A stretch of DNA of 64,000 nucleotides, from contig NC_087078.1 in assembly GCF_026151205.1 (NCBI RefSeq), positions 8,448,675 to 8,512,674 of the forward strand, in the 5' to 3' direction. This document shows, piece by piece, positions 1 through 64,000 of the stretch. The notes under the pieces were generated by a model. That model made no database searches and had not been told where the DNA came from. It saw nothing but the letters and a program-made list of their open reading frames with translations. This DNA is from Bolinopsis microptera (taxonomy: Eukaryota > Ctenophora > Tentaculata > Lobata > Bolinopsidae). Position 1 is the first letter of the stretch; every line of letters begins with the position of its first letter. Position numbers and translations under genes: made by a program.

Positions 1-1359
1 ATTCTAGATTGAATAAGCTCTTTAAAAAAGTAGCAAGGTGGACGATAACAACTGGGCACGTAGAATGGCCAATGACTTGGAGGAAGCTGCTAGAAAAGGT
101 CAGCAACGTGAGGTATGGCAGAAGATCAATGTCATATCTGGAAAGAAGAAGAAGCAGTCAACTGCAGTTAGAGACGTATCTGGCCAGTTGATTGCCGACC
201 CACATGCCCAGAAAGAAAGGTGGAAAGAGCACTTCTCTAGGCTATTGAACCCTCCCCCGCAAGAGGCCAATATTTCTGACCTAGACAACATCCCTCCGCA
301 ACCCAGTTTTGACGACCTTTCCGATTCGGATGAAGCTCCTACAAGAAACGAGATTGTTGATGCCCTCAAAAAACTCAAGAATCACAAAAGTCCAGGAGTG
401 GATGGTATCACCAACGAGCAACTTAAGTATGGACAGGATGGGTTGGTCGATCAACTAGTTGTGTTGTTCAAGAAAGTGTGGGAAGATGAGAAGATTCCTG
501 AGGATTGGTCCAAAGGTGTTATTATCATCGTTGGAAAGAAAGGTGACACCTCTCATTGCGCTAACAACAGAGGCATTACATTAAGATCCACAGCCTCGAA
601 GCTCCTGCAGATGATACTCCTGCGGAGACTTAGCAATGGAATGGAAAAATTCCTTCGGGAGAATCAAAGTGGTTTTAGACAGAATCGCTCATGTATTGAC
701 CAGGTTTATTCACTCCGCTGTATTATTCACCAATGCATTGAGTATAATATCCCTCTGTATATTAATTTTGTTGATTTCAAAGCAGCTTTTGATTCAATTG
801 ACAGGCAGTTCATTTGGAGAAGTATGCAGCACTACGGCTTACCTGACAAGTACATTAGAATTATGAAGGCGTTCTTCACTCACACAGTTAGTGCTGTTAG
901 GGTCAATGGTGAGGTCACAGGTTGGTTTGATGTCAACTCGGGTACTGGGCAAGGTGATATACAGGGACCACCAGTCTTCAACTTTTGTTTGAATTTTTCG
1001 GCATACCTTATGGAACTGAACAAGGTCATTAGCAAAGGGGCTTTATTACAGCTGCCAGCCCCCGGGGTAGAAGAAAAACATCTTTTGGACACTGATTACG
1101 CTGATGACATGGCCATGTTAGATAACTCAAAAGAGGGGCTGCAGGAAACCACTGACCTTCTCTGCAAATACAGTGCCTATGCAGGTCTGAAGATTAATGC
1201 TGGCAAAACACAGAGCATGGTTGTCAGCAAAAGTGCATCGCAGAGGCCGTATTCTAAAGACGACACTATGGACATCAATGTGGAAGGTCTCCCAATACAG
1301 CAGGTCAGCAATTTCACTTACTTGGGTGCAATCATCAGTGCGAATGGAACAATTGACAA
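1..1359 (+). pseudogene. LINE reverse transcriptase, 5' part (interrupted)
   Basis: The frame is open from about position 26 to 1369 and the window starts inside the element, so the endonuclease end is not visible. RT blocks appear in order: PGVDGITNEQLK near residue 121, the RT2-RT3 region with FVDFKAAFDSIDR near 245, GTGQGDIQGPP near 305 and the catalytic TDYADDMAML near 355. This is a non-LTR retrotransposon polymerase, which copies its own RNA into nicked chromosomal DNA. The frame stops because a 240-bp satellite array is inserted at GTIDN. The protein resumes on the far side of the array at 6938, so the two pieces are one broken gene. The family is an endonuclease-RT LINE common in marine invertebrates (established knowledge); the exact clade was not determined. 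Confidence 0.9.
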
Positions 1360-4300
1360 TCTAATCTAAGTAAACTATAGGTAAAAATATAATATTAATC
1401 ATAAGCTAAAATGTACTAATCTTTGTATTCTAAATGGGGAAAAAGAGGGCGCCCAAGAAAACAAAGATCAACCAAATCTCGGAACCAATGGCCGGGAGAG
1501 ATATACATGTAATTATAGAGCAATATCAAGAAAAGCTATCAATTATGTATCCAACGGGGCGGAAGAACCGACCACCAGTACTTGATACCATGATACGGAC
1601 GTAATCTAAGTAAACTATAGGTAAAAATATAATATTAATCATAAGCTAAAATGTACTAATCTTTGTATTCTAAATGGGGAAAAAGAGGGCGCCCAAGAAA
1701 ACAAAGATCAACCAAATCTCGGAACCAATGGCCGGGAGAGATATAAATGTAATTATAGAGCAATATCAAGAAAAGCTATCAATTATGTATCCAACGGGGC
1801 GGAAGAACCAACCACCAGTACTTGATACCATGATACGGACGTAATCTAAGTAAACTATAGGTAAAAATATAATATTAATCATAAGCTAAAATGTACTAAT
1901 CTTTGTATTCTAAATGGGGAAAAAGAGGGCGCCCAAGAAAACAAAGATCAACCAAATCTCGGAACCAATGGCCGGGAGAGATATAAATGTAATTATAGAG
2001 CAATATCAAGAAAAGCTATCAATTATGTATCCAACGGGGCGGAAGAACCGACCACCAGTACTTGATACCATGATACGGACGTAATCTAAGTAAACTATAG
2101 GTAAAAATATAATATTAATCATAAGCTAAAATGCACTAATCTTTGTATTCTAAATGGGGAAAAAGAGGGCGCCCAAGAAAACAAAGATCAACCAAATCTC
2201 GGAACCAATGGCCGGGAGAGATATAAATGTAATTATAGAGCAATATCAAGAAAAGCTATCAATTATGTATCCAACGGGGCGGAAGAACCGACCACCAGTA
2301 CTTGATACCATGATACGGACGTAATCTAAGTAAACTATAGGTAAAAATATAATATTAATCATAAGCTAAAATGTACTAATCTTTGTATTCTAAATGGGGA
2401 AAAAGAGGGCGCCCAAGAAAACAAAGATCAACCAAATCTCGGAACCAATGGCCGGGAGAGATATAAATGTAATTATAGAGCAATATCAAGAAAAGCTATC
2501 AATTATGTATCCAACGGGGCGGAAGAACCGACCACCAGTACTTGATACCATGATACGGACGTAATCTAAGTAAACTATAGGTAAAAATATAATATTAATC
2601 ATAAGCTAAAATGTACTAATCTTTGTATTCTAAATGGGGAAAAAGAGGGCGCCCAAGAAAACAAAGATCAACCAAATCTCGGAACCAATGGCCGGGAGAG
2701 ATATAAATGTAATTATAGAGCAATATCAAGAAAAGCTATCAATTATGTATCCAACGGGGCGGAAGAACCGACCACCAGTACTTGATACCATGATACGGAC
2801 GTAATCTAAGTAAACTATAGGTAAAAATATAATATTAATCATAAGCTAAAATGCACTAATCTTTGTATTCTAAATGGGGAAAAAGAGGGCGCCCAAGAAA
2901 ACAAAGATCAACCAAATCTCGGAACCAATGGCCGGGAGAGATATAAATGTAATTATAGAGCAATATCAAGAAAAGCTATCAATTATGTATCCAACGGGGC
3001 GGAAGAACCGACCACCAGTACTTGATACCATGATACGGACGTAATCTAAGTAAACTATAGGTAAAAATATAATATTAATCATAAGCTAAAATGTACTAAT
3101 CTTTGTATTCTAAATGGGGAAAAAGAGGGCGCCCAAGAAAACAAAGATCAACCAAATCTCGGAACCAATGGCCGGGAGAGATATAAATGTAATTATAGAG
3201 CAATATCAAGAAAAGCTATCAATTATGTATCCAACGGGGCGGAAGAACCGACCACCAGTACTTGATACCATGATACGGACGTAATCTAAGTAAACTATAG
3301 GTAAAAATATAATATTAATCATAAGCTAAAATGTACTAATCTTTGTATTCTAAATGGGGAAAAAGAGGGCGCCCAAGAAAACAAAGATCAACCAAATCTC
3401 GGAACCAATGGCCGGGAGAGATATAAATGTAATTATAGAGCAATATCAAGAAAAGCTATCAATTATGTATCCAACGGGGCGGAAGAACCGACCACCAGTA
3501 CTTGATACCATGATACGGACGTAATCTAAGTAAACTATAGGTAAAAATATAATATTAATCATAAGCTAAAATGCACTAATCTTTGTATTCTAAATGGGGA
3601 AAAAGAGGGCGCCCAAGAAAACAAAGATCAACCAAATCTCGGAACCAATGGCCGGGAGAGATATAAATGTAATTATAGAGCAATATCAAGAAAAGCTATC
3701 AATTATGTATCCAACGGGGCGGAAGAACCGACCACCAGTACTTGATACCATGATACGGACGTAATCTAAGTAAACTATAGGTAAAAATATAATATTAATC
3801 ATAAGCTAAAATGTACTAATCTTTGTATTCTAAATGGGGAAAAAGAGGGCGCCCAAGAAAACAAAGATCAACCAAATCTCGGAACCAATGGCCGGGAGAG
3901 ATATAAATGTAATTATAGAGCAATATCAAGAAAAGCTATCAATTATGTATCCAACGGGGCGGAAGAACCGACCACCAGTACTTGATACCATGATACGGAC
4001 GTAATCTAAGTAAACTATAGGTAAAAATATAATATTAATCATAAGCTAAAATGTACTAATCTTTGTATTCTAAATGGGGAAAAAGAGGGCGCCCAAGAAA
4101 ACAAAGATCAACCAAATCTCGGAACCAATGGCCGGGAGAGATATAAATGTAATTATAGAGCAATATCAAGAAAAGCTATCAATTATGTATCCAACGGGGC
4201 GGAAGAACCGACCACCAGTACTTGATACCATGATACGGACGTAATCTAAGTAAACTATAGGTAAAAATATAATATTAATCATAAGCTAAAATGCACTAAT

Positions 4301-6937
4301 CTTTGTATTCTAAATGGGGAAAAAGAGGGCGCCCAAGAAAACAAAGATCAACCAAATCTCGGAACCAATGGCCGGGAGAGATATAAATGTAATTATAGAG
4401 CAATATCAAGAAAAGCTATCAATTATGTATCCAACGGGGCGGAAGAACCGACCACCAGTACTTGATACCATGATACGGACGTAATCTAAGTAAACTATAG
4501 GTAAAAATATAATATTAATCATAAGCTAAAATGTACTAATCTTTGTATTCTAAATGGGGAAAAAGAGGGCGCCCAAGAAAACAAAGATCAACCAAATCTC
4601 GGAACCAATGGTCGGGAGAGATATAAATGTAATTATAGAGCAATATCAAGAAAAGCTATCAATTATGTATCCAACGGGGCGGAAGAACCGACCACCAGTA
4701 CTTGATACCATGATACGGACGTAATCTAAGTAAACTATAGGTAAAAATATAATATTAATCATAAGCTAAAATGTACTAATCTTTGTATTCTAAATGGGGA
4801 AAAAGAGGGCGCCCAAGAAAACAAAGATCAACCAAATCTCGGAACCAATGGCCGGGAGAGATATAAATGTAATTATAGAGCAATATCAAGAAAAGCTATC
4901 AATTATGTATCCAACGGGGCGGAAGAACCGACCACCAGTACTTGATACCATGATACGGACGTAATCTAAGTAAACTATAGGTAAAAATATAATATTAATC
5001 ATAAGCTAAAATGCACTAATCTTTGTATTCTAAATGGGGAAAAAGAGGGCGCCCAAGAAAACAAAGATCAACCAAATCTCGGAACCAATGGCCGGGAGAG
5101 ATATAAATGTAATTATAGAGCAATATCAAGAAAAGCTATCAATTATGTATCCAACGGGGCGGAAGAACCGACCACCAGTACTTGATACCATGATACGGAC
5201 GTAATCTAAGTAAACTATAGGTAAAAATATAATATTAATCATAAGCTAAAATGTACTAATCTTTGTATTCTAAATGGGGAAAAAGAGGGCGCCCAAGAAA
5301 ACAAAGATCAACCAAATCTCGGAACCAATGGCCGGGAGAGATATAAATGTAATTATAGAGCAATATCAAGAAAAGCTATCAATTATGTATCCAACGGGGC
5401 GGAAGAACCGACCACCAGTACTTGATACCATGATACGGACGTAATCTAAGTAAACTATAGGTAAAAATATAATATTAATCATAAGCTAAAATGTACTAAT
5501 CTTTGTATTCTAAATGGGGAAAAAGAGGGCGCCCAAGAAAACAAAGATCAACCAAATCTCGGAACCAATGGCCGGGAGAGATATAAATGTAATTATAGAG
5601 CAATATCAAGAAAAGCTATCAATTATGTATCCAACGGGGCGGAAGAACCGACCACCAGTACTTGATACCATGATACGGACGTAATCTAAGTAAACTATAG
5701 GTAAAAATATAATATTAATCATAAGCTAAAATGTACTAATCTTTGTATTCTAAATGGGGAAAAAGAGGGCGCCCAAGAAAACAAAGATCAACCAAATCTC
5801 GGAACCAATGGCCGGGAGAGATATAAATGTAATTATAGAGCAATATCAAGAAAAGCTATCAATTATGTATCCAACGGGGCGGAAGAACCGACCACCAGTA
5901 CTTGATACCATGATACGGACGTAATCTAAGTAAACTATAGGTAAAAATATAATATTAATCATAAGCTAAAATGCACTAATCTTTGTATTCTAAATGGGGA
6001 AAAAGAGGGCGCCCAAGAAAACAAAGATCAACCAAATCTCGGAACCAATGGCCGGGAGAGATATAAATGTAATTATAGAGCAATATCAAGAAAAGCTATC
6101 AATTATGTATCCAACGGGGCGGAAGAACCGACCACCAGTACTTGATACCATGATACGGACGTAATCTAAGTAAACTATAGGTAAAAATATAATATTAATC
6201 ATAAGCTAAAATGTACTAATCTTTGTATTCTAAATGGGGAAAAAGAGGGCGCCCAAGAAAACAAAGATCAACCAAATCTCGGAACCAATGGCCGGGAGAG
6301 ATATAAATGTAATTATAGAGCAATATCAAGAAAAGCTATCAATTATGTATCCAACGGGGCGGAAGAACCGACCACCAGTACTTGATACCATGATACGGAC
6401 GTAATCTAAGTAAACTATAGGTAAAAATATAATATTAATCATAAGCTAAAATGTACTAATCTTTGTATTCTAAATGGGGAAAAAGAGGGCGCCCAAGAAA
6501 ACAAAGATCAACCAAATCTCGGAACCAATGGCCGGGAGAGATATAAATGTAATTATAGAGCAATATCAAGAAAAGCTATCAATTATGTATCCAACGGGGC
6601 GGAAGAACCGACCACCAGTACTTGATACCATGATACGGACGTAATCTAAGTAAACTATAGGTAAAAATATAATATTAATCATAAGCTAAAATGTACTAAT
6701 CTTTGTATTCTAAATGGGGAAAAAGAGGGCGCCCAAGAAAACAAAGATCAACCAAATCTCGGAACCAATGGCCGGGAGAGATATAAATGTAATTATAGAG
6801 CAATATCAAGAAAAGCTATCAATTATGTATCCAACGGGGCGGAAGAACCGACCACCAGTACTTGATACCATGATACGGACGTAATCTAAGTAAACTATAG
6901 GTAAAAATATAATATTAATCATAAGCTAAAATGTACT
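1360..6937 (+). repeat. 240-bp satellite array (about 23.2 units) inserted in a LINE
   Basis: An exact 240-bp period runs for 5578 bp. Monomers are almost identical; I saw only about four kinds of single-base variant. The array begins TCTAATCTAAG and ends AATGTACT, so a 58-bp segment occurs 24 times and the other 182 bp 23 times, giving the array direct 58-bp ends. ACAA lies on both sides (1356-1359 and 6938-6941), and joining the flanks at one ACAA restores the LINE reading frame, so this looks like an insertion with a 4-bp target duplication. A T/C variant at the ATGTACTAAT site occurs every third unit over much of the array, which is a 720-bp higher-order period. Each full monomer carries a 56-codon ORF (separate entry). 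Confidence 0.97.
1434..1604 (+). CDS. 56-codon ORF repeated in every 240-bp satellite monomer
   Basis: I do not recognise this ORF. It starts at ATGGGGAAAAAGAGG and ends at TAA, and recurs at 1434+240k for k=0 to 22 (last copy 6714-6884). The peptide begins MGKKRAPKKTK, is strongly basic at its N-terminus, has a central helix-like stretch around IIEQYQEKL and a second basic patch GRKNRPP. All variants I noticed inside it keep the frame: His25 in unit 1 against Asn in the rest, Arg to Gln in the GRKNRPP patch of unit 2, and Ala to Val in one unit near 4610. An in-frame TAA lies directly before the ATG. Homogenisation of the array alone could keep the frame open, so coding is a hypothesis. It is too short to assign to a family by eye. 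Confidence 0.3.
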   Translation: MGKKRAPKKTKINQISEPMAGRDIHVIIEQYQEKLSIMYPTGRKNRPPVLDTMIRT

Positions 6938-7515
6938 ACAAAGAACTGTCAGCTCGAATTCAAAAGGCCTCTGGGGCATTCTATCAGCTCAGCAGTATAT
7001 GGTACAGTCGCAACATCAAAACTCCAACTAAAATCAGGATTTACAAAGCGGCTGTTCTCACTATACTGCTTTATTGAAGTGAGGTATGGAATACCACACA
7101 GACGCAGATGAAAAGATTTGAGGTGTTCCATGATAGATGTCTGAGGAGAATCCTGAAAATAAAATGGTTTTATCATGTATCTAATGCTGATGTACTTAAG
7201 CGGGCTAACATCGCCCCTGTTGATACTTTCGTACGAGCAGCTAGACTCCGATGGTTTGGCCATGTGGTGAGGATGCCAGAAGAAAGAATACCCAACTATC
7301 TACTGCACTGGATCCCAAAGCATGGTAAAAGGTCAAGAGGTAGACCTCGGAAAAACTGGTTGTCATGTGTCCGGGAGGATGCAGCAATCTTCACAGGTGT
7401 CGATAACATCACGATAGAAGATGCAGAACAACAAGCTACAGACAGGGTTCACTGGAGAGGTCTAATACACCGGAGAAAGGAGTTACTATGTGGTGCAGGC
7501 CACTCCAACGACTAG
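6938..7515 (+). pseudogene. LINE reverse transcriptase, C-terminal part
   Basis: This continues the protein of the LINE at 1-1359. After the satellite it resumes with KELSARIQKASGAFYQL, has one TGA stop at about 7076 (in LLY*SEVWN, where a sense codon is expected), then stays open to 7515. It contains the C-terminal LINE signatures RRILKIKW, RLRWFGHVVRMPEE and a basic RSRGRPRKNW segment. Joined across the array the whole frame carries a single nonsense codon, so the copy decayed little before or after the satellite inserted. A 3' fragment of a related copy lies on the minus strand at 17971-18013. Confidence 0.88.
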
Positions 7516-8349
7516 GAGGAGACCTTTTCAAGTACAAGTAAGTAGAAGGAGGAATTTCACTGTAATTAATTAACACATGGCTAGCGTCGGACGCAGCATA
7601 ACATACGCTTCTTATACACTTAATTATAGGGGAGTGGTCTATATTCGATTATATTGCGAAGGAGCAGACTAGACTTTGGCGACACCGTAGGTCCATCGGG
7701 CCACCTCATATATCCAAACCCGATTACTTATTCCCTACGATCTTTTTGCCTTCGGCAAGAGTAGGGAAAAAATTAAAATAATTTTAAGAATAATTGACTT
7801 TGTTTTTTAAATTTTTAAAATGGACGGCGTTTTTGTAACTTGATTTGAAATACGCGGCGATATTAAACAAGAATTGCGCCCGTTGTTTCGTTTTGGCGGA
7901 CGCTAGATTTCCATTTCACTATAAGTATAACTATTAATATAAGCTCTAATCAGCTCACCTTATAATAATAATATTGAAACATCAGTAGACTACGCGTGCC
8001 ACATTCAAGTTGGGCTTATTACAAAATACTATACATTACTAGTATACATTAAAATACGCTAGTGCCGCGCATTCATTGACCACAGACTAGCTATACACCA
8101 CATCTCCGCAAGCAATCCCCGTGCGCGCGCGCGCGGCAAGTTGACATGGAAACGAACGGAAGCAAGTAAGGAACACGACATATATTTGACCCACCTACCG
8201 CTATTTCCAAAATCCACGTTTTTCTGCAAAAACGTCCATTCGTAACCTTTCACTATTGCCTTTTTTCAAAAGGGTGAAAAGGAAAAAATGTTGGCAGTGT
8301 AATTGATGAGATATGCGTCATGCGATGGATTTTATTGAGTGATGCTTAA
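7516..8349. other. No gene seen; one GCC-TTC-GGC hairpin
   Basis: LINE 3' UTR followed by AT-rich DNA. At 7732-7767 a hairpin pairs TCCCTA with TAGGGA and has a GCC TTC GGC tip, the same TTC-loop style as the hairpins at 40437-40493. A short (GC)n run lies near 8120-8133. The minus-strand frame at 8059-8253 has no recognisable motif. Confidence 0.6.
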
Positions 8350-9460
8350 GGGGGCATACACCAAATCTGTCCAGACCAAATGACCTCATAAACAGTTCAG
8401 TGACCTTCTAGCGCACCGTTTCCACACCAAAAAAATTATTTTGAGAATACCCATTTTTGTAATCGAGCATTTCCTGGGTGAGACGCTATAAGTTAATCAT
8501 TTCCTGCGGTATCGAGTTGAAATTTTGCTCGCCGTTTATTCACATCTATTTCAAGGTGTGTGTAAAATCTTGATATCGTATCTAAAAAGGCTGGTGTGTT
8601 ATGAATTTTTAAAGTCAAAAAGCTAAAATTGTCCTTTTCAGGCTTATTTTAACAAAAAGACAGTCAGGAAAGATCGGATTGAATTGATGCTTGACATCAA
8701 ATTGTTCTCTGAATTCTGGCGCAGTTTTTGATACCCTCAAAAATGTTTTTACTCATTCAGCTTCAGATTTTGGCTTTGCAGATAAAAAATCACATTTTCT
8801 CCCATAACTTCAAAGGGAAGCATTTTAGGGTGTTTTGTTGTTCATAACTCATATATAAATGTGCTAGTTGCGGTTATTTTGCACCCTTCAAAAAGTCACT
8901 AGCACATTCCTATCAAAATTTTAGAAAAATCAGTAAATTTTAAAAACGAAAAAATGTGCCTAAATTTGTTGTTTGGCTTTGAGGTCCAATAGATCTGAAG
9001 CTGAATGAGTAAAAACATTTTTGAGGGCATCAAAAACTACGCCAGAATTCAGAGAACAATTTGATGTCAAGCATCAATTCAATCCGATCTTCCCTGACTG
9101 TCTTTTTGTTAAAATAAGCCTGAAAAGGACAATTTTAGCTTTTTGACTTTAAAAATTCATAACACACCAGCCTTTTTAGATACGATATCAAGATTTTACA
9201 CACACCTTGAAATAGATGTGAATAAACGGCGAGCAAAATTTCAACCCGATACCGCAGGAAATGATTAACTTATAGCGTCTCAACCACAAAATAATTTTTT
9301 CCGAAAATTGCACTCTCAACCAGGAAATGCTCGATTACAAAAATGGGTATTCTCAAAATAATTTTTTTTGGTGTGGAAAGGGTGCGCTAGAAGGTCACTG
9401 AACTGCCTATGAGGTCATTTGGTCTGGACGGCACAAACCACTGTTTTGGTGTATGCCCCC
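8350..9460. mobile_element. Foldback element flanked by TTAA
   Basis: Two arms of about 420-470 bp (8350-8770 and 8990-9460) are inverted copies around a loop of about 220 bp. The termini are GGGGGCATACACCAAA on the left and its complement TTTGGTGTATGCCCCC on the right. TTAA sits immediately outside both ends (8346-8349 and 9461-9464), the target used by piggyBac-type transposases. The right arm has about 36 extra bases near 9283-9320. No transposase frame is present, so it is non-autonomous. The superfamily rests on the TTAA only. Confidence 0.85.
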
Positions 9461-9564
9461 TTAAGTGTGTGCATATAATCTAAGATGTAGAGACAAGGTT
9501 ATTATCGCGGCATTTTGGTTTATGTTTTATAAATGTTCAGGTTAAATACCGTATTTAATTTAAC

Positions 9565-9664
9565 TACCTTGTCGGACTTTATTTGAGCGGACATTAAAAT
9601 GAACGCTAGGGCCTCCAGCGTCCAATTAATGTCCGTTCAAATAATTATAAAGTCCGATAAGGTA
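9565..9664. repeat. Short imperfect inverted repeat (MITE-like)
   Basis: TACCTTGTCGGACTTTAT on the left is mirrored by ATAAAGTCCGATAAGGTA on the right, with GCGGACATTAA and TTAATGTCCG inside. It lies about 100 bp upstream of the gene at 9781. No host duplication could be confirmed. Confidence 0.6.
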
Positions 9665-9780
9665 TATCTTTCATCCTGTGATTGTGAGACTGAGATACCA
9701 TAAACAAGGTGGTGAGATCATGCCGTCACTATTCCGTTTTAGTCTAACAAAAATTAACTCTCTGATGCCTCAGCAGAACT

Positions 9781-10505
9781 ATGGTCTTCCTGAAATTGAT
9801 GGTGTTCTCTGTGGTGATCATGCTCGCTTCAAGCAAGAAGGGGGGCAAGAAGGGGAGGTTCCGCAGTTTAACAGCTCTAGTCGAACAGCAGACAAAGAGG
9901 ATCAGTGAAATTACAAACAGACAGACAGTGATCGAGGAGAAATTAGTGAAGGAAATTGAAGCACTAAAAGAAACATTTGCCGAGGAATTGAAGTAAGTAA
10001 ACAGTTTATAGTATTAGTACTAGTTATTGTTAAACTTAATGTTATTTAAATTCACAAGGTAAATCCTAGTGGCATTGCAATTAATTCAAATTGAAGTTGA
10101 TTTATCAAAAGATAACTTGCAAATTTAAACCCTCTTCATCTCAGAGCCAGAAAGAATGACGTGATGGTGGTAAGCGGAGAGGAGGATCTGAGGGAGGAGC
10201 GCTGTGCGAAAGTGTGTGCTGGAACCTCAGGCAGAGGGGCTACCAACTGGGTGGATTACAGCTTGAACTCGAACGGACTTTACGCAGACGTTGACATCAG
10301 CAAGTGTGGGTTCCTGACAATTCCAACGGTGACTACCTCTCTTGAGTTCACCTCCTCTCATTGGAGTAGGATAGGGGCCTCGGAGATAACCAGAGTGACT
10401 ACCGGCAGTTTTAGGATCTTCCTGGCGCATCCACCTGCCAGAGGCGGTGCTGCGAATGAATGGGGTTGGAATGTGGAGTGGATCGCGGTGGGTTATACCT
10501 GCTGA
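9781..10505 (+). CDS. Secreted coiled-coil protein with lectin-like C-terminal domain (two exons)
   Basis: Exon 1 is 9781-9992 and exon 2 is 10145-10505. The intron has a GTAAGT donor and a pyrimidine-rich TCATCTCAG acceptor. The spliced CDS is 573 nt (190 aa) and stays in frame across the junction. The ATG at 9781 gives a hydrophobic leader (MVFLKLMVFSVVIML), so the protein is probably secreted. A basic KKGGKKGRF segment follows, then a heptad-like region (LVEQQTKRISEITNRQ to EALKETFAEELK), probably an oligomerising coiled coil. Exon 2 encodes a compact domain of about 100 aa with Cys residues and the pattern NWVDYSLNSNGLYADVDISK ... GSFRIFLAHP ... WNVEWIAVGYTC. The FxxxPxVxxSL and WxVxWIAVG rhythm resembles H-type lectin / C1q-like beta sandwiches; this is inference from pattern, not a search. 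A role in extracellular recognition is plausible but unproven. Confidence 0.72.
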
Positions 10506-10777
10506 AGTTTCTACTGGTTCCAAATGCATGAGCCTTTATTTAATTGTTAAACTTAAAGTTTTTACATTAAAGAAAAGAATGATTAATAATGGATGTTTAT
10601 AGTTTTAAATTTTATTGCACGAACAGTAGTTTTATTGAAAAATACCATTTACTAATTATTCCATCGCCGACAAAAATTGAAATAAAAGTGATGTTGAATT
10701 GGTTTATTTTTTGTTCTAAGTCTAAACTTACTGGGCGCTGCACAACCTGTTATTCCGGAAAATCAGCCTATCAATCA

Positions 10778-10972
10778 CAGTGCTGGCAAGCACGACCGCC
10801 GCCATTATACTCACTATACTATTTACCCCGTATACTATTATACCCCCTTCACTGTTTTCCATACATTAAGACTCACCGAAAGTAGTTCAGCAGGCATATT
10901 TTAATTTCAAAACATTCTGCTTCAATATCAAAAATGACAGGAATAAGTAATTCAAAATACGCGCCAGCACTA
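10778..10972. mobile_element. MITE with CAGTGCTGGC termini
   Basis: It begins CAGTGCTGGCAAGCACGA and ends GCCAGCACT, a 9-10 bp inverted repeat. Its interior has the CTATACTATTTACCCC and TTAAGACTCA segments that recur at 40274-40634, 41803-42050 and 46100-46290, so this is a dispersed family. It lies just downstream of the last recognised exon of the minus-strand transporter. No gene is seen elsewhere in 10506-11053. Confidence 0.7.
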
Positions 10973-11053
10973 TGACAATGCCCTCAAAAAGATATGTGTC
11001 TTTGTTTGATGATAGTCTCAGATAGTAACTATACTACTAGTGCTACTACGTAC

Positions 11054-13473
11054 CATATGAGCAATTTCTCCTTGAGGAAGAAGTAGGATAACAGCACTGT
11101 GAAGATAGGAGCAGTGGTCAGGAGAAGAGTGGCTTCACCTGCAGTAGTTTATTTAGGGGTACATATTACGTAATCAGCTTAGGGGGGAGGGGGTACATAT
11201 AACGTAATCAGCCGAGGGGGGGGGGGGGGGGGAGGGTCGCTTCACATGCAGTTGTTTATTTAGGGGTACATATTATTATTACGTAATCAGCCGAAGGGGG
11301 AGGGGGTACATATTACGAAATCAGCCGAGGGGGAGGGGGGGGGGGGTTCCCGAATGATCACGCTAGTGTAATTTTGACACAATAGCTATGTGTAAAACTA
11401 ATTCCAAAAAGTGATATTATGTGAACGACCCCTCAATAAATTTACCTGCTCAGTCTAGTCCAGTATAATTTTAATAGTTTATCTTTTTAATCGATATTAT
11501 TAGTTTTAAACTTATGGCAACACTAAAATCTATTAAATTTATAGAGTTTTATTATTTTATTAAAACTCATTTTTGGGTACTGGTAGAGTGGACTGCTGCC
11601 AGTGTCTCTCTTTCCAAAATTAAAGGAAATGATATCAATTTGAATAAATTTTGATATTTCAAAATGGGACAGAAATTTGAAAATAGTACTAGTTGTAAGC
11701 TTCCTCCGACCGGAATGAAACTTCCAGCACCTCAATTGTGTCCTATGCCACTTCATAATAGTTGACCGACTAATATTATAATTGGTCACCGGAAGAGAAA
11801 TTCGGTCAAAACTGTGAAATTTCGGTTCTAGAAATTTCATCTTCAAAAACTGAAAATGGAACTGAGAATGGGAAAATTAAATAATTTGTTTCACCTCTAA
11901 ATGAAAAGCTTTGATATAGTGATTGGTTGTTAAAACAAGCATACCAATTGGTAAATGTCGTAGAGCAAAGACAGTGGACATAGCAGTAAATGTACCAAGT
12001 AAGGCTGTTAGGAATATCATGTTGGTTTTGGGATACTCCATAGGGTTCTGGTATCTGAAATAATAATTACTACTAATAATTTCTACTAATTAGTTTTGAT
12101 GATAGTTTATTAAAACTGTAAAAGGTTTAAACATTAAAGATTGTAAGTTTAGGTTGAATCTTACCCTTTGTAGAAATTGATTAGAGACGTCAGAGCAAGT
12201 GTAAAGAAGAATCGCCACCACAAAATCTCTATTATTGGTAAACCGCTGATCAAATCTGAATGATAAATGAGCATTTAGCAAAGCTAGTTAGAAAATATAC
12301 ATTGCTGATCACGATTAATTTACAGTACGTCCACTGGTCAGCTGCGTTATTCTTACCACCTGACTTGATACACAACAAATTGACACAACGAATGGACCAA
12401 TCTGGGTGAATAGTCAAGTTTTTGCAAAGTACGTGATACTTGTACCCTGTACCCTGTACCCTGTACCCTGTACCCTGTACCCTGTACCCTGTACCCTGTA
12501 CCCTGTACCCTGTACCCTGTACCCTGTACCCTGTACCCTGTACCCTGTACCCTGTACCCTGTACCCTGTACCCTGTACCCTGTACCCTGTACCCTGTACC
12601 CTGTACCCTGTACCCTGTACCCTGTACCCTGTACCCTGTACCCTGTACCCTGTACCCTGTACCCTGTACCCTGTACCCTGTACCCTGTACCCTGTACCCT
12701 GTACCCTGTACCCTGTACCCTGTACCCTGTACCCTGTACCCTGTACCCTGTACCCTGTACCCTGTACCCTGTACCCTGTACCCTGTACCCTGTACCCTGT
12801 ACCCTGTACCCTGTACCCTGTACCCTGTACCCTGTACCCTGTACCCTGTACCCTGTACCCTGTACCCTGTACCCTGTACCCTGTACCCTGTACCCTGTAC
12901 CCTGTACCCTGTACCCTGTACCCTGTACCCTGTACCCTGTACCCTGTACCCTGTACCCTGTACCCTGTACCCTGTACCCTGTACCCTGTACCCTGTACCC
13001 TGTACCCTGTACCCTGTACCCTGTACCCTGTACCCTGTACCCTGTACCCTGTACCCTGTACCCTGTACCCTGTACCCTGTACCCTGTACCCTGTACCCTG
13101 TACCCTGTACCCTGTACCCTGTACCCTGTACCCTGTACCCTGTAGTGGGGCACTGACCTGTGAACAAGGAGCAGATAGCGAAGAAAAAGCAAGATAACAC
13201 AGTATAACCGTACACTTTAGTTTCGTCAGAAACTCCGTTCACAGCTTCTGTAACCTTTCTGTTTAGCCTGATGGTGGAACCATTTCATTAATGATATAGA
13301 ATTAATCACCTAATCAATATTTTTGAAATAGTAAGAAAATATCAATATCTGCTTATTACCCTGAAATTTGGAACCAATAGTTCACTATTTCTACCACGAA
13401 TAGAATTTCAGTCAACTTACCACGACTGCTCGATGTAGAGGTACAAGTTTTGGACTAAATCTTTTACGCCCAT
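11054..13473 (-). CDS. EamA/SLC35G-like membrane transporter, five 5' exons (3' end not found)
   Basis: Exons on the minus strand, in order: 13482-13421, 13267-13158, 12255-12165, 12054-11945, 11138-11054. Every junction has GT..AG and every phase fits (62, 110, 91, 110 and 85 nt). The first ATG in the first exon is at 13473, giving MGVKDLVQNLYLYIEQSW. The product has one hydrophobic helix per exon: YGYTVLSCFFFAICSLFT, then ISGLPIIEILWWRFFFTLAL, then NMIFLTALLGTFTAMSTVFA followed by LRHLPIG, then EATLLLTTAPIFTVLLSYFF with KEKLLIW. The order (LSGLP-IEILWWRF, ALRHLPIG-EAT, P-IFTVLLSYFFLKEK) is typical of the first EamA half of drug/metabolite transporters such as SLC35G. The second half was not found downstream; the next exons may be further away or lost. 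Intron 2 contains the 7-bp array and intron 4 holds G-rich repeats. Confidence 0.75.
11150..11350. repeat. G-rich tandem segment with decoy splice acceptor, in an intron
   Basis: The segment TTTAGGGGTACATATTACG plus G-runs repeats several times, with an uninterrupted G17 at 11216-11232 and another long G run near 11340. At 11236-11262 it also duplicates the start of the preceding exon and its acceptor (GCTTCACATGCAGTTGTTTA against the true GCTTCACCTGCAGTAGTTTA at 11132). The runs could form G-quadruplexes. Confidence 0.7.
11565..11880. repeat. Diverged copy of the 38.5/43.3 kb element terminus
   Basis: GTAGAGTGGACTGCTGCCAG and the following TGTCTCTCTTTCC match the termini of the palindromic elements at 38521-39032 and 43283-43770, with drift further in. 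It lies inside intron 4 of the minus-strand transporter. Frames here carry no recognisable protein. Confidence 0.55.
12442..13144. repeat. 7-bp tandem array (TACAGGG/CCCTGTA)n, about 100 copies
   Basis: CCCTGTA repeats essentially without error for 703 bp. Because 7 is not a multiple of 3 and the word contains no stop in any phase, all six frames are open; the long frames on both strands (Val-Pro-Cys-Thr-Leu-Tyr-Pro or Arg-Val-Gln-Gly-Thr-Gly-Tyr repeats) are artefacts. The array lies in intron 2 of the minus-strand transporter and starts only about 14 bp past the 5' donor of the exon ending at 13158. The word is one step from telomeric TTAGGG-like repeats but is not the TTAGGG seen elsewhere in the window. 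Confidence 0.97.
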
Positions 13474-13596
13474 AAACCATTTCTGAAAATGAATGCATTT
13501 TTTTCCTTCAAAACTGTAGACCAATATCAACGGCGACTTGTATAATAGTAAGTGCGGTACAGGATAGTAGATATCGCCCAGATGAACTTCATGATT

Positions 13597-14848
13597 CACG
13601 TACTCTAGTTCGACACGCACTATACAGTTCGACACTATACAGTTCGCCAGATATCACCCCTGTCGAGCTTCGGTACGTGTCGAACTAAAGTCTAGGTAGC
13701 GTACTCTAGTTCGACAAATAGTTTCTGCTTGTGATCCAATAGCTATTGCCGGGTCCTCATCATAGGATCACAGGGTTCAATGGTAGATAAAACAATGTTC
13801 TGACATCTAGCAACCAGCGGTTAGAAATTCCAGAACCTTTCAGTATAGTTTCAATCCTCCTGTTTGCCACTCAGTTCTGGTCTAGCTAAAACGAAAATAA
13901 ATTGATATCCGACTGTTTCCGGTTCAGCAGCCAAATCTCTAGACCGGTACTCGGTTACTAGTCGTTTGTGATAATATAAAGTGTGCGTATGTGGTATATA
14001 TTTATATAACGTACTCTACAGTCTAGATCTTTGAAACGAAGTACGAGTTACCACGATAGTCTTTTAATTCTCCGCTAAGTTTATGGTCGACAATGCAATG
14101 CAATTCTGCTAACTAACAATTGAGTATGAGGTCAATTAGATGTTCATAGATATGGATTATATAGATTACATTCACACACACAGTTGAACAGCATGAGGCA
14201 AGTGGAAAAAAAAAACAAACGAATAGATTTCAAGCTCGTAAAGGATCGTTGCTTGAGATCGTAGATTTCAAAACTCTAGTTCGACAGTAAAAGTTCTCTC
14301 CTCGAACTTTAGTTCTTGTCGAACTTGAGTCCAGGTAGCGCACTTTAGTTCGACAGAGTCGAACCTTAGGGTTTGTCGAACTACAGTACATGTCGAACTA
14401 CAGTACGTGTCGAACTTTAGTTCTTGTCGAACTTGAGTCCAGGTAGCGCACTTTATTTCGACAGAGTCGAACCTTAGGGTTTGTCGAACTGCAGTACGTG
14501 TCGATCTACAGTCTACAGTACGTGTCGAACTTTAGTTCTTGTCGAACTTAAGTCCAGGTAGCGCACTTTAGTTCGACAGAGTCGAACCTTAGGGTTTGTC
14601 GAACTACAGTACGTGTCGAACTACAGTACGTGTCGAACTTTAGTTCTTGTCGAACTTGAGTCCAGGTAGCGCACTTTAGTTCGACAGAGTCGAACCTTAG
14701 GGTTTGTCGAACTACAGTACGTGTCGAACTACAGTACGTGTCGAACTTTAGTTCTTGTCGAACTTGAGTCCAGGTAGCGCACTTTAGTTCGACAGAGTCG
14801 AACCTTAGGGTTTGTCGAACTACAGTACGTGTCGAACTAGAGTACGTG
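13597..14848. mobile_element. Non-autonomous element with long TIRs, filled with GTCGAAC/GTTCGAC words
   Basis: CACGTACTCTAGTTCGAC at the left end is matched as an inverted copy at the right end (14831-14848), and the match extends about 21 bp. From about 14290 to 14848 a unit of about 108-113 bp repeats five times. Each unit carries several copies of GTCGAAC and its complement GTTCGAC roughly every 20 bp. A shorter cluster of the same words sits at 13600-13725. The middle is unique AT-rich DNA. No coding frame is present and no convincing target duplication was found. Confidence 0.65.
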
Positions 14849-14864
14849 TACCGAACGTCCTACC

Positions 14865-15002
14865 GGCTACCTTAACAGTCAGATTGACCACACTGAGGTT
14901 GTCTTGAGTCCTCACGATGATATCCTTTATCCCTTCCTTAGCTCTGCCCCTGTACACTACCCAGTTGTAATACCATGTAGATTCGTCAACTCTCATGCTC
15001 TC
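14865..15002 (-). CDS. Possible exon, unidentified
   Basis: A minus-strand frame starts with MESMRVDESTWYYNW and continues through GIKDIIVRTQDNLSVVNLTVK. It ends at AAG followed by GTAGCC, a fair splice donor. Composition is protein-like rather than low complexity, and it stops where the repeat element at 13597-14848 begins. The far side of that element (13483-13596) is also open on the same strand (HEVHLGDIYYPVPHLLLYK), so one longer exon may have been interrupted. I do not recognise either sequence. Confidence 0.25.
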
Positions 15003-15005
15003 CAT

Positions 15006-16164
15006 ACATCAAGCTTTGTGGTATATTGTAGACGCCAGGCAACTGAGTTGTGTATAGTTGATATATTGTAGTGTCATCATTGTTTTAACTTTTTAATTAA
15101 TGATTAAAACTTTAAACTTGGATTAGAAAAGTGCGAACTTTGAAACTAACTAAAACGGTTTTGTATTTACCTCAAATCAAAATGGTGATTTTACGAAGTA
15201 CTTAATAAAAGCAATAGTGTTGAAAGTAAAGCAGCGACACGCGGGTACAGAATGAGCAGCAGCACGAAATAACACGAGATTTTATAAAAACACAAGGAAA
15301 TTAGCCGTGATTAGTGAAGTGGTCTAACTCAAAATGCATTTTGGATGTTATAATCTGATTAAATATTCTCCCAGCAATCGTGATGTTGATTTTGACGGTA
15401 TTATTCATGCAGTAGGTAATTATCCTAAAGAGGGGAATAAATCAGTTATCGACTGAAGCATTAACGGGTGATACTCGTAAAATATCTGTTCCATATATTG
15501 GACCGTCGACGAGTCCAACTCGGCGCGCGTCCTGGTAGGTTGTAAACCTACAACTGAAGCATTAACTCAGATTTGATGCGATACGATTGATTGGGTCATG
15601 CCAATCGATCGTATGATAAAATTATAACTGTAAGGTGTTTTGTGAACATCAGTAGGAATATTATTATTGTAATATTTTGAGATCGATTTTAATCGCTCGC
15701 CCTGAAAATCGACCTTCAAAATCTATCTGCTCCTACAGTTTTTGTGCAATGACCCTGAAACTTTCAGGATATTATGTTCTAGGGATCATTTAGAAGAGAT
15801 TTCCCGAACAGAATGTTTAGATATGCCTTTCTTTAAATTGATTCGATTTTAAAATTGTATGAATATCGTGTTCCACAATTTGCTGCTAATAACAATAACA
15901 TAAGTTTAGATAAGTTGCACGAGCTTAACATTAATAATATAGCTCACCTATATAGTGTCAATAATTATGAAGACCCGCACGGTGGGACTACGAGCGTGAC
16001 GGTTATCCGTCGAAATGTTTGGTTTGCGTGACGACCGCAATGTGAGTCACGACAACGAATGATCTTGACTGATGCAGGTCATGTGCCAATAACGTATTCA
16101 CTGCTCTGAGAGTCTGAGACCCTATGAGGCTTAGTGTGGCCAGCCGCTGTTTTTATTTTGTTAC
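15006..16164. other. No gene seen
   Basis: AT-rich DNA with no repeated structure that I can define. A 41-codon frame at 15331-15456 ends in a stop and shows no motif. Confidence 0.5.
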
Positions 16165-16464
16165 GGGCCCGAATATACACCCCGATATACGGGCCCGAAT
16201 ATACACCCCGATATACGGGCCCGAATATACACCCCGATATACGGGCCCGAATATACACCCCGATATACGGGCCCCAATGTACACCCCGATATACGGGCCC
16301 GAATATACACCCCGATATACGGGCCTGAATATACACCCCGATATACGGGCCCCAATATACACCCCGATATACGGGCCCGAATAGCCGAATATACACTCCG
16401 ATATACGGGCCCGAATATACACCCCGATATACGGGCCCCAATATACACCCCGATATACGGGCCC
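16165..16464. repeat. 26-bp minisatellite, about 11.5 copies
   Basis: The unit begins GGGCCCGAATATACACCCCG and ends ATATAC. A few single-base variants (GGGCCCC, GGGCCTG) and a partial duplication near 16381 (AATAGCCGAATATACACTCC) are present. Frames on both strands are open only because the unit lacks stops. The following 470 bp (16465-16937) show no gene. Confidence 0.95.
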
Positions 16465-16937
16465 AATATAGCTGAAGTTGATTTTGTGTTGCTGTGTTGT
16501 GGTGCATTTAATGCATGGAAATATAATTGTCCAAAGAATTAAATCGAACTGTCGAAGACAGTTAACTTAGAAAGACAATTAACTTTGAAAGGAGTCATAG
16601 TCTTACGTAATGTTTTCAACTGAGTTTCATGCAGAAAATTCAAGATGCATAATTATAAACCAAAAACATATAATTATCCTCATAGTGCATAGAAGGTTTT
16701 AAAATTAGATGATCATACAATATTATGACTCAAAGTACTCGATTTCAATCTGTTGAGGGATTGTGATCCAGCTTGATAAGTTGCCCTCTTTTGTTTTTTA
16801 ATCAAATATTTAAAGCCTAAATCAGAATTCTGCACCATATCCTAATTCTACAAATAGTTTATTTTAAAACGCTCAGTGTAGTGCTTCACACAGGCATATT
16901 CAATACTTGAATAGGATTGTTCACAGTAGTTTGCTGG

Positions 16938-17882
16938 GACCTTTACTGATAGTTGAAATTCGACATATGACGTCATCTAGCGTCATCTAGCGTCATCTAG
17001 CGTGAAATATCGCCAGATGATGATAGATGACGCTAGATGACGCTAGATGACGCTAGATGACGCCAATTAGCGACATTGTCGCTAAGTGCACGGCACCTTT
17101 CGAATGTCGCTATCTAGCGCTATCTAGCGCTATCTAGCGCTATCTAGCGCTATATGACGCTATATGACGCTAAGTGACGCGAGATGACGCGAGATGACGC
17201 GAGATGACGCTAGATGACGCTAAGCACGCAGCACTGACGCCAGGCGACAGATAGCGCTATTTTCATAAAATTTCCGCCCTTTTTTTTGCGACATCTAGCG
17301 GTATCTAGCGCTATCTAACGCTATATGTCGCAACGACATCTGACGCTATATAGCGCTATCTGGCGCTATATAGTGCTATATAGCGTGAACTGTCGTAAAC
17401 TGACTTATCCCGCTATCCAGCGCTTGATGTCGCCTGCGTCAGATGTCGTCGCGACAGATGTCGTCAGATGACGTCAGATATCGCTAGATGGCGTCAGATA
17501 GCGTCAGATGTCGCGGCAACATATGACGCTAGATGACGCTAGATGTCGTCCCTAGAATTTTTATGAAAATAGCGCTATCTGTCGCCTGGCGTCAGTGCTG
17601 CGTGCTTAGCGTCATCTAGCGTCATCTAGCGTCATATAGCGTCATATAGCGTCATATAGCGTCATATAGCGCTAGATAGCGCTAGATAGCGCTAGATAGC
17701 GCTAGATAGCGACAAACGAAAGTTGCCGTGCACTTAGCGACAATGTCGCTAATTGGCGTCATCTAGCGTCATCTAGCGTCATCTAGCGTCATCTATCATC
17801 ATCTGGCGATATTTCACGCTAGATGACGCTAGATGACGCTAGATGACGTCATATGTCGAATTTAAACTATCAGTAAAGGTCC
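16938..17882. mobile_element. 945-bp foldback element of 10-bp palindromic words with 8-bp TSD
   Basis: Termini GGACCTTTACTGATAG and CTATCAGTAAAGGTCC are perfect inverted repeats. GTTTGCTG lies directly outside both ends (16930-16937 and 17883-17890), an 8-bp target duplication as made by hAT- or P-type transposases. The arms, about 335 bp each, consist almost entirely of 10-bp words: GATGACGCTA, CTATCTAGCG, GACGCGAGAT and variants. The centre (17276-17552) is built from looser versions of the same words. There is no protein-coding frame. Confidence 0.9.
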
Positions 17883-17970
17883 GTTTGCTGGTGGGGTTAC
17901 TGCCTGAAGACTTGTCATTATTCATAGCTGAAAGGGTACATCGTCTTGTTGTGACACCTCATACATACAT

Positions 17971-18013
17971 GAAGAGGTCTCCTCCTAGTCGAGTTGGAGT
18001 GGCCTGCATCACA
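17971..18013 (-). repeat. 3' fragment of the 0-7.5 kb LINE family
   Basis: In reverse complement it reads GCAGGCCACTCCAA then GACTAGGAGGAGACC, matching 7496-7530. It sits about 80 bp from the foldback element. The rest of 17891-18372 is AT-rich without a gene; the MFS duplication unit begins near 18240. Confidence 0.65.
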
Positions 18014-18568
18014 GTTCACACACATCTCTTCTACGGCGTAACATGTTCCTCCATTCCACTCGTTTTAAAGCTGTTTTAAAGCTGTTTTACTGTTTTACTG
18101 CGTCTCTGCTGAAATTATGTGATACCTTAATAAATATATTTAATTGTAACTGTGAAAATAGTCTGAAATAGTTTGAAATATATATACTTCTCACTCTCCT
18201 CATGTCCACATGAATGGTGTTTCTCTTGAGGCTAATATAATATGTATAGACTATTAATATTAGACTTTAGTGTATATTATATTTAGTGAATATTATATAT
18301 ATATTGTGTGTATATTATTTATATTATATATAGTTTACACGCAACTCATTGTTCCTAGTGAAAGAAGTGCGAGTAAGTATCGTTAGTCAGAGAGCTAGAG
18401 AAAGGGTGGCTATTACCTGAATAATAAAGTTTCAACTTTGTTTGCTTGTTAGTTTTTTTGATAATTTGTTTTAACTGCCGTGTTTTTTTGCTAAATTCCT
18501 AGATTAGTGACAACAATTCCGTAACTACATGTATATATTCATTACCCATTTTATCCCACAACAGAAAA

Positions 18569-20005
18569 ATGGAATCGGAAAATAACGAAAAAAGTCTGCT
18601 GACAGCCGCAATTGAGCAGTCTTCAAGCTCGTCTAGGAAGTCACATACCATAGGCGAAGCTATAGAACGATTGGGATGTGGATTCGGTTCGGTTTTGTAC
18701 GGTTTAGGGCCATATTGTTTCTGCTTTATTTCCGGAGCCGAAGTGGCTGTAATGTCAGTAGTAAGCTTGATTTTGAAATGTGAGTGGGACCTGTCAACTT
18801 TCTTGACTTCAACACTTCAAATCATCAGTATGATTACTTCTACAATTTTCGCCCTCTTACTATCTCATCTTGGAGATAGGTATGGAAGGAGGATAGTATT
18901 AATTATCACAACCATCGCATTACTTTCATCAGGAATATTGTCAGGACTCGCTAGAAATCTTTGGCAGTTACTTATCTGCAGGGCCATTGTTGGGGATAGT
19001 GGAGGCATTGGAGGTGGTCCTGCGGCTGCCTATTCAGCAGAAATACCAACGATAAAATACAGGTCACTCAGCATGTCATCTGTAGGAATCGGCTGGGGTG
19101 TTGGAACAGCACTTAGCAGTGGATTGGCTTATCTTACGCTTGGACCATATGGATGGCGAGGCTACTTGATCATCACTGCACTTCTATGTTCACCAATCTT
19201 AGTTCTTCTCTTTATAATCAGAGAATCTCCAAGACATGACGTCCGGATGGGTAAATTGGAAAATGCCCAAGAAACTTTGAAAACACTAGCCTACTTGAAC
19301 TGCACTAAAGAACTGGAGGAGGTTGAAATTACCCTGGACAATAATTCTGAGGAACTGGAAATTACATCCTTTTATCAAAGCTATCAAATTTTGATGACTA
19401 CAGGCTATCTATCAGATTTTTGGAAGCTTGTGATCATAACATTGACGGGAGAGTTTGTTTACATGGGTATGCTTTATGCAGCTCCTCTCTTCGTGGACGA
19501 AGGTCCTTGTCATTCGGTGAAAATCACACAGAAACAGTCTTGTTCATTTGACAATTCTGTTTTATTTGATCTTGGGGTCATCGGACTAGCTGAACCAGTC
19601 AGTTTAGTTATAGGACTTCTTCTCCTTGATAAGATAGGGAGAAGAAACTTGTTTTTTATCTCCAGCCTTATTCCAGCTTTTGTTTTCATCCCACTATACT
19701 TTTGCATACCTTCCGCTTTAACGTTGACGGTCCTCCTTATGAACAGAGGTACACTGGCTGTAATGGGCTGGTTAAATTTCGTCATTGCTTCCGAATATTT
19801 TCCAACATCCGTCAGATCTTTTACATCTTCGATAATCGGCAGTTGTAGCAGCTTAACCAGTGTAATTGCTTCTTTTGCTGTCCAATATGCATATCACCAA
19901 AGTTCGGGTTTAGTTGTAATTATAATGCAAATCGCACTATTGGTTACAACCGGTGTGATATACAGTATAAAGAGGGAAATGACAGGTGAACAACTTGAAC
20001 AATAG
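18569..20005 (+). CDS. SVOP-like MFS transporter, tandem copy 1
   Basis: 478 aa in one coding exon. The N-terminus HTIGEAIERLGCGFGS plus LILKCEW matches the conserved entry of SVOP/SV2-type major facilitator proteins (TVEEAVE..GFG, CEW). About 12 hydrophobic segments are visible. MFS motif A (GDRYGRR, about residues 102-108) lies between helices 2 and 3, its second-half counterpart is DKIGRRN near 355, and EYFPTSVRS sits near 412. An acidic, Cys-containing loop (FVDEGPCHS) faces the other side. It is probably a multipass transporter of small organic solutes; the substrate cannot be read. Unlike copies 2-4 it has Asp143 in the Gly-rich helix-4 motif (GDSGGIGGGP against GASGG). Upstream, a predicted 5' UTR intron runs from GTAAGT at 18373 to ACAACAG at 18564, four bases before the ATG. 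Confidence 0.93.
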   Translation: MESENNEKSLLTAAIEQSSSSSRKSHTIGEAIERLGCGFGSVLYGLGPYCFCFISGAEVAVMSVVSLILKCEWDLSTFLTSTLQIISMITSTIFALLLSHLGDRYGRRIVLIITTIALLSSGILSGLARNLWQLLICRAIVGDSGGIGGGPAAAYSAEIPTIKYRSLSMSSVGIGWGVGTALSSGLAYLTLGPYGWRGYLIITALLCSPILVLLFIIRESPRHDVRMGKLENAQETLKTLAYLNCTKELEEVEITLDNNSEELEITSFYQSYQILMTTGYLSDFWKLVIITLTGEFVYMGMLYAAPLFVDEGPCHSVKITQKQSCSFDNSVLFDLGVIGLAEPVSLVIGLLLLDKIGRRNLFFISSLIPAFVFIPLYFCIPSALTLTVLLMNRGTLAVMGWLNFVIASEYFPTSVRSFTSSIIGSCSSLTSVIASFAVQYAYHQSSGLVVIIMQIALLVTTGVIYSIKREMTGEQLEQ

Positions 20006-21094
20006 AAATTTAGCTGATATCTGCCGCGGAGATTGATGCTGATAGAGACATATATAGATTGTAGATTTATTTGCTTCCTTTTTCCTGTAATATGTCTGTT
20101 TTTAGAATGTTTGAGACATTTAAAGAATTTTGTCGCCAATGTTGTGAAATGTGAATGTGTAATAGTAAAATTTCTTTTCAATTGTTAATAATAATATAAT
20201 TGATGTTTTGGGAGAAAATGAGTCTTCACTCAGTTTTTCAAACAAACAGTTGTCGACATTTCGGCCCACGCCTTTGTCATGAACGAGACGTTAAAATTAC
20301 GTTGCATAGCTGCAATTTACAATGTTAAAATAATATTTTATATAATTATTAATATCGTGAAATACCTACAATATTTTACAAAAATCTATACAATTACAAA
20401 AATTAACAAACAATAACGTGAAATAACTCCAAATTTATATCAAAAATCTTTACAATTCAAACATAACTAGCAATTTCATGAAATAAAAATCGCAAATTAT
20501 AAAAGAAACAAATGGTAAAGCTAAAGATATTTTTTTGGAAAACGAAATTAGATATATATAGAATAGTATTACAGGTTATATGTTATGAATATCATCATTG
20601 CAAAAATAAAAACCAGTCCTTGCACCATGGGACTGAAACAATTAGTTGACTTTCGATTCGAAAGAATTAAATTCTAAATCATCCATGTTAGATAATTCAT
20701 CGGTTTTATTTGAGGTATTTCTAGATCCTCTAATGCACAATAAAATTAATTTCCTAATTAAAAAACATAATTTACACCGATAATAATTTATGATATCGTT
20801 GTATTTCTGTTTCTTTTTATATGATGATGATTAATCAGTAATCACTCTACATTCGACTGTCACGTGAATTTTTCAACCCGTTCTCTAGTTGGCCCTGAAC
20901 GACTATTTGAAACCCTAACCCTGTATTAATCTGATCCCAACCCTAACCCTAACCCAATCCTTAACAAAAGCATGAGCTGAAACCCTAACCCTAACGAGAA
21001 ATTAGACTAACTTCCTTATACGGTCATATCAAGTGATCGAGACAGTTTTTCGTCAATATCTCATCAGGGGAGCATTTAAACCCTATGTCATGGG
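20006..21094. other. MFS copy 1 downstream region: 3' UTR, PLE-like remnant, telomere-like tract, poly-G
   Basis: No gene is seen. At 20212-20310 the minus strand contains GGCGTGGGCCGAAATGTCGA, a signature typical of Penelope-like element flanks; it recurs after copies 2 and 3. Then comes AT-rich DNA with degenerate CCCTAA repeats at 20911-20996, and a run of 28 G at 21092-21119. The same order recurs at 29083-29930, with 35 G there. Confidence 0.65.
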
Positions 21095-21129
21095 GGGGGG
21101 GGGGGGGGGGGGGGGGGGGTGGTTCGAAA

Positions 21130-21607
21130 TTACATCGATTGAAGTTGGTTTCAACTGTCGGGCGCCCTTTTAGAACAATCTCGAAGATCGACTGTCGAGT
21201 GATTCAGCACGCTCGCTTTTTATACGCAAGTTTGTTGCATATCAGTTTATCAAATGTCTTGGCTTGAGGTCGCATGCCACCCGTCACTGAGTAAACTAAT
21301 GGAGCGAACGATCTGTGCTCTACATTAAAAATTCTCTCGTTGTAACATCGTGATTTCTGTCTCTCGGCATTCTCCATGGTCTTCTTTGTTGAATGTTGAA
21401 GGTAGGAATTAGAATTAGGATTAATTACCTATTCACATCGAAAAAAACCACTTGGCCTGGTCACCCGTAAGTGTTGAGGACCCTGTGAACTGCGTTTTTC
21501 CGCATGGACATTGTGATGGTAAACGATCCAGATCTAAGTTGTATCGCAATCTGATAGAATCCTCGAATTCAGATTTATTTAGAACGAAACCATGTTTTCT
21601 TAGTGGT
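21130..21607 (-). pseudogene. Retroelement C-terminal fragment (zinc-knuckle plus nuclease-like domain), unit 1
   Basis: Minus-strand pieces read LPLRKHGFVLNKSEFEDS, LPSQCPCGK, STLTGDQAKWFF and, further down, NVEHGSFAPLVYSVTGG. They belong to a family of RT-bearing retroelements abundant in cnidarian-like genomes (known to me from sequence pattern, not named with certainty). Relative to the copy in unit 2 (29980-30848) there is a deletion after CGK. The upstream part of the protein is cut off by the LINE inserted at 21617 and resumes at 24843. Confidence 0.7.
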
Positions 21608-21715
21608 AGACATGAGGATGGTGTGTTGCTGTGACGGGCACGCATTGGAGTAACTATTACGACCAGAACGTCTGACGCTTCCAAGAAGCCTACAGTTCTT
21701 CTTTTCAGCTTTGTT

Positions 21716-22840
21716 TTGTTCGGTTTTTTCACGGTGGCATCTCTCCACTTCGCCACATGGAATGTTAGAGGCATTAGTCAGGAACACTCGCAGCATCTAG
21801 CTGCAAATGATTGCAACAGATACAACTTGGATGTTATAGGCCTCCAAGAAACTAAGGTGTCTAAACACTCAGACACTGTTATACCCGGCAACCACAGGCT
21901 TCTTTTGTTTAACCAGAAGTTGTCTTGGCATGGCGGACTCGGTTTTATTATCAACAGTAAATTTGTATCAAATGTTGTCTCGTACCATCAAATCAGTGAC
22001 AGAGTAGCATACATGGACCTTTCTCTACCATCAAAGTGTCATGGGAAACCATCACTGAAAGCCCGTATTATAAACTGCTACAGTCCAACTAATGTCAAAT
22101 CTATACAGAACCCACGCATTGCTGATGAGTTTTACTGTGAGCTCCAGGAAGCTATCAGAATTCCTGCCAGACATGAACTTTTCATCATGGGTGATTTTAA
22201 TGCTAGGCTAGGGAAACGGACTAAATCAGATTTTGAAAGTGGTCTTCAAACTAACATGGGAAGACATGGTATTGGTCGGCGTAACGAAAATGGCGAAAGG
22301 TTGCTAGCTTTCATGATCACTAATGGACTCTATGCAGCCAACACTGCATTTTCACATGCGAGCAGACACACCAACACTTTTACAGGATGGATTAAAGACC
22401 GTAGATCCAAAAAGTCTGTACCCTGGTTTTCTCAAATTGATTATGTTTTATGTAGATCTAGAAGTACCCCTCTGCTTGTTGACGCTAGGTCTTACGCTGG
22501 TGCAAAACTTCAATCTGATCACAAAATTGTAAAAGCAACTTTTGACCTCAGTAAACGTTACAAACTTTACAGTACTGCCAAACACAAAGTCAAGCAGTAT
22601 AACACCAACTCATTGGTTTGTAGCAAAGATGTTCAAAGTTCTTTTCAACAAAATGCTGCTCAGAAGATTGAAACTGATACATCTGCTCAGTCAGTTACTG
22701 AAAGTTTTAACAACCTTTTCGAGGCGGTTAAAATTGCTGCATCTGAAACAGTGGGTATGAAAAGAAACACAGCCAAACGTCACAGAACATCAGACCCACA
22801 AGTCGTCTCTATGTCAGAAAAGAGACACCAATTACTATAA
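21716..22840 (+). pseudogene. LINE endonuclease domain (APE type)
   Basis: The frame has APE-like endonuclease signatures in order: HFATWNVRGIS, IGLQETK, IINCYSPTN, MGDFNARLG, IDYVLCRS and SDHKIVKA, i.e. the metal- and phosphate-binding residues of target-nicking nucleases. There is no ATG at the start of the domain, so the true start is upstream or lost. The frame ends at TAA (22838-22840) in RHQLL*. The reading continues after that stop for about 20 codons and then needs a frame change near 22890 to join the RT, so this copy is inactive. This protein normally nicks the target DNA to prime reverse transcription. Confidence 0.88.
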
Positions 22841-22862
22841 CATTTAAACGACAACAAAATGC

Positions 22863-24730
22863 GTGACAGAACTATCCTGCGTAGTGCGTAAGGAAATCAA
22901 CAGACTCAAGAATGACATTGCAAAGCGCCTTATTACACTTGAAACCGGTCATGCCGACCTTCTAGCTGAGACGATCAACTCCACTGATGATACCAGAAGA
23001 ATGTTCGAAGCAACCAGAGCAATTTCAAGCACAAAGGACACTCCTCCTATTTCAGTATTCCTACCAGAAACAGAAGAACTTGCTCTCAATGACGAAGATA
23101 AGGCAGACATAGTCAAGAACTGGTTCATGGAACATTACACAGGCCCAGAACCCCCACTAGAACCTTTTGTTGGAGCTGCTAAGCCATTAGATACGCCTAT
23201 AACTGCACTTGAAGTTGAGACAGCAGCCAAGAAACTAAAGAACGGTAAAGCCGTTGGTCCTGACAACCTCCCTAACGAATTCCTTAAGTATGCACCTCCT
23301 TCTTTCTACATGAAGTTTGCATCACTTATCAATGAGTCCTTTGAAAAACAAGAGCACGTTCAATCATTCACTGAGGGATATCTCACCCCCCTACAGAAGC
23401 CTGGAAAACCAAAAGGACCAGTTAAGAGTCTACGTCCCTTGTGCCTTCTCAATGGAACTAGGAAAATCCTTTCCATGATAACACTCCAGCGTATTCAACA
23501 ACAGATAGCAGACTACACTGGGCCATGGCAGAATGCCTATAAATCAGGACACAGCTGCTCTAATATTGTCTGGACACAAAGGGTTCTTATTTCGGTTGTC
23601 AAGGAGAAACATTGGGAGTTTAGTAAAATGGGGATAGACATGTCATCAGCTTTCGACACAATACATCGGTCAACTATCCTCAGGCTACTCGAAGATGCAG
23701 GATGCTCAGAAGATGACATATCATAGTTAGATATCTGCTCGCTAACACCAAGCTCAGAATTAAGATCAAAAAGACGACATCGGGAGAGTTCGAAGTCACA
23801 ATAGGAGCCTTTCAAGGTGACTGTTTGTCTGGCTCGCTGTTTACCATGTACCTAGCTGGAGCACTCTACCACCTTAGAGTTGTTGTTATACATCTACGCC
23901 CAAATCCCCCCATATCTGAAAGCTCCCTTCCTTTAGAATGGGAATATGCTGATGATGTGGACTTTGCTGATGAAGATGAGGATTCGTTACACCAGCTCCT
24001 TCCAATTTGCAAGGAAATTCTCTCAGAATGGAATTTGTTTGTAAATGAATCTAAAACCGAGTTTGTAAAGTGTTATCTGGCTGGAAGTAGTGAGAAGGAC
24101 GAAAAAGGAGAACCTCTAAGAAATAGAGAACCTTGGAGGAAGTGTGTGTCCCTAGGCTCTAAGCTATGTAGTAAAGAAGACATACAGCATCGTATAATCC
24201 TTGGAAATGTTGCATTCGAAAAATACAAGAAAGTTTGGATGCAAGGATCTAAGATTAATCTGAAGACTAAGATTAAGATATACGAAGCATACGTTACATC
24301 TGTTATGCTCTATAACTGCAATAGCTGGGCTACCCCTCAGAACCTATTTGACAAACTTGATGCATGTCATAGAAGACACCTGCGTCAAATATTGAAGATG
24401 ACTTATCCCATTATTATCAGTAATAAAGCACTCTATGAACGCTGTGGTGTAACACCGTTGTCAGAACGAGTGACATATGCTCGCTGGAAAATGCTTGGAC
24501 ATGTCCTTCGCAGTGACTGCTCATCACCAGCTCAGAGAGCTCTTCAATTTGCTGTTAATGCGTTATTTACCATGAAAGGACGTGTTGGTCGACACCAAAG
24601 TAATCTTTTAAAGTTTATTATAAATGATTTGAATAAAAGAAACCTACCATTACGTGATATTAATGATCTTTATGATTTTAGGGCTACTGCCTCTAACAGA
24701 GTTTTGTGGAGAAAATTATTTACCTCATAA
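22863..24730 (+). pseudogene. LINE reverse transcriptase, frameshifted
   Basis: Part one (22863-23726) contains KKLKNGKAVGPDNLPNEFLK, LTPLQKPGKPKGP and MGIDMSSAFDTIHRST. It ends at a stop in DDIS*. Part two, in another frame (about 23740-24730), carries GAFQGDCLSGSLFTMYL, the catalytic EYADDVDFADE, and the C-terminal RHLRQILKM with RWKMLGHVLRSD signature. At least one frameshift (near 23727-23740) separates the fingers/palm entry from the active-site half. The endonuclease frame lies immediately upstream in the same element. Confidence 0.87.
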
Positions 24731-24842
24731 TTAACCTTTATTTTTCAGAGAACTTTTATGTTTTTTTGGGCACTTATCAGTCTCTTAAGACGTTTCTTTA
24801 CTATTTCGAGATTGTTTTAAAAGTTAGATAATAAGACATGAG

Positions 24843-25132
24843 AGCCAATTTGAGCTCCCTGGTTCCCTAATCTGCTCCAAAACCCTTGCAGTCTTCTCAT
24901 CAACCTTCTTAAGTATCTCCTCTTGTTGTTCTTTATATTCAGAAACGCGCTGTTTTAACATATCTTGAAGTTCATCTGTCAATTCCGTGTATGTTCTAGC
25001 AAGAGATTTGCCTTTCATGGAATTTACTAGGCCCCGGGTTACCAAAAGCGATGCAGCATGTTGAAAGAATCTACAAACGTAACAAAGTATGAACATTATT
25101 ATAATGAAATATGAATTACAAAAGTTTACCAT
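24843..25132 (-). pseudogene. Retroelement fragment, N-terminal side, unit 1
   Basis: The frame reads FFQHAASLLVTRG, MKGKSLARTYTEL, a Gln/Glu/Lys-rich helical stretch and REPGSSNWLSC. It is 93% or so identical by eye to 30574-30882 in unit 2, where it runs directly into the KHGFVLNKSEF segment. Here the LINE at 21617-24833 lies between the two parts. A hydrophobic stretch (FIIIMFILCYVC) precedes it in frame but may be chance. Confidence 0.6.
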
Positions 25133-26190
25133 GATTGCTTCTTCGTCAAATTCAAACTAAGTGTACAATTTTTTATAATACTAGCAAAGAGTGATTTTAT
25201 AACCAAATTCAGACAATTCTCTCACCCATCGCCTGAAATTTCAGGGTTTTTAACCCCTTTGAACCGGGTGCTTCTGGATTTATGCGGAAACCCATATTGG
25301 AAGAAAATACCCGATCTACAACTGCAAAGCACATTTTGATAACTTGAGCACAAAAACTAAAAAGCACAAAAAGCACAAAAAAAAGACCAAAGTAGTTGCC
25401 CAATTTAGTATTTTTCCTCACGCGTGTATCCAAAATTACTGATTTTTGTCAATATCTTAACAAATAAGCATTAAAGGGCTTATATTGCTTTATAAGTCGT
25501 CTATGAATGTGACGTTTTCGATCATTTTAAGCTAAAATTCAAGTTTGTATGACCTTCATAGTTCAAGTTTCCATAATTCAATGCCATTTTAGGTTCGCAG
25601 AGCCAAAAAAACAGTTTTTTGTCAATATCTATAAAACGAAATAGTGGAAGCCTTATGTTGCTTCATAATTTGTATAAAATATGGCTTTTCCGGTTGTTTT
25701 AAAATAAAATTTAAGTCTCTATGACCTTCAGGAGCTGAAATACAAAAATCCCATATACGCGACTAAGGGTAATTTAGAAAATGTGCCCTGTTACCTGAAG
25801 GGCTGTCTATAGCGATACAAATTGGGTACCTAAACGATTTTGGGTCAGAACGACCTAAAGAAGGAGCCAGTGGCGTCAAAATCGTGTACATCGAAGTGCA
25901 CACTCAACTCCGCTCCGTATGTATAGACTATGGATATTATACTACAGTGGATAGTTCACACGCAACTCATTGTCCCCATTGAAAGAAGTGCGAATAAGTG
26001 TCGTTAGTCAGAGAGCTAGAGAGAGGGTGGCTATTACCTGAATAATAAGGGTTCAACTTTGTTTGCTTGTTAGTTTTTTTGATAAATTGTTTTATATTGC
26101 CATTTTTTTTTGCTAAATTCCTAGATCAGTGACAACAATTCCGTAACTACATGTATATATTCATAACCCATTTTATTCCACAACAGAAAA
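25133..26190. repeat. Solo arm of a foldback family upstream of MFS copy 2
   Basis: No gene is seen. From about 25440 the sequence consists of modules (GTCAATATCT..., GACCTTCAGGAGCTGAAATA, CCCATATACGCG) and ends ATCGAAGTGCACACTCAACT at about 25918. The same terminal word closes both arms of the 51914-55005 foldback. Related arms precede MFS copy 3 (32100-32873) and copy 4 (in pieces at 38220-38320, 40721-41004 and 41700-41797). The copy-2 leader follows at once. Its candidate splice donor reads ATAAGT (25994) where copies 1 and 4 have GTAAGT. Confidence 0.7.
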
Positions 26191-27630
26191 ATGGAATCGG
26201 AATTAAATAACGAAAAAAGTCCGCTGACAGCCACAATTGAGCCGCCTTCAAGCTCGTCTAGGAAGTCACATACCATAGGCGAAGCTATAGAACGATTGGG
26301 ATGTGGATTCGGTTCGGTTTTGTACGGTTTAGGGCCATATTGTTTCTTGTTTATGTCCGGAGCCGAAGTTGCTGTAATGTCAGTAGTAAGCTTGATTTTG
26401 AAATGTGAGTGGGACCTGTCAACTTTCTGGACTTCAACACTTCAAATCATCGGTATGATTACTTCTACAATTTTCTCCCTCTTACTATCTCATCTTGGAG
26501 ATAGGTATGGAAGGAGGATAGTATTAATTATCACAACCATCGCATTACTTTCATCAGGAATATTGTCAGGACTCGCTAGAAATCTTTTGCAGTTACTTAT
26601 CTGCAGGGCCATTGTTGGGGCTAGTGGAGGCATAGGAGGTGGTCCTGCGGCTGCCTATTCAGCAGAAATACCAACGATAAAATACAGGTCACTCAGCATG
26701 TCATCTGTAGGAATCGGCATGGGTGTTGGAACAGCACTTAGCAGTGGATTGGCTTATCTTACGCTTGGACCATATGGATGGCGAGGCTACTTGATCATCA
26801 CTGCGCTTCTATGTTCACCAATCTTAGTTCTTCTCTTTATAATCAGAGAATCTCCAAGACATGACGTCCGGATGGGTAAATTGGAAAATGCCCAAGAAAC
26901 TTTGAAAACACTAGCCTACTTGAACTGCACTAAAGAACTGGAGGAGGTTGAAATTACCCTGGACAATAAATCTGGGGAACTGAAAATTACATCCTTTTAT
27001 CAAAGCTATCAAATTTTGATGACTACAGGCTATCTATCAGATTTTTGGAAGCTTGTGATCATAACATTGACGGGAGAGTTTGTTTACATGGGTATGCTTT
27101 ATGCAGCTCCTCTCTTCGTGGACGAAGGTCCTTGTCATTCGGTGAAAATCACACAGAAACAGTCTTGTTCATTTGACAATTCTGTTTTATTTGATCTTGG
27201 GGTCATCGGACTAGCTGAACCAGTCAGTTTAGTCATTGGACTTCTTCTCCTTGATAAGATAGGGAGAAGGAACTTGTTTTTTATCTCCAGCCTTATTCCA
27301 GTGTTTGTTTTCATCCCACTATACTTCTGCATACCTTCCGCTTTGAAGTTGACGGTCCTCCTTATGAACAGAGGTACACTGGCTGTAATGGGCTGGTTAA
27401 ATTTCGTCATTGCTTCCGAATATTTTCCAACATCCGTCAGATCTTTTACATCTTCGATAATCGGCAGTTGTGGCAGCTTAACCAGTGTAATTGCTTCTTT
27501 TGCTGTCCAATATGCATATCGCCAAAGTTCGGGTTTAGTTGTAATTATAATGCAAATCGCACTATTGGTTACAACCGGTGTGATATACAGTATAAAAAGG
27601 GAAATGACAGGTGAACAACTTGAACAATAG
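26191..27630 (+). CDS. SVOP-like MFS transporter, tandem copy 2
   Basis: 479 aa, intact, about 97% identical by eye to copies 1 and 3. It differs from copy 1 by an extra Leu5 codon (MESELNNEK), PLTATIEPP near the start, FLFMSG in helix 1, Ala144 restored in GASGG, Met in GIGMGVG where the others have Trp, and LKLTVLL for LTLTVLL. Motif A (GDRYGRR, residues 103-109), DKIGRR and EYFPTSVRS are all present. A complete frame in a recent duplicate argues it is still functional or very young. Its 5' leader shares the ATAAGT change with copy 3. Confidence 0.93.
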   Translation: MESELNNEKSPLTATIEPPSSSSRKSHTIGEAIERLGCGFGSVLYGLGPYCFLFMSGAEVAVMSVVSLILKCEWDLSTFWTSTLQIIGMITSTIFSLLLSHLGDRYGRRIVLIITTIALLSSGILSGLARNLLQLLICRAIVGASGGIGGGPAAAYSAEIPTIKYRSLSMSSVGIGMGVGTALSSGLAYLTLGPYGWRGYLIITALLCSPILVLLFIIRESPRHDVRMGKLENAQETLKTLAYLNCTKELEEVEITLDNKSGELKITSFYQSYQILMTTGYLSDFWKLVIITLTGEFVYMGMLYAAPLFVDEGPCHSVKITQKQSCSFDNSVLFDLGVIGLAEPVSLVIGLLLLDKIGRRNLFFISSLIPVFVFIPLYFCIPSALKLTVLLMNRGTLAVMGWLNFVIASEYFPTSVRSFTSSIIGSCGSLTSVIASFAVQYAYRQSSGLVVIIMQIALLVTTGVIYSIKREMTGEQLEQ

Positions 27631-27926
27631 AAATTTAGCTGATTTCTGCCGCGGAGATTGATGCTGATAGAGACATGTATTGATTGTAGATTTATTTGCT
27701 TCCTTTTCCCTGTAATATGTCTGTTTTTAGAATGTTTGAGACATTTAAAGAATTTTGTCGCCAATGTTGTGAATGTGTAATAGTAAAATTTCTTTTTAAT
27801 TGTTAATAATAATATAATTGATGTTTTGGGAGAAAATGAGTCTTCACTCAGTTTTTCAAACAAATAGTTGTCGAAATTTCGGCCCACGCCTTTGTCATGA
27901 ACGAGACGTTACAATTATGTTACATA

Positions 27927-29082
27927 GGGTAAGGCACGTAATTTTGTCAGGGTACCTAATTTTGTCATTTTGCTCTGAAAAACTGCCTCGGCTCGGAATT
28001 TCAGCTTGAAAGAAAAGGTTTGTGTATAAAAAGAAAGCTTAGACTTTGCTGAAACTGCTCCTACAAAGTTTAAGTTTCTAGCTCTTTTGCATCTGTGTCA
28101 AAAATGAAGGCGAAACTGTTAACCCGAAAAATAAATAAGATCCTTAAGGTTTTCTTAAGGAATTTTCAAAATTTTGATTTATTGCTATTTCAAAAGTAAT
28201 TGAGCTAGCTTCATGCCATTGCATATTTCAAATATCTTCTACAGCAGAAGTATACGTACAAATTTTCAAGTCTCTAGCGCAATTATTGTTCAAGTTACAG
28301 AGGGTGACAAAATTAGGTTCGATTTTGCCAAAAGTACCTAATTTTGTCAAAAAAATCGACCTTTCTCAAATTTCTTGTAAATCACAGATTGTGTTGAAAA
28401 TGGCCTTATACAACTATTCTGAAGTTTTTTTGCCCATAGGATATGTATAAGGCACTTATAATAGCATAACACTTATAATAACACATATTTTCGCCGAGAA
28501 ATATACTGTAATTCTGGGTTTTAAAGAGCTATTGGTAAATATAGTTTCGTGAATCAGTAACCAATATTGATTCATGCTTCATAGAAAGTTTATACTTCTA
28601 ACTTTTTCTAAAATGTATCCGTTTCCAAACACAGGAATATATTTTTAGCATATGTACTATTTTCTAAGATTAGATACCCAAAAAGTGTCATCTTTTCATC
28701 AAGCTACAAAACTATGAAAACATCATATCTTTGGGATTTTTGAGGTCAATGTTGGTAAAAAAAGCGCTCGAATGATGCATCCAGGTAGTCTAAAATACCG
28801 AGAAACGGTTACTTTTTGCACAATCTTCAAGTGACAAAATTAGGTTCGGGGTGACAAAATTAAGTAAAGTCACCTAATTTTGTCATTTTTTCAAAATAAT
28901 TTTTTTGAACATCTTCAACCCCAGCAATTTCGATCATTTTTGTGTTAGAACTTGCCTAGACTGTCTACTATAACATGGTGGAGGTTTCATCTAAATCGGA
29001 ATTTCAGACGAGGTTAAAACCCATGGTTTATATCAGGAAGTCGGAAAATTGCCAAAAAATGACAAAATTATGTGCTTTACCC
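27927..29082. mobile_element. 1.16 kb element with TIRs and TA target duplication
   Basis: It is absent from the same place in unit 1, where the sequence reads GCATAGCTGCAA. Left end GGGTAAGGCACGTAATTTTG and right end CAAAATTATGTGCTTTACCC are inverted copies, and TA lies outside each (27925-27926 and 29083-29084). Inside, the word ACCTAATTTTGTCA and its complement recur at least five times. There is no transposase frame. TA duplications and short TIRs suggest mobilisation by a Tc1/mariner-type enzyme (inference). Confidence 0.85.
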
Positions 29083-29893
29083 TAGCTGCAATTTACAATG
29101 TTAAAATAATATTTTATATAATTATTAATATCGTGAAATACCTACAATATTTTACAAAAATCTATACAATTACAAAAATTAACAAACAATAACGTGAAAT
29201 AACTCCAAATTTATATCAAAAATCTTTACAATTCAAACATAACTAGCAATTTCATGAAATAAAAATCGCAAATTATAAAAGAAACAAATGGTAAAGCTAA
29301 AGATATTTTTTTGGAAAACGAAATTAGATATATATATATATCTAATTTCGTTTTCCAAAAAAATATCTATATATAGAATAGTATTACAGGTTATATGTTA
29401 TGAATATCATCATTGCCAAAATAAAAACCAGTCCATGGGACTGAAACAATTAGTTGACTTTCGATTCGAAAGAATTAAATTCTAAATCATCCATGTTAGA
29501 TAATTCATCGGTTTTATTTGAGGTATTTCTAGATCCTCTAATGCACAATAAAATTAATTTCCTAATTAAAAAAACATAATTTACACCGATAATAATTTAT
29601 GATATCGTTGCATTTCTGTTTCTTTTTATAGGATGATGATTAATCAGTAATCACTTTACACTCGACTGTCACGTGACTTTTTCAACCCGTTCTCTAGTTG
29701 GCCCTGAACGACTATTTGAAACCCTAACCCTCTATTAATCTGATCCCAACCCTAACCCAATCCTTAACAAAAGCATATGCTGAAACCCTAACCCTAACGA
29801 GAAATTAGACTAACCCCTTATACGGTCATATCAAGTGATCGAGACAGTTTTTCGTCAATATCTCATCAGGGGAGCATTTAAACCCTATGTCAT

Positions 29894-29929
<36 letters not shown>

Positions 29930-29979
29930 GATTCGGAACCAGCGTTCGAAAATACATCGATTGAAGTTGGTTTCAACTG
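29083..29979. other. Unit 2 downstream region: AT-rich, telomere-like tract, G35, 68-bp palindrome
   Basis: This corresponds to 20320-21120 of unit 1. Differences: a 68-bp inverted duplication at 29301-29368 (unit 1 has only one arm at 20521-20560), CCCTAA-like repeats at 29719-29800, and 35 consecutive G at 29894-29928. No gene is seen. Confidence 0.7.
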
Positions 29980-30848
29980 TTGGGCGCCCTTTTAGAACAA
30001 TCTCGAAGATCGACTGTCGAGTGATTCAGCACGCTCGCTTTTTATGCGCAAGTTTGTTGCATATCAGTTTATCAAATGTCTTGGCTTGAGGTCGCATGCC
30101 ACCCGTCACTGAGTAAACTAATGGAGCAAATGATCCGTGCTCTACATTAAGAATTCTCTCGTTGTAACACCGTGATTTCTGTCTCTCCACATTCTCCATG
30201 GTCTTCTTTGTTGAATGTTGAAGGTAGGAATTAGAATTAGGATTAATTACCTTCACATCGAAAAAAACCAATTGGCCTGGTCACCCGTAAGTGTTGAGGA
30301 CCTCGTGAACTGCTCTCCTTCTAGTTCTTGAAGCTGAGGTTCAACTTCCACGTCCGAGCAAACAGTCTTTAACAAGTCAGCTAAAACATTCCTAATTTCG
30401 TTGTGTCTGATAATGATGTAGCCACCAAGGACCAAGGTGGCAATTTAGAGAATGGTTCAAATAAAACGTTTTTCCGCATGGACATTGTGATGGTAAACCA
30501 TCCAGATCTAAGTTGTATCGCAATCTGATAGAATCCCTAAATTCAGATTTATTTAGAACGAAACCATGTTTTATTAGTGGTAGACATGATATGAGAGCCA
30601 ATTTGAGCTCCCTGGTTCCCTAATCTGCTCCAAAACCCTTGCGGTCTTTTTATCAACCTTCTTAAGTATCTCCTCTTGTTGTTCTTTATATTCAGAAACG
30701 CGCTGTTTTAACATATCTTGAAGTTCATCTGTCAATTCCGTGTATGTTGTAGCAAGAGATTTGCCTTTCATGGAATTTATTAGTCCCCGGGTTACCAAAA
30801 GCGATGCAGCATGTTGAAAGAATCTACAAACGTAACAAAGTATGAACA
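29980..30848 (-). pseudogene. Retroelement C-terminal fragment, unit 2
   Basis: Reading down the minus strand: TYTELTDELQDMLKQRVSEY, REPGSSNWLSCLPL-type junction, KHGFVLNKSEFRDS, LPSQCPCGKTFYLNHSLNC (a CxC..H..C zinc-knuckle pattern), GYIIIRHNEIRN, SSTLTGDQANWFF, FFDVKVINPNSNSYL and NVEHGSFAPLVYSVTGG. Several frame changes break it. The order matches the better-preserved relative inserted just beyond, at 30866-31786. The central D...FDVKV pattern resembles PD-(D/E)XK nuclease cores; this is inference. Confidence 0.7.
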
Positions 30849-30865
30849 TTATTATAATGAAATAT

Positions 30866-31786
30866 TTTTTTTTGGAAAACAAATAGAATAATATATAACA
30901 ATATAATTTACAACAATGTATATCGACCAGATTTGAAACAACAATTAATTGAGTCCATGGGACTCATAATTAGCTAAGCTTTGATACAAAGCATGCGAAC
31001 TCAAAGTCGCTTTCACAACTTTTATCAACTGAATTGACAAAAGATCTGGTTCCTCTTATACACAGGAGAACCAGCTTCCTGATAATAAATGATAATTTAC
31101 ATCTTAAAAAATTTACAACATCTGAATAATTTTGTTGCGTCTTATAAGCTATTTTCTCACACAATAACTTTAAAAATGTTCTCGCTTCTGGCCCGCTGCC
31201 ACCCGTGACAGAGTACACCAGTGGACAGAAACTCCCATGTTCGACATTCAATATTCTCTCGTTGTATAACCTCCGCTTCTGAGTCTCAGCTCTCTCGTAT
31301 ATTTTTTCTGTTGATGATGAGAGATAAGACTCAGAATTGGGATTGAGAAACTTTATGTCGAAATAAGAGTTCTCTCCCGGACGATAGAATCCCCTGGCAC
31401 GGACGTCAGGGTGGGCATTGTCTCCTGTTAGTGTGGTACTTGTTGAGAAAGTCTCCCCGTCTAAAGTCTGTAGGTGGGGCTCACATTCTATGTCTTTGCA
31501 AACAGTTGATAGTTGTTTGGCTATGAGATCCCTAACTGAGTTGTGGCGGATGATGATGTAGCCTCCTCTTGGACAGTTTAGAGCATGGTTGATGTCCATT
31601 TTGGCCCCACAAACACAGGATTGAGGTACTCGTGGAAGGTCTTTGTTATATCGAAGAAGTAGACTATCCCTGAATTCCCCTTTGCTCAATGTGAACCCAT
31701 AAGACTTAAGAGGTAGGACAGTCAACCAACTTGAGCTTCCTTTTTCTCTTGCCTGATTAATTGCACGTGTAGATCTATCATTGCTT
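30866..31786 (-). mobile_element. 5'-truncated retroelement insertion with 17-bp TSD
   Basis: TTATTATAATGAAATAT flanks both ends (30849-30865 and 31787-31803) and is single in unit 1 (25103-25119 region). On the minus strand the insert ends in a short A run next to the TSD and starts mid-protein. These are the marks of target-primed reverse transcription with 5' truncation. The frame is open from about 31785 to 30970: SSSWLTVLPLKSYGF, SCVCGAKMDINHALNCPRGG, RHNSVRD, TLTGDNAHPDVRARGF with SYFDIKFLNPNS, NVEHGSFCPLVYSVTGG and LLCIRGTRS. The CxC..H..C knuckle and the D..FDIKF pair suggest a nucleic-acid-binding, nuclease-like C-terminal domain. It is a diverged subfamily of the fragment in which it landed. 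Confidence 0.85.
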
Positions 31787-32303
31787 TTATTATAATGAAA
31801 TATGAATTACAAAAGTTTACCATGATTGCTTCTTCATCAAATTCAAACTAAGTGTACAATTTTTTATAATACTAGCAAAGAGTGATTTTATAACCAAATT
31901 CAAACAATTCTCTCACCCATCGCCTGAAATTTCAGGGTTTTTAACCCCTATGAACCGGGTGCTTCCGGATTTATGCGGACACCCATATTGGAAGAAAATA
32001 CCCGATCTACAACTGCAAAGCACATTTTGATAACTTGAGCACAAAACTTGTCAAAAAAAGACCAAATTAGTTGCCCAATTTAGTATCTTTCCTCACGGGT
32101 GTAGCCAAAATGACTGATTTTTGTCAATATCTTAACAAATAAGCATTAAAGGGCTTATATTGCTTTATAAATCGTATATGAATGTGACGTTTTCGATCAT
32201 TTTAAGCTAAAATTCAAGTTTGTATGACCTTCATAGTTCAAGTTACCAAAATTCAATGCAATTTTAGGTTCGCTGAGCCAAAAAAACAGTTTTTTGTCAA
32301 TAT

Positions 32304-32568
32304 ACATATATATTCAGACTCAGTTACATATCTTAGAAAGCGCTTGCGCTTTGAGGTATTAAAGACAACAGTTATTTCGATAAGGGGGGACAGAGGGCCC
32401 AAGTTGCGATATAAACCAGACAATATTGAAGATTTAGATTTAAATATTGAGCCCTGTGGCTAGAGAATACTTTCTTAGATATTTTGGACAATTTTTAACA
32501 TTGGTAATGTTAATGAATTGTAATTGATTGATATGTAATATTTAGGCCCGTGGCCAGTTCTCAAAAAA
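32304..32568 (+). mobile_element. Short 5'-truncated retroelement insertion with 15-bp TSD
   Basis: GTTTTTTGTCAATAT occurs at 32289-32303 and again at 32569-32583; unit 1 has it once, uninterrupted. The insert carries the end of a frame (TYLRKRLRFEVLKTTV, SIRGDRGPKLRYKP, stop at 32461-32463), then a short 3' UTR and AAAAAA. The LRKRLRF..L...V..IRG pattern is the C-terminus of the same RT-nuclease element class as 30866-31786. It is therefore a third retroelement subfamily in this unit. Confidence 0.75.
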
Positions 32569-33433
32569 GTTTTTTGTCAATATCTATAAAACGAAACACT
32601 GGAAGCCTTATGTTGCTTCATAATTTGTATAGAATATAGCTTTTCCAGTTGTTTTAAAATAAAATTTAAGTCTCTATGACCTTCAGTAGCTGAAATACAA
32701 AAATCCTATATACGCGACTAAGGGTAATTTAGAAAATGTGCCCTGTTACATGTAGGGTTGTCTCTAGCGATACAAATTGGGTACCTAAACAATTTTGGGT
32801 CAGAACGACCTAAAGAAGGAGCCTGTGGCGTCAAAATCGTGTACATCGAAGTGCACACTCAACTCCGCTCCGTATGTATAGACTATGGATATTATACTAC
32901 AGTGGATAGTTCACACGCAACTCATTGTCCCCATTGAAAGAAGTGCGAATAAGTGTCGTTAGTCAGAGAGCTAGATAGAAGGTAGCTATTACCAGGGGGT
33001 CCTTTCCGAAATGAAACTTAAGTTCTTACTTAGTTTAAGTAATCGCCAAGTAAAATCATGTTTGTCCTTACCGAAACACTACTTAAGTAAAGTGCAGCGT
33101 TTCCGAAACTTTTACTTAAAGTGTTTACGAAACGCGTCAAAGTTACAAATTTACACGTGCAAGTAACAAATGCGCGCCTAAAATGCGCGCAAAAACTCTG
33201 ATGACGTAATTCGTCATGCAATTGCTTGTTGGTGCGATCACGTGCTTGTTGGTGTGCCATGGATTTTGTTATCATGAATATAACCATTCATGTTGAGTTG
33301 AATTTGATATCGCAATTTGAATTTGATAATCAATAAATGTTAATTTTATGAGTTCTAATATTCACTATTGAAATTCGAATCTGCACTGTGATTAAATCTG
33401 AATCTCCCTAATTTGTTTCCTCGTAGTGTTACC

Positions 33434-34024
33434 ATGAGTGTGGCCGGCAAACAAAGAGCACGCTCGTTTACTTCTGAAGAGAAGACTTTACTGTTGCAAC
33501 TTGCTAATGCTGAGAAAGCTTATTTGAAAGGTCGCTTCGGGCCAACTATAACAAAGAAAGGGAAACAAGGAAAATGGAAACATATTGCTCAAGAAATTAA
33601 CGGGATGAATGGATACGGAGATAGGACTGGGGACGATTGTCTGAAAAAATACGATAATATGGTCAATGAAATTAAGAAACAAGAAAGAGACCGTATAAAA
33701 TATAGAAAGGCTACCGGAGGTGGGCCAGCCAGAAAGACTCAGGCTCTCTTAGAAGCCGAAACTGCATGCTTGTCCAATCTACCAGTAGAGCAAATAACTG
33801 GAATCGAAGGAGGACATGAGAGCGGCACACACTACAGATCTTGCCTCGATGATCTCGCAGCTAACACTGGCTGCTCGGTTCAAAGTGACTCGCAGGAGGA
33901 TCTTTTTGATCAGCAAACTGATGAACTTCTAGGATCTGAAGAATATTGCAATGAGGTAGAGGTACGAGAATCAGCATTTCAAAGCAGCGTGGCTTTCCAC
34001 ACGAGTCAGAAATTTGGAAAATAA
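33434..34024 (+). CDS. Harbinger Myb/SANT-like DNA-binding protein
   Basis: 196 aa from the ATG at 33434 (MSVAGKQRARSFTSEEK). Residues 10-90 form a Myb/SANT-like trihelix: SFTSEEKTLLLQL, KGRFGPTITKKGKQGKWKHI and CLKKYDNMVNEIKKQ, followed by the TGGGPARK linker and LLEAE typical of the NAIF/Harbinger accessory protein. In PIF/Harbinger transposons this second protein binds element ends and helps bring the transposase to DNA (established for the superfamily). The C-terminal tail from about 33960 overlaps the frame that runs into the truncated transposase, so the original C-terminus was probably lost with an internal deletion. Confidence 0.82.
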   Translation: MSVAGKQRARSFTSEEKTLLLQLANAEKAYLKGRFGPTITKKGKQGKWKHIAQEINGMNGYGDRTGDDCLKKYDNMVNEIKKQERDRIKYRKATGGGPARKTQALLEAETACLSNLPVEQITGIEGGHESGTHYRSCLDDLAANTGCSVQSDSQEDLFDQQTDELLGSEEYCNEVEVRESAFQSSVAFHTSQKFGK

Positions 34025-34719
34025 TACTAATTAAAGAAGGATTTCTCAGTTATGGTGGTTTTCCCTGCTGTGTAGGTGCCATCGATGGCACACAGATCCG
34101 CATTAAGTCTCCTGTAGACAATGAAGAGATATATGTTAATAGGAAAGGAGAACACGCAATAAATGTACAGTTCGTATGTGACATGAATATGGTCATCACA
34201 GCATGTTCTATACGGTGGCCTGGGTCAGTTCATGACAGCACGGTCTGGAAAATGAGCAAAATTTGCAGAAATCTCAGCACTTCATCTGTATCCGGTTGGC
34301 TAATTGGCGACTCGGGTTACCCGTTGCGTGAGAGACTTATCGTTCCATTTCTGGATCCAAAATCAGAGGCAGAGAAGAGGTTCAATAAGTCCTTGAAACG
34401 GTGTAGATGTGTTATAGAACGAACAAATGGGGTGGTCAAATCACGATGGCGATGTCTTGACAGTAAAAATACGGGTGGTTTGCAATTCAAACCAAAAATT
34501 AGTTGCGATATCATTGCTGCATGCGTTGTATTTCATAATTACTGCCGTAATAGGAGAATTCGTGATCCAGAAATTTTGCCACACATTCTTCAAGATATGA
34601 GAGAAGAGCAAGCTGAACAATCCCGGCGGGCTGCCCCTCCAAGGCAGCCGAACGAGGCGGAAGAAATCAGAAAAGGAATTAATGTACGGAATAATATTGT
34701 TAATGATTACTTTTCTTGA
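33960..34719 (+). pseudogene. Harbinger transposase, N-terminally truncated
   Basis: The frame is open across the end of the Myb ORF and contains FLSYGGFPCCVGAIDGTQIR, INVQFVCDMNMV, WPGSVHDSTVWKM, LIGDSGYPLRE, RCVIERTNGVVKSRWRCL and VVFHNYC. These are the catalytic Asp/Asp/Glu blocks of DDE_Tnp_4 (HARBI1-like) enzymes. About 150 residues expected before AIDGT are missing: sequence upstream of about 34035 is Myb-ORF DNA read out of frame. It ends in NNIVNDYFS at 34719. It is probably inactive but could be moved in trans. Confidence 0.85.
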
Positions 34720-35277
34720 TAAATGATAACTTTAAAATCCTTTTTAGAACCTAAACTGTGTATGATTCGCCTCTCCAAACAAATCTAAAGAAAATCCTTT
34801 TATGAACACTGAATTATTGTTCAAATTGTTCAATTCAATCAACTTGCAATGAAATTTGGGATATTAAGTAAAAACTTACAATTCTAAGGTTGGTCTGAAC
34901 CAAACTTAAAAAAATTAGCAAAAAATGAAAAATTGGAAGCAACTTAAGCAAAAAATAGCTCTTAAGTTGAAACTAAGCAAAAATCGAAGTAAAAACTTAA
35001 TTCAAAAATTTTGCTTGAAAATTTGCTAACTTTGTTACTTAAGTTGGTTTTCGGAACGGATTTTAGCAAAAAAGGGAAAACTAAGCAATATTTACTACTA
35101 AGTTTCATTTCGGAAAGGACCCCCTGAATAATAAGGGTTCAACTTTGTTTGCTTGTCAGTTTTTTTTTGATAAATTGTTTTAATTGCCATGTTTTTTTGC
35201 TAAATTCCTAGATTAGTGACAACAATTCCGTAACTACATGTATATATTCATAACCCATTTTATTCAACAACAGAAAA

Positions 35278-36717
35278 ATGGAATCGGAATTAAATAACGA
35301 AAAAAGTCCGTTGACAGCCGCAATTGAGCCGTCTTCAAGCTCGTCTAGGAAGTCACATACCATAGGCGAAGCTATAGAACGATTGGGATGTGGATTCGGT
35401 TCGGTTTTGTACGGTTTAGGGCCATATTGTTTCTTGTTTATGTCCGGAGCCGAAGTGGCTGTAATGTCAGTAGTAAGCTTGATTTTGAAATGTGAGTGGG
35501 ACCTGTCAACTTTCTGGACTTCAACACTTCAAATCATCAGTATGATTACTTCTACAATTTTCGCCCTCTTACTATCTCATCTTGGAGATAGGTATGGAAG
35601 GAGGATAGTATTAATTATCACAACCATCGCATTACTTTCATCAGGAATATTGTCAGGACTCGCTAGAAATTTTTGGCAGTTACTTATCTGCAGGGCCATT
35701 GTTGGGGCTAGTGGAGGCATTGGAGGTGGTCCTGCGGCAGCCTATTCAGCAGAAATACCAACGATAAAATACAGGTCACTCAGTATGTCATCTGTAGGAA
35801 TCGGCTGGGGTGTTGGAACAGCACTTAGCAGTGGATTGGCTTATCTTACGCTTGGACCATATGGATGGCGAGGCTACTTGATCATCACTGCACTTCTATG
35901 TTCACCAATCTTAGTTCTTCTCTTTATAATCAGAGAATCTCCAAGACATGACGTCCGGATGGGTAAATTAGAAAATGCCCAAGAAACTTTGAAAACACTA
36001 GCCTACTTGAACTGCACTAAAGAACTGGAGGAGGTTGAAATTACTCAGGACAATAATTCTGGGGAACTGGAAATTACATCCTTTTATCAAAGCTATCAAA
36101 TTTTGAGGACTACAGGCTATCTATCAGATTTTTGGAAGCTTGTGATCATAACATTGACGGGAGAGTTTGTTTACATGGGTATGCTTTATGCAGCTCCTCT
36201 CTTCGTGGACGAAGGTCCTTGTCATTCGGTGAAAATCACACAGAAACAGTCTTGTTCATTTGACAATTCTGTTTTATTTGATCTTGGGGTCATCGGACTA
36301 GCTGAACCAGTCAGTTTAGTTATAGGACTCCTTCTCCTTGATAAGATAGGGAGAAGAAACTTGTTTTTTATCTCCAGCCTTATTCCAGTTTTTGTTTTCA
36401 TCCCACTATACTTCTGCATACCTTCCGCTTTGACGTTGACGGTCCTCCTTATGAACAGAGGTACACTGGCTGTAATGGGCTGGTTAAATTTCGTCATTGC
36501 TTCCGAATATTTTCCAACATCCGTCAGATCTTTTACATCTTCGATAATCGGCAGTTGTGGCAGCTTAACCAGCGTAATTGCTTCTTTTGCTGTCCAATAT
36601 GCATATCACCAAAGTTCGGGTTTAGTTGTAATTATAATGCAAATCGCACTATTGGTTACAACCGGTGTGATATACAGTATAAAGAGGGAAATGACAGGTG
36701 AACAACTTGAACAATAG
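35278..36717 (+). CDS. SVOP-like MFS transporter, tandem copy 3
   Basis: 479 aa, intact. It shares Leu5, FLFMSG and the changed ATAAGT leader with copy 2, so 2 and 3 are the closest pair at the 5' end. It has Phe in LARNFWQLL and Arg in SYQILRTTGY; the latter is shared with copy 4. Motif A, DKIGRRN and EYFPTSVRS are present. A Harbinger element lies in its predicted 5' UTR intron (32994-35125), leaving about 150 bp between the transposon end and the ATG. This could supply or disrupt regulatory sequence. Confidence 0.93.
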   Translation: MESELNNEKSPLTAAIEPSSSSSRKSHTIGEAIERLGCGFGSVLYGLGPYCFLFMSGAEVAVMSVVSLILKCEWDLSTFWTSTLQIISMITSTIFALLLSHLGDRYGRRIVLIITTIALLSSGILSGLARNFWQLLICRAIVGASGGIGGGPAAAYSAEIPTIKYRSLSMSSVGIGWGVGTALSSGLAYLTLGPYGWRGYLIITALLCSPILVLLFIIRESPRHDVRMGKLENAQETLKTLAYLNCTKELEEVEITQDNNSGELEITSFYQSYQILRTTGYLSDFWKLVIITLTGEFVYMGMLYAAPLFVDEGPCHSVKITQKQSCSFDNSVLFDLGVIGLAEPVSLVIGLLLLDKIGRRNLFFISSLIPVFVFIPLYFCIPSALTLTVLLMNRGTLAVMGWLNFVIASEYFPTSVRSFTSSIIGSCGSLTSVIASFAVQYAYHQSSGLVVIIMQIALLVTTGVIYSIKREMTGEQLEQ

Positions 36718-38520
36718 AAATTTAGCTGATTTTTGCCGTGGAGATTGATGCTGATAGAGACATATATAGATTGTAGATTTATTTGCTTGCATTTTTGCTG
36801 TATGGTATGAACTGCACAAACATTAGACATGATGAACCTGAAGAACAAGCGAATTTTGATTAATATTAACTGTGTATTAATAATTGTCATGGTACTTACT
36901 GAGAATACACATTTTAGATTAACCGTATTTGTTATTTGTAGATAAGTTTTTAAATAGATTCGAAATAAGCGTACAAAATAATTTGGTGTATTTTTTTCGA
37001 AATTTCAATAAAATTGAGAAAAAATTCGAAAAATTCCATTTATTTCGAAAAATAAAGCTCCAATCGTTCTGAAACTATCATTCGCCTGCCATAATGTGGC
37101 CATTGCGGTCATTTTGCACCCCCTATGGAGATCTCAAGACCTTCGGGAGCCGAATAACCAATATTAGGGGTGGCCGTGGGGCGTATGGGTTCCTGGAGAA
37201 AAATGACTATAAAAATTTTTGCCCAAAAGTTTCAGCTGGACGATTTTTTTTTGTGGTTCCTGGGACCATGGACAACACATTCCTGTAGACAAACCTTTGT
37301 TACGAATTTGTTCACAGATTGACCCATAAACAGCAATTCTTGCCCTAACTATATGTCTGTTTTTAGAATATTTGAGACATTTTAAGAATTTTGTCGCCAA
37401 TGTTGTGAATGTTTAATAGTCAAATTTCTTTTCAATTCTTGATAATAATATAATTGATATTTTGGGAGAAAATGAGAGTCTCCACTCAGTTTTTCAAACA
37501 AATAGTTGTCGACGTTTCGGCCCACGCCTTTGTTATGGACGAAACGTTACAATTACGTTATATAGCTACAATTTACAATGTTAAAATAATATTTTATATA
37601 ACTATCAATATCGTGAAATACCTTCAATATTTTACAAAAATTGGTAATCTTGTTTTGCTCTTATGAGTGGGTCAATCATTTATTTTTAATTATAGTTGAC
37701 GAAATGAGAGTCTCCACTGAGTGGAGACTCTCATTTCGTCAACTACAATTAAAAATAAATTTTACAAAAATCTATACAATTACAAAAATTAACAAACAAT
37801 AACGTGAAATAACTCCAAATTTATACCAAAAATCTATACAATTCAAAAATAACTAGCAATTTCATGAAATAATAATTACAAATTATCAAAGAAACAAACG
37901 GTAGAGCTAAAGGGATCGGTTGAAAGAATCTACAAACGTAACAAAGTACGAACATTATTATAATAAAATATGAATTACAAAAGTGTACCATGATTGCTCC
38001 TTTATCAAACTAAGTGTAAAATTTTGTATAATACTAGTAAAGAGTGATTTCATAACCAAATTCAGACAATTGTCTCGCCCACTGCTTGAAATTTCAGGGT
38101 TTTTAACCCATGAACCGGGGGCTTCCGGATTTATGCCGAAACCCATATTGGAAGAAAACACCCGATCTACAACTGCAAAGCACATTTTGATAACTTGAGC
38201 ACAAAACTTATCAAAAAAAGACCAAATTAGTTGCCCAATTTAGTATCTTTCCTCACGGGTGTAGCCAAAATGACTGATTTTTGTCAATATCTTAACAAAT
38301 AAGCATTAAAGGGCTTATATCTCTTCTATAATTCAGAGAATTCTTTTTGTCTGTACGACCGCCCACGTGCAAATAGATGAGAAATAGGTAGTTGCATAAT
38401 AACCATGGTAACGAGGGTTATTACACGCACGTGCACGTGCAATGATTGGTTTAACGACATTTTGATCGGTTTTGTCGATATTACGCTGTGTTTAGTACGA
38501 ACAACATTTTAATTGGATTT
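36718..38520. other. Unit 3 downstream region with two unit-specific insertions
   Basis: No gene is seen. Relative to units 1 and 2, about 36810-37347 is inserted and carries TGCGGTCATTTTGCACC and GACCTTCGGGAGCCG words of the foldback families. At 37641-37757 a further insertion is flanked by TTTTACAAAAAT and contains a palindrome of about 40-bp arms (ACGAAATGAGAGTCTCCACT and its complement). The PLE-like remnant recurs at 37450-37560. From 38321 another insertion begins. Confidence 0.65.
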
Positions 38521-40634
38521 ATTTGACCAAAACCCATAATCATGGGTAGAGTGGACCGCTGCCAGTGTCTCTCTTTCCCAAACAAAAGGAAATGATATTA
38601 ATTTGATTGACCGTTCTCAAATGCAAAATGATACCGAGAATGAAATCGGTCGCTCGCTTTTCCCATTCATTCACGGCTTACGAATTGTAATAAGTTTCGA
38701 TTGATTACATCAATCAGATGCTGTAAAAATCTCTTTGGGTTGCGTTCGGGTCGATACCTAGTATTTCGGGGTAAGGGTGGTAGTTATTAGTATTACTTAT
38801 TGAATTAGCTGAAGTTTATTGAATCTTCATTGCCGAGTACAGCTGCCTTTGGGTAGTTTTTCTTAATCTATTACAATTGTAAATGAATGGGAAAAGCGAG
38901 CGACCGATTTCATTCTCGGTATCATTTTGCATTTGAGAACGGTCAATCAAATTAATATCATTTCCTTTTGTTTGGGAAAGAGAGACACTGGCAGCGGTCC
39001 ACTCTACCCATGATTATGGGTTTTGGTCAAATATCATCTCTTTTTGATTATAATGTCAGGGTACTTTATAAAGTCGAAATATAAACTGATATCTTCATTA
39101 ATAAGGAGGAAGTTTTAACGATTTCGAAATCTATCCTTTAAAAACATTTCCTTGTGTTTAGGGAAGCATATCGGTCGATCACTGACTGAATATGCCACTT
39201 AATACTCATTCAAGTTGGCATTAAATTCATATATAATGACATTAAACTGTCGTGGCAAAGCAGAATTTGTTGGAAATCACGAATGAGCAAAATTCTCACC
39301 TTTCGCACGTGCAAACTTTGAGCAGACGTTGCGTGCGCATCCAATATTGAATCGCCGTAAATTTTTGCATGTAATTGTTTTATATATAGTTTGATAAGCA
39401 TGCAAAGTTTCAAAGTATTTTAAGAAGAACTGTAATCACAACGGCACTCTAAAGTTGACAGAAAATGACGAAAACAGCAATTTTCAGTGATTTTAGCAAT
39501 TTTCTATCAATTTGGGCGTGTCCCCACGTGTGCAACTTTTCGATTTTCAACTTTAAAACTAGCCTAATACACAATTTATACCTATAGGAAGCAGAACTGA
39601 GCTCCACAACCCAAGGCATGGCCCAACACCAGAGAATACTAAATCGCAAAATTGACGTTTTTATAAAATAATTCTTCAAAAAAGCACAAACTTCAATGAC
39701 GAATATCTTTATGAAGGAGCAAGCTAGAAAAACTTTCCGGTAGATTTTCAGAATGCTTGAACAATTATCTAAGGTAAAAATTTCCTCAGATTTTGAATAA
39801 AATTACTCCTTAATGGTTTAAAATTAATTTTAAAAGTTATTACTTTGTCAAAAATCAAGTTTTAAAAACGGTTAACTTGATGACGTCATCAAGGGGTGTT
39901 TATGACGTCATATAATTTTTTATACAATGTAAACTAAAGTATAAACAATTATTTGCAAGACCTGTGGTCGGAAATGGCTGTATCTTTTATACTTTTGAAT
40001 CTATGGACAATTAAATACAGGCTACAATTGACTGGCAAAGCGTCTATCCCTGAATAGCGTCTATCCCTGAATATATGTATCACGACAATCTATCGTAAAA
40101 CAGGGGTTCTAGAAAACCCACTTCCCGATGCTCCTGAAACCTGAAACTTTTTTTGCAGTCGATTTGGTCAACGTCTAGACGCCCTGAAAAATTTCAGATC
40201 TCTAACTCAATTTTAACATGGTTTTTAAGGCACCTGAATATGGCGATTTTGGGTTTTTTACCGAATTTCGTATAACAGTGCTGGCGAGTATTTTTACTAT
40301 TTTATGCAAATTTCTTAAAAATCTCAACATAACTATTTTTATTCCTGTCATCTTTGACATCAAATTAGAATGTTTTGAACTAAAAATAAATCTGCTGAAC
40401 GACTTCCGATGAGTCTTAATGCCTGAAAAACTCCTGCCGGAGGCGGCGGCCTTCGGCCGCCGCCTCCGGCCGGAGTGCACGCTTCGCGTGCACGAAAGAG
40501 GCTTCCGACGAGTACCAAAGGGGTTATAATAGTAAAGGGGGTATAATAGTAAAGGGGGTACAATTATAGTAAAGGGGGTACATAGTATAACCCCAATAAA
40601 GACACCGCTCGTGCTTGCCAGCACTGTGATCTTC
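38521..40634. mobile_element. About 2.1 kb non-coding element, copy A (inverted partner at 41803)
   Basis: It starts ATTTGACCAAAACCCATAAT and ends GCCAGCACTGTGAT. The first 512 bp (38521-39032) is itself a palindrome with GGGTAGAGTGGACCGCTGCC at one end and its complement at the other. The rest includes a segment with two TTC-loop hairpins (40437-40493) and CAGTGCTGGC ends as in the small MITE at 10778. Nearly the whole sequence recurs inverted at 41803-43770. No protein frame is recognised in either copy. Confidence 0.8.
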
Positions 40635-41004
40635 GGTTGTGTAGGATATTTTTTGACGCGATTTAAACTTACTAACAAAAAATACTATTAGCGTCCTCCC
40701 TGTGACCACGGGTTTTCTAGTTGCTTTATAAATCGTATATGAATGTGACGTTTTCGATCATTTTAAGCTAAAATTCAAGTTTTTATGACCTTCCTAGTTC
40801 AAGTTACCAAAATTCAGTGCAATGTTTGGTTCGCTGAGCCAACAAAACAGTTTTTTTTTTTCAATGTCTTTAAAACGAAGCACTGGAAACCTTATGTTGC
40901 TTTATAATTTGAATATAAACATAGCTTTTCCGGTTGTTTTAAAATTAAATTGAAGCCTCTATGACCTTCAGGAGCTAAAATACAAAAATCCCATATACCC
41001 GACT

Positions 41005-41700
41005 GATGTGTAGTATCTGACCACCTGGATGGCGAGTAGTCAACCAGTGAGTTTGTCCAACTGCAGCTGTAGCCGGCGACCGGAGGGTTGTCCGGTATCA
41101 AAGCAAGAAAGTTCGAAAAACTACACTTAACTACTTAAACATGTCAAAGGATGAATCAGCCTTTACTGTGTGAGGCACTTTGTTTCACAGCTTCGGTCCT
41201 TGAACTGCAAAAGACCTGTCGTATAGTATTAGTGACTGGTTGCGTAAGGAACTTGTCTTTGACAATGAGGGTATGACAGCTACATCACCTTGTCTTGGTG
41301 TCACCTTGAACTTGATATCACAGCAGTCTGCGCTGTAGAGACATCAATTTAAGCTGTACGAGTCTTTCCCAGTAGTTGAGATGTTGAAGACCGCCAATAC
41401 GACTGGTGAAAGTTCTTTGCACCCCCTCTATCAGCTGTATTTCAGTCACCTTCGTAGGGCTCCAGAGGTGGCAGCAATACTCCAGTAAGCTTTTACTAGT
41501 GACTTGTAGAGAGTAGTCATTACGGTCTTGTCGTGAGTTTTGAACACACTGAATACCCAAGATAGCATGCTCCTCGCTTTGGGTACCATATTGCCGATAT
41601 GTGTCGACCAGCTAAGATCACTTGAAACCATAACTAAAGGGTAACAGGGTAAAGTATGTCCTGACTGGATACTTTGTAACGCAGTGTTTCGGCAATTTGT
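41005..41700 (-). pseudogene. LINE (CR1/Jockey-like) 3' fragment
   Basis: On the minus strand, in two frames, it reads SSDLSWSTHIGNMVPKA, TTLYKSLV, SLLEYCCHLWSP, IEGVQRTFTSRI, YWERLVQLKLMSLQRR, then DRSFAVQGPKLWNKVP and IPDNPPVAGY. These are the thumb and C-terminal signatures of CR1/Jockey-type reverse transcriptases. It is inserted in the foldback arm upstream of MFS copy 4 between CCCGACT and GCGATACAAATTG. One frameshift lies near 41520. It is a dead, 5'-truncated copy. Confidence 0.82.
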
Positions 41701-41802
41701 GCGATACAAATTGCGTACCTAAACGAGAATGACCTAGCGAAGGAGCCTGTGGCGTCAAAAATCGTGTACATCGAAGTGCACACTCAACTCCGCTCTGCTA
41801 CT

Positions 41803-43770
41803 ATCACAATGCTGGCAAGCATGACCGTGCTTCTTATATTCACAATACTATTTACCCCCTTTACTATTTACCCCCTTTACTTTTATAAATATAACCCTTT
41901 ATTGTTTTTCGGGCATTAAGACTCATCGAAAGTAGTTCAGCAGGTATATTTAAGTTCAAATCATTCTAATTCAATGTTAAAGATGACAGGAACAAGAAAT
42001 AGTTATGTGGAGGTTTTTAAGAAATTTACGCAAAATACGCGCCAGCATGTTATACGAAATTCGGTAAAAAACCCAAAATTGCCATATTCAGGTGCCTTAA
42101 AAACCATGTTAAAATTAAGTTAAAGATCTGAAACTTTGCAGGGCGTCTAGACGTTGACCAAATCGACTGTAAAAAAAAATTCGTGTTTCAGGAGTATCGG
42201 GAAATGGGTTTTCTGGAACCCCTGTTTTACGATAGATTGTCGTGATACATATATTCAGGGATAGACGCTTTGCCAGTCAAATGTAGTCAATTGTAGCCTG
42301 AATTTAAGTGTCCGGAGATTCAAAAGTATAAAAGATACAGCAATTTCCGACCACAGGTCTTAAAGATAATTGTTTACACTTCAGTTTCAATTATATCAAA
42401 AAATAATTTAACGTCATCATCACCACTTGATGACGTCATCAAATTAAGTGTTTTTAAAACTTTATTTTTCACAAAATAACAACTTTTCAAACTGATTTTA
42501 CACCATTAAGAAGTAATTTTATTCAAAATCTGAGACATTTTTATATTAGATAATTGTTCAAGCATTCTGAAAATCTACCGGAAAGTTTCCCTACCTTGCT
42601 CCTTCATAAAGATATTTGCCATTGAAGTTAGTGCTTTTTTGAAGAATTATTTTATAAAAACGTCAATTTTGCGATTTAGTATTCTCTGGTGCTGGGCTAT
42701 CCCTTGGGTTGTGGAGCTCAGTTCTGCTTCCTATAGGTATAAATTGTGTATTAGGCTAGTTTTAAAGTTAAAAATCTAAAAGTTGCACACGTGGGGACAC
42801 GCCCAAATTGATAGAAAATTGCTAAAATCACTGAAAATTGCTGTTTTTACAATTTTCTGTAAACGTTGGTGTGCCGTTGTGATTGCAGTTCTTCTTGAAA
42901 TACTTTGAAACTTTGCATGCTTATCAAACTATATATAAAACACCAACACGCAAAAATTTACGGCGATTCAATATTGGATGCGCACGCAACGTCCGCTCAT
43001 AGTTTGAACGTGCGAAAGGTGATAATTTTGCTCATTCGTGATTTCGAACAAATTCTGCTTTACCACGACAGTTCAATGTCATTATATATAAATTTAATGC
43101 CAACTTGAATGAGTATCAAGTGGCAAATTCAGTCAGCGATCGACCGATATGCTTACCCAAACACAAGGAAATGTTTTCAAAGGAAAAATTTCGAAATCGT
43201 TGAAACTTCCTCCTTATTAATGAAGATATCAGTTTATATTTCGACTTTATAAAGTACCCTGACATTAATCAAAAAGCGATGATATTTGACCAAAACCCAT
43301 AATCATGGGTAGAGTGGACCGTTGCCAGTGTCTCTCTTTCCCAAACAAAAGGAAATGATATTAATTTGATTGACCGTTTTCAAATGCAAAATGATACCGA
43401 GAATGAAATCGGTCGCTCGCTTTCCCATTCATTTACAAATGTAATACCCGAAGACAGCTGTACTCGGCAATAAAGATTCAATAAACTTCAGCTAATTCAC
43501 TAACTACCACCCTTATCCCGAAATACTAGGTATCGACCCGAACGCAACCCAAAGAGATTATTACAGCATGTGATCGATGTAATTTATCGAAACCTATTGC
43601 AATTCGTATAAGCCGTGAATGAATGGGAAAAGCGAGCGACCGATTTCATTCTCGGTATCATTTTGCATTTGAAAACGGTCAATCAAATTAATATCATTTC
43701 CTTTTGTTTGGGAAAGAGAGACACTGGCAGCGGTCCACTCTACCCATGATTATGGGTTTTGGTCAAATAG
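41803..43770. mobile_element. About 2 kb non-coding element, copy B (inverted relative to copy A)
   Basis: It begins CACAATGCTGGCAAGCA and ends in GGTTTTGGTCAAAT, i.e. copy A reversed. Matching blocks were checked at several points (AGACGCTTTGCCAGTCAA, ACAATTTATACC and GGAAGTTT words, and the terminal 490-bp palindrome at 43283-43770). It lacks the hairpin segment present at 40432-40510. Together the two copies form an imperfect inverted repeat of 2 kb arms around 1.1 kb of older tandem-unit sequence. Confidence 0.8.
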
Positions 43771-44046
43771 TATGTATATAGACTATTATAATATTATACT
43801 ACAGTGGATAGTTTACACGCAACTCATTGTCCCCATTGAAAGAAGTGCGAGTAAGTGTCGTTAGTCAGAGAGCTATAGAGAGAGGGTAGCTATTACCTGA
43901 ATAATAAGGTTTCAACTTTGTTTGCTTGTTAGATTTTTGTTTGTTGATAAATTGTTTTAATTGCCGTGTTTTTTTTGCTAAATTCCTAGATTATTGACAA
44001 CATGTATATTATATATTTGTAACGCATTTTATTCCACAACAGAAAA

Positions 44047-45483
44047 ATGGAATCGGAAAATAACGAAAAAAGTCCGCTGACAGCCGCAATTGAGCCGTCT
44101 TCAAGCTCGTCTAGGAAGTCACATACCATAGGAGAAGCTATAGAACGATTGGGATGTGGATTCGGTTCGGTTTTGTACGGTTTAGGGCCATATTGCTTCA
44201 AGATTATGGCAGGAGCCGAAGTGGCAGTAATGTCAGTAGTAAGCTTGATTTTGAAATGTGAGTGGGACCTGTCATCTTTCTGGACTTCAACACTTCAAAT
44301 CATCAGTATGATTACTTCTACAATTTTCGCCCTCTTACTATCTCATCTTGGAGATAGGTATGGAAGGAGGATAGTATTAATTATCACAACCATCGCATTA
44401 CTTTCATCAGGAATATTGTCAGGACTCGCTAGAAATCTTTGGCAGTTACTTATCTGCAGGGCCATTGTTGGGGCTAGTGGAGGTATTGGAGGTGGTCCTG
44501 CGGCAGCCTATTCAGCAGAAATACCAACGATAAAATACAGGTCACTCAGCATGTCATCTGTAGGAATCGGCTGGGGTGTTGGAACAGCACTTAGCAGTGG
44601 ATTGGCTTATCTTACGCTTGGACCATATGGATGGCGAGGCTACTTGATCATCACTGCACTTCTATGTTCACCAATCTTAGTTCTTCTCTTTATAATCAGA
44701 GAATCTCCAAGACATGACGTCCGGATGGGTAAATTAGAAAATGCCCAAGAAACTTTGAAAACACTAGCCTACTTGAACTGCACTAAAGAACTGGAGGAGG
44801 TTGAAATTACCCTGGACAATAATTCTGAGGAACTGGAAATTACATCCTTTTATCAAAGCTATCAAATTTTGAGGACTACAGGCTATCTATCAGATTTTTG
44901 GAAGCTTGTGATCATAACATTGACGGGACATTTTGTTTACATGGGTATGCTTTATGCAGCTCCTCTCTTCGTGGACGAAGGTCCTTGTCATTCGGTGAAA
45001 ATCACACAGAAACAGTCTTGTTCATTTGACAATTCTGTTTTATTTGATCTAGGGGTCATCGGACTAGCTGAACCAATTAGTCTAGTCATAGCACTTCTTC
45101 TCGTTGATAAGATAGAGAGAAGGAACTTGTTTTTTATCTCCAGCCTTATTCCAGTTTTTGTTTTCATCCCACTATACTTCTGCATACCTTCCGCTTTGAC
45201 GTTGACGGTCCTCCTTATGAACAGAGGTATACTGACCATATTGGGATGGTTAACCTACGTCATTGCTTCCGAATATTTTCCAACATCCGTCAGATCTTTT
45301 ACATCTTCGATAATCGGCAGTTGTGGCAGCTTAACCAGTGTAATTGCTTCTTTTACTGTTCAATATGCATATCATGAAAGTCCGGGTTTAGTTGTAATTA
45401 TAATGCAAATCGCACTAGTGGTTACAACCGGTGTGATATATAGTATCAAGCGGGAAATGACAGGTGTACAACTTGAACAATAG
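44047..45483 (+). CDS. SVOP-like MFS transporter, tandem copy 4 (most diverged C-terminal half)
   Basis: 478 aa, intact. The first roughly 300 codons are nearly identical to the other copies, but the last third differs repeatedly: TGHFVYMG, AEPISLVIALLLVDKIERRN, RGILTILGWLTYVIASEY, HESPGL and TGVQLEQ. DKIERR replaces DKIGRR in the second motif-A-like loop, a position usually Gly in this family. Helix 1 reads FKIMAGAEV, adding a Lys. Like copy 1 it lacks Leu5, and the leader keeps GTAAGT (43851). It may be the copy least touched by recent gene conversion, or one with a changed transport property. The duplication ends shortly after, near 45530. Confidence 0.93.
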   Translation: MESENNEKSPLTAAIEPSSSSSRKSHTIGEAIERLGCGFGSVLYGLGPYCFKIMAGAEVAVMSVVSLILKCEWDLSSFWTSTLQIISMITSTIFALLLSHLGDRYGRRIVLIITTIALLSSGILSGLARNLWQLLICRAIVGASGGIGGGPAAAYSAEIPTIKYRSLSMSSVGIGWGVGTALSSGLAYLTLGPYGWRGYLIITALLCSPILVLLFIIRESPRHDVRMGKLENAQETLKTLAYLNCTKELEEVEITLDNNSEELEITSFYQSYQILRTTGYLSDFWKLVIITLTGHFVYMGMLYAAPLFVDEGPCHSVKITQKQSCSFDNSVLFDLGVIGLAEPISLVIALLLVDKIERRNLFFISSLIPVFVFIPLYFCIPSALTLTVLLMNRGILTILGWLTYVIASEYFPTSVRSFTSSIIGSCGSLTSVIASFTVQYAYHESPGLVVIIMQIALVVTTGVIYSIKREMTGVQLEQ

Positions 45484-47123
45484 AAATTAAGGTGACATCA
45501 GCCGCGGAGATTGATAGAGACATGTAGATTTAATATTTTGAATTGATCCACTGATCCAGTCGTAAGCAACAGGTGATCACAATTCCTTCGGGTCGGTTCA
45601 AGCCACGTATGTCGAAGTGATCCACTTAGTCAGTCGTAAGCAGTAGATGATCCTAATTCCTATCACAGGCATCGTATAAAGTCATATCTCCGATTGGGAT
45701 AACAAGCTCATATGCTTGGGCCATATATTTATTATATGACATGTATTATAAGGTCACCATGATTCTACCGAAGCATCGAACAACATGTCCTCCACAGTCA
45801 CCTTCATTCCTGGACGTACTTTTGGTTCAAGAAACTTTATCATCGACGGATACCGCAACTGCCTGGATAAGAAGCGCGACGACACGACCTACTGAAGATG
45901 CATTAATAAGACCTGCTTCCGACGCCTCAATCTGATGAATGACACTACTGTGACGAATACGAAGCCTCATTCCCACCCTCCTACTCCTGCAGCGAACAGT
46001 CTACACAGCAAAACAGAACATGAAACGGAAAGCTTCAGATACTGACCTCCCTACGAAACACCTAATCGCTGACGCTGTTGGACCCCTCTCCTTCGAAGCC
46101 ATGTCAAATATGGCGATTTTGATCTTTCATCTTTGACATTAAATTATATTGTTTTGAACTTAAAATATGCCTGCTGACAACTTTCGATGAGTCTTAATGC
46201 CTGGAAAAACAGTAAAGTGGTATAATAGTATAGGGGTAAATAGTATAGTGAGTATATAATGCTGGCGGTCGTGCTTGCCAGCACTGTGATTTTGTTTTTA
46301 TCTTTTTAACAATAGAAATTCAGCTGATACAATGAAGAGTCTTGAGCTTTAAGATTGCTTACTTGGTATGTAATTTCTTTTCTCAGAGTAGATACTGTAC
46401 AGTGTACAACTATATCTACAATTTCAGATATTTCAAGTCTTTTAATGCTTAATATTGATTCAACAAAATCTCTCGGTTTAAGGAAAAACCGAGAAACAGT
46501 CGATCAGGTGATGACAAATCAAGACCATTACAATTCTATCAATAGAAGACAAAATTAACAATAGGATTATAAGTTGAAGAAGAAACACAGGTAATTGCCA
46601 GGCTTCATAACTCATAAGGTAAGGAGTAAGAACCTAGAACCTGACCCCATCCCAACTCTTAACCGATTTGGCTAATGTGAATAAAATAAATAAACTCATT
46701 GAATATACCCCACGAATTAAAAAAAAAAAATGAAAAACTTTGAATTGAATTATTAATATATTAATGAACCTTATAACTATATTAGGAAGGTGATCCATTA
46801 AGTCTGCGAATCAGACAACTCGACCACGGCACCCAATCCGCTCCTTTAAAAATTTCTTTGATTTAGGCCTCAAAATTTGGCGGTCAAATTCTGAAAAAAA
46901 ACCCTTAAAATTTTATTCGAGGCCTAAATCAAAATTATGATCAATAACATATAATAAGGTAATGAAGCCGTTGGTTATACATTGATTTTGAAAATTTCAT
47001 TCAATTATTCGGTCACTTTTTGGTTACTTTTTTGTGTTTTTAGTTTTTATGCCGTTGCCGGGGAAATTTCAACAAATCTAAAATATAATATAAACATGCG
47101 GTAGCTGCCTTAAAACCTTAAAA
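45484..47123. other. No gene seen; short duplication and MITE fragment
   Basis: A segment of about 70 bp (GATCCACTGATCCAGTCGTAAG) is duplicated at about 45545 and 45619. At 46100-46290 a partial copy of the CAGTGCTGGC MITE family ends in GCCAGCACTGTGATTTT. Otherwise it is AT-rich. Frames here lack motifs. Confidence 0.55.
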
Positions 47124-47317
47124 TCAACCCTGACAATGACACAATACCCCTGTCTCAAACTCAAAGGATTGATCCAACTTTCCACAATCCACATAACCAG
47201 TGCGCTGTCCCTCCTGAAGTAGAACACCCAGATCGGAGCAATATTCATGCCCATATAAGGGATAACCACACCACAATAACTGGTTTGTTTCGTTACTACT
47301 TGTGATGACGTCACTAG
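47124..47317 (-). CDS. Possible Cys-rich terminal exon, unidentified
   Basis: After a candidate acceptor (GCTGACAG on the minus strand) the frame reads SDVITSSNETNQLLWCGY, LYGHEYCSDLGVLLQEG, TGYVDCGKLDQSFEFETG, VLCHCQG and a TGA stop at 47126-47124. Five Cys in about 48 residues and the CHCQG ending look like an extracellular module or a secreted-protein tail. I do not recognise the family and no upstream exon was found. A longer frame in another phase covers the same bases (through 47078) but is more hydrophobic and less convincing. Confidence 0.3.
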
Positions 47318-47449
47318 CTGTCAGCTAATGTAATAGCTAATATCATAGCTCACAGTTTGTTTTATTATCTTGCTAGCTCCGGTTATTTCTTGTTAACCTC
47401 TTCTTTTCTACACCCAACTGATCTAGCCCGACTGTTTCGTGGAGGACTT

Positions 47450-47506
47450 GATCGTAACTGTTTCGTGGAGGACACCCTGGGTGTCCTCCACGAAACAGTT
47501 ACGATC
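47450..47506. repeat. Perfect 28-bp-arm palindrome at the Harbinger left end
   Basis: 47450-47477 and 47479-47506 are exact inverted copies, starting GATCGTAACTGTTTCGTGGA, with one base between. The terminal inverted repeat of the Harbinger element is thus mirrored outward. A second copy of ACTGTTTCGTGGAGGA lies just left, at 47431-47446. Either two element ends abut or a template switch made the palindrome. Confidence 0.85.
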
Positions 47507-48300
47507 AAACTTAGGCTGTAATATTTACGATCGTGAGACATCCACTGTCAAAGTTACTATCAATCTGTCCACGAAACGTTAATCGATTTAAGCCTTACGA
47601 TTGAACTTTAGCTACTTACGATATAACTTTACGATCTACATATGATATCCTACTACCACCTTATTAACCCAAATAAGGAGCGTGATGGTTGCGTGAGGTG
47701 AATCACGCGATCGTAGATTCAAAATTTGATCGTAAGTTGAACTTTTGGTTGATCGTAGAAATGGCCACTTACGATATAACTCACGACACCTATTTGTCAA
47801 CTTTTAGGGACTTACGATCAACTTAGAGGTCGATATTACGCTATTACCGAATCTTCTTCCTATATTCTTAAACGTTTAATGACTTTAAATGGTACTGATC
47901 AAAATAGTCTGTGATCGGATAAAAGTGTTTATAGTTATATTATTTCAATAACAATAGAGGACATGCTAATATACCCATTGAACGAAATTAAAAATTATTA
48001 CCATTCTGCTCATACGGGTAATGATAAAAATATGATGACCTCACAGTTAACAAAATATAATTGCGCATTTAACCAAAGAATAATCATTCTGACTCTGTGC
48101 TGTACTAATTGCTCAAGTATCAGTCTGCTGCACTGCCACTGTCGCTTTGTCACTGCCTGACCCTGCGCGTAAATTTATTAGTAGATAGTAAAAATTTTAC
48201 CATGATTAATATTTTGTCGAATTTTCATAGAAATATGGTTATTTTGAACCATGTGATATGATGTGTTATAGTCATCAAATAAAATACAATTATATTAAAC

Positions 48301-49509
48301 TTAAAGGTGTATTGAAATTAACCTTTTCTTGGAGCTGAAGTGAGTAACCATTAGTTTGTTTCTTGCCACGATCCCGCGGATGCTGAGCGTCTTATCGGAT
48401 TGTGAGATAGTAGGTGGTGGTCGGATCGACACATTAGCAATGTTCTCAAGTTCTATGCTCTTCTTCACATGCTCTGAAGTTGTCATCGGGAAATTCCGCT
48501 CAATGCAATAATTATGCAACACCATGCAGCTCACGATTATAGCGCATGCCATATCAGGTGCAAACATCAGGGCACCCCCACTCTCCTTGCAGAGGCATCT
48601 GAAGCGAGATTTTAGTGCCCCAAATGCCCGCTCAATTACACACCGAGACTTCTTGTGGCGTCCATTATATTTTACCTTTGCCGTGGAGTCCGGTTCAAGA
48701 TACGGTATCATCATTTCTTCTCTCTGAGCATACCCCGAATCCCCAATGAGCCAACCTTGGTAGTCAGAGGGTTTTGAAGCGAGGAAAAGCCCCAGTTCTT
48801 CTCTGAAAGAGCAATGCTCCCATATTGTAGAATCATTTACGCTCGCAGGCCACCGAACAGATGCTTCCAAAAACTTTAATCTATGGTCACAAATTGCCTG
48901 ACAGTTAATGTAGTGTCCGGGATGCCGACCCACATACGCATCTTCGTCAACTGACGGGGCTCTTATCTTTATCTTAGTCCCATCAATTGCCCCAAGACAC
49001 CCTGGAAACCCACCATAATCCAGGAAACCTTGTTTAGTCGCAACAACCGAGCTTGTTTCCCACGAGTTAGTGATATACTCACTCGCCAATGACGACAAGG
49101 CAACCGAAACATTCTTTACACAATTCTCGACAGAACCAAGTGACAGTTTGAGGTCGGCAGTGCTGCGAAGTGAGCGAAGTGAGTTGCCAGAGGAATAGAA
49201 GCTAAGGGCAACCATGAGCTGAGTCTCAACAGGGAGGCCAGATTGAGTCTTCCGCTCAATCAACTCGTGTTTTCTGATTTTTTCTGCGAAATGATGGATT
49301 CCGACTTTGTCTAAACGAAAATTATCTATTATTGAAGTATCAGTAGAGCGGTCAAGAAAGTCAGTAACAGACTGATGAGTTCGACTGACGACCGGATGGC
49401 TCTGGACGGTGACCCTGTTGCTATACCAATGATAAAATGCCATTATTGATTTCGTGAATTCCTTAAATGCAAATAAATTAAGTTGATTGTTGAGGGAGTG
49501 TGGTGTCAT
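48301..49509 (-). CDS. Harbinger (DDE_Tnp_4) transposase, full length
   Basis: 402 aa from the ATG at 49509, a normal length for PIF/Harbinger transposases. An N-terminal helical region (SGLPVETQLMVALSFYSSGN near 90-110, the usual helix-turn-helix region) is followed by the catalytic blocks: GFPGCLGAIDGTKIK (Asp176), WPASVNDSTIWE (Asp226), LIGDSGYAQRE (Asp257) and RCVIERAFGALKSRFRCL (Glu293), then VLHNYC. No internal stop or frameshift, so it could be active. It excises and reinserts DNA with its terminal repeats, normally with the Myb-like partner encoded divergently at 50315. About 800 bp between the two genes, with no other gene, probably contains both promoters. Confidence 0.93.
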   Translation of the reverse strand: MTPHSLNNQLNLFAFKEFTKSIMAFYHWYSNRVTVQSHPVVSRTHQSVTDFLDRSTDTSIIDNFRLDKVGIHHFAEKIRKHELIERKTQSGLPVETQLMVALSFYSSGNSLRSLRSTADLKLSLGSVENCVKNVSVALSSLASEYITNSWETSSVVATKQGFLDYGGFPGCLGAIDGTKIKIRAPSVDEDAYVGRHPGHYINCQAICDHRLKFLEASVRWPASVNDSTIWEHCSFREELGLFLASKPSDYQGWLIGDSGYAQREEMMIPYLEPDSTAKVKYNGRHKKSRCVIERAFGALKSRFRCLCKESGGALMFAPDMACAIIVSCMVLHNYCIERNFPMTTSEHVKKSIELENIANVSIRPPPTISQSDKTLSIRGIVARNKLMVTHFSSKKRLISIHL

Positions 49510-50314
49510 AAATTATAGTCATATGTGTATTTATTAGTTAAAATTCCTTATTATATATATACAATATATATATATGAAAGAGAAATATATATATATATAA
49601 TGATTATAATAGGTAATCAACTCAGAAAGTGCTGGAACTGATCCTGGAAGTAATGTAAGAATTCAAGTAATGTAAGCAAAATCACACACACTGAATTTGG
49701 TTTGGTTTGGTTTGGTTTAGAGAGCTTAGACGTGAGGTCTAAACTGGGTCGATTGAAAAGTGAGCTACAGATTAGCGGCTGGGAAAAACAAAGAGATGGA
49801 GATTAGTGATTAACTATGCTGGTAATCAGTACAGGTGCTGAGTGAACGTTTGGCAGACCATAAAAACCGGAAGAAAAACTGTTAATGACTTAAACATCCT
49901 AGAATTAAGTGCCACAACCATGAGGTTAAAGTCAAGAAGGTCTAAAATGGATCTAATTGTATAATGTGCTACCGAGAAAAGTACTTAGCAAAGTAACATG
50001 AGGAAATTAAACTACTATAAGGGGATAAATGGTGATCGTGAGATAATAACTACAAACCATGCCTCATGATAGACGATAAAGTGAGTATATGAATGGAAAG
50101 AGCTAAATAATTAACTCCGGTAATTAAATACTGGTATTACATAAAATAGTGAAGTCCACACGTTTAAAATTCTGTCCATTATAGAAACTGTGCCGGGGTA
50201 ATTTAAGCGGGAAAAAACTAACAGCAGGAGCCGGGATTATCAGAATCTATCCCGCCCGCCCGTTCTTCGCTCAAATTTGTTTTCTGTTATAATTATCAGT
50301 TATCAACCTTCATC
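49510..50314. promoter_or_regulatory. Divergent intergenic region of the Harbinger element
   Basis: This lies between the divergently oriented transposase and Myb-like genes. It contains (TA)n runs at 49550-49600 and five TTTGG repeats at about 49697-49719. No core promoter is distinct enough to mark. Confidence 0.35.
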
Positions 50315-51434
50315 ATGCAGACCGTATCTGATATTACCGCTATTACTCCACCTTCTGATCCTATAGACCGGCCTTCCTCATCCAATACTGAACAGATCTC
50401 ATCGGATTCGACAGGACCTCCTTTGGACACTGACCTAACTACTTTAGACGCTGACCTCGCTACTTTAGACACTGAACTCGCTAGAATTACATCAGATGAC
50501 GACCTCAATACTTCGGATAATGGAATAACCCCGCCGATAACCATCATCAATGCCTCACTAGGGAAAAGGAAAAGAAAGAAACAGAAGGCGGAGCCCGTAA
50601 CTGCAGTTGTCAAGAAGGAACGAGCACGGAACTTCACCTCGGAGGAGGTGCAAGTTATTATGCAGGAAGCGGGGAAGAACACAGCTATTATCAAAGGCCG
50701 ATTCACGCCTACTATAACCAGCGAGGCAAAGGAGAAATTGTGGTTAGCAATAACTAAGTCGGTGAACGCGATCAACGGTAAAGGAGACAGAGAATGGAAA
50801 GATGTTAGGAAGAAATGGATCGACACTTCATGCTCTGCTAGGTCCAAGCTTCGCAACATTGAAAAGGAGCAGCGAAAGACTGGTGGTGGCGCCAGCTCAG
50901 CCCCCCCCTCTCAGCAAGGTGGAAACCCTTGCTTTGGACAGTATATCAGGAACAACTGTTCGGGGTATTCCAGGAGGAATCGACACTGCAGATGTGTCAC
51001 GTTCTTGTGGAATCATTGGAAGTTTGATAGCTCACTCAAACCTGGTGCTAAACGACAGTAACGACTCGGAAATATCCTTTGACCTGAACAGAAACCCGAG
51101 ATCCAGCACCCCGAGTTCCAGCACCCCGAGATCCAGCACCCCGATTCCCTCCCCCGACTCCTCTATTCAGAGTCCCTTCTCTCTATCAACACCACCATCC
51201 TCCTTTCAACTGCAACCCTCTCCACTAGCCACACAAACCTCCTCTCAGAATCCTCCTGCTAGAGCTACAACTGGCTCGATCCGCTCAAGCAGAACGGTGA
51301 CAAGAGACGTCCGAAACGACGAGTTTAAGCAGTTGCTGGCAGAACAGAAACGGACAAACGACATCCAGGAAGGCATGCTTAGACTGCAACGAGCGAAAAA
51401 TAAACGATCAGTGAAATACATTTCATTGTGGTAG
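50315..51434 (+). pseudogene. Harbinger Myb/SANT-like protein with one homopolymer frameshift
   Basis: Frame one (50315-51061) starts MQTVSDITAITPPSD, has an acidic/Thr-rich N-terminal 80 residues, a basic LGKRKRKKQK patch, then a Myb/SANT-like domain at about residues 103-185: ARNFTSEEVQVIMQEAGK, IIKGRFTPTITSEAKEKLW, GDREWKDVRKKWIDT, ending KTGGGAS. At the C8 run (50901-50908) the sensible reading moves to the other frame, LSKVETLALDSISG, GIPGGIDTADVS, a Pro/Ser-rich tail and FKQLLAEQKRTNDIQEG. One C fewer would give a single protein of about 370 aa with the LxxVET..L..I.GI.GG features of NAIF-type accessory proteins. Indel at a C run could be real or a sequencing error. Confidence 0.85.
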
Positions 51435-51913
51435 TTGTACATATCTCAGTGACTGAGCATATAATTATAAACGTTTGATCTATTATGGTATATATAATCT
51501 TTAATCTTACAGTTAAGTTACATGGTACGCATGGAATTTATCATATTATTTTATATTGTTGTAACATACTTGTTTATTTTTGTCTCTAGCTCTTGATGAA
51601 TGATTTAAAACGATTTAAATTACATTTTTATAACACATCAATAAACTTGATAGAATTACATTAGATACACTTGAAATAAAGTAAGAACAAGAAATAAAGA
51701 CCGCCATCAATTCTATTAACACAACGCAAAACGAGTTCAATTTATGATCAAAATGGCGTTATACAAGAGCTGCGCGTTCCGACTGCGTGAATTAACTTGT
51801 GTTGCGAATCTCCTATTGGTCAATGTACCGCGTCACGTGATAAAACAATTTGCTCTACGATCAACCTTGAACTGAGTTTCGTGGACAAGATTCCGGAGGC
51901 TAATTAAATTGAT
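51435..51913. other. Harbinger right subterminal region, no gene
   Basis: AT-rich, followed by CTACGATCAACCTTGAACTG and GTTTCGTGGACAAG near 51855-51890, which resemble internal copies of the element's terminal words. The 3.1 kb foldback begins at 51914. Confidence 0.55.
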
Positions 51914-54900
51914 TTACTCCAGTAGCAGGGAGGAGTTGAGTGTGCACTTCGATGTATAGAGTTTTTTGCTGCTGAATCGGGTTAAATAGGTCATTGGTAA
52001 CTCAAAAAATCGAGGGCCGCATGTTGTGTCGCTAGTCCCAACCCTGTGGAGCCACGCCCATATTTCATATCAGGTGCGTATATGGGAAATATGTATCTCA
52101 GCTTCTGAAGGTCTTAGAGACTCAAAATTGACTTTAAAATGACCGCAATGCACATGTTTATATTGGTACTATGAAGGTCATGAAAGCCCAAAATGCTTAT
52201 TTTTGGAAAAAAATCAGAAAAACCAATCGTCACTTGGGCGCGAGTAAAAAATCGACTCTTAGAAATTGAGTGAAAATCGAGTAAGCAGTTCAGTGTCTAC
52301 AACATTTCTAAACACAGGGTCCTCTGTTAGGTCATTCTAAATCAGAATTGATAAAGTAATCAAATTCTATTAGTAGTTTCAACCCTGTGGAGCCACGCCC
52401 ATATTTCATATTATGTGCGAATATGGGAAATTTGTATCTCAGCTTCTGAAGGTCTTAGAGACTCAAAGGTGGGCTTAAAATGACCGTAATGTACATGTTT
52501 ATATTGGCACTATAAGGGTCATGAAGGCCCAGAATGCTTATTTTTTGGAAAAATTCAGTAAAACCGATTTTCACTTGGGCGTGAGTAAAAATCGACTCTT
52601 AGAAGTTAAGTGAAATCGAGTATGAAGTTCAGTGTCTGCAACGTTTCTAAACACAGGATCCTTTGTAAGGTCATTCTGAATCAGAATTGATAAGGTACGC
52701 AAATTCTATTAGTAGTTTTAACCCTAGGGTGCAAAACTCCTAAATTACCACCAGGCGCAAATATATAATGACTTTTCTATCTCGGCTTCTGAAGTTCTGA
52801 ACGTTGTAGGGGCCTCTCTTTGAGCTCAAACTAACTGCGATGGCCACATTTATATACTCTATAGTGCTTAGTTTTTAAAAACTCATTAAAAACTGTTTTA
52901 ACCTTCATGCATCATAAAGTAGTAACATCAAACATGTACTTAATCATGGTATCTCGGGCTAAAAAAGTTTTATAGACATTTGCAGCACAGGAAAACGTTC
53001 AACATAAACACATTCGGATAACATTTATGGAGCAGCACATACCACCTAACTTTAATTTTGGTATAACTGCGAAAATACTCAGTTTCAGAAGCTCCTTCCA
53101 GCTATCTTAGGCTGCCTTCAGCTCCCTCTCTGGGGCTCTCTTCAGTACTGCTTGGCTATTATGGCTAATCAACTTGAATCCAACCTCATGTAGCAGAATC
53201 TACTTCTATAGCTACCTTCTGCTAACTCCATGTCAACTCTACCCAGCTACCACCACCAGTACGTTATAATTTTAGATCTTTCTAGCAACCTCTGATATGA
53301 GTGCTATCTTTTCCTTTATCCAGCTACTATACCACCAGATGGCAGAAACCACAAATTCCAGCTGTTTTCACCTACTTCGGCTACCTCTATTTAGCTACCA
53401 CCAAGGTTCCTCCAACTTCTGCTATTTCTAGCAACCTTAGCTTAAGCTATTGGGCTACGTCTTGCCCTGTCTAGCAACCATCAGCAACATTTTATTCTGG
53501 TGTTTAGAGGTTGCTAGAAACAGCAAATTTCCTCTTCCTTAATGAGCTGGAAATTGTTGGATGCAGCAAAGATAGTACTCATATCAGAGGTTGCTAGAAA
53601 GATCTAAAATTACAACGTACTGGTGGTGGTAGGCGGTACCTGGGTAGAGTTGACATGGAGTTAGCAGAAGGTAGCTATAGAAGTAGATTCTGCTACATGA
53701 GGTTGGATTCAAGTTGATTAGCCATAATAGCCAAGCAGTACTGAAGAGAGCCCCAGAGAGGGAGCTGAAGGCAGCCTAAGATAGCTGGAAGGAGCTTCTG
53801 AAACTGAGTATTTTCGCAGTTATACCAAAATTAAAGTTAGGTGGTATGTGCTGCTCCATAAATGTTATCCGAATGTGTTTATGTTGAACGTTTTCCTGTG
53901 CTGCAAATGTCTATAAAACTTTTTTAGCCCGAGATACCATGATTAAGTACATGTTTGATGTTACTACTTTATGATGCATGAAGGTTAAAACAGTTTTTAA
54001 TGAGTTTTTAAAAACTAAGCACTATAGAGTATAATAGACCCTACGGTTCTTTACAGTTGGTATATAAATGTGGCCATCGTAGTTAGTTTGAGCTCAAAGA
54101 GAGGCCCCTACAACATTCAGAACTTCAGAAGCCGAGATAGAAAAGTCATTATATATATTTGCGCTTGGTGGTAATTTAGGAGTTTTGCACCCTAGGGTTA
54201 AAACTACTAATAGAATTTGCATACCTTATCAATTCTGATTCAGAATGATCTTACAAAGGATCCTGTGTTTAGAAACGTTGCAGACACTGAACTTCATACT
54301 CGATTTCACTTAACTTCTAAGAGTCGATTTTTACTCACGCCCAAGTGAAAATCGGTTTTACTGAATTTTTCCAAAAAATAAGCATTCTGGGCCTTCATGA
54401 CCCTTATAGTGCCAATATAAACATGTACATTACGGTCATTTTAAGCCCACTTTTGAGTCTCTAAGACCTTCAGAAGCTGAGATACAAATTTCCCATATTC
54501 GCACATAATATGAAATATGGGCGTGGCTCCACAGGGTTGAAACTACTAATAGAATTTGATTACTTTATCAATTCTGATTTAGAATGACCTAACAGAGGAC
54601 CCTGTGTTTAGAAATGTTGTAGACAGTGAACTGCTTACTCGATTTTCACTCAATTTCTAAGAGTCGATTTTTTACTCACGCCCAAGTGAAAATTGGTTTT
54701 TTTGATTTTTTCCCAAAAATAAGCATTTTGGGCCTTCATGACCTTCATAGTACCAATATAAATATGTGCATTGCGGTCATTTTAAAGTCAATTTTGAGTC
54801 TCTAAGACCTTCAGAAGCTGAGATACATATTTCCCATATACGCACCTGATATGAAATATGGGCGTGGCTCCACAGGGTTGGGACTAGCGACACAACATGC

Positions 54901-55005
54901 GGCCCTCGATTTTTTGAGTTACCAATGACCTATTTAACCCGATTCAGCAGCAAAAAACTCTATACATCGAAGTGCACACTCAACTCCTCCCTGCTACTGG
55001 AGTAA
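51914..55005. mobile_element. 3.1 kb foldback element with arms of about 1.5 kb
   Basis: TTACTCCAGTAGCAGGGAGG at the left is the exact complement of the right end. The arms match closely from 51914 to about 53300 and from about 53580 to 55005, with a small asymmetric centre. Within each arm a module of about 350-400 bp (CTGAAGGTCTTAGAGACTCA, GGGCGTGGCTCCACAGGGTT) occurs three times with drift. The word ATCGAAGTGCACACTCAACT is next to each end and also closes the arms upstream of the MFS copies. The inner part is rich in TAGCTACC/GGTAGCTA and TTGCTAGAAA words. There are no coding frames and no clear TSD. Confidence 0.9.
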
Positions 55006-55185
55006 TTTACATGATCTCAGATTACAAAATGTTTCGTGGACACTTTTTAGGCGCGATCGTAAAGTTACGATCGATCTTAGAGTACACGATATAACTTACG
55101 ATATAACTTTCGTGGAGGACACCACGATTATTATCTTCGAAAACACTTACTTTTTAAAAGTTTTACGGTACCGTAAAACTTTTAA

Positions 55186-55355
55186 AAAGCGTAAAATACT
55201 AAAGCGTAAAATACTAAATCCATCACTCAAAGCCGGGAAGGTCACGTATTCGGTATTGCAGATAAAACCTCTCACGTGAGAGGTTTTATCTGCAATACCG
55301 AATACGTGATCTTCCCGGCTTTGAGTGATGGATTTAGTATTTTACGCTTTGTTTC
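55186..55355. repeat. 170-bp near-perfect palindrome
   Basis: Two arms of about 85 bp meet at CTCTCACGTGAGAG (centre 55275). Arm sequence includes AAAGCGTAAAATACTAAATC and TTCCCGGCTTTGAGTGATGG with one visible mismatch (GGTCACG against CGTGATC). A second, 35-bp palindrome around ACGGTACCGT (55153-55187) abuts it. Confidence 0.9.
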
Positions 55356-55359
55356 AAAT

Positions 55360-57454
55360 TCAGGGAACACTCAACAGTCTTTTTTTGCCAAAAGTCACCT
55401 GAGTCACCTGATCGGACAAACGTCTGATACTACTTTTGTTGGGGTGCTTTTGTTTATTTTGAATTGATCTGCTTATATCATTATTTATAGCTATCAGTGT
55501 TATTACCTAAAGTTGACGACGAAATGAAATCCATCGGTTTATAATTATAACGAACAAGATTAGCAATACTAGTGCGGAGTGCCCAACTCAGCTTAATAAG
55601 CACGCCGAAGCCCAATTGACTATTGCGTCATTTTCATAGTTCATTTTGGTATAAATAACTAAATAATCATCATTAACGTTCGTACTATCCTAACATATTC
55701 ATAATAAGGTCATTACCTTCGTGGTCGATCACCCCACCATAATTGTGACCATTCACAAACAGTCTACATCTCACTAAGCTTCATGTCGTCTACATCTCGT
55801 TACATCACTTACCAGTCAGCCAATTATCTCACCAGCGGGAGCTCACTCAAAATAGCTTCTTTTCCTGGCACACACCACGTGACCTCACTTTCTCTCTAAA
55901 AACTTAGTCAGAACGTGATCTAACCTTAACAGGTAAACGTGAAGTTCCTAACGTTCCCCTCCTTCTTCTCTTCTTAAAAACATGAGGAGCCGGCGGACCC
56001 GCATTGTAACGCGTCTTATCATGTAGTAGTTATCATAACCACATTACGTAACACACACACATTACACACTGTAACCTGCATGTCACGTGACAAGCTTGCA
56101 GCAGCAGGAAACTAGCGGCTCTGTGCTGCTGCACGTATCATGTGTGCATAAAGCAGCACCAACTTCTACCTGCTGTTTGTCCTAGACTATATTATCGTGT
56201 GCTATTTTTAGATCCTCCACTGCACGACTTGTCCTTGCTCCTTGCACGTACTACTGAAGATATATCTGCTACACTGCATAGGACTATTTCGGTGGTACTG
56301 CCCGTTTATTTTAGAAGTTCGCGTTACTTCAGCTGAGACTGTGATTATTCCTGTTGGAGCTGGAATCCAATATAAGGCTGGACCTGACCATGATGGGCAT
56401 AAATGAATCTACAAAGTCACTGCTCAGGTCAGTTTATTGCTTGTTGTACGTCAAGTGTGTTAAATGTGATTTGCTGCTATCTTGGTTGTGCTATTTTCAG
56501 GTACAGCTGCATGTTTTAGTATCTGCCATCTGGAATATGCTTGGAACAGTTTTTAAGATTCAGATTGTGTCGAATCGTTAAGATAAATAACCACAAAACT
56601 ATTTTATAAGTTCTTTTAGTTGTAATTGTGTTACTCTGTGGTTTACTTGCTCCGTACTGTATCAATTAATCATAAACCTTACTTTGTTATTATAGTATTA
56701 TGACTTTGTTATTACTTTGTTGTAACTTTGTTATGATTTTGTTATGATTAACTACGACCTGTTTTACAATGCTAGACGCCTTTGCACAATCCCACTGCTA
56801 CTTTACTGATTAAATATTTGTGCGTATTCCTGTCATTAATTAATATTTTGATTCGTTATCTTCAACCCCGTACAAATGCTACAAATCCTCATATTATTAA
56901 TGATGATCAGCACTCTAAATTTACTGTTTAAGGTAATGACTAATGATATAATTATGTAATTGTTTATTGTAAGTATATATTATCTATCTTTAAATTGATT
57001 GTATTCGAATATCATATTAATAAAATACTGAAAACTTAAAATGTTTATGGTACATTTTTATGATATCTATATTTTAAGCTGCAACCTTTTTAGTCCATTA
57101 GAACAAACTTTATAGTATGCCTTGGTTGCAGGATCGTTCCAGTTTCCACTAATAAGCTATAGGTGCACTTAGGGACCGATATAATTGCTAAGTTCCTATG
57201 ACCAGTTTACTCGTCATTTGGTGTTTCGGTGTCCCTAATTTTGTTTACACTCATAAGTCACTTTTGTAAAGGCATGTACATTCTTGTGAAAAGGCCCTTT
57301 AGGTGTGAAATTGATCTGAATCGGTGTATTTTTGGACGCTGATTCCGAATCACCCCACATGACGTAGGGTAAAAATGCTTCCACGGAGAGTTATGGGCAA
57401 AAAACCGTTTTGGTCACGTGACAGGCTAGCAAAACATGAATTCGATTGTTTAGG
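55360..57454. other. No gene seen
   Basis: About 2.1 kb without a convincing frame, splice pair or RNA gene. Short GTCACGTGAC-type palindromes occur at 56084 and 57415. The small frames at 56142-56336 and 56354-56581 show no motif. Confidence 0.5.
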
Positions 57455-57592
57455 GCTCGGGTTAGGGTTAGGATTGTGGTAAGGGTTATGGTTAGCTTCG
57501 GGGTTATGGTTATGGTTATGGTTAGCTTCGGGGTTATGGTTATGGTTATGGTTAGGGTTCCGGTTAGGGTTGGGATAAGGGTTTATGTAAAA
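57455..57592. repeat. Degenerate telomere-like tract (GGTTAGGGTT/GGTTAT)
   Basis: TAGGGCTCGGGTTAGGGTTA opens a tract of TTAGGG and TTATGG repeats, with a duplicated TTAGCTTCGGGGTTATGG block. It is interstitial, like the CCCTAA tracts at 20911 and 29719, and does not mark a chromosome end. Confidence 0.8.
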
Positions 57593-57734
57593 CCGTTTTG
57601 TACGGCTGCAAAACCATAAAAACCAAAGTCACGTGAAATTTTTGGGCGAGCGAATTAGTAAGAGCCGTCTTCCGGCGTATTTTCTTTGTAATAAAATTAA
57701 TAAAAATGATGTACTACTTTTGATGATACAAACT

Positions 57735-57980
57735 CAAAGTTACTGGACCATTATTACCAAGGTTACTGTAGCAGTATTATCAAGGTTACTGTACCATTAT
57801 TATCAAGGTTACTGTACCAGTGTTGTCAAGGTTACTGTACCAATGTTACCAAGGTTACTGTACCAGTGTTGTCAAGGTTACTGTACCATTATTATCAAGG
57901 TTACTGTACCAGTGTTGTCAAAGTTACTGTACCATTATTATCAAGGTTACTGTACCAGTGTTGTCAAAGTTACTGTACCA
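57735..57980. repeat. 23-bp minisatellite, left part
   Basis: Units such as TTACTGTACCATTATTATC+AAGG and TTACTGTACCAGTGTTGTC+AAGG alternate for about ten copies. The same two unit types in the same orientation resume at 63362. Frames in the array (Leu-Leu-Tyr-Gln repeats) are not genes. Confidence 0.92.
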
Positions 57981-58022
57981 TCTTACTATATATAAAGCGA
58001 GACGATATATATATATATATTA

Positions 58023-59601
58023 TGATTGGCTACTGGGACACGTCATACACACGGTTGGATTGTTAATTCGGTTGAAGTACCTTTACATCCATTATCACCA
58101 TAATCTGAACATGATTTATTAAAAATTTGCAATATCGAAAACGAAAAATCTGAATAAACTGAAAATTTTAAAACTGAAAGCTGCACTCAATTGATGGAAG
58201 GCAAAAATTTACTCATAACTAGCAAGGTAATAACTACAAATGAACAGCAGATTTATAAATCTGCTGATAAAAATTAGATAAAAGACAAGGTAACTGATAA
58301 GAGTTTTAAAATTACACGTAAGCAGATAAATTGTCTAAAATTTCTGTCTCAAATCAAGTTTATAGTGCATCATGAATTTAGGCTTGTTCGATCAAAGTTA
58401 TATTAGGAGATATTAGGAAAATAGTTCGGTCGGCCGGAAGGGAGTCCAGACTGAGTGTGGTGTGGAGGCAGGATCACCGAGAGACTCGAGATGCTTGTGA
58501 GAGTAGTGTACTCATCTAACCGCCATCCAGTATGTGCCACCGGTAGAAATACATATATTATGATTGGCTACTGGGACACGTCATACACACGGTTGGATTG
58601 TTAATTCGGTTGAAGTACCTTTACATCCATTATCACCATAATCTGAACATGATTTATTAAAAATTTGCAATATCGAAAACGAAAAATCTGAATAAACTGA
58701 AAATTTTAAAACTGAAAGCTGCACTCAATTGATGGAAGGCAAAAATTTACTCATAACTAGCAAGGTAATAACTACAAATGAACAGCAGATTTATAAATCT
58801 GCTGATAAAAATTAGATAAAAGACAAGGTAACTGATAAGAGTTTTAAAATTACACGTAAGCAGATAAATTGTCTAAAATTTCTGTCTCAAATCAAGTTTA
58901 TAGTGCATCATGAATTTAGGCTTGTTCGATCAAAGTTATATTAGGAGATATTAGGAAAATAGTTCGGTCGGCCGGAAGGGAGTCCAGACTGAGTGTGGTG
59001 TGGAGGCAGGATCACCGAGAGACTCGAGATGCTTGTGAGAGTAGTGTACTCATCTAACCGCCATCCAGTATGTGCCACCGGTAGAAATACATATATTATG
59101 ATTGGCTACTGGGACACGTCATACACACGGTTGGATTGTTAATTCGGTTGAAGTACCTTTACATCCATTATCACCATAATCTGAACATGATTTATTAAAA
59201 ATTTGCAATATCGAAAACGAAAAATCTGAATAAACTGAAAATTTTAAAACTGAAAGCTGCACTCAATTGATGGAAGGCAAAAATTTACTCATAACTAGCA
59301 AGGTAATAACTACAAATGAACAGCAGATTTATAAATCTGCTGATAAAAATTAGATAAAAGACAAGGTAACTGATAAGAGTTTTAAAATTACACGTAAGCA
59401 GATAAATTGTCTAAAATTTCTGTCTCAAATCAAGTTTATAGTGCATCATGAATTTAGGCTTGTTCGATCAAAGTTATATTAGGAGATATTAGGAAAATAG
59501 TTCGGTCGGCCGGAAGGGAGTCCAGACTGAGTGTGGTGTGGAGGCAGGATCACCGAGAGACTCGAGATGCTTGTGAGAGTAGTGTACTCATCTAACCGCC
59601 A
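58023..59601. repeat. 538-bp tandem repeat, three copies (last partial)
   Basis: Units start at 58023, 58561 and 59099 (TGATTGGCTACTGGGACACG) and are essentially identical. The block is bordered on both sides by (TA)n. The third copy stops at CATCTAACCGCC before (TA)n, so the CATCCAGTATGTGCCACCGG linker of about 35 bp is present only between units. On the minus strand the start (GGCGGTTAGATGAGTACAC) faintly resembles a tRNA-derived head; that is weak. Parts of the unit (AAACTGAAAGCTGC, TTTACATCCATTATCA) resemble the PLE 3' flank at 59640-59840, so these may be non-autonomous relatives. Confidence 0.88.
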
Positions 59602-60002
59602 TATATATATATATATTTCATGGCTGGACTTCTACACAATAAAAGAAAGCGGTTGTGATTAGATCGTCGAAAGTCTTTGCATCATTTATTTACATCAATT
59701 CTGAGAAATTATATCATTAAAGTAACTACAACAAATACGAATCATATACAATTGAGAATAAATACAAACTAAAAGCAGTGGGAAAATCCGATGAACTGAA
59801 ATTTAAAAAAGAAACTGAAAGCCGTTAAAAATGTACTCTTATCTTATCTCTTATCTAAATACTGATAACTGATTCTCGGAAAATCACTTTAAATCACAAC
59901 AAAAAACCTGTAAAATTAATACTAAAGTAAAAAATGTAGTATGCACGTCTCTGGAATAATGGTATAACTAAATAAAATCTACAAAATATACTAAAACTAA
60001 AA

Positions 60003-62456
60003 CTAAGCTCCGGCAGATTTAAAAAGTATATGGTTACTATCAAGGGTGTTCATACCCCCAAACCGTTCAAGGGTTTTCAATTGGGTCTGGTAGAACCCCT
60101 CTCTAGCTTCCATAGCCTTTTCTTTGTCTGCTTTACTAATATTAGGCTCAAATACTAAAGCGTCTACTATAATGACAGAAAGGTGCTTACTAAGTGAGGA
60201 ATTATAGGAGGCTATGGTGCTAAAATCTAAATCATGATCAATATCTAAAAAATGGTTAACTAATTTACAACTTCTTATACCTTTCTTTATGTGACTCTTA
60301 TGGTTAGAGAATCTCTTAGGGAGATTTGAGGTAGTATAACCGACATACGACTGTTTACAAGTCTTACACTCCATTAAATAAATGAGGTTATAACTCTGAC
60401 AAGATATATACTTAGTTATAGGGAAAACTTGTTTAGAATGGTGACTACTAAAGTTGGAACAGGGGGACAGGAAATTTTGCTTACAAACATAGCATTTACC
60501 ACAAGCATGGCACCCTGGGTCGACAGCCCCGGGAACCGCCCTTAGACTTTCGGAGTCTGGTTCCTGGATCTGACTTGCAGTTGTTTCTCTCTCATTATCA
60601 CAGTTTAAAGTTCCACTGGCACGGTACTTATTGTGTACAAGCATGCCACCGATAGTTTGATTCTTTCGATGACTCACGAATACACTGTCCGCACGTACCA
60701 GCTTCTTCAGGGCCGGATCAAGGTTGAGAAGGTGCTTATACTTATGGATAATGCCCCCCATGTTGGGAAGTGCTGGATTTTGATCCATCACCATGGGTAT
60801 TAAACAGGCAGTCGACTCATCCTTGTCTTTAAGGGTATACAAGTTTTTCCTATTAGCTATATCACTAAATTTGTTAAAGGCATCTTCTATAATACTGGAA
60901 TGATAACCTCGGGCTAGAAGGTAACGTGTATAGACCTCTCTCTGCTCCAAGAAGTTAGTGTCTTCACTGTTGTTCTGTCTCACCCGCCTCGCCACTCCAA
61001 AAGGTATGTTTTTTACAACATGGTTCCTATGGCATGACGTGGGGATAAGGTAGCAGTGGGTGTCACTAGGTTTAGAGTAGAGTTTGGTGTGGACAACATC
61101 ACCAACAGCATAGACATAGGTGTCTAGAAACTCAACGCCGTCCCTAGAGTAGTCGTAAGTAAACAAAAGGTTTGGGTGGATACTATTGAGCCATTCCATG
61201 AATTGTAATAGTTCCTCAACAGTACCGGGCCAAGCCATATAAATGTCATCACGTAATCTACCCCAGAATGCTGGTCTATGAGGCGGGCCATATTCTAGAT
61301 CTCCTTCGTTAACTAAGATATCAATCTTATCCATAGCACAATCAGCATACTCACATGAGTTCTTAGGACCCATCGCTGCTCCACGCTCCTGGCGGTATGT
61401 TATACCGTTAAATGAAGCAATGTTGTAATCAAGAGTAATTTCTAGTGCTCTAATAATGCATTCTGTACTAAACAATTGATCACCACTACTCCTTTTATTC
61501 AGGTGCTTAGTGCATTGTTGGATCCCCATATCCCTAGGAATGTTGGTAAACATGTTAGATATATCGATGGCAACATGTATAACCTCCTTTCCCAACAATA
61601 TGCTAGACTCGTTCAGGCTATCAATCTTCCTCAGAAAGTGAGGGGTATCAATAATTCTATAATTCAAAGTGGCCTTCTTCAATTCATACGCAGTCAAGGC
61701 AGAAAGGTTTTCAATGTATGAACCACAGCCGGTGGTAATCATCCTCCCAGGATACAAAGGCGGTTTGTGTGCCTTGGGATTCAGGTACATGTTTCCAGGC
61801 TGGTTAAGCTCAGTACATGGAATAACCCACTCCTTGACCTTCTTGGACATACCTAATTCATCTTTAAACTCAATTGTCCAATGCGAAATTTTATCAATCA
61901 ATTCTACAACTAAATCATCTACATTATTTACAATACTATATACAGATCTATCATTTAAATGTACACCTATTCGTTGAATATAATCTTCTTCACTAAGAAG
62001 GAAGAATCCTACTCCTTTATCGAATGGTCTGATAACAATGTCTTTCCAACCTTTGACTTCTTTGAGAGCTGCTCTGATGGGCGCAGTGATGTTATCTGGT
62101 GAGACGAATTTCTGAGTTGGCCTGTGGAGGTCTACTTCTGCTCTGCAGCATTTTATAAATGCCTCAAGTGCAGGGTTTTTACAAGATTCGAAAGTACGTG
62201 ATGCATCAGTCTTTATAAGACAACGTTCCATGTCAGTAACTCTCTTATCTGCTTTGTTGGGTCCACATTTAAAGCTATCAAATACAACTTTAGCTCTCAT
62301 TTTAGAAAACCATCTACACAAATCGTTCTCGAAGCGGCTTAGATCTGGTAGGGGAGGTGTAGGTGCAAACTTGTGAGACAAGAAAAAGACATAGAGTTGC
62401 TCTTTACTAAGCTCTTTGTCTGTAAGATTTACAACTGTTCTGGACATGTTTTCCAT
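60003..62456 (-). CDS. Penelope-like element polyprotein (RT plus GIY-YIG endonuclease), intact
   Basis: 817 aa with no internal stop. The N-terminal part has the PLE signature DIVIRPFDKGVGFFLLSEED (about 139-158). The RT follows: MYLNPKAHKPP (223-233), VAIDISNMFTNIP (catalytic Asp298), GAAMGPKNSCEY (359-370), LRDDIYMAW (Asp403, Asp404), FTYDYSRDGVEFLDT, and SKPSDTHCYLIPTSCHRNH with IPFGVARRVR (about 461-493). A linker has the Cys cluster CHACGKCYVC (649-658), then the GIY-YIG nuclease YNLIYLMECKTCKQSYVGYT (689-708) with Arg715. Here RDD replaces the VDD/ADD of many PLEs. PLEs nick DNA with GIY-YIG and copy RNA at the nick. The 3' flank to 59602 has no gene and abuts (TA)n, a common PLE neighbourhood. 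Confidence 0.95.
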   Translation of the reverse strand: MENMSRTVVNLTDKELSKEQLYVFFLSHKFAPTPPLPDLSRFENDLCRWFSKMRAKVVFDSFKCGPNKADKRVTDMERCLIKTDASRTFESCKNPALEAFIKCCRAEVDLHRPTQKFVSPDNITAPIRAALKEVKGWKDIVIRPFDKGVGFFLLSEEDYIQRIGVHLNDRSVYSIVNNVDDLVVELIDKISHWTIEFKDELGMSKKVKEWVIPCTELNQPGNMYLNPKAHKPPLYPGRMITTGCGSYIENLSALTAYELKKATLNYRIIDTPHFLRKIDSLNESSILLGKEVIHVAIDISNMFTNIPRDMGIQQCTKHLNKRSSGDQLFSTECIIRALEITLDYNIASFNGITYRQERGAAMGPKNSCEYADCAMDKIDILVNEGDLEYGPPHRPAFWGRLRDDIYMAWPGTVEELLQFMEWLNSIHPNLLFTYDYSRDGVEFLDTYVYAVGDVVHTKLYSKPSDTHCYLIPTSCHRNHVVKNIPFGVARRVRQNNSEDTNFLEQREVYTRYLLARGYHSSIIEDAFNKFSDIANRKNLYTLKDKDESTACLIPMVMDQNPALPNMGGIIHKYKHLLNLDPALKKLVRADSVFVSHRKNQTIGGMLVHNKYRASGTLNCDNERETTASQIQEPDSESLRAVPGAVDPGCHACGKCYVCKQNFLSPCSNFSSHHSKQVFPITKYISCQSYNLIYLMECKTCKQSYVGYTTSNLPKRFSNHKSHIKKGIRSCKLVNHFLDIDHDLDFSTIASYNSSLSKHLSVIIVDALVFEPNISKADKEKAMEAREGFYQTQLKTLERFGGMNTLDSNHILFKSAGA

Positions 62457-62509
62457 TATATATTTATCTGTGCCATTTTACTGACACCACGGCATCAACT
62501 TTAGGGAAA

Positions 62510-63107
62510 TTGGTAGATCACCGACCGGCTATAAGCCGGTTATAAGCCGGCTATAAACCGGCTTATAGCCGGCTACAATTTTTATAGCCGGCTATAAGCC
62601 GGCTTATAGCCGGTTAGTAGCCGCTTACATTTGTTGTTGAGCGACGGCTATTAGCCGGTTATAAGCCGGCTATTAGCCGTTTAGGTATCGAAAGTGGTTA
62701 TAAGCCGGCTATAAGCCGGCTATAAGATATTAACTTAACTTCATCGTACTGAACTGAGTTAATATCTTATAACCGGCTTATAACCACTTTCGATACCTAA
62801 ACGGCTAATAGCCGGCTTATAACCGGCTAATAGCCGTTTTCACTGAATTTCTTATAGCCGGCTCCTGACTATCGTTCAGTACGATGTAGTTGAGTTAATA
62901 TCTTATAACCGGCTTATAACCACTTTTAATACCAAAACGGCTAATAGCAGGCTTATAACCGGCTAATAGCCGTCGCTCAACAACAAATGTAAGCGGCTAC
63001 TAACCGGCTATAAGCCGGCTTATAGCCGGCTATAAAAATTGTAGCCGGCTATAAGCCGGCTTATAGCCGGTTAGTAGCCGGCTTATAGCCGGTCGGTGAT
63101 CTACCAA
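62510..63107. repeat. 598-bp palindrome of an 11-bp word (CCGGCTATAAG)
   Basis: TTGGTAGATCACCGACCGGC at the left is the complement of the right end. Both arms are runs of CCGGCTATAAG, CCGGCTTATAG and near variants. A few other words (TTTAGGTATCGAAAGTGG, CATTTGTTGTTGAGCGACGG) are mirrored in both arms. Beyond the perfect part, GGGAAA/TTTGGCCC-like ends and CAACTTTA on both sides (62496-62503 and 63114-63121) suggest an inserted element with a 7-8 bp duplication. No coding frame. Confidence 0.88.
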
Positions 63108-63361
63108 CTGGCCCAACTTTAACGCAACTTTCCGCAAAAACCGTAAAAGATATACAACTGAAATTTTGTTGACTGAGTCAAATGCTTTTATGCTTTTCAA
63201 ATCAGCATGAAAAAATAAAAAATTGGCCAAGGAATAATTATTTTAGTGCCCAAAATTTGGACCCCCAAGTGGTGTCAAAAACGCGAATTAAATAGGTAAT
63301 AATTATTTTAGTCTCTTGAGTCTTGACACCACTTTAGAGTAATACGGGTTCCTGCTAGTTA

Positions 63362-63612
63362 TTATAAAGGTTACTGTACCATTATTACCAAGGTTACTGT
63401 ACCAGTGTTGTCAAGGTTACTGTACCAGTGTTACCAAGGTTACTGTACCATTATTATCAAGGTTACTGTACCATTATTATCAAGATTACTGTACCATTAT
63501 TATCAAGGTTACTGTACCAGTGTTACCAAGGTTACTGTATCAGTACTATCAAGGTTACTGTATGTACCAGTGTTACCAAGGTTACTGTACCATTATTATC
63601 ACGAAGGTTACC
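63362..63612. repeat. 23-bp minisatellite, right part
   Basis: Same units and orientation as 57735-57980 (TTACTGTACCATTATTATC+AAGG). One unit near 63560 contains an extra TATG. No gene is seen from 63613 to the end of the window. Confidence 0.92.
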
Positions 63613-64000
63613 TATTTTCAGAGTTAAGTGGTTTAATCGATGTTGTCAGGGGTAATTATAATTAATTATTTTCTTTGAAGTAGCAGTACCAGTACCGTAA
63701 CCAGTAAAACGAAGATTTGCGTGCTACGATCGATAAAGTACCGATTACCTAAAGTATTTATTTATCAGTTACAGTAGATGTACTTACGATAATTAATATT
63801 TAGACTCACTCTAACTCTATTTTGGTACTTGCTTACACCTTCATCAAATCTTTCAACCGCTACAAATATAAGTATTAGATGACAAATTATCATCAACATT
63901 TTCCTTGCAATCCGTGTATTTTGCCTTGACTGCTCGAATCTAAATTTCCTTGTATTATTTTAATCTTTGTCTAATGATCGATATTATTTTCTTATGGTAT

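Follow-up and report, generated by a model that had tools for sequence, protein, structure and literature searches.

A 240-bp tandem array in Bolinopsis microptera is probably an internally deleted derivative of a Naiad-type Penelope-like element

Introduction

The Naiad and Chlamys elements are reportedly Penelope-like elements (PLEs) with an N-terminal GIY-YIG domain, and a canonical hammerhead is said not to have been reported in this clade. The parent PLEs of Bolinopsis described here resemble them in the order GIY-YIG then RT, in the CxC linker (CDC and CNC) and the CCHH-type nuclease residues, and in their pseudo-LTRs and partial tandem insertions, but carry in addition a candidate type-P5 twister ribozyme. 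The array that is our subject differs from the Naiad and Chlamys elements in being a derivative from which the entire ORF has been deleted. Canonical Penelope and Poseidon elements share with the Bolinopsis elements tandem or partial-tandem insertion, a fixed 3′ tail and a sense-strand self-cleaving ribozyme motif in the pseudo-LTR; their nuclease, however, is C-terminal whereas that of the Bolinopsis parents is N-terminal, and their ribozyme is a type I hammerhead where the Bolinopsis parents have a twister candidate (PMC11167929, PMC7761336). What the hammerhead does in PLEs has been described as unknown (PMC7761336).

Two further systems are close to the array itself. Animal non-LTR retrozymes are likewise non-autonomous, low in GC and present as single-site multimers of 150–450-bp tandem units (PMC7229834), but the Bolinopsis unit has no detected ribozyme, descends directly from a known parent and occurs at one locus only. 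Pen2_Av of Adineta vaga is, like the array, a PLE tandem inserted in a non-LTR retrotransposon and recognized via a related uninterrupted copy, although it consists of two copies (one full-length and one 5′-truncated) as opposed to the 23 short deleted units found here (PMC3846280). Our main reading, to which we attach a probability of roughly 0.9, is that a young PLE of permuted domain order (Naiad type) gave rise, by internal deletion, to the non-autonomous units of this array, which is inserted in a LINE, and that the ORF in its units is incidental.

Results

The array interrupts a LINE and ends on the 3′ terminus of a PLE

The window analysed is a stretch of 64,000 nucleotides, in which TRF detects a head-to-tail array at 1362–6938 with a period of 240, 23.2 copies and 99% matches. 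Together with comparison to the parent and with the 3′ termini, this identifies 1362–6938 as a tandem array of 23.2 × 240 bp of an internally deleted PLE on the minus strand: the RT sense of the parent runs along that strand, which places the 3′ end of the element at 1362 and a 5′ truncation at 6938. Within the array a T>C change at unit position 221, outside the ORF, recurs in units 3, 6, 9, 12, 15 and 19; the resulting higher-order pattern, with a period of three units, is absent from the earlier note on this DNA. On the left lies the 5′ part of a plus-strand LINE (26–1369; Pfam RVT_1, E=2.7e-26) whose RT ORF is interrupted by the array, the frame entering it by a few bases, and on the right the 3′ part of the same ORF (6942–7515, plus strand); this LINE has at least 40 near-identical copies. 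The left boundary (1357–1361, plus strand) consists of a target duplication CAA (1357–1359) and a 2-nt tail, TC, corresponding in the RT sense to one extra AGATT tail repeat, and the second copy of the CAA target forms the right boundary (6939–6941, plus strand). Of 14 other LINE copies, 13 have the empty site, GACAAAG, which shows a target duplication of 1–3 bp. More than 20 PLE insertions have their 3′ ends at ...TTTACTTAGAT(T) or close variants without exception, and the array likewise terminates on this canonical 3′ terminus.

Each unit joins the two ends of a probable PLE

The unit consists of 160 bp from the 5′ part of the parent PLE and 85 bp from its 3′ end, fused at a 2-bp microhomology (GA), and these two parts were located at the ends of a parent at a spacing of about 3.83 kb. 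In unit 1 the deletion junction lies at 1445–1446 and marks the loss of 3,590 bp from a parent of 3,830 bp; the ATG of the ORF comes from the 3′-end segment (1362–1446, minus strand; 72 nt + 13 nt) and its body from the 5′-region segment (1445–1604, minus strand), which is identical in most full-length copies. The joints between units are the parent's own head-to-tail joint. Splicing was ruled out as the source of the junction, as the donor side has no GT and the 2-bp microhomology is present instead. The same PLE has given rise independently to a second derivative, a short tandem with a 140-bp unit (C5:14116 kb) whose longest ORF is 21 codons. The earlier note had called the array a 240-bp satellite: the 240-bp repeat is certainly there, but a satellite DNA family comprises many long arrays or loci genome-wide, and the junction, exact in all 23 window units, recurs elsewhere in the genome only in a noisy duplicate of this single locus on C10. 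The array is thus not a genome-wide satellite.

The parent is a probable PLE of the Naiad type, its predicted protein having the domain order GIY-YIG, CxC linker and RT. Its RT gives at least 60 matches, many with open frames of 924 aa, at 97–99% identity, and the family is therefore young. Direct repeats spaced 3,827–3,831 bp apart, and 558-bp repeats of 99.8% identity in a second family (B), reveal pseudo-LTRs and partial tandem insertions. In both families GIY-YIG is N-terminal to the RT within one ORF, with Pfam matches above the curated cut-off (E=1.2e-5 at residues 70–116 in family A, the parent, and E=2.7e-6 at residues 71–125 in family B), and GIPMG and YxDD motifs lie downstream of it. 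Between nuclease and RT a CxC linker (CDC or CNC), read by eye, occupies the same column in the alignment of the two proteins, which are 26% identical. Pfam assigned no RT domain to either protein and a PDB sequence search gave no relevant match; the one RT profile match was weak and confined to family B (E=3.9e-5). Assignment of the family A RT rests on motifs and on the 26% identity to family B. The predicted structure of the PLE protein (mean pLDDT 33) was unusable.

How the array may have grown

We suppose that the PLE machinery copied a deleted monomer or short multimer into the LINE by reverse transcription, a reaction that would begin at the 3′ end of the RNA and finish as a 5′ truncation; the 23 units might then reflect either several rounds over a template that was multimeric or circular, or later unequal exchange in three-unit blocks. 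An account to which we give about an even chance dispenses with multimeric RNA altogether and has the array grow as DNA once inserted, whether through unequal crossing-over or by slippage during replication. The three-unit recurrence of the position 221 change (units 3, 6, 9, 12 and 15) suggests duplication in blocks of three, and the C10 duplicate, with approximately 18 units against 23, may represent an allelic difference in length, although C10 is too noisy for a safe unit count. Against purely post-insertional growth, the existence of another short-unit tandem derived from this PLE suggests that the element itself generates multimers, and partial tandem copies are a usual feature of PLEs (PMC11167929, PMC3846280). 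It is less probable, and on balance doubtful, that the array arrived as a ready-made multimer, copied by rolling-circle reverse transcription from a circular or tandem RNA of small size in the manner suggested for animal retrozymes. With its 240-bp unit, low GC and multimeric state, and with a short duplicated target and an exact 3′ terminus, the array does resemble the retrozyme loci of Acropora, which have units of 220–240 bp and range from dimers to 62-mers, but the circles described there are hammerhead-dependent (PMC7229834), whereas no ribozyme was found in the Bolinopsis unit and the twister candidate of its parent falls in the deleted part.

A twister candidate in the parent PLEs

The pseudo-LTRs of two PLE families appear to hold a candidate ribozyme of the type-P5 twister class, 58 nt long in family A and 45 nt in family B, with predicted cleavage at U^AA. 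The scores (best 34.3 bits, 28.8 for the parent of the array and 26.8 for family B) lie below the Rfam gathering threshold of 37.6 bits for type-P5 twister. A twister-P3 match of 29.6 bits elsewhere in the window (62529–62609) lies within a palindromic tandem repeat and was taken as chance; scores near 29 therefore prove nothing by themselves, and so the case for the PLE candidates rests on covariation, position and pattern count. A tally of pairs in families A, B and C, in which the pseudoknot positions were assigned after the twister fold, indicates that the core nucleotides, P2, P4 and two pseudoknots are kept via compensatory change. P2 pairs as GGUG/CACC, CGC/GCG and UGC/GCA across the three families, pseudoknot T1 is CGxCG versus GGxCC, T2 is GCxGC versus GGxCC, and the outer P4 pair is U-A or U-G versus G-C; in one subfamily the outer P2 pair is a U-U mismatch. 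The twister pattern was counted 398 times compared with 0 in a reversed control. Of the 5′ ends of PLE insertions that were read, two (L015 and L049) lie only a few nucleotides from the predicted cleavage site and others do not. The 240-bp unit has lost the candidate, and scans of the window and of array copies found neither a hammerhead (the type I motif that each tandem unit of an animal retrozyme carries) nor any other ribozyme in it.

The 56-codon ORF is most likely an accidental antisense frame

The earlier note had drawn attention to an ATG-to-TAA frame of 56 codons in every monomer, and this is indeed present, at 1434–1604 on the plus strand in unit 1 and at +240k thereafter, in 23 of 23 full units. 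The variants it named were also confirmed (Asn25>His in unit 1, unit position 73; Arg>Gln in unit 2, position 137; Ala>Val in unit 14, position 59). It is very improbable that selection maintains a basic 56-residue microprotein made from many tandem copies. Such a view could draw on the open frame in all 23 units, on the basic nature of the encoded peptide and on the antisense frame, some 60 codons long and starting at an ATG of its own, that crosses the same region of the parent PLE. However, the units are near-identical copies from one junction event, and units so alike yield a single observation rather than 23. When the 240-mer is circularized and all frames are read, 18% of mononucleotide shuffles and 20% of first-order Markov sequences hold an ORF of 56 codons or more, so that one per unit is unremarkable; a second stop-free frame of 66 codons overlaps it in every unit. 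Ten changes within the frame comprise seven missense, three synonymous and no nonsense, against a neutral expectation of 73:22:4%; purifying selection, as in a protein-coding tandem gene array, was thus not seen in these small numbers, and the substitutions are as expected under neutrality, without evident constraint, though such counts have little power for weak selection. A Pfam search with the 56-residue peptide gave no match, the frame runs antisense to the RT gene of the element, and the independent 140-bp derivative has not retained an ORF. We therefore judge the ORF incidental. It would have arisen once, when the deletion joined the ATG-bearing 3′-end piece to the 5′ region antisense to the RT, and would then have multiplied along with the unit. 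Of three explanations put forward previously for the uniform frame, expression of a micro-protein from the array is thus very unlikely, a satellite-like replicon is partly right in that the unit derives from a retroelement but wrong in that the array stands at one locus with no satellite family, and array homogenization alone fits.

There is next to no chance that C10:155–159 kb (approximately 18 copies, 88–92% identity to the unit) is a second, diverged array usable for dN/dS. It is instead a noisy duplicate of this locus, with the same LINE insertion site: collinearity, at about 88–90%, extends through the LINE and for at least 6.5 kb past the array, up to about 14 kb of the window, and small indels are scattered by the hundred over the whole of it. 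The dN/dS analysis was dropped, as the indel noise is the same in the LINE and in the flank as far as window position 14,000 or so.

Discussion

Two cautions follow from this locus: conserved ORFs in homogenized arrays should not be taken as genes, and noisy duplicate contigs are unfit as diverged copies. The array also illustrates how a satellite-like block can arise: a single deletion in a retroelement that copies itself head to tail created a short unit, and 23 of these are present at one locus before any spread.

We tentatively propose, while thinking it rather unlikely to hold in full, that the PLEs of permuted domain order in this ctenophore have functional type-P5 twisters in their pseudo-LTRs, in the role that the hammerhead has in canonical PLEs, and that short units from which the twister has been deleted accumulate as tandem arrays such as this one because nothing cleaves their multimeric RNA any more. 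If the twister candidates do cleave, PLEs would have used two unrelated classes of ribozyme at the same place, and this, if true, would argue that self-cleavage itself is required in the PLE life cycle.

A retroelement-derived tandem at one locus

The 240-bp tandem at 1362–6938 contains 23.2 copies with 99% matches (TRF), and all 23 complete units share one 56-residue ATG-to-TAA translation on the plus strand (1434–1604 plus 240k), as the earlier note had described; the three missense variants it named are likewise present among the units and leave the frame open throughout. Because the units are so alike, the frame counts as one observation. A T to C change at unit position 221, outside the coding frame, is found in units 3, 6, 9, 12, 15 and 19 and gives the array a three-unit higher-order pattern. 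The array lies within the RT frame of a non-LTR element (LINE; RVT_1, E=2.7e-26) and breaks it, the uninterrupted site being GGAACAATTGACAAAGAACTG or a one-base variant in 13 of the 14 other copies. CAA flanks the array on both sides (1357–1359 and 6939–6941) and, as these letters are shared, the target duplication is 1–3 bp. The array holds 23 exact copies of the junction GGGGAAAAAGAGGGCGCCC, related places elsewhere in the genome being confined to a copy on C10; this is a single locus rather than a satellite family. The C10 copy (155–159 kb) is collinear with the window, across the LINE to either side of the array and onward to window position ~14,000, at 88–90% identity and with hundreds of small indels throughout. 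Collinearity into the LINE and flanks, together with indels everywhere, rules it out as a diverged array; we read it as a low-quality duplicate of the window locus, and it is therefore unusable for dN/dS. The whole of C10:153000–166500 (stretches L011 and L033), near the chromosome start, is an indel-rich duplicate of window 1 to ~14,000, array included, and is probably an unpolished or misplaced assembly stretch. Other repeats in the window are a heptamer, TGTACCC, in ~100 perfect copies (12441–13144), a 341-bp unit in two tandem copies 89% alike (54194–54880) and palindromic CCGGCTATAAG-type repeats (62525–63092), in which the Rfam matches, including twister-P3 at 29.6 bits, are taken as chance.

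Origin of the unit from a Penelope-like element

The unit was searched against the 264.65-Mb assembly, in which the window is C7:8448675–8512674 (the published genome has thirteen chromosomes, 265 Mb, the largest of 26.2 Mb, N50 20.8 Mb; PMC11797021), and matched the window array, one noisy C10 array and dispersed places where its last 73 bases lie ~3.67 kb upstream of unit bases 9–240. The dispersed places read have direct repeats spaced 3,827–3,831 bp and define a parent of 3,830 bp, whose single long frame runs antisense to the 56-codon ORF and codes for a GIY-YIG nuclease at the N-terminus (Pfam E=1.2e-5), followed by a CxC linker and the RT motifs GIPMG and YVDD. Copies matching at 89% or above number at least 60; most are 97–99% identical, and many have an open frame of 924 aa. 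We read the parent as a young Penelope-like element (PLE) with permuted domain order. On sequence comparison the 240-bp unit corresponds to the parent monomer minus 3,590 bp: from the ATG the match extends for 13 bases, and across the deletion it picks up again 2 bases ahead of GGGCGCCC, which leaves the dinucleotide GA common to both breakpoints. Read in the RT sense (minus strand), the array ends just before the target at ...TTTACTTAGATTAGATT; among other insertions of the parent, more than 20 have ...TTTACTTAGAT(T), or a sequence close to it, as their terminus, and the opposite array end is an arbitrary truncation inside a unit. Target-primed reverse transcription produces just this combination of a constant 3' end and a variable 5' end. 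Tandem and partial-tandem insertion is known for PLEs (PMC11167929), and a partial tandem PLE placed, like the array, in a non-LTR element has also been described (PMC3846280). The array is a retroelement-derived tandem at one locus.

History of the 56-codon ORF

The body of the ORF lies antisense in the 5' region of the parent, where an antisense frame of ~60 codons has a different start; the ATG derives from the parent's 3' end, joined on by the deletion. An ORF of at least 56 codons occurs in 18–20% of random 240-mers of the same composition, and every unit also has a further frame without stops, 66 codons long. In the 56-codon frame ten distinct substitutions are seen across array units and parental copies (7 missense, 3 synonymous, 0 nonsense), near the neutral expectation for this sequence (missense 73%, synonymous 22%, nonsense 4%). 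A second short PLE derivative, at C5:14116 kb, joins parental bases 3740–3830 to 1–49 in a 140-bp unit present in ~2.4 head-to-tail copies; its longest ORF is 21 codons, so short-unit tandems recur without any ORF being kept. The suggestion that the array expresses a microprotein is consequently not supported. A small element whose ends are inverted (GGGACAAAAGGATTTCGCG...) lies within the C5 tandem (L013 834–1314; C5:14115833–14116313) and interrupts it.

Growth of the array

The junction arose a single time, adjacent units meet at the same head-to-tail joint that the parent normally makes, and the insertion ends are PLE-like. A deleted monomer or multimer would have entered the LINE through reverse transcription by the PLE machinery. 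Two routes could account for the number of units: growth while a multimeric or circular template was being reverse-transcribed, or subsequent unequal exchange, three units at a step. We slightly favour unequal exchange over an RNA-level process (probability about 0.5), the three-unit pattern speaking for exchange or for a trimeric template. Growth at the RNA level, on a multimeric or circular template, seems to us somewhat less likely, and what speaks for it is the independent C5 tandem.

A twister candidate in the parent elements

An Rfam scan of the full-length parent gave a type-P5 twister match of 28.8 bits (gathering threshold 37.6 bits), in the RT sense, in the repeated part and ~170 nt from the 3' end of the element, and a genome search gave further matches, all below threshold, of up to 34.3 bits. 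Candidates lie in the RT sense in pseudo-LTRs of permuted-domain PLEs at L009 1217–1274 (minus strand) and L015 4358–4415 (plus strand). Among the matches is another PLE with the parent's domain order (L076, C3:4626–4630 kb), whose protein is 26% identical to that of the parent in global alignment and 24% in local match; its 558-bp pseudo-LTRs are 99.8% alike and both carry a candidate in the RT sense (2774–2818 and 6089–6133, plus strand). When the 3' regions of the two families are compared, conservation is highest over the twister candidate (36 nt, E=0.010), whose core pattern has 398 exact genome matches vs 0 for the reversed control. In a tally of proposed pairs, P2 is GGUG/CACC, CGC/GCG or UGC/GCA, with a U–U mismatch within it in one subfamily, and of the pseudoknots, which we placed where the twister fold presumably has them, one is CGxCG or GGxCC and the other GCxGC or GGxCC; compensatory changes thus occur in a motif common to two families only 26% identical in protein. 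The paper defining permuted PLEs reportedly describes none with a canonical hammerhead. For canonical PLEs, hammerheads are the ribozyme class on record (PMC11167929, PMC7761336), whereas the permuted-domain PLEs here carry type-P5 twister candidates; truncated twisters in RTE elements have been mentioned as in preparation (PMC7761336), and our full-text literature searches found no description of a twister in PLEs. The 240-bp unit has lost the motif relative to the parent, and one might speculate that this loss helped multimers persist. As a type the array is ordinary, and its anatomy is instructive; the twister candidate of the parent is the lead to follow.
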